From positions 1 to 21,662 of IMG/VR virus record IMGVR_UViG_3300025508_000176: 21,662 nucleotides of DNA; one strand, written 5' to 3'. This stretch comes from a virus. Of the stretch, positions 1 to 21,662 are shown piece after piece; the first letter of the stretch is position 1; the number at the start of each line of letters is the position of its first letter. Made by a program: the position numbers and the translations under genes. A model generated the notes under the pieces. It was not told where the DNA came from and did no database searches. It was given only the letters and a program-made list of their open reading frames with translations.

Positions 1-60
1 TTACTTTTTCAATCTGGTTTGCAATAGACCAAATCAAAAATTATTAATGGAGCATAAAAA

Positions 61-591
61 ATGGTTAAAACAGTTAAAAAAGAATATCAAGTTTATGATT
101 ATAATGATTTAAAAGATAATGATGAATTATTTGATAAATGTTATGATAATTGGTTATCTAATCCAGATAATATTAATGATTGGTCTGATGAGAATATAGA
201 TAGTTTTAAAACTTTTGCAGATCAATTAGATATGAAAATTGATTTTTCATTATGTAATGCAGAATATCCAGATAGAAGTTGTTATATAAAATTAGATAAT
301 ACTAATTATTATTATATAGCGACTAATGATAGAGTAAAACGTATATCTGAATATATTAAAAATTATAAAGGTAATGGATATTATATTTGTGATAATTTAA
401 AAACCTATGCAGATAAGTTAATAAATAAATGGGATAAAGATTATTCAATAAATGATTTTTCAAAAGATATAGAAAATAAAATGTTTGATTTATGGTTTGA
501 AGATAATCAAAATTATTTTTCAAAAGAAAGTTTCTTACAATTAGTTGAGTGTAACGAATACGAATTTTATGAAAATGGAGACATAGCATAA
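61..591 (+). CDS. Acidic hypothetical early phage protein, 176 aa
   Basis: Not recognised as a named family. The protein is acidic and rich in Asp, Asn, Tyr and Lys. It has no signal peptide or membrane segment. The N-terminal part (about residues 8-60) reads as helical, with a Y-D-Y-N-D-L opening and a W-S-D-E-N-I-D-S-F segment; this general look recurs in small phage proteins, but I cannot assign a function. The ATG at 61 is well supported: GGAG lies at 49-52, eight bases upstream. The stop overlaps the next start by one base (TAATG at 589-593), so it is the first of a translationally coupled series of small genes. Its position in an early-type block suggests a host-interaction role, but that is inference. 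Confidence 0.8.
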   Translation: MVKTVKKEYQVYDYNDLKDNDELFDKCYDNWLSNPDNINDWSDENIDSFKTFADQLDMKIDFSLCNAEYPDRSCYIKLDNTNYYYIATNDRVKRISEYIKNYKGNGYYICDNLKTYADKLINKWDKDYSINDFSKDIENKMFDLWFEDNQNYFSKESFLQLVECNEYEFYENGDIA

Positions 592-764
592 TGAAAAATA
601 GAATGTACTCATGTTTAAGATATAAATATAAAAATGATTTTATTGATACATCATTACATAATAATAATGGAATAATAGATTATATGAAAAAAAATAATAT
701 ACCAGAAACAGAATTTAAGAATTTTAAATTTGTTTCTCAAATGATGGAGTATATAGATGACTAA
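591..764 (+). CDS. Small hypothetical phage protein, 57 aa
   Basis: A 57-codon frame opening M-K-N-R-M-Y-S-C-L and ending M-M-E-Y-I-D-D. No family recognised and no membrane segment. Support is contextual: the ATG sits in a TAATG junction with the upstream gene, and an AATGGAG ribosome-binding motif lies at 574-580, ten bases before the start. Base composition matches its neighbours. It overlaps the next possible gene by eight bases (ATGACTAA), a junction type used repeatedly in this window. It is a coupled member of the small-gene operon; function unknown. Confidence 0.65.
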   Translation: MKNRMYSCLRYKYKNDFIDTSLHNNNGIIDYMKKNNIPETEFKNFKFVSQMMEYIDD

Positions 765-828
765 ATTAGAGATCGCAGAACTGGTATTTCTATTAACAAG
801 CCTGTTTATACTTGTATACGTTATATAG
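757..828 (+). CDS. Possible 23-aa membrane peptide
   Basis: A tiny frame that begins M-T-K-L-E-I-A-E and continues as one hydrophobic stretch of about 15 residues (V-F-L-L-T-S-L-F-I-L-V-Y-V-I), enough for a single membrane helix. An ATGGAG motif at 744-749 is seven bases upstream of the ATG. The start overlaps the previous stop as ATGACTAA, the same eight-base junction seen at 1315 and 9548 between better-supported genes. At 23 aa it could be chance, but the ribosome site, the junction and the membrane-helix composition agree. Phage single-pass micropeptides are known; no specific role is claimed. Confidence 0.4.
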   Translation: MTKLEIAELVFLLTSLFILVYVI

Positions 829-849
829 ATACCTATTTAAAACGAATTT

Positions 850-880
850 AAAGCCTATACAGACATATTTTATAGGCTTT
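850..880 (+). other. Perfect 10-bp stem-loop between small genes
   Basis: AAAGCCTATA (850-859) is an exact inverted repeat of TATAGGCTTT (871-880), with an 11-base loop. No T-run follows on either strand, so it is not a standard intrinsic terminator. It lies in the roughly 100-base gap before the next gene and could be an RNA-processing, stability or weak attenuation element. A poor promoter-like pair lies just downstream: TTGGAT (879-884), 15 bases, TATAAA (900-905). Confidence 0.5.
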
Positions 881-927
881 GGATATAGTGAGTCAGAATT
901 ATAAAAAAAACAATGGAGAATAAAAAA

Positions 928-1131
928 ATGGTTAAAAAAGAAAAACTATCAATAACAAGTAATAACATTAAAATAATTTCAGATATGGTTATGTCATTAT
1001 ATGCAGATGAAGATAATCAAGGCGAATTTGATGAAAAAACGACACTTAAATATGCTTTAAATTATTGCATTGATGTTATTGAGGATAAAGAGACAATTTT
1101 AGATGTAAATTTCTTAGAGGGAGAAGAATAA
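928..1131 (+). CDS. Small hypothetical phage protein, 67 aa
   Basis: Unrecognised acidic protein opening M-V-K-K-E-K-L-S-I-T. The middle (about residues 12-55) reads as helical, with a D-E-K-T-T-L-K-Y-A-L segment that could fit a small ribbon-helix-helix-like or all-helical fold; that is only an impression. The start is placed at 928, not the in-frame ATG at 913, because the 913 ATG is part of the AATGGAG Shine-Dalgarno motif (912-918), which sits nine bases before 928. The stop joins the next gene as TAATG at 1129-1133, so the two are probably translationally coupled. Confidence 0.65.
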   Translation: MVKKEKLSITSNNIKIISDMVMSLYADEDNQGEFDEKTTLKYALNYCIDVIEDKETILDVNFLEGEE

Positions 1132-1322
1132 TGACTAAAAAATTAACAGTTGAAGAATTAGAAGATAGATTATGTGATGTGGAGAGTAGATATTACAATG
1201 GTTACAGTCAAACTGAATATTGGTGGAGAGTGAGCGGTGATGTTGAACCTACAGATAGAAGATTGTGGACAAGATATATTAAATTATTAAATAAAAGAAA
1301 AATGGAGCAGAATAATGACTAA
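1131..1322 (+). CDS. Small hypothetical phage protein, 63 aa
   Basis: A charged, Trp/Tyr-rich small protein opening M-T-K-K-L-T-V-E-E-L-E. No known domain recognised. A GGGAGAAG ribosome site lies just before the ATG, which overlaps the previous stop by one base. The first 20 residues (T-V-E-E-L-E-D-R-L) could form a short helix. The middle holds a W-W-R-V-S-G stretch and the C-terminus is basic, then N-N-D. It overlaps the following gene by eight bases (ATGACTAA at 1315-1322). Function unknown. Confidence 0.7.
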   Translation: MTKKLTVEELEDRLCDVESRYYNGYSQTEYWWRVSGDVEPTDRRLWTRYIKLLNKRKMEQNND

Positions 1323-1491
1323 AAAAACATATACAATAATTGCTACTAGAGATGATTATGTGAAAATTAACATATTAGCTAATTCTAAAGAAGAAGCCTT
1401 AAAAAATGCTATAAATGATAACCACGAAAGTGAATGGAAAAGTTATGATATAGGAAATTATAAGTCTTATGAAATTTTAGAGAGAGAATAA
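1315..1491 (+). CDS. Small hypothetical phage protein, 58 aa
   Basis: A 58-codon gene opening M-T-K-K-T-Y-T-I-I-A. The pattern is beta strand (about 4-11), strand (15-22), helix beginning N-S-K-E-E-A-L-K-N-A (about 23-34), then W-K-S-Y and a C-terminal strand. This alternating beta/helix shape recurs in small phage proteins carrying the 'A-x-S-x-E-E-A' style helix. AATGGAG at 1301-1307 is seven bases before the ATG, and the start overlaps the previous stop by eight bases. It ends the rightward small-gene operon: its TAA is followed after only two bases by the stop of a leftward gene, with no visible terminator between. Confidence 0.7.
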   Translation: MTKKTYTIIATRDDYVKINILANSKEEALKNAINDNHESEWKSYDIGNYKSYEILERE

Positions 1492-1493
1492 AC

Positions 1494-2024
1494 CTATATA
1501 AAGCCATAATGATAAGCTAAAATATCTAAACAAATCTTAAACTTCTTAAAAGGTGTTTTTTTATTGGTTAAACGTAAACTTATCTTATTGGCTTCTGATA
1601 ATGTCATATTATCCAATACAACATATTCAAAAAATTTAACCATTTTATAGGGAATATTTTTTCTTGCCGCCTCATATTGTAATTTAGAGTTTACAGCATT
1701 TTCTGATATTTCAAGTGGATTATGAGTTTCAGATCGCTCTTTATAGCTAGATATAATAGATGGATTATTATGACCTATTTTATAATTCATATAATATTTT
1801 GTGCCTGCACTATATTGTGAGTTAGAAATATCTTTTCTGGATAAATATTTATTTAATATATCACAATCAACATTCTTTAAAATGAAAGTACCAGCTTTAG
1901 CAGTCTCAAGATATTTATAATTGCCTTTCTTTACAGTCTCAGCAGTTGGCAATATTATTTCATTTTTAGTAGGTTTCAAATTGTAACCCTGTAATATTTT
2001 GTATTTGTTTAAATTCGTAATCAT
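1494..2024 (-). CDS. DUF6456-like protein, probable DNA-binding regulator, 176 aa
   Basis: The C-terminal third resembles the alphaproteobacterial/phage DUF6456 pattern: L-x-Y-E-A-A-R, a V-V-L-D hydrophobic segment, then an A-rich helix and a final C-L-D-I-L-A-Y-H-Y-G. The middle part beginning V-D-C-D-I-L-N-K-Y-L resembles the upstream half of the same family. The match is by eye only. I place the start at ATG 2024; the longer frame to 2039 begins with TTG, and GGA of that codon region forms the ribosome site for 2024. The gene overlaps the 3' end of the upstream gene by 59 bases in a different frame, so the two are probably co-translated. A P-T-A-E-T-V motif near residue 25 is shared with the gene at 2908-3294. 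Confidence 0.7.
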   Translation of the reverse strand: MITNLNKYKILQGYNLKPTKNEIILPTAETVKKGNYKYLETAKAGTFILKNVDCDILNKYLSRKDISNSQYSAGTKYYMNYKIGHNNPSIISSYKERSETHNPLEISENAVNSKLQYEAARKNIPYKMVKFFEYVVLDNMTLSEANKISLRLTNKKTPFKKFKICLDILAYHYGFI

Positions 2025-2787
2025 AACGTGATTTTCCAAAAATTGCTTTAGTTGGATTATTAGCTATATAAAATATCGTATGGATTACAAATTTTTGACT
2101 ATTTGGTAAATATTTTTCTAATAAAGTAATTTCTTTATCCGTAATTTTTATAGGACTGTTTACACCTTTAAATGTTAAACTTTTTAAACAATCTGGATCA
2201 GGTTTTAAAGTATTGTTATAATCTAATTGATGCTTTTTAAAGATATATAAACCATTTGGCATATATTGGCTTTCATAATTGACGAACCAATGCTTAAAAT
2301 AGCCTTTACAGTAATCTAAAAGCTGTTCCTCATTACAATTTGATAAATGAGATGGAAGATTTTTTAATGTTTCTTCAACAGCGCTTTCAATAAAAAATTC
2401 CTTGTCCTTACTTTTCCAGATTTTTCCATAATGTTCGATTACTTTTAAAATAAAATTCTTATAGATAAGCTTTTCTTTTATATCGTGAGTTAGAATTGCA
2501 GATAAAATATCTTTTGTAGTTTCTATTCCTTGCTCTAATACGTCTTTTGTAAAAACTTTTTTCTCAGCAAGAGATAGCTCGATTTTAGGATTTTTATTTA
2601 ACCAACGACTAAATGCCATTGAATATGATTTGCGTGTTCTTTTTTTATCTAAATGCCATTTTTTAAATATTTCATATTGTTCGTTAATATCAATATTATT
2701 TTCTTTGCACAAGGTTTCTTGTTTATGAGTGAATTTTAATTTTAATAATTTATCGAATGTATTATCTGCCATTATGTTAAATTCCAT
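1966..2787 (-). CDS. Putative phage replication-type protein, 273 aa
   Basis: The N-terminal region contains F-K-K-W-H-L-D-K-K (about residues 41-49) followed by a W-L-N-K segment (about 63-66). This resembles the short helical DNA-binding segment of DnaT-like and phage replication proteins (F-x-x-W ... R-x-W); it is a family resemblance, not a confirmed match. The rest is Lys/Glu/Tyr rich with no membrane segment or ATPase motif. The start at 2787 has AAAGGA upstream; a second ATG at 2772, with its own GGA, is possible. It is the first gene of a two-gene leftward unit and overlaps the DUF6456-like gene by 59 bases. It could equally be a regulator. Confidence 0.65.
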   Translation of the reverse strand: MEFNIMADNTFDKLLKLKFTHKQETLCKENNIDINEQYEIFKKWHLDKKRTRKSYSMAFSRWLNKNPKIELSLAEKKVFTKDVLEQGIETTKDILSAILTHDIKEKLIYKNFILKVIEHYGKIWKSKDKEFFIESAVEETLKNLPSHLSNCNEEQLLDYCKGYFKHWFVNYESQYMPNGLYIFKKHQLDYNNTLKPDPDCLKSLTFKGVNSPIKITDKEITLLEKYLPNSQKFVIHTIFYIANNPTKAIFGKSRYDYEFKQIQNITGLQFETY

Positions 2788-2820
2788 TTTTTTTATATTC
2801 CTTTAGTGTTTTGTTTATAT

Positions 2821-2849
2821 TAATATTAAATTAAGTTAAGTTAATATTA
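2821..2849. repeat. AT-rich palindromic element with 5-bp tandem repeat
   Basis: TAATATTAA (2821-2829) and TTAATATTA (2841-2849) are inverted repeats of each other and each is nearly self-palindromic. Between them TTAAG is repeated in tandem (2831-2840), continuing into TTAA. The element lies 34-62 bases upstream of the leftward gene starting at 2787. On the minus strand a weak promoter pair is possible (TTGGTC, 17 bases, TAATAT), whose -10 falls inside the repeat. An operator or AT-rich unwinding element are both plausible. Confidence 0.45.
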
Positions 2850-2870
2850 CAGAGACTACACAGTCAGACC

Positions 2871-2906
2871 AAAAAAATCGCCATAGTTAAGAATAATTAT
2901 TAACTA
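2871..2906 (-). terminator. Weak leftward terminator candidate
   Basis: Right after the stop of the leftward gene at 2908, TAGTTAA (2884-2890) pairs with TTAACTA (2900-2906) around a nine-base loop. Reading leftward, a run of seven T (2871-2877 complement) follows six bases later. The stem is short and AT-only and the T-run is not adjacent, so termination may be inefficient. Confidence 0.3.
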
Positions 2907-2907
2907 G

Positions 2908-3294
2908 CTACTTATATTTAATATCAAATTTGTTCTCAAATTGTTGTTTTCTTTGGTTTTTCTTCTTATTGTTCCAACTCTCTCTCGTTAACTTTTTTCG
3001 TAGTCCTTTTTCAAAAAATTCCAAAATAAATTCACTTTTTATGTAAAATTTATCATTTTTTTGCTCAAAACTTACATAAAAATTATAATTTTCTGCTGTT
3101 TCTTGTAAATTTTTTACGTTAATTTTTAGTTTTTTCTTAGCAAGATTGACCTCAATAGGCTCACAATTCCTTCGCCAAAGTTCCAAATATAATATGTATA
3201 AATCTTTCGCTATAACTACACCAACATCATGCTGTATGTTTACCATTTCAGCAGTTGGTACGTTAAAAAAAGGTAAATCTTTATTTTTATCCAT
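2908..3294 (-). CDS. Hypothetical phage protein, 128 aa
   Basis: Not recognised. The N-terminus holds a P-T-A-E-M-V motif (residues 13-18) followed by a helix (about 20-45) with I-L-Y-L-E-L-W-R-R. The C-terminal 25 residues are strongly basic (K-K-K-N-Q-R-K) and could bind nucleic acid. The central Y-N-F-Y-V-S-F and F-Y-I-K-S-E-F segments look like beta strands. The start overlaps the stop of the nuclease-like gene by one base (TAATG at 3294), so it is the last gene of the four-gene leftward operon. Its P-T-A-E motif is shared with the gene at 1494-2024, including a ten-base DNA identity. Confidence 0.65.
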   Translation of the reverse strand: MDKNKDLPFFNVPTAEMVNIQHDVGVVIAKDLYILYLELWRRNCEPIEVNLAKKKLKINVKNLQETAENYNFYVSFEQKNDKFYIKSEFILEFFEKGLRKKLTRESWNNKKKNQRKQQFENKFDIKYK

Positions 3295-3743
3295 TATGTA
3301 ATATCGTCTATCATTGTAAAATTTGCAATAGGTATTTGCACAACAGTTCCTATATCACGTTTATCATTGCGATAATTTATAGGTTGATACCATAATGTTT
3401 TTTCATTTTCACAATCAACATCTTCAAAATCAATCCACCCTGTTTTATTATCGCCTTTCCATTTAACAAGAAATATTACAGGCTTACCCCAATTTTTTCT
3501 CAATCGTTTAGCATAAGAAAATTTATTTAAACTGCATATTATTGTTGGATAATCAGTAGATTTAGCATTTCTTACTCTTATTTCCACCCAACCAGCGATT
3601 GATCCTTCTCGCCACATTGAATAGTCTATTGGGTGATAATTTGGCTCTTTTTTACTATTACAACGCCATTTTAAATTAGCTATTTGTATTAGCCTTTCTT
3701 CATTTTCTAAATCTTCTTTATCCTCATAAATGCGATTATTCAT
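3294..3743 (-). CDS. PD-(D/E)XK nuclease-like protein, 149 aa
   Basis: Resembles small phage proteins of the PD-(D/E)XK (restriction-enzyme) fold. Visible core: H-P-I-D-Y-S-M-W (D40), a G-x-x-x-G-W turn, then V-E-I-R-V-R (E54, R56), spaced as the D...E-x-K active site usually is. R replaces the usual K at the last position, which could alter or abolish cleavage. Downstream, Y-P-T-I-I-C-S-L-N-K and I-F-L-V-K-W-K look like the next helix and strand of the fold, and V-V-Q-I-P-I-A-N-F closes the domain. It lies in the leftward operon after an HTH gene (one-base gap). An early nuclease role (host DNA breakdown or defence) is inference. Confidence 0.65.
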   Translation of the reverse strand: MNNRIYEDKEDLENEERLIQIANLKWRCNSKKEPNYHPIDYSMWREGSIAGWVEIRVRNAKSTDYPTIICSLNKFSYAKRLRKNWGKPVIFLVKWKGDNKTGWIDFEDVDCENEKTLWYQPINYRNDKRDIGTVVQIPIANFTMIDDIT

Positions 3744-3744
3744 A

Positions 3745-3942
3745 TCATTGCCTCATAAATTTATAAAAATCATTTGGAGTTACTTGTCCGTTAGTAATCC
3801 TGTAAATTAATTCCATTTTATCAGGTCGTGGTATTACATTCCTCATATAACGATAAACATTTCTGTGATGAGGTTCGTCTATCTTTTCAGCTAAATCCTC
3901 AATACTCATTTTTTTTTCTTTAATATATTCGTTTAAAGTCAT
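3745..3942 (-). CDS. Cro/CI-type helix-turn-helix regulator, 65 aa
   Basis: A complete small HTH domain. M-T-L-N-E-Y-I-K-E-K-K-M-S-I-E-D-L-A gives helices 1-2, E-P-H-H-R-N-V-Y-R-Y is the likely recognition helix (about 23-32), and the end (I-T-N-G-Q-V-T-P-N-D-F-Y) matches the usual C-terminus of Xre/YdaS-like phage repressors ('...G.vtp.dF'). The length is typical of a minimal Cro-like protein with no dimerisation or peptidase domain. It is the second gene of the leftward operon, and its start overlaps the preceding stop by one base. It is the best candidate to bind the inverted repeat between the divergent promoters at 4166-4236 and so control both directions. Confidence 0.8.
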   Translation of the reverse strand: MTLNEYIKEKKMSIEDLAEKIDEPHHRNVYRYMRNVIPRPDKMELIYRITNGQVTPNDFYKFMRQ

Positions 3943-4139
3943 TATCTACCACCTAAAAAAAGAAGTGCTGCAATTAATAAAACAGCAAGAGCTATCCCAA
4001 ACATATTATTTTTTGCTACTGGTTTTTCTCCATAGGCTTCATTGTGTGCTGTATTAGGATCGTCTTTAATATAATGCCCTTTAGAGTTTCTTGCTCTTGT
4101 TCTTTTCTTGCTAACCTTAGTTGTTTTTGCTTTCGCCAT
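3942..4139 (-). CDS. Basic single-pass membrane peptide, 65 aa
   Basis: The N-terminal 20 residues are strongly basic (A-K-A-K-T-T-K-V-S-K-K-R-T-R-A-R). A linker with D-D-P-N-T-A-H-N-E-A-Y follows, then a C-terminal hydrophobic helix (about 47-63) ending L-G-G-R. Small proteins with this R-N-x-K-G-x-Y ... D-D-P layout recur in marine phages (recalled, not checked); function unknown. The start is 4139: an in-frame extension to 4184 runs through the -10 of the promoter driving this gene, and ATGGAG lies just before 4139. It is the first gene of the leftward operon. Membrane anchoring with the basic end in the cytoplasm is the likely topology. Confidence 0.75.
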   Translation of the reverse strand: MAKAKTTKVSKKRTRARNSKGHYIKDDPNTAHNEAYGEKPVAKNNMFGIALAVLLIAALLFLGGR

Positions 4140-4165
4140 TTTAATCTCCATAATTATTTCTTTTA

Positions 4166-4194
4166 AAGATAATTCTATTCTCAAAAAATGTCAA
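4166..4194 (-). promoter_or_regulatory. Leftward sigma70-type promoter
   Basis: Reading leftward, a perfect TTGACA -35 (4194-4189) is followed by 17 bases and TATCTT as -10 (4171-4166). The predicted start of transcription is near 4159, about 20 bases before the ATG at 4139. This supports the shorter start of that gene. Confidence 0.75.
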
Positions 4195-4196
4195 AC

Positions 4197-4215
4197 AATA
4201 TTAGCATTTGATATT
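4197..4215. promoter_or_regulatory. Possible operator between divergent promoters
   Basis: AATAT (4197-4201) and ATATT (4211-4215) form an inverted repeat around a nine-base spacer. It lies between the two -35 boxes and covers the rightward one, so one bound dimer could affect both promoters. The nearby HTH gene at 3745 is the obvious candidate. The arms are short and AT-rich, so chance is possible. Confidence 0.35.
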
Positions 4216-4236
4216 ATTATCTTTTTATGATACACT
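4208..4236 (+). promoter_or_regulatory. Rightward sigma70-type promoter, extended -10
   Basis: TTGATA (4208-4213), 17 bases, then TACACT (4231-4236), with TG at 4228-4229 giving an extended -10. Transcription should start near 4243, just before the ribosome site of the gene at 4261. The two -35 boxes of the divergent pair are 13 bases apart. Confidence 0.7.
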
Positions 4237-4260
4237 AAGTTTTAAACAATGGAGAAAATT

Positions 4261-4512
4261 ATGAAAAATAAAATAGAAAAAATTACTTTTGCAAGTACAG
4301 AACTTAAAGGTGTTGAGCTTGATGTTTATATTGGTGATAAATTTCAAATTCAACATGGTGGTAATCAACATGGTAAAGGTACAGCATTATTTCAATTAAC
4401 AAAAATTACCAAAAAGGGAAATTTATACGGATTAAAAACTTCTTTAGATACAAAAAGAATTTTTAATAAAAATCATAAATTAAATCTTGATACCTTAATA
4501 AGACCTGCATAA
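4261..4512 (+). CDS. Small hypothetical phage protein, 83 aa
   Basis: Unrecognised. A Lys/Gly-rich protein with no signal peptide or membrane helix. Its pattern of short strands (I-T-F-A-S-T-E-L, L-D-V-Y-I-G-D-K-F-Q-I, A-L-F-Q-L-T-K-I, L-Y-G-L-K-T) suggests a small beta-barrel-like fold; an H-G-G-N-Q-H-G-K-G loop lies around residues 32-40. The start is 4261, because the in-frame ATG at 4249 lies in the AATGGAG ribosome motif (4248-4254), six bases away. It is the first gene after the rightward promoter and is followed by a strong hairpin, so it is likely the most highly transcribed gene of its unit. Confidence 0.7.
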   Translation: MKNKIEKITFASTELKGVELDVYIGDKFQIQHGGNQHGKGTALFQLTKITKKGNLYGLKTSLDTKRIFNKNHKLNLDTLIRPA

Positions 4513-4522
4513 TTTTATTATT

Positions 4523-4544
4523 AGGGGGATAACTTTATCCCCCT
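4523..4544 (+). terminator. Strong GC-rich hairpin, attenuator or terminator
   Basis: AGGGGGATAA (4523-4532) is the exact inverted repeat of TTATCCCCCT (4535-4544), giving a stem of at least eight pairs with a four-base loop. It sits ten bases after the stop of the gene at 4261. No T-run follows on either strand, so it may be a partial terminator or a 3'-end-stabilising hairpin that lets some transcription pass into the secreted cassette. Confidence 0.55.
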
Positions 4545-4589
4545 CTAAACATCTTGCTTTAGGTTTTGAAATCATTAAAAATCACATCT

Positions 4590-5525
4590 ATGTTGAAAGA
4601 AACTTTAAGAGCATATATAATAATGGGCTTGGCAGTATTTGCTGTTATGGGATTAGCTTTTGCTGAAGATAACACAAATGTAATCACAAATACAACGACA
4701 ACAACTTCTACTGTAAATTCAAACAACAGCAATACCAATGTTAATCAATCAACAAATAACAATACAAATTTAAACACGAACAACACAACGATAAATCAAA
4801 CAACTAATTCAACATCAACTAACAACAATACCTCAGTTAATACCAATACCAATAGCTCTACAAATAATTCTACGTCAAATGTTACTAGCAATATTACTCA
4901 AAGTGTTACAAGCAATATTAATCAATCAACAGACAACACCTCTTTAAATACAAATAATAATACCAATGTTTCGACCTCATCTAGTTCCTCAAGTGTTGAA
5001 ACTAAAAACGAAAATATTAATTCATCAGTAAATAATAACAATAATAATAATGTAAATAACAGTAACAGCAATTCTCGTCAGGTTGTAACACAACGTATTA
5101 AAGGACAAGTTAGTTCTGCTATTGCTCCCTCTATCAATTCATATAGTCAGTTAGTATGCACATCAGGTACTTCAACATCAGTACAAACAAATTTGTTTGG
5201 CATTGCAAGTGGCAGAAGTGTTATTGATACAAATTGCCAAAGGGTTTTATTAAGTCGTGAATTAGCATCACAAGGTATGAAGGTAGCCTCTGTATCACTT
5301 CTTTGCCAAGACAAAAGAGTATTTAAGGCAATGATGATGGCAGGCACTCCATGTCCTGTAAATGGATTAATTGGAGATGAGGCTAAAGCATATTGGATTT
5401 CTAATCCTGAGATACGACCTGATTGGGAAGATATAAAAAAAGAATACAAAAATTTAGATGCCAAGATATATAAGAAAAAAGATTTTTGTCGTAAATTTAA
5501 AAGTCATAAGTTGTGCTTAGACTAA
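4590..5525 (+). CDS. Secreted Asn/Thr/Ser-rich protein, 311 aa
   Basis: The N-terminus is a classic Sec signal peptide: M-L-K-E-T-L-R, a hydrophobic core (about 9-22), and A-F-A before E-D-N (cleavage about residue 24). A long low-complexity part follows (about 25-165) built almost wholly of Asn, Thr and Ser, ending in a run of seven Asn. The last 150 residues are ordinary sequence with four or more Cys (C-T-S-G, N-C-Q-R, L-L-C-Q-D, T-P-C-P, and F-C near the end), which could form disulphides outside the cytoplasm. An upstream in-frame TTG at 4566 was rejected because it would spoil the signal peptide. No family recognised. It overlaps the next gene by 13 bases. Confidence 0.75.
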   Translation: MLKETLRAYIIMGLAVFAVMGLAFAEDNTNVITNTTTTTSTVNSNNSNTNVNQSTNNNTNLNTNNTTINQTTNSTSTNNNTSVNTNTNSSTNNSTSNVTSNITQSVTSNINQSTDNTSLNTNNNTNVSTSSSSSSVETKNENINSSVNNNNNNNVNNSNSNSRQVVTQRIKGQVSSAIAPSINSYSQLVCTSGTSTSVQTNLFGIASGRSVIDTNCQRVLLSRELASQGMKVASVSLLCQDKRVFKAMMMAGTPCPVNGLIGDEAKAYWISNPEIRPDWEDIKKEYKNLDAKIYKKKDFCRKFKSHKLCLD

Positions 5526-7438
5526 TATTTTTATTATTATTTAGTGTTTCTGTTCAAGCTAACGATCCTACATTTACAGTCGGAACAGAAAATATCATAG
5601 ATATATCGACTACTGGAGTTGCTTTAAATCTTCAAGATGATGCTATGAGCGGAATGAAGCCTCTAGGGTTTGATTTTAATTACTACAACAACACTTATGA
5701 TGAAGTTAATATAGCTATGAATGGTTTTATGACATTTAATCCAAATTTTAATGTAACTGTTAGAAGAAATTACCTGTCAGAAACATTGCCTGCTACTGGT
5801 TTTAATTATAGTATTTTTGGATTGTGGACAGATTTAATTGATAAGAATAATAATAACGGAAGTCCTTACATTCAAACTTTTGGCGATACTGGTTCTAAAT
5901 ATTTTGTTACTGGTTGGTACAATATAAATGAATATAGAAATAATAATTTAAACTCTTTTGAAATTATATTGTATGAAAATACTAATGCTATAGAATTTAG
6001 ATACGATAAAATTAATATATCTAATCACGATATAACCATAGGACTGCAAGGGAACAATGAAGCTGTAACATATTTACGTTATGAAGATACTAATTCTACA
6101 AATTATACACGCACAGATAAATGGTCTATTAGCACAAAATTAGATGAGTCTTATTCTAATCTATCGTCAGAATGTCTTACAGACTCAAATTTTTCTGCTT
6201 TATGTAATGTTTACAATCTAGGAAATGATACAGAAGAAGATGATATATTTGATTTTATTGATGATTTAATTGAGAGCAATCAAGATTATGGCATTGAAGA
6301 AGATTTACATTTAGGTTTTACAACAGAAATTAATTACGAGACTGGCGAGGGCTTGGCAATAATTGATTACAGTATAGAAGATGTTTTTTTAGATAATGAA
6401 CTTTTAACAATTATAGAAGATGAGGAATTTCATAATGAAGATAATTTCGATTTTGAGTATGTTGATGATGATTATTTTGATACTATGGGTAATGACAATG
6501 AGACGTTAGAAATACTTGATATTACTAATGCTTTGCCTGAAATTTATCCTGAAGATAATTTTTTAGAAATAGCACAGATTATTAATATTGAGTTAGAAGA
6601 TAGAGAAGAAGAACAATTTTTTGAACAACCTAATGAAGAAGAAAATGTATTACAACAAGAAAGTATTGAAGAAGAAAGTCAAGAAGAAGAAGAACAAGAA
6701 GAAAGTCAACAAGAAAGTCAAATACTAGAAGAAGAAGTTTCTGAACTAGAAGAAGATATTGAGCCAGATAGACCTAGTAGACAAAGAAATATTGTGTCTA
6801 ATAATGTTGCCTCAACCAATTCTTATGTGCAAAACCTAACGTCTAATATTATAAGCCAGTCAAATAATTCATCACAAACATCAAGTGGTAATGCAATTTC
6901 TAGTAACAGTAGTTTTTCGCAATCTGGCATAAGCAATCAAATCTCTGCCGAGCAAACACAAACACAAAATGCTTTGCAGTCCGTTCAGACTATCGAAGTC
7001 AATCCTATTGGTAATGACGCAATGGGAGTTGCTATTGTGCAAGTACAGACTGTAACGACTGATAGTATAAGTAATGAAATTACATCAATTACAAATGAAA
7101 CAATGACATCATCTGAGGCAGACCAAGTTGTAGCAAGTGTGATCCAAAGTAACATGGAAAGTTTGCAAGAGGAGATAGAAGAAAATCAAAACGAAAGTGG
7201 TGAGTATGATGTGCAAGGACAATCGAATTTAATCGCTTTAATGAATTATAAACAAGGTTGGGGTAATTATTCTGCAATGAATATTCCAGACGTTGCTTTT
7301 TACGAACCTTATCAAATATATACAAATGTTGTTTTAAGTGATAATATTAATGCACATATATCAATGACAGAAGCCTCATCTATTGCTTTAAATAAAATGG
7401 TGAGCAGTCAGAATTTAGATTTATTTAGGAGATACTAA
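5513..7438 (+). CDS. Secreted NIDO-like acidic protein, 641 aa
   Basis: Starts at GTG (5513) with a signal peptide: M-L-R, hydrophobic L-I-F-L-L-L-F-S-V, then V-Q-A before N-D-P (cleavage about 17). Residues about 25-200 resemble NIDO-like beta domains of secreted bacterial proteins: G-F-D-F-N-Y-Y, N-G-F-M-T-F-N, the L-P-A-T-G-F turn, F-G-L-W-T-D-L, F-V-T-G-W-Y, F-E-I-I-L-Y-E-N and I-E-F-R-Y. The middle (about 235-425) is extremely acidic, including E/Q repeats. A Ser/Asn/Gln-rich stretch follows, then a C-terminal part with I-P-D-V-A-F-Y-E-P-Y-Q-I-Y that I recall in uncultured marine phages (unverified). It shares a 13-base overlap with the gene before and a TAATG with the gene after. Function unknown. 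Confidence 0.75.
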   Translation: MLRLIFLLLFSVSVQANDPTFTVGTENIIDISTTGVALNLQDDAMSGMKPLGFDFNYYNNTYDEVNIAMNGFMTFNPNFNVTVRRNYLSETLPATGFNYSIFGLWTDLIDKNNNNGSPYIQTFGDTGSKYFVTGWYNINEYRNNNLNSFEIILYENTNAIEFRYDKINISNHDITIGLQGNNEAVTYLRYEDTNSTNYTRTDKWSISTKLDESYSNLSSECLTDSNFSALCNVYNLGNDTEEDDIFDFIDDLIESNQDYGIEEDLHLGFTTEINYETGEGLAIIDYSIEDVFLDNELLTIIEDEEFHNEDNFDFEYVDDDYFDTMGNDNETLEILDITNALPEIYPEDNFLEIAQIINIELEDREEEQFFEQPNEEENVLQQESIEEESQEEEEQEESQQESQILEEEVSELEEDIEPDRPSRQRNIVSNNVASTNSYVQNLTSNIISQSNNSSQTSSGNAISSNSSFSQSGISNQISAEQTQTQNALQSVQTIEVNPIGNDAMGVAIVQVQTVTTDSISNEITSITNETMTSSEADQVVASVIQSNMESLQEEIEENQNESGEYDVQGQSNLIALMNYKQGWGNYSAMNIPDVAFYEPYQIYTNVVLSDNINAHISMTEASSIALNKMVSSQNLDLFRRY

Positions 7439-7689
7439 TGAAAAATTTAATGGATAATTTACAAAAGTATTTAGCAGTAATCGGTGTAATCGGTGCTGTT
7501 GGTGGTGGCTTCTGGAGTTTTGCAGTAGCTACAAGTGAAATAAATAATCGTTTAGATAACTTAGAAGCTGTTGAGATAACATCTGTTGATGTCTCGCCAC
7601 TAGAAACAAAGATAGCCATACTTGAAGAAAAGGTATCGAAGTTAGAAAAGGCTACCGATAATAGCCGCAACCCATTATTAGGTGGCTAA
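7438..7689 (+). CDS. Membrane protein with coiled coil, 83 aa
   Basis: A glycine-rich hydrophobic helix (about residues 11-33, A-V-I-G-V-I-G-A-V-G-G-G-F) follows a short polar start. The rest is a heptad-like acidic/basic segment (I-N-N-R-L-D-N-L-E, later K-I-A-I-L-E-E-K-V-S-K-L-E) typical of a coiled coil, ending N-P-L-L-G-G. The architecture fits small phage holin-like or spanin-like membrane proteins, but it is not specific. The ATG overlaps the previous stop (TAATG at 7436-7440), so it is made together with the two secreted proteins and may anchor or partner them. A bidirectional terminator follows about 75 bases downstream. Confidence 0.7.
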   Translation: MKNLMDNLQKYLAVIGVIGAVGGGFWSFAVATSEINNRLDNLEAVEITSVDVSPLETKIAILEEKVSKLEKATDNSRNPLLGG

Positions 7690-7766
7690 CACAATTTCGA
7701 CATAGTTCGACAACCACAAAAAAATCGTAAAATCTAGCTATTTTTATTAAATAAAATCAAAAAAAT

Positions 7767-7798
7767 AGTCCTCACCACAAAAGGGAGGACTTGTTTTT
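7767..7798 (+). terminator. Bidirectional intrinsic terminator
   Basis: AGTCCTC (7767-7773) pairs with GAGGACT (7785-7791), with two further CC/GG pairs inside past a bulged A. A T-rich tail (TTGTTTTT) follows on the plus strand. On the minus strand the same stem is followed by TATTTTTTT, so it should stop transcription from both sides. It ends the rightward secreted-protein unit. Confidence 0.85.
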
Positions 7799-7858
7799 AC
7801 TGGTAATAAAAACGAGTGGAAGAATATACTGTTAAACATTGTGAGTGTTATCTGTATA

Positions 7859-7990
7859 ATGTTCTTTCACTATATTAACGACAGCAACGTAAATCTTAGG
7901 TCTATTGATTTGTCCATTAGTTGTGGCACGAGACGTAAGAGAACCAATGAGTCAGAATCTGTAAATGAAGATTTAGAATATCTTGCTTAG
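7859..7990 (+). CDS. Possible small phage protein, 43 aa or longer
   Basis: An open frame opening M-F-F-H-Y-I-N-D and containing C-G-T-R-R-K-R-T-N and a final E-D-L-E-Y-L-A. Small marine-phage proteins with this basic-then-acidic tail seem familiar, but I cannot verify it. The frame stays open upstream to 7769, and its translation (from about 7817) reads W-K-N-I-L-L-N-I-V-S-V-I-C-I-M-F-F, a clear membrane-helix sequence. No ATG precedes it, only GTG at 7841 and other weak codons. No good ribosome site is visible. Either a membrane protein with a rare start, a decayed gene, or chance. Confidence 0.35.
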   Translation: MFFHYINDSNVNLRSIDLSISCGTRRKRTNESESVNEDLEYLA

Positions 7991-8096
7991 ACAGATAATG
8001 ATGACACTTGCTGTTGTTAAATGTAAATAAGTTTCCATAAAGATTGATATATACCTGTCAAATAAAATTACAAATTAACTTTATTAATATTGTGTA

Positions 8097-8124
8097 TTGA
8101 CCTATGTGAATAATTGAGTATAAT
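8097..8124 (+). promoter_or_regulatory. Strong sigma70-type promoter for recombination operon
   Basis: TTGACC (8097-8102), 16 bases, then a perfect TATAAT (8119-8124). Transcription would start near 8130-8131, only about ten bases before the ATG at 8141 and inside or next to the AAAGGA ribosome motif (8129-8134), so the leader is extremely short. A TTG at 8114 in the same frame lies within the promoter and cannot be the start. Confidence 0.75.
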
Positions 8125-8140
8125 GGGGAAAGGAAATAAA

Positions 8141-9058
8141 ATGGAACTTAAAAACAAATTAGAAGAATACAATATAAAACATTTTTCTGCCTCGCAGTTA
8201 AACATACCACTTAATCTATGGTGGTTTAAATATATAAAACTTACATCTGAAGAAAGAAAGAAAATTGAATTTGGTGTACCAGCTACAGCAGGAACAGCGA
8301 TCCATGAGTCACTTGATATGGCTTTGCAAGAAACAAATCCGAATACCTTTGAGTACGATCAAGAAACAATAGATTTAATATTTGATGAGATTGGTAACAA
8401 GATTGATGACCATGTTGCTGTAAACGAAAATGATGCACAAAAGATGATTGGCTGCAAAGAACACGCACCCATAACTGCACAAAAAATGCTTGATGTAACG
8501 ATTGATACTTTACAAGAAAGAAAAGGTGAAAATTCTACACCAACAAAACATAAGACATTTGTTGAAGCTAATTTTGAACAACAAATATTATGGCAACCAA
8601 AAGAACTATCTGTACCGATTATTGGCTACGCTGATATGTTAATTAATAATCCCAAAACCATAATCGAGTATAAAACCTTACAGCCACGTTTAGGTGCTGT
8701 GAAGAAAGATGGGAGTAGAGGTTTCAGCGTTGCCTCTATTCCCAAGATACCAAGATTAAATTATTTAGAACAAATTACTGTGTATTGGGAAGCTATGAAC
8801 AGAGAATATTATCCTATTATTATAGTAGGTAATAAAAACAAGGCGGTGGCTTTTCACCCAGATAACTGTGAAGAAATGTCCTTTGGCAATTTAGAGTTGT
8901 ACTCAAGGTCAATGATTAAAAAAGCAAGGCTAAGACAATCATTAATTATGCTTGATGACCCTATTAGTGTTTTAGATACTCCAGACTTTGTTGGTGATTT
9001 TTATTGGAACTTAGGTGATGAGTTAGAAAATAAGGCGAAAGAATTATGGCTAAAGTAG
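8141..9058 (+). CDS. RecB/Cas4-family PD-(D/E)XK exonuclease, 305 aa
   Basis: Carries the full active-site set of RecB-like exonucleases (PDDEXK_1/Cas4 superfamily): G-T-A-I-H-E (H55), G-Y-A-D-M-L (D165), I-I-E-Y-K-T (E176, K178), and the downstream Q-x-x-x-Y helix (Q211, Y215). An N-terminal S-x-S-Q-L is the usual start of the fold. The usual iron-sulphur cysteines of Cas4 are not evident, so this is more like phage RecB-type exonucleases. It resects DNA ends to give single strands for the Sak protein encoded downstream in the same operon. The start is at 8141 with AAAGGA upstream. It overlaps the next gene by 13 bases. Role assignment is strong; polarity is unknown. Confidence 0.85.
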   Translation: MELKNKLEEYNIKHFSASQLNIPLNLWWFKYIKLTSEERKKIEFGVPATAGTAIHESLDMALQETNPNTFEYDQETIDLIFDEIGNKIDDHVAVNENDAQKMIGCKEHAPITAQKMLDVTIDTLQERKGENSTPTKHKTFVEANFEQQILWQPKELSVPIIGYADMLINNPKTIIEYKTLQPRLGAVKKDGSRGFSVASIPKIPRLNYLEQITVYWEAMNREYYPIIIVGNKNKAVAFHPDNCEEMSFGNLELYSRSMIKKARLRQSLIMLDDPISVLDTPDFVGDFYWNLGDELENKAKELWLK

Positions 9059-9240
9059 CAAAACAAAAAATGTATAAAGTTAAGGTTACACAAATTATTA
9101 CAGTTCACAAAAGTTTTAAGGCGTGGAAGCCAGAACAAGCCCTTGAGATGGCTAAAGATGACTATTGGGATATGCCACCTATGAAAGCAAAGTATCTTGT
9201 TACACATATGCCTATGAACGCAGAGGTAGAGGAAAAATAA
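9046..9240 (+). CDS. Small hypothetical phage protein, 64 aa
   Basis: Basic small protein opening M-A-K-V-A-K-Q-K-M-Y. The beta-type segment K-V-K-V-T-Q-I-I-T-V precedes a helix (W-K-P-E-Q-A-L-E-M-A-K), then a Met/Pro-rich end. This beta/helix shape resembles the 58-aa gene at 1315 in outline (a strand, then a helix with E-x-A), but the two are not clearly homologous. The start overlaps the exonuclease stop by 13 bases, and the stop overlaps the next start (TAATG at 9238-9242). A second ATG at 9070 is a possible alternative start. Function unknown. Confidence 0.65.
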   Translation: MAKVAKQKMYKVKVTQIITVHKSFKAWKPEQALEMAKDDYWDMPPMKAKYLVTHMPMNAEVEEK

Positions 9241-9368
9241 TGGCAAAGAAATTAATAGATGGCAGAAAGAACGCTAAAGGTAAAAAATACAGTCATAGAC
9301 CAAAGAGATATGAAAACTCTTTTTTCTGTGAGGAAACACGCAAACATTACAAGAAGCCTGATGAATAA
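9240..9368 (+). CDS. Small basic phage protein, 42 aa
   Basis: A 42-codon, strongly basic protein (M-A-K-K-L-I-D-G-R-K-N-A-K-G-K-K) with E-N-S-F-F-C-E-E-T and an H-Y-K-K-P-D-E end. Only one Cys is present, so no zinc site is evident. AGAGG lies before the ATG, and the start overlaps the previous stop (TAATG). The longer in-frame ATG at 9165 reads antisense-looking composition through the previous gene and lacks a ribosome site, so 9240 is chosen. The stop overlaps the next start by eight bases (ATGAATAA). Possibly nucleic-acid binding, from charge alone. Confidence 0.6.
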   Translation: MAKKLIDGRKNAKGKKYSHRPKRYENSFFCEETRKHYKKPDE

Positions 9369-9555
9369 AAAACAAAAGATACACGTTATGCTGCAGGAGC
9401 TATATGAAAAACATTGTGGTTTTGATTGGGATATTTATTGGTCAGAATTTGAAAAAAGAATGGAACATAACTGGGGTGGTAGATGGAAAGCTATTGGCAA
9501 AGATAAATATTCAAAAACATTAACGCAAATAAAAAATGGAGAGAAAGATGACTAA
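9361..9555 (+). CDS. Small hypothetical phage protein, 64 aa
   Basis: Opens M-N-K-K-Q-K-I-H-V-M-L-Q-E-L-Y-E-K-H and contains W-D-I-Y-W-S-E-F-E and a basic N-W-G-G-R-W-K-A stretch. Helical composition, no membrane segment, no family recognised. An in-frame start as early as 9259 would overlap the 42-aa gene throughout and lacks a ribosome site, while 9361 has AGAAG upstream and the eight-base ATGAATAA junction. It ends as ATGACTAA overlapping the Sak gene. Encoded directly between the exonuclease and the annealing protein; a modest accessory role is possible but unproven. Confidence 0.65.
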   Translation: MNKKQKIHVMLQELYEKHCGFDWDIYWSEFEKRMEHNWGGRWKAIGKDKYSKTLTQIKNGEKDD

Positions 9556-10147
9556 AAAAACTGTGTTTGAAACATTAAGCACCATTAAGATTAACAAGAA
9601 AGATATAGATAAAAAAGGTCAGTTTAATTATATATCGTGGGCTACTGCATGGGATCATGTAAGTAGGGCTTATCCAAATGTTACATTTACTAAAAAATTA
9701 AGTGACATACAAGGCTTTGTATCAGTTTCTATCACAATAGAAGATAGAACTCTTACAGAGGAATTTCCTATACTTGACTATAAAAACAAACCTGTTGCAC
9801 AACCTAATGCTTTTCAAATCAATACTGCTTTTCAAAGAGGTCTTGTTAAATGTTTAGGTATGTTTGGTTATGGCTTGTTTATATACAAGGGTGAGGATTT
9901 ACCACCTGATAATGTTTCACATGAAACAAAACAAGAACTACCAAAAGATGATTATGTTGATGAAGATAGCCATGCAGATAAATTAGAAAAAGAAGGTTAT
10001 GAAGTTGTTATTAATAATATAAATAATATAGACGACTTACTTGCATGGGCAAAAGATAACGCTGATAAAATTATGAAATCTAATCATACTGATTATGTAA
10101 GAGGAATTTTTGCGAGCAGAAAGACTGCTCTTGAAGATAGAGTTTAA
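9548..10147 (+). CDS. Sak-type single-strand annealing protein (DUF1071/SSAP), 199 aa
   Basis: Strong match by eye to the phage Sak/DUF1071 (Rad52-like) annealing family. Visible landmarks: Y-I-S-W-A-T-A-W (28-35), a V-S-V-S-I-T-I segment, F-P-I-L-D-Y-K-N (73-80), then the helical I-N-T-A-F-Q-R-G-L-V-K (91-101) and G-L-F-I-Y-K-G-E-D-L-P (109-119). The family coats single-stranded DNA and anneals it in homologous recombination. The C-terminal 80 residues are acidic and variable. The start is 9548 (AATGGAG at 9535-9541, six bases upstream); the 9536 ATG is part of that motif. Works with the exonuclease and SSB of this operon. Confidence 0.85.
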   Translation: MTKKTVFETLSTIKINKKDIDKKGQFNYISWATAWDHVSRAYPNVTFTKKLSDIQGFVSVSITIEDRTLTEEFPILDYKNKPVAQPNAFQINTAFQRGLVKCLGMFGYGLFIYKGEDLPPDNVSHETKQELPKDDYVDEDSHADKLEKEGYEVVINNINNIDDLLAWAKDNADKIMKSNHTDYVRGIFASRKTALEDRV

Positions 10148-10166
10148 TTAACCATAGGAGAAAAAT

Positions 10167-10517
10167 ATGAACTCATATAATATTACTGGTAATATTGCTA
10201 ACGATCCAGAACTAAAAAATGTTGGCGAAACATCTGTATTAAATTTTACAGTTGCTTCAAACATTAACAAAGAAACAGTTATTTATAATGATTGTGCTGT
10301 TTGGGGTAAGTATGGTGAAAGTTTATCTTGGTTAAGCAAAGGTATGCCAGTAACTGTATTTGGTAAAATCTCAGGTATAAATTCTTACGTTAAAAAAGAT
10401 GGTGATGCTAATGCTACGTTAAAAGTAGAGATTGGTAATGTAGTGTCTCATGCAAAAAAAGACCAACAATCTGCTGCACCATCAAGCGTTGAGCCAAATG
10501 ATGACATTCCTTTTTAA
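10167..10517 (+). CDS. ssb: Single-stranded DNA-binding protein, 116 aa
   Basis: A compact OB-fold SSB. It opens M-N-S-Y-N-I-T-G-N-I-A-N-D-P-E-L as SSB proteins do, with V-L-N-F-T-V-A-S, Y-N-D-C-A-V-W-G-K-Y-G-E and the G-M-P-V-T-V-F-G-K-I strand in order. The acidic C-terminal tip N-D-D-I-P-F is the classic protein-docking peptide of bacterial SSB and is intact. The length is short compared with bacterial SSB (about 170 aa), mainly because the linker is short. AGGAG lies before the ATG. It coats single strands for replication and for the exonuclease/Sak pair. Confidence 0.9.
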   Translation: MNSYNITGNIANDPELKNVGETSVLNFTVASNINKETVIYNDCAVWGKYGESLSWLSKGMPVTVFGKISGINSYVKKDGDANATLKVEIGNVVSHAKKDQQSAAPSSVEPNDDIPF

Positions 10518-10748
10518 ATGGAAGAAGATTTAGTTAATAATCCACCTCATTATCAAGGCGATAAGTTAGAGGCTTTAGACTCCATACGAGCCATGTTGGG
10601 AGTAAAAGGTTTTATTGCTTATTGTCTTGGTAATGCAAGTAAGTATGTGTGGAGATGTACTAAGAAAGGAAATTTTCAACAAGATTTGGAGAAAGCTAAA
10701 TTCTACATAGATAGGGCAATAGAAGAAAATGGAAAAATTAAGAAATAA
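10518..10748 (+). CDS. DUF3310 family phage nucleotide-kinase-like protein, 76 aa
   Basis: Matches the DUF3310 (SaV-like) pattern: V-N-N-P-P-H-Y-Q (6-13), then I-A-Y-C-L-G-N-A-S-K-Y-V-W-R and a final helix of alternating charge (D-L-E-K-A-K-F-Y-I-D-R-A). Sometimes annotated as nucleotide kinase, but no P-loop is present and the biochemical role is unsettled. The ATG follows the SSB stop with no gap. It overlaps the DnaA-like gene by 20 bases. Common in replication regions of many phages. Confidence 0.8.
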   Translation: MEEDLVNNPPHYQGDKLEALDSIRAMLGVKGFIAYCLGNASKYVWRCTKKGNFQQDLEKAKFYIDRAIEENGKIKK

Positions 10749-11022
10749 AAAATGTTTAGATAAAACAATAGAGCATATATGTGATGATTTCCAAATATCA
10801 TACATTGATTTAATATCACGCAGAAGGGTAAAAGAGCTGTCTATAGCAAGATGGTTAATATTTAATTTATTAAAAACAAACTCAATATTAAGTTTAGTTG
10901 AGATTGGCGATAAGTATGACAAAGACCATACAAGTGTTATTCATGGCATACGAGAGATACATTTAAGAAAGCCAGAACTTGTTAGTAAATATCAATCTGT
11001 TTATGAGGATTGTAAAAGATAA
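10729..11022 (+). CDS. Stand-alone DnaA domain IV protein, 97 aa
   Basis: Contains the DnaA C-terminal DNA-binding domain without the ATPase part. I-D-L-I-S-R-R-R-V-K-E-L-S-I-A-R-W (26-42) matches the conserved lead helix, L-V-E-I-G-D-K-Y is the turn, and D-H-T-S-V-I-H-G-I (66-74) is the signature of the DnaA-box recognition helix. In DnaA this domain binds the 9-bp DnaA box; here it may target a phage or host origin or compete with host DnaA. No perfect TTATCCACA box was noticed in this window, though I could not scan exhaustively. Encoded in the recombination operon, overlapping DUF3310 by 20 bases. Confidence 0.8.
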   Translation: MEKLRNKKCLDKTIEHICDDFQISYIDLISRRRVKELSIARWLIFNLLKTNSILSLVEIGDKYDKDHTSVIHGIREIHLRKPELVSKYQSVYEDCKR

Positions 11023-11023
11023 A

Positions 11024-11827
11024 ATGAATGTTTTAAGTTTATTTGATGGTATGAGCTGTGGTCAATTAGCATTAAACAAAGCTAATATTAAATATGATAA
11101 TTACTATGCAAGTGAAATAGATAAATATGCGATAGATATTGCACGAAAAAATTATCCAAACACTATTCATCTTGGCGACATACAAAATGTAAAAGGTGAA
11201 AATTTTATTTATGACATTGATTTAATTTTTGGCGGCTCACCTTGTCAGTCTTTTAGTTTTGCTGGTAAAGAACAAAATTTTAACGACCCAAGAGGTAAAT
11301 TATTTTATGAATTTGCACGATTGTTAAAAGAGTTAAAACCAAAATATTTTTTACTTGAAAATGTCAGAATGAAACAAGAGTATCAAGATGTTATTTCTAA
11401 AACATTGTCTGATATTTACCCAGAAACACAGTTAGGTAATTTATTTGGTATTGAACCTTATGCAATAAATTCTGACTTATTTGTTCATCAAAATAGACCA
11501 AGATTATATTGGACAAATATACCAATACCAACATTACCAAAAAGACCAAATTGGAAAAAATTATATTTTCAATGGAGAAGAAGTTATTTTAGAGAAAATA
11601 AAAGCGGTGTTTGCCCAACTTTAACTGCAAATATGGGTACTGGCGGTCATAATGTTCCATTAAAATCAAAAAATAAAGAAAATAGAGTTAGTATTAATGA
11701 ATTAGAACAATTACAAACAATTCCCATTGATTATACAAAAGGTGTTTCTAACACACAAAGATATAAGATGATTGGAAATGGGTGGACTGTTGATGTGATT
11801 GCACATATATTAAAGGGTATAATATAA
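11024..11827 (+). CDS. DNA cytosine-C5 methyltransferase, DNMT3-like, 267 aa
   Basis: All main motifs are visible: motif I F-D-G-M-S-C-G (7-13), motif IV G-G-S-P-C-Q-S (70-76, catalytic C74), motif VI L-E-N-V (111-114), motif VIII Q-N-R-P-R (156-160), and motif X G-N-G-W-T-V (251-256). The order and L-S-L-F-D-G-M-S-C-G-Q-L style resemble the DNMT3-like phage methyltransferases. The target-recognition part between VIII and X is short (about 90 aa), so its site cannot be predicted. No partner endonuclease is seen, so it probably protects phage DNA. The start is 11024; an in-frame upstream start would overlap the DnaA-like gene. The stop directly abuts the stop of the leftward gene. Confidence 0.85.
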   Translation: MNVLSLFDGMSCGQLALNKANIKYDNYYASEIDKYAIDIARKNYPNTIHLGDIQNVKGENFIYDIDLIFGGSPCQSFSFAGKEQNFNDPRGKLFYEFARLLKELKPKYFLLENVRMKQEYQDVISKTLSDIYPETQLGNLFGIEPYAINSDLFVHQNRPRLYWTNIPIPTLPKRPNWKKLYFQWRRSYFRENKSGVCPTLTANMGTGGHNVPLKSKNKENRVSINELEQLQTIPIDYTKGVSNTQRYKMIGNGWTVDVIAHILKGII

Positions 11828-12391
11828 TTATTTCCAAGAGTCGCCTGATAACCAAGACACAATAGAATGTCTTACACCTTTCTTGACAGGAAAAACTTTA
11901 TGTAAAAGAAAAGATGGAAAACAAACTATATCGCCTTTCTTTCTTGGTATAAAAAAATCATTCTTATTATCAACGTCAATTTTTAGATCACCGCCATAAT
12001 ATTTATCATCATCTGTTAGTTGAATAATTGTAGTAATTTTTCTGTTTGGTCTTTTAGAGTTTAAGTTTTGCCAGTTAATGTCCATGTGACTATCATATTT
12101 GCCACCTTTTTTATATGTCAAGAACTGAAGTGGCTCGGCAAAGCCTTTTATATCAAAGTTCCAATACTTATCATTAACAGTCTGCGTAAAACTAGAAACA
12201 ATTTCAGCAACAAATTCTAATTCTTTATTGTTAGCTTCAAAGGCTTTTACATCAACACTTCTATAAGATTTATTATCGCCACCTGTCAGGCTTCCGTCTT
12301 GGGAGGGTATTTTTTTTATTTTCTCTAAGACAGTAAAAATTTGAGTGTCACTCAATGCTCGCTGCATATGGCAAACTTGTGGGATTTCCAT
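11828..12391 (-). CDS. 2OG-Fe(II) oxygenase, PiuC/prolyl-hydroxylase-like, 187 aa
   Basis: Double-stranded beta-helix dioxygenase of the 2-oxoglutarate/Fe(II) family. Iron ligands H102 and D104 in Y-D-S-H-M-D-I, H164 in L-L-H-K-V, and the 2OG-binding R174 in V-R-H-S-I-V-S-W are all present, with a G-G-D-L turn at 133-136. Such enzymes (e.g. Fe(II)-dependent prolyl/other hydroxylases) occur in many marine phages; the target here is unknown, maybe a host or phage protein. It is the last gene of the leftward structural/lysis cluster and overlaps the lipoprotein stop as TAATG. No clear ribosome site precedes the ATG at 12391, suggesting translational coupling. Confidence 0.85.
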   Translation of the reverse strand: MEIPQVCHMQRALSDTQIFTVLEKIKKIPSQDGSLTGGDNKSYRSVDVKAFEANNKELEFVAEIVSSFTQTVNDKYWNFDIKGFAEPLQFLTYKKGGKYDSHMDINWQNLNSKRPNRKITTIIQLTDDDKYYGGDLKIDVDNKNDFFIPRKKGDIVCFPSFLLHKVFPVKKGVRHSIVSWLSGDSWK

Positions 12392-12528
12392 TATTCAGAT
12401 TTTGGTTCAGTCTCAATTAATATTTTAACTTTTTGGCTTTCTGGTACATTAGCATTAATACCAATGTTAGAACTAGCACAAGCTGTAACTAATCCTAATA
12501 CAAAAACTGCCATAATAATATTTTTCAT
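12391..12528 (-). CDS. Small lipoprotein, possible outer spanin, 45 aa
   Basis: Too short for usual ORF lists but convincing. M-K-N-I-I-M-A-V-F-V-L-G-L-V-T-A-C is a signal peptide with a lipobox (V-T-A-C, Cys17), and the mature part is about 28 residues (A-S-S-N-I-G-I-N-A-N ...). After processing it would be an outer- or inner-membrane lipid-anchored peptide. Phage outer spanins (Rz1-like) are small lipoproteins of this kind, but no partner inner spanin is visible and it is not Pro-rich, so this is only a candidate. AGGT lies upstream of the ATG. It sits between the HTH gene and the oxygenase in the leftward cluster. Confidence 0.7.
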   Translation of the reverse strand: MKNIIMAVFVLGLVTACASSNIGINANVPESQKVKILIETEPKSE

Positions 12529-12559
12529 TTTATTACCTATAATTATAAAAGAAATTGTA

Positions 12560-12727
12560 TCACGAGTTGAGTTTATTTACAAGATAATGTTGAACGCTGT
12601 CTGGAACAGGAGCTGTGCCTTTTATCATTCCGTTAATAGTTATCTTAGCAACGCCACATTGTTGCATCAATTCTGTCTTTGATGTTCCAGTTTTTACTAT
12701 TAGTTTGCAAAATACCTTATGATCCAT
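12560..12727 (-). CDS. Small Xre-like HTH protein, 55 aa
   Basis: A compact helix-turn-helix: V-K-T-G-T-S-K-T-E-L-M-Q-Q-C-G-V (11-26) gives helix 2 and the turn, A-K-I-T-I-N-G-M-I-K-G (27-37) the recognition helix, and V-P-D-S-V-Q-H-Y-L-V-N-K-L a closing helix. The spacing fits a minimal Cro-like fold. It starts with an 11-base overlap with the holin stop and precedes the lipoprotein. A regulator lodged between lysis genes may time late expression or be a small antirepressor. No similarity to the HTH at 3745 beyond the fold. Function is inferred from the motif alone. Confidence 0.65.
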   Translation of the reverse strand: MDHKVFCKLIVKTGTSKTELMQQCGVAKITINGMIKGTAPVPDSVQHYLVNKLNS

Positions 12728-13178
12728 TTCTTTTCATCATTCTATTGCCAAACCAAAAAGCAATAATTGCTGAAAACATACTTTGTGTTTCAATATCCCA
12801 TGCAGCTACTACACCTTCTAATGGGTCGTCACCTTGCTGTATGGCTATATAAACCTGTGTAACTTTAACAAAGGCAAACACAGAGAATAATAAATAAGTA
12901 ATAACTGGGCGTACTGATGCTTGTAATGCACCTATAAATTTAGAGGAATTGTTTTTGGAAAGTTGCTCGGCATGAGCATAAATAGCTTTTGCTTCGGCTA
13001 TGTCAGCTTCTGCGTCTAGCTCTTGTATTTTATACTTAGACATTTGTTCGGCATATTTTGCCTTTGCCTCAAGCATAAGTAAGTCTTGTTTAAATTTGGC
13101 TTTCTTTTCAAAGAAACCTAAAACGCTTGGCATGAAAGAAGTTCCAAAACCAAGTAAACTACCTAATAGACTAATCAT
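12717..13178 (-). CDS. GTA-type holin, 153 aa
   Basis: Matches the gene-transfer-agent three-TM holin style: N-terminal hydrophobic L-L-G-S-L-L-G-F-G (about 3-22), then a long charged coiled coil (K-Q-D-L-L-M-L-E-A-K-A-K-Y, about 30-75), then L-Q-A-S-V-R-P-V-I-T-Y with a membrane helix (about 85-112), a W-D-I-E-T-Q-S-M-F-S-A-I-I-A-F-W-F-G-N-R end (about 126-145) and a basic tail. The R-P-x-x-T-Y and W-x-x-x-x-F-x-x-I-x-A-F-W-F-G-x-R landmarks are typical of the family. Holins open the inner membrane for lysis. It overlaps both neighbours by a few bases (ATGA with the gene before). No endolysin was seen in this window. Confidence 0.75.
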   Translation of the reverse strand: MISLLGSLLGFGTSFMPSVLGFFEKKAKFKQDLLMLEAKAKYAEQMSKYKIQELDAEADIAEAKAIYAHAEQLSKNNSSKFIGALQASVRPVITYLLFSVFAFVKVTQVYIAIQQGDDPLEGVVAAWDIETQSMFSAIIAFWFGNRMMKRNGS

Positions 13179-13306
13179 TTTTTCTTTTTCTTTTTTGGAA
13201 AACCTTTTTTCATATTTGAATAAGCCTTTGCAGATATAGTTGATTTTTTCTTAGAACGACTTGTTCCAGCTTTTTTTCTTGCATTAATATTACGATATAA
13301 ACTCAT
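13175..13306 (-). CDS. Small basic phage protein, 43 aa
   Basis: Short, very basic protein opening M-S-L-Y-R-N-I-N-A-R-K-K-A-G and ending in a run of Lys. Proteins with exactly this style of start (S-L-Y-R-N-I-x-A-R-K-x-A-G-x-S-R) recur in marine phages near lysis and structural genes (recalled, not searched); the role is unknown. A perfect AGGAGT ribosome site precedes the ATG. Its stop overlaps the holin start as ATGA. High charge suggests DNA or capsid binding, but this is inference. Confidence 0.75.
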   Translation of the reverse strand: MSLYRNINARKKAGTSRSKKKSTISAKAYSNMKKGFPKKKKKK

Positions 13307-13315
13307 GTATTACTC

Positions 13316-13576
13316 CTACCATTTAACTTTATTTGCCCAGTAAGCTGCAGACATTTTGCCTTTAGCTATGTTTTTACCATGTCTTGCTTTAAATGACTTT
13401 GCTCTTTTTGTCATAGTCCTGTCACCAGTTTTACCTTGCTGACCAAAACGAATTGTCTTTATTTTATCACCTTCTTTAGCAACAACAACATGGCTCTTTG
13501 TTTTATGTTTTGGAGTGCGTTTTGCTTTATTAAATCCGCTAACTCCAGCTCTTGCTAATCTTGGGTCTTTTGCCAT
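13316..13576 (-). CDS. DUF6321-like basic phage protein, 86 aa
   Basis: Opens M-A-K-D-P-R-L-A-R-A-G-V-S-G-F-N-K-A-K-R-T-P and ends G-K-M-S-A-A-Y-W-A-N-K-V-K-W, with K-S-H-V-V-V-A-K-E-G-D-K and R-F-G-Q-Q-G between. This is a well-conserved marine-phage protein; I believe it corresponds to DUF6321 but cannot check the number. Strongly basic, no membrane segment. Perfect AGGAGT (ACTCCT at 13581-13586) lies before the ATG, so the longer in-frame start at 13600 is rejected. Function unknown; located between a nuclease-like gene and the small basic protein. Confidence 0.75.
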   Translation of the reverse strand: MAKDPRLARAGVSGFNKAKRTPKHKTKSHVVVAKEGDKIKTIRFGQQGKTGDRTMTKRAKSFKARHGKNIAKGKMSAAYWANKVKW

Positions 13577-13584
13577 AATTACTC

Positions 13585-13998
13585 CTACGAACAAGTACAC
13601 ATTCTTTTTAATGTATCAAAAACTTTAGAGAATGTCATCTGTTCGTTTTCTAAAGTCATCTGTTCTGAATATATTTTTTTTGTTGTGGAAAGGTTTTCAG
13701 GTAGCATAAAGTGTATGGTACGTCTATCTAGTGCAACTAAGGCTAACATATCGCATTGTATTTTAGATATAGGCGTTTTTTGTCCACCATAGTTTGTTTG
13801 GAAATTGTATCGTGCAACAGTTTTACCACGATCTGTATGGGCTTTTTGTGTAGCTTTTACTTGTACTCGTATTGGTTTTTGTTCTAACCACGCTAATAAA
13901 TCATAACCATCTTTTCCAACAAGGTCATTATCAATTCCGTAGCCTTGCAAAACAGAACTAGCTAAAAGTTCTCCTTGCAAACCAATTTTTGTGGACAT
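13585..13998 (-). CDS. PD-(D/E)XK endonuclease-like protein, 137 aa
   Basis: Opens with the signature of small phage endonucleases: I-G-L-Q-G-E-L-L-A-S-S-V-L (E10), D-G-Y-D-L-L-A (D33), and I-R-V-Q-V-K-A-T (Q46, K48). The last motif has Q-x-K instead of E-x-K; Q at this place is known in some branches of the fold (e.g. intron-type PDDEXK), so activity may be retained. C-D-M-L-A-L-V-A-L-D (about 84-93) is the next conserved strand. A DNA-debranching or Holliday-junction-like role is possible. It starts two bases after the 56-aa gene stop and is eight bases from the following ATG. Confidence 0.7.
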   Translation of the reverse strand: MSTKIGLQGELLASSVLQGYGIDNDLVGKDGYDLLAWLEQKPIRVQVKATQKAHTDRGKTVARYNFQTNYGGQKTPISKIQCDMLALVALDRRTIHFMLPENLSTTKKIYSEQMTLENEQMTFSKVFDTLKRMCTCS

Positions 13999-13999
13999 C

Positions 14000-14170
14000 T
14001 TAGGTAAACGCTATCTTTAACAATAAGCCGATAGATGATGCACTTGCACCAATCATAATGGCTTCTATTCTATATAATCGTCTATCTATTGCCTCATATC
14101 TGTCGGCACAAGCACCAACATGGTCATCAATTTTTTGGTTTACAAGAGACGCTGTTGGTTTAGTTGCCAT
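14000..14170 (-). CDS. Small membrane protein, coil plus C-terminal TM, 56 aa
   Basis: Opens M-A-T-K-P-T-A-S-L-V-N-Q-K-I-D-D-H-V. The middle (C-A-D-R-Y-E-A-I-D-R-R-L-Y-R-I-E) is a helical coil with regular Arg/Glu spacing. The end (I-M-I-G-A-S-A-S-S-I-G-L-L-L-K-I-A) is one membrane helix. Small phage proteins of this build are often annotated as holin or hemolysin-XhlA-like; I only infer that. AGGA lies before the ATG. It sits directly after the tail fibre and just before the nuclease-like gene in the leftward operon. Confidence 0.65.
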   Translation of the reverse strand: MATKPTASLVNQKIDDHVGACADRYEAIDRRLYRIEAIMIGASASSIGLLLKIAFT

Positions 14171-14200
14171 GATTATTCCTTATTATATTTGTGTTAGTAA

Positions 14201-17200
14201 TTATACTACTCTTACTTTTAAGTTATTAGAGGCAAGTGATGTTATTCTCACCTTGTTTTGAGCAGGAGCATCAAAATCATAGTCAGTGCCTAAGATTGCT
14301 CCTTTGTTTAATACATTAGCATCATAGTTAATAGATACACCATCACTAGAAGGAATTGTAGTGCCACTAGATAAATTAAAGATAATCCCTAAATCTAAGT
14401 CATTAGCTAATGCGAAGTGGTTAGCATCTGCTACAGCTTCTAACTGAGTTTTATTCATTCTATTTACAGAAGTACCCATAGACTCTTGTAAAGTGGCTAG
14501 TTCAGTATTAGTTGCACCATTAGCCCAAGTTTCTGAACCATAAGTACCATTAGAGTTATATTGCCAAGTGCCTGAGTTATTACGGACAATAGACCTTATA
14601 CCATTAGTGTTATGTGCAATTTTCCAAATAGCTCTATCATCAGTAGATACACAATAATAAATATTTCCACTTCCTGAAGCTTCATCAGCAGTCATAGAAT
14701 TAATATCAGTCCAATAAGTAGAGTCGGTAGAGTTTGTGGTGTGTACTGCATTATAACCTGATGGAACTGATATGGCTGTTGCACTTCCTAATGCGTATTC
14801 ATTTACTTTAACACTACCTCTGCCAATAATAAACATTTTAGTACCAACAGCATTAAAAGCAAGACCTTTTGGGCTACCATCTTGTGATTGAACACTAAAT
14901 GCTGTACCAGAATAACTTGCACTAGAAACATTAAACCCTGTAGTTAAATTATATAAGTGTACTGAATAAGTAGATTGACCTCCAAGAATAAACATTTTAG
15001 TTCCATTTGTGTTAAAAGCTATTGATTCTACCTGTGTGGTTTGAGATGATACATCAAAGTTTCTTGTGTAACTTGCAGTGGTAACATCAAACCCTGTGGA
15101 AAGTGCATATTCGTTTACATCATCTCCATCATTACCAACAATAAACATCTTAGTTCCGTCAGTATTAAAGGCAATACCTTTTGGTTGCGATTCTTGAGAA
15201 CTTAAAGCAAAGTCATCTCTATAAGAAACACTAGATAAATCAAACCCTGTAGATAATGTGTATTCACTTACATCATTATTACCACCGCTATCAATAATAT
15301 ACATCTTAGTTCCGTCTGCGTTAAAAGTAACATCTTCTGGGTTACCTGCTTGACCAAATACAGAAAAATTCCTTGTGTAACTTGCAGTAGAAGCATCAAA
15401 AGCAGTAGATAAAGCGTACTCATTTACGTCATCACCATTATTACCACAAATAAACATTTTAGTACCATCAGTGTTAAATGCTATTCCTTGTGGTTGCGAT
15501 TCTTGTGAAGATACATCAAAATCATCTGTGTGAGAAGCCTGAGATAAATCAAAAGTTTGATCTATACCAGATAACTCTAAATCACCATCAGTTGTATTGT
15601 ATATAACAGCATGCATTGTCCAAGAACCTGAAGCTACTTGAGCGTAAGACGTAGGAGCATTGGCTTGACTAAAAGTACCACTAGTAGCTGTAAGAATAAA
15701 TTTACCACTATTAGCTTCAATAGTTTTACCTACATCAGCAGATGCAAATGAGCCTGAACCAAGAGCAACTGCTGTTGGTGTAATTGTATATTCATATACA
15801 TTATCTGAAAAACCAACAACATACATTTTAGTTCCATCATTATTAAAAGCTACAGCAAATGGATGTGCTTCTTGTGAATTTACGGAAAAGTTTGTTGAAT
15901 AAGAAGCAGTAGAAACATCAAACCCTGTGCTAAGATTATATTCATTAATATCACTACCACCACCACCAACAATAAACATTTTAGTTCCGTCACTATTAAA
16001 ACTTATTCCTCTTGGTTGGGTATCTTCTGAGGATACATCAAAAGCATCTGTGTAAGAAGCTGTAGATAAGTCAAACCCTGTAGATAAAGCATATTCACTT
16101 ACATCATCACCTGAATAATCAACAATAAACATCTTAGTACCATCATTGTTAAATGCCATGCCTTGTACAGATGCTGCTTGTGAGGATACATCAAAATTTC
16201 GTGTGTAAGAAGCCGTTGATACATTAAATCCTGTTGATAACGCATATTCATTTACGTCATCACCATCATATCCACAAACGAACATCTTAGTTCCGTCAGA
16301 GTTAAAGGCAATACCTGATGGGTCTATTTCTTGAGAAGATATATCAAAAGCTCTTGTATAAGAAGCTGTAGAAACATCAAAGGCAGTAGATAAAGCGTAT
16401 TCGTTTACATCATCTCCTGTATTTCCACACATAAACATCTTAGTTCCGTCATCGTTAAAAGTTAATCCTGTTGGAGAATTTTCTTGTGAAGATACAGAAA
16501 AACTTTGAGAGTAAGTTACACCACCACCAATACCCCCACTAGGATTTGTAAAACTTAAAGTAGTTGAGTATGCTGAATTTAAACGTGTATAGTTTTCATC
16601 AGTTGAGTTAATATCCCAATTATTATTAGTTTGACCTGATTGTGCAACTTCTTTGGTTACAGATACTACTGGTGCAACAACATTGTCAGATAAACTTATC
16701 GTAGATTGTTCATTTGTTAAAAATGTTTTGGTTAAAGTAGCTTCGGCTGATGCTATATTTGTTAATTGTGAACCATCTACGGCAGGTAGCTTGGCAGAGC
16801 CATCTAATTGCACAACATTACTAGCAGATGTACCTGCAGTTAATGTTGCGGCACTACCTAATCCTAAATTTGTTCTAGCTGTACTTGCACTTGCTAAATC
16901 TGATAAATTTGATGCTTTTGCAGCAGCATTATCGGCTTTCGTTCCTTGTGCTGAAGTAGCATAATCAGTAGAAGCTGTTGTAGCAGCAGTTCCTAATCCT
17001 AAATTTGTTCTTGATGTTCCAGCATTTGCAACATCTGATAAATTGTTAGCACCACTTAAAAATCCACTTGCTGTAAAGGCAGCTTGTGTCCATGCAGAAC
17101 CACTCCAAATAAATAATTGATTTGATGATGTATTAAAATATAAAGCACCAGTAAGAAGTGCGTCACCATCATTATCAACTGTTGGTGCTGAACCTTTTGC

Positions 17201-18490
17201 ACCTAAATATCTGTCGTCAAAACTATCATAAGATGCAGCAGCAGATGTAGCACTTGCAGCCGAAGCTGTGGCAGAAGTTGCACTAGCAGTTGCAGAAGTT
17301 GCTGCGGCAGTTTGAGAAGTTGAAGCAGCAGAAGCTGATGTTGCGGCAGCAGTTGCTGAACCTAATATACCATCAACATAGCCTTTTGTTGTTGCGTCAC
17401 CTGTAGCTGTTGGTGTGTCCAATCCTGTAACTTTATTGCTACCCATAGCAAGGTTGCCAGACAATGTACCACCACTTAGATTAAGTTTTAGTGCGTCAGC
17501 AGTATCTACATAAGTTTTTGTTGTAGCGTCATTTGCACTTGATGGTGCTTTTAGTCCACTAACAGTATTAGAATTAGCGTCTATATCGCCTGTCATAGTA
17601 CCACCTGCAAGTGGTAATTTAGCAGCTATTGAATTTGTTACAGTTGTTGAAAAACTAGCGTCATCACCTAATGCTGCAGCTAATTCATTTAATGTGTTTA
17701 ATGCTGTAGGTGCGGAGTCAACTAATCCTGATACTTCGGTGTCAACATAGCCTTTTGTAGCTGCATCTGTAGAACCAGAGGGCGTGGCAAGTCCTGTAAT
17801 TGTTTGTGAAGTCGTACTATCCATATCTAATGTGCCATTTATGGTCACATTGTTAAATGTTGATGTACCACTTGTTGCTGTAACATTACCATCTATTGCA
17901 CCAACAAACTTAGTATTGGCAGTTATTGTTGTTCCTGTAACTGCAGCAGGGGTTGTACCACCTACGACACCATCTACTGTGCCAGTTACATTGCCTGTAA
18001 GATTACCTGCAAAATTTGTATTAGCTGTAATAACTGTGCCTGTAATAGCTGCAGGAGTATTTGCACCTATAACGCCATCTATATTACCACCTGATATTGT
18101 TACAGTAGAACCTAAGTTAGCAGTAGACGAAGCTGATAAAGTAGAAAAAGCTCCTGTGCTTGCACTAGAACCACCAATAGGTGTTCCGTCTATTGTTCCA
18201 CCATTAATGTCTGCTTTAGTTATAGTAACAGCTCCTGTTCCGTTAGGAGTAAGGTTTAGGTCACCATTAGTATCTAAAGTAACAATAGTGTTACCATCAA
18301 GGTGTAAATTGTCTATTTTAAGGGTAGATAATGCTTCATTGCCTAAATTAAGATCGGCAAGTTGTGACATAAGTTCACGAATAGCATTATTAATGTTAGA
18401 TGGTGCTGTACCTTCAGCAATACTAATACTATTTAGGTCAGTATTATTTGATGCAGTTGCATCAAACTGTGATATTTTCGTCTTTGCCAT
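14201..18490 (-). CDS. Tail fibre with ten-blade beta-propeller repeats, 1429 aa
   Basis: Domains in order: an N-terminal attachment-type region (1-50, A-P-S-N-I-N-N-A-I-R-E-L); Thr/Gly-rich beta repeats (50-235); A-T-K-G-Y-V-D repeats (235-375); an Ala/Ser coil (378-420); Y-L-G-A-K-G and N-L-G-L-G-x-A-A repeats to about 600; then ten propeller-like repeats of about 51 aa (663-1235), each with A-F-N-x-D-G-T-K-M-F and N-E-Y-A-L-S-T; and a C-terminal domain (1236-1429). A 66-aa insertion (912-977) splits blade five, separating its last 12 residues, which follow the insert. Ser/Thr/Gly/Asn rich throughout, as in fibrous phage host-binding proteins. AGGAGT-type site before the ATG; three bases after the upstream stop. 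Very likely host recognition. Confidence 0.85.
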   Translation of the reverse strand: MAKTKISQFDATASNNTDLNSISIAEGTAPSNINNAIRELMSQLADLNLGNEALSTLKIDNLHLDGNTIVTLDTNGDLNLTPNGTGAVTITKADINGGTIDGTPIGGSSASTGAFSTLSASSTANLGSTVTISGGNIDGVIGANTPAAITGTVITANTNFAGNLTGNVTGTVDGVVGGTTPAAVTGTTITANTKFVGAIDGNVTATSGTSTFNNVTINGTLDMDSTTSQTITGLATPSGSTDAATKGYVDTEVSGLVDSAPTALNTLNELAAALGDDASFSTTVTNSIAAKLPLAGGTMTGDIDANSNTVSGLKAPSSANDATTKTYVDTADALKLNLSGGTLSGNLAMGSNKVTGLDTPTATGDATTKGYVDGILGSATAAATSASAASTSQTAAATSATASATSATASAASATSAAASYDSFDDRYLGAKGSAPTVDNDGDALLTGALYFNTSSNQLFIWSGSAWTQAAFTASGFLSGANNLSDVANAGTSRTNLGLGTAATTASTDYATSAQGTKADNAAAKASNLSDLASASTARTNLGLGSAATLTAGTSASNVVQLDGSAKLPAVDGSQLTNIASAEATLTKTFLTNEQSTISLSDNVVAPVVSVTKEVAQSGQTNNNWDINSTDENYTRLNSAYSTTLSFTNPSGGIGGGVTYSQSFSVSSQENSPTGLTFNDDGTKMFMCGNTGDDVNEYALSTAFDVSTASYTRAFDISSQEIDPSGIAFNSDGTKMFVCGYDGDDVNEYALSTGFNVSTASYTRNFDVSSQAASVQGMAFNNDGTKMFIVDYSGDDVSEYALSTGFDLSTASYTDAFDVSSEDTQPRGISFNSDGTKMFIVGGGGSDINEYNLSTGFDVSTASYSTNFSVNSQEAHPFAVAFNNDGTKMYVVGFSDNVYEYTITPTAVALGSGSFASADVGKTIEANSGKFILTATSGTFSQANAPTSYAQVASGSWTMHAVIYNTTDGDLELSGIDQTFDLSQASHTDDFDVSSQESQPQGIAFNTDGTKMFICGNNGDDVNEYALSTAFDASTASYTRNFSVFGQAGNPEDVTFNADGTKMYIIDSGGNNDVSEYTLSTGFDLSSVSYRDDFALSSQESQPKGIAFNTDGTKMFIVGNDGDDVNEYALSTGFDVTTASYTRNFDVSSQTTQVESIAFNTNGTKMFILGGQSTYSVHLYNLTTGFNVSSASYSGTAFSVQSQDGSPKGLAFNAVGTKMFIIGRGSVKVNEYALGSATAISVPSGYNAVHTTNSTDSTYWTDINSMTADEASGSGNIYYCVSTDDRAIWKIAHNTNGIRSIVRNNSGTWQYNSNGTYGSETWANGATNTELATLQESMGTSVNRMNKTQLEAVADANHFALANDLDLGIIFNLSSGTTIPSSDGVSINYDANVLNKGAILGTDYDFDAPAQNKVRITSLASNNLKVRVV
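14786..15523 (-). repeat. Tandem 153-base propeller repeats, block 2
   Basis: Five in-frame repeats (blades 6-10) of 51-52 codons, the last truncated to 40, inside the tail fibre gene. The core A-F-N-x-D-G-T-K-M-F and N-E-Y-A-L-S-T are kept while the loops between them vary. Repeat copies are similar enough at DNA level to recombine. Confidence 0.8.
15758..16504 (-). repeat. Tandem 153-base propeller repeats, block 1
   Basis: Blades 1-5 of the tail fibre: four full units of 51 codons and a fifth whose end is displaced by the 66-codon insertion at 15560-15757. Blades 1 and 6 are especially alike, consistent with duplication of a five-blade array. Confidence 0.8.
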
Positions 18491-18493
18491 GTT

Positions 18494-20641
18494 TTACTCC
18501 TGATTATCCGTTATTGCCTGTGCTGTTGGTACAGTTGCAACAGGCGTTAAAGCTGATGGTGGTATTTTTGCTTCAAATCTTTTATTTAATCTTTCTAAAA
18601 TTTGATTAATTCGTGTTGTTAAAATTTTTCTATATTGTTCGCCTTTTTTTGTTTTTTTAGCGGCTTGTGCTAATAGTGGTTTTATTGCTGGTTGAGCAAG
18701 TATATAAGATATACCATAAACTACACCCACACCACCTACAGCAGCAGCTAATCCACCAGTAGCTCCAGCTACACCCAATGCTCCAACAACAGCCATTGGA
18801 TTTACACCACTTGCAAATCGTAAAAACAAACTTCTTGTTACAAAAGTGTTCATAGAAGATAAGTCAGGGGTAATAGCTAAAAGATTTATGAAACCTTCTA
18901 AATCATCTGGTGTAACATCACTTAATTCTAATATTTTTTTTGTTTTTAAATATTTTGCACTTTTTGATAAATTCGAATCTAAAAAACCTAATTCACCTAA
19001 TACATTTTTTGCATCAAAACCAACTTTTAAAACTGTTTTACCGCCTACATTTTCATAAAGATGTTTATGAAAAGTTTGGTCAATATACATATCTCCTAAT
19101 GCTTTAAATCTTTCATCTCCTATAATTTTGCGTAAATCATCTAAAGCATCAATATCATTTTGTTTACCAAATGCTTTATTATATAAACCAGTTAATTTAG
19201 AATTTTTTGCAAAAACATTTTCTTTGCCGACTGTCGATCTTAAACCTTTGCCTACTGCTTGGCTTATTAAACCAGACTCATAACCTGTGATAGTTTGCAT
19301 AAATGTTGCAAATTCATCATTTGCTTTTTCTCTTAAATCTATTGCTTTTTTAAAATCTATATCATTAGCGTATTTTGAGTTTTTACCAAAATATGACTTT
19401 TCAATTAAATTTTGTATGTTTCTTGAAATACCATAACTAGGAACTAAACTAGCATCAGCAACAGCATTTGGATTATATGGATTTAAAGTTTTTGAAAATT
19501 GTTTTAATTGAAACATAATATCTTCAACTTCTTGAAATGTAAAATTTTTACTAGGAGATTTGTTTATAAAATCTAATTGTCTATTAAGATATTTACCAAA
19601 TTCATCATTTAATTGTGTTTGTGGGGGTAAGCCTCGAAATGTTTTTTTACCAGACTCATATACTGCTGGTAATTCTTTTTCTATTGCTTCTTTTAAGATA
19701 TTTGCATCATATTCATATTTAGTGCCTTGCATAATTTTATCAGCAGATTTATAAATAGCATTTATTCTTTTATCTTCATTTTCAAAAAATTGTTTACCAT
19801 ATAAAGCAATTTGTTGACTTGCTTCTAATTCATTTAATTCTTCTTTTGGTGAAAAAGTGTATCTTGCCACATCTTGAACTTCATCTCTTAAATCTGCAGC
19901 AGCTACTTGTATTGGTCTACCTGCCAATGGAACACGCCCTAATGAACTTGTTACTGCTTGTGTAACACCACCTTGAGCTGCCATTCCTATAGGTATACCT
20001 TTAGGTTCTTTTCCCATTTCTCTTAATTGTTTTGATATAAAACCTTGATAAGTTTTTCCAGCAGAAGATGCTTCTGGACTTAAACCCACAATTTTACCGC
20101 CTAAAGTTTTAACTGGATCTTCTAAATCATCAGCAGTTTTTTGTATTGTTTGTTTTATTTTATCTTTACCTTTTGTAAAACCTCTACCAATTTTATCTTT
20201 AACAGGTTTTACAGCTTTACCAATTAAAGGAGATGCACCTTGTAAAGCTACTCCAAAAGCAGAAACTAAAGCACCTTCAAAAACCGCATCTTTTGTTTGC
20301 TGTCTATTTGTTGGTGATGGTATATTAGGATAAATTATATCTCCTAATTCATCTATAGCTCTTGATGTTGCTCCTGTTGCTGCACCTGCTATTGCTTGAC
20401 CAGCATAAGGATTTTTTGTTACAGCAGTACCTAATACAAAAGAACCAACACCAGCGATTACTTCTGCTGGAACTTCAAAGAAAGGTGATATTTTTGTAGG
20501 AAATTCATTTTTATCAATAATGCCTAATTTAATAGCTTTTTGACGAACCATATCATTTCTTTCTTTCATGCTTAATTCACCAGCAGCTACTAATCTATCA
20601 CCATCTTGTTTATATTGTTCAATTTCCTTTCTTACACTCAT
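18494..20641 (-). CDS. Internal virion / DNA-ejection-type protein, 715 aa
   Basis: Large protein with no enzyme motif. A helical Lys/Glu-rich start (1-50) leads to a Gly/Ala-rich hydrophobic segment (about 57-95, V-I-A-G-V-G-S-F-V-L-G), then long charged helical stretches (about 100-610) and a second Ala/Gly hydrophobic segment (about 614-650, V-V-G-A-L-G-V-A-G-A-T-G-G-L). A Lys/Arg-rich tail and a Pro/Thr end follow. Two amphipathic or membrane-compatible segments plus long coils fit internal (ejection) proteins of podo-like phages that form a channel in the host envelope. Assignment rests on architecture and position only. Start overlaps the upstream stop as TAATG at 20641; three bases precede the tail fibre. 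Confidence 0.55.
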   Translation of the reverse strand: MSVRKEIEQYKQDGDRLVAAGELSMKERNDMVRQKAIKLGIIDKNEFPTKISPFFEVPAEVIAGVGSFVLGTAVTKNPYAGQAIAGAATGATSRAIDELGDIIYPNIPSPTNRQQTKDAVFEGALVSAFGVALQGASPLIGKAVKPVKDKIGRGFTKGKDKIKQTIQKTADDLEDPVKTLGGKIVGLSPEASSAGKTYQGFISKQLREMGKEPKGIPIGMAAQGGVTQAVTSSLGRVPLAGRPIQVAAADLRDEVQDVARYTFSPKEELNELEASQQIALYGKQFFENEDKRINAIYKSADKIMQGTKYEYDANILKEAIEKELPAVYESGKKTFRGLPPQTQLNDEFGKYLNRQLDFINKSPSKNFTFQEVEDIMFQLKQFSKTLNPYNPNAVADASLVPSYGISRNIQNLIEKSYFGKNSKYANDIDFKKAIDLREKANDEFATFMQTITGYESGLISQAVGKGLRSTVGKENVFAKNSKLTGLYNKAFGKQNDIDALDDLRKIIGDERFKALGDMYIDQTFHKHLYENVGGKTVLKVGFDAKNVLGELGFLDSNLSKSAKYLKTKKILELSDVTPDDLEGFINLLAITPDLSSMNTFVTRSLFLRFASGVNPMAVVGALGVAGATGGLAAAVGGVGVVYGISYILAQPAIKPLLAQAAKKTKKGEQYRKILTTRINQILERLNKRFEAKIPPSALTPVATVPTAQAITDNQE

Positions 20642-21662
20642 TATTTAAGACCTCTTGATTCAGCAACTATTTGTAAACCACCACCAGTATAAAATCTTTC
20701 TCTAACATTTTCTATTGGTTCTTGATTATCAAATTGTGTTACATCATAAAATCTTCTTATAGTTCCTGCGTTTTCATTTTTTCCTTCTCTTTCGCCAGAC
20801 AATGATTCTAAAATTACATTATATTCTTTTAATAATTGATTGCCTGTACTTAAAGCAGAACGAGCATCTGATTTTTCTTTATTTGTAGTATTTGGGTTTT
20901 GCAAGGTTGACTCTGCTACAGATACTATTCTTTCAACTTCACTTTTTAAATTTTGGTATGAATTTGTTGCAAAACTTTCACTTTTAAAACCAGTCATTTG
21001 ACTTGAACCAGCATCAAAACGCATAGGCAATATATTATTAATAGTTTCTGCTGTATATTTTGCTACTCTACCTGCAAAATCTGTTAAGAAAAATTGTTTT
21101 GTTTTTGTAACATTCATTCTAACAGCTTGTCTTGCTGCTTGTGTTTTTGGTGCAAAAGTTCTTTCTCTAAATGGTACATATTCACCAATAGCTCCAAGTT
21201 TTTCTTTAAAAGTATCTGTTATACCAAAAGCTGATATTGCATTACCTAATGCTTCTTCTGTTTCTAGGCTTACAACAGCATTTTCTTTTGCTTTTTGTAT
21301 AGTTTGGTCAGGCGTTACATTTAATTTATTTTCTATATCAAATTTAATTTGCTCATTTACAGCTTGTAAAAATTGTTTGTCAGGTAAATTTGCAAACTTT
21401 TCATATCTTTTATCTTGTCTAAGATTGGTTAAATTTTCTGATTGTTGCCTACTTTGTTGTATTTCCATCATTTTACCATAAGGATCGCCTTGCATTGGTG
21501 TTCCTATAGGTCTTAATGCACCAGCTTTTTGAAACTCTTGTGCTACTGCAAGAATAGGTGCTGCACCCATATAAGCATTAGATGCCCTATCAAATAGACC
21601 ACTTGCTCTTTGACCCAATGTTCTTTTAGGTTGAGGCTGGGCAGATTGAACAGGTTGAGATT
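20641..21662 (-). CDS. Virion-type protein, 5' end outside the window
   Basis: Partial: the frame stays open through the window edge. An internal TTG at 21618 could serve as a start, but the frame continues upstream as a Gln/Pro/Arg-type linker (reading P-K-R-T-L-G-Q-R), so the true start lies beyond 21662. The visible 340 residues are charged and helical, with R-Q-D-K-R-Y-E-K-F, an A-A-R-Q-A-V-R segment and R-F-Y-D-V-T-Q-F near the end; no enzyme motif or clear membrane helix is seen. Its place before the internal protein and tail fibre suggests another internal virion or tail-linked protein. The stop overlaps the next gene start. Confidence 0.6.
   Translation of the reverse strand, partial: SQPVQSAQPQPKRTLGQRASGLFDRASNAYMGAAPILAVAQEFQKAGALRPIGTPMQGDPYGKMMEIQQSRQQSENLTNLRQDKRYEKFANLPDKQFLQAVNEQIKFDIENKLNVTPDQTIQKAKENAVVSLETEEALGNAISAFGITDTFKEKLGAIGEYVPFRERTFAPKTQAARQAVRMNVTKTKQFFLTDFAGRVAKYTAETINNILPMRFDAGSSQMTGFKSESFATNSYQNLKSEVERIVSVAESTLQNPNTTNKEKSDARSALSTGNQLLKEYNVILESLSGEREGKNENAGTIRRFYDVTQFDNQEPIENVRERFYTGGGLQIVAESRGLK

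Follow-up and report, generated by a model that had tools for sequence, protein, structure and literature searches.

A conserved three-gene cassette of SAR11 and Roseobacter phages with a predicted exported adhesin and an exchangeable head

Introduction

What might a phage do with three tightly coupled genes, two of which are predicted to encode exported proteins and the third a small membrane protein? The question is raised by IMG/VR record IMGVR_UViG_3300025508_000176, analysed here over its positions 1 to 21,662 (the window), a 21.7-kb fragment. SAR11 is the likely host, since the exonuclease of the window links it distantly to the pelagiphages HTVC028P and HTVC106P. Pelagiphages rank among the ocean's most abundant viruses. 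Existing annotation either leaves all three products hypothetical or casts the unit as a host-recognition protein of the virion, and a search confined to the open literature gave no description of the three genes, here g1, g2 and g3, as a system.

Results

Layout of the cassette and its surroundings

The three genes overlap and all lie on the + strand. Their features, together with the flanking elements, are as follows.

4523..4544, + strand: stable RNA hairpin 5' of g1 (-15 kcal/mol, z -3.7), without a U-tract
4590..5525, + strand: g1, 311 aa, predicted exported Asn-rich protein with a 4-Cys domain (by homology)
4590..4664, + strand: g1 signal peptide, predicted cleavage between AFA and ED (sequence; heuristic)
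4665..5078, + strand: Asn/Thr/Ser tract of g1 with N-x-N alternation (composition, shuffles; AF2 pLDDT ~30)
5118..5402, + strand: conserved phage-specific 4-Cys domain of g1, ~95 aa (4-Cys signature in 104/109 homologues)
5513..7438, + strand: g2, 641 aa, predicted exported modular adhesin with a GTG start, 13 bases shared with g1
5513..5560, + strand: g2 signal peptide, predicted cleavage between VQA and ND (sequence; heuristic)
5567..6127, + strand: g2 N-terminal RemA/NIDO-like beta domain, hypervariable and exchanged (model pLDDT mostly 88-96; profile; identity comparisons)
6128..6781, + strand: g2 acidic tether, mostly disordered and fast-evolving (structure model; identity comparisons)
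6779..7435, + strand: g2 conserved C-terminal helical region
7438..7689, + strand: g3, 83 aa, one membrane helix (~7468-7527) and a coiled coil (sequence)
7669..7677, + strand: C-terminal NPL motif of g3
7761..7798, both strands: bidirectional intrinsic terminator 3' of g3 (folds on both strands, U-runs, z -4.3 and -3.7)

The 13-base overlap of g1 and g2 lies at 5513-5525 and the TAATG junction of g2 and g3 at 7436-7440, in agreement with a sequence-only reading of the window, which had also described the unit as flanked by a strong hairpin and a bidirectional terminator and as separate from the particle and the recombination genes. The separation is confirmed: the particle genes lie on the other strand from the cassette, and the terminator stands between the cassette and the exonuclease, Sak and SSB genes. 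As to the flanks, the strong hairpin is real and the bidirectional terminator is a fair call; the hairpin was rejected as a T-run terminator and its role in termination is doubtful, because the U-tract is absent. An Rfam search of the window returned no match.

Comparison with relatives marks the gap between g3 and the exonuclease as an insertion hot spot. A 272-aa DNA-modification gene of the Mom family (Pfam Mom, 2.6e-42) is found directly 3' of g3 in close relatives (L017 4448-5266, L097 3541-4359, L098 5858-6676; corresponding window site 7688-7695), and a relative-specific ORF of 155-160 aa lies between g3 and the exonuclease (L100 2574-3041, L113 1193-1675; window site ~8137-8146), its L113 copy having no Pfam match. 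Elsewhere in the window we observed a 1429-aa putative tail fibre (14201-18490, - strand), propeller-like, with several repeats of the type SSQESQPQGIAFNTDGTKMFICGNDGDDVNEYALSTGFDVSTASYT and a weak Kelch match (1e-4); a particle protein (18494-20641) with no relative in the phage collection; a C5-cytosine DNA methylase (10979-11827, +) adjoining a convergent 2OG-Fe(II) oxygenase (11828-12391, -), possibly as a base-modification pair; a 97-aa protein (10729-11022, +) that comprises the C-terminal DNA-binding domain of DnaA only (Bac_DnaA_C, 1.2e-13); and, far from the cassette, a 3-TM holin-like protein (12717-13178, -; phrog_6637, and weakly the holin phrog_3427). No endolysin was recognised in the scanned parts of the window.

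Conservation and spread

A tblastn search with g1 matched 11 phage records at low identity, six of which are cultured pelagiphages (HTVC202P, HTVC023P, HTVC115P, HTVC033P, Baldr and the myovirus Mosig). In all six, g1 is followed by an exported-type protein of 442-611 aa and then by a short protein with membrane and coiled-coil segments; HTVC023P and Baldr have one small additional ORF. Both podo- and myovirus pelagiphages carry the unit. In the Roseobacter phages CRP-810 and CRP-207, g2 is shorter and unrelated and g3 ends in NPL. The g3 of these two phages (L008 5219-5641 and L010 3292-3873), with its membrane helix, coiled coil and NPL end, carries a lysozyme annotation that is probably wrong.

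Over a wider collection, g2 and g3 follow in order at 82 of the 115 g1 loci (70 of the 82 nonredundant), and 27 of the 33 loci without a called g3 end less than 2 kb after g1; these sets include related phages and the counts are not independent. The g1 profile matched at least 599 stretches in IMG/VR, and the count of the g1 domain in viral contigs is at least 598. In 257 Gb of prokaryote contigs the g1 domain was found at just 11 loci, several of them on short MAG-binned contigs, and g1 is therefore essentially a phage family. Many of the carriers are otherwise unrelated viruses of abundant ocean bacteria. The g1-g2-g3 unit is one conserved module, and its ordered recurrence elsewhere, on which the earlier view of a cassette depended, holds in the six cultured pelagiphages as well as at the 82 loci.

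Export-type N-termini and the g1 protein

Signal peptides, which had been claimed for two of the proteins, were called by a home-made heuristic that combines simple hydropathy with a cleavage-site rule. The claim is borne out among 5'-complete homologues, where signal-peptide-like N-termini are present in 104 of 109 g1 and 100 of 102 g2, compared with 64 of 380 other ORFs of at least 200 aa, which were scored under a slightly stricter position limit. Export of g1 and g2 is predicted on this basis. Our search for an outer-membrane translocation route found none, with no CsgG, no T9SS signal and only scarce lipobox-like motifs (0 of 108 g1, 7 of 102 g2).

g1 matches PHROG 20531, of unknown function, with an E-value of 5.7e-11. 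Asn, Thr and Ser make up 110 of the 140 residues from 24 to 163 in the g1 of the window, which fits the stretch of about 140 such residues described in the sequence-only reading, and N-x-N pairs number 25 against 14.8 expected, a count reached by 1 of 5000 shuffles. The length of the tract ranges from 0 to 499 aa among g1 homologues, with a median of 170. In the model of the 4-Cys domain, a beta-hairpin of low confidence precedes four helices of high confidence. The g1 profile found nothing among PDB sequences at E up to 10, and Foldseek and VIA-align searches with the models of g1 and full g2, which are limited by long disordered parts, gave nothing convincing (Z of at most 4.3, which means little).

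The head of g2 and its exchange

The g2 of the window, taken alone, had no match in Pfam. A profile of the g2 N-domain made from 12 relatives matched the chain labelled as RemA in PDB 8gl6 with E=4.4e-11, residues 23-178 of the profile aligning with RemA residues 51-204. This significant profile similarity, which runs across the domain, places it with RemA-type N-terminal adhesin domains and establishes, at the level of profile comparison, homology to the N-domain of RemA, a surface adhesin and lectin that serves gliding in Flavobacterium johnsoniae. The domain had been described as NIDO-like from the letters alone, which was good recognition, as single relatives match Pfam NIDO (PF06119) weakly with a best E of 0.0013, but the curated cut-off of 25 bits was not reached and the window protein had no match. 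A structural match to the g2 N-domain is not to be expected, because the RemA-related substrate in the PDB structure is well resolved only in its C-terminal domain (PMC10994853).

A T9SS substrate was also considered for g2 and rejected, since no T9SS C-terminal signal (CHU_C or similar) was found by Pfam in the window protein or among the families present in 51 homologues. A separate 634-kb phage record, LR745206.1 (L012 4788-6984), encodes a 732-aa RemA-like adhesin with an SprB repeat and CHU_C, a T9SS signal, and is apparently built for the secretion system of a Bacteroidota host; it is an independent example of a surface adhesin encoded by a phage and suggests another way in which phages could display a RemA-like domain.

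In 78 of 83 homologues the g2 C-terminus belongs to a single family. The N-terminal parts fall into seven groups, the main ones being RemA-like (63) and 'NGNFETG' carbohydrate-binding-like (13), and at least four unrelated N-domain types are joined to the one C-terminal family. Among close relatives of the window the head is 52-73% identical, the C-terminus 84-86% and the exonuclease 78-87%. In one relative, L100, identity to the window is mostly 94-100% across g3, the exonuclease and g2 outside the head, but falls to 60-75% within the head, an allelic replacement with a breakpoint near 5935-6085. Mosaic g2 pairs occur in both directions (N 92%/C 39%; N 49%/C 98%). These identity comparisons demonstrate that recombination swaps the predicted adhesin head while the C-terminus is conserved.

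The g3 protein

The sequence of g3 fits an N-in helix in the inner membrane with a periplasmic coiled coil. The NPL end is present in 75 of 78 g3 (those recognised by profile alone) and in 17 of 2733 other ORFs, 10 of which directly follow a g2. Weak, nonspecific matches to Rz-like spanin and hemolysin PHROGs were obtained with some g3.

Discussion

In light of these data, we consider it possible, short of probable, that g1-g2-g3 forms an exported, envelope-anchored complex that displays a hypervariable adhesin at the surface of infected cells and probably masks host receptors. g1 and g2 would be exported through Sec, and g3 would remain anchored N-in in the inner membrane, its coiled coil reaching into the periplasm and its conserved NPL tail probably docking on g1 or on the C-terminus of g2. 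The acidic part of g2 would tether the N-terminal adhesin domain and hold it outside the cell, and g1, with its disulphide-closed domain and Asn-ladder stalk, would be the likely outer-membrane or fibre part. Since the head is exchanged between phages as receptor-binding domains are, the simplest candidate for its ligand is a glycan or protein of the cell surface that varies. By masking receptors late in infection and once the cell has lysed, the head would keep off rival phages and would also keep progeny from being lost to the infected cell and its debris. We infer surface exposure, late timing, the ligand and the masking role, and a single complex of the three proteins only from the linkage of their genes; identity correlations among g1, g2 and g3 singled out no partner pair. 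More doubtful is a trans-envelope display machine by which interchangeable heads reach the surface of the infected cell without a known outer-membrane secretion system, with the g3 coil and NPL tail in the inner membrane, the disulphide-closed hairpins of g1 as an outer-membrane port or fibre and g2 threaded through, spread over distinct SAR11 and Roseobacter phage families.

A role as lysis accessory, in which an i-spanin- or XhlA-like g3 together with g1 and g2 would break or remodel the outer envelope or tune the holin at lysis, is suggested by the neighbourhood of the unit and appears unlikely. A holin, spanin or endolysin homologue is encoded within 3.5 kb in 24 of 33 nonredundant loci with enough flank, and an endolysin in 17 of the 33, counts taken without a formal control set. 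Phage genomes run to tens of kb and have a single site for an endolysin. Several loci have a 2-TM holin-like protein directly 5' of g1, HTVC023P has an M15 peptidase directly 3' of g3, and the Rz-like spanin and hemolysin matches of some g3 point the same way. However, complete overlapping i-spanin/o-spanin pairs with a lipobox, followed by a GH24 lysozyme, stand directly 3' of g3 in several loci, and separate pairs with a GH24 lysozyme are encoded beside the unit in nine (L023, L027, L028, L030, L033, L040, L049, L054, L087). The cassette lacks a lipobox, coiled coils match many PHROGs nonspecifically, and exchangeable adhesin domains are not needed by lysis proteins. The unit is away from the lysis end in HTVC202P (terminase), Mosig (primase) and the window, which has no lysis gene nearby, its holin-like protein being at 12717-13178. 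In many lineages the module accompanies the late lysis end of the genome without replacing the lysis proteins, and it is unlikely to be a lysis machine because complete separate holin/spanin/endolysin sets adjoin it. Frequent holin adjacency and the topology of the proteins also agree with a lysis-inhibition sensor, whose outer adhesin domain would sense superinfecting virions and signal through g3 to the neighbouring holin; the unit of the window is distant from its holin, and we regard such a sensor as very improbable.

The adhesin domain could alternatively serve on the particle, g2 being the host-recognition protein of the virion. Tail-fibre genes are frequent upstream neighbours of the unit, and the g2 of the S28-C10 cassette is annotated as 'putative carbohydrate binding domain', the most frequent identifiable gene in hypervariable metaviromic islands, where it was proposed as a receptor-binding protein (PMC3909814). 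Parts assembled in the cytoplasm would not be expected to have Sec-type N-termini, as g1 and g2 do, or to be coupled to a membrane protein, however, and in the window the unit and the particle genes are on different strands; we judge this role improbable, and g2 is probably not a virion receptor-binding protein. We give similarly little credence to a role in binding other cells or particles (sibling capture), which has been proposed for unrelated pelagiphage curli clusters (PMC7029224, PMC9599517) and with which the RemA homology of g2 and the Asn-ladder tract of g1 would agree, but no clumping was seen with Melnitz, an OM43 myophage that carries csgGF (PMC9004378), and CsgG was found, with positive controls, in none of 33 cassette-bearing records, several of them fragmentary and all of them other than the window record.

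Regarding the earlier interpretation, the cassette is real, with two export-type products and a bacterial surface-adhesin domain on g2, and exclusion of competitors and envelope modification remain live; the surface layer that it also offered has no support beyond the Asn-ladder of g1. Head exchange, presence in cultured pelagiphages and frequent placement among lysis genes go beyond it. The module is common in pelagiphages, given the number of viral stretches that match the g1 profile. If an exported surface complex is the true reading, part of the hypervariable 'host recognition' signal of marine phages would reflect display on the infected cell and not virion attachment, and the cultured pelagiphage carriers make that reading testable.

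Comparison with known systems

The pelagiphage T8SS/curli cluster (CsgF, CsgG, CsgA/B, FecR and adenylate cyclase) is likewise a phage-encoded multi-gene exported surface module common to SAR11 podo- and myoviruses, but it has no sequence relation to the cassette. The curli-bearing 50 kb of HTVC008M contain neither g1 nor g3, and the curli proteins of that phage are unrelated; together with the CsgG result this led us to reject identity with curli/T8SS. Two-component spanins (Rz/Rz1) and XhlA-type lysis proteins have a topology that the g3 sequence would fit, an N-in membrane helix and periplasmic coiled coil, whereas the cassette has no o-spanin lipobox and true spanin pairs are encoded separately next door; the unit was rejected as a two-component spanin pair on these grounds. 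The metaviromic-island proteins share their annotation with one cassette g2 and are hypervariable among near-identical marine phages, but they were read as virion receptor-binding proteins (PMC3909814), whereas the cassette g2 is predicted to be exported and is coupled to g1 and g3. RemA shares with g2 a homologous N-terminal beta domain of ~155 residues on an exported surface protein; unlike RemA, g2 has no T9SS C-terminal domain and is accompanied in the phage by g1 and g3. The unit may be a new variant among phage-encoded surface proteins, and possibly a wholly new display system.
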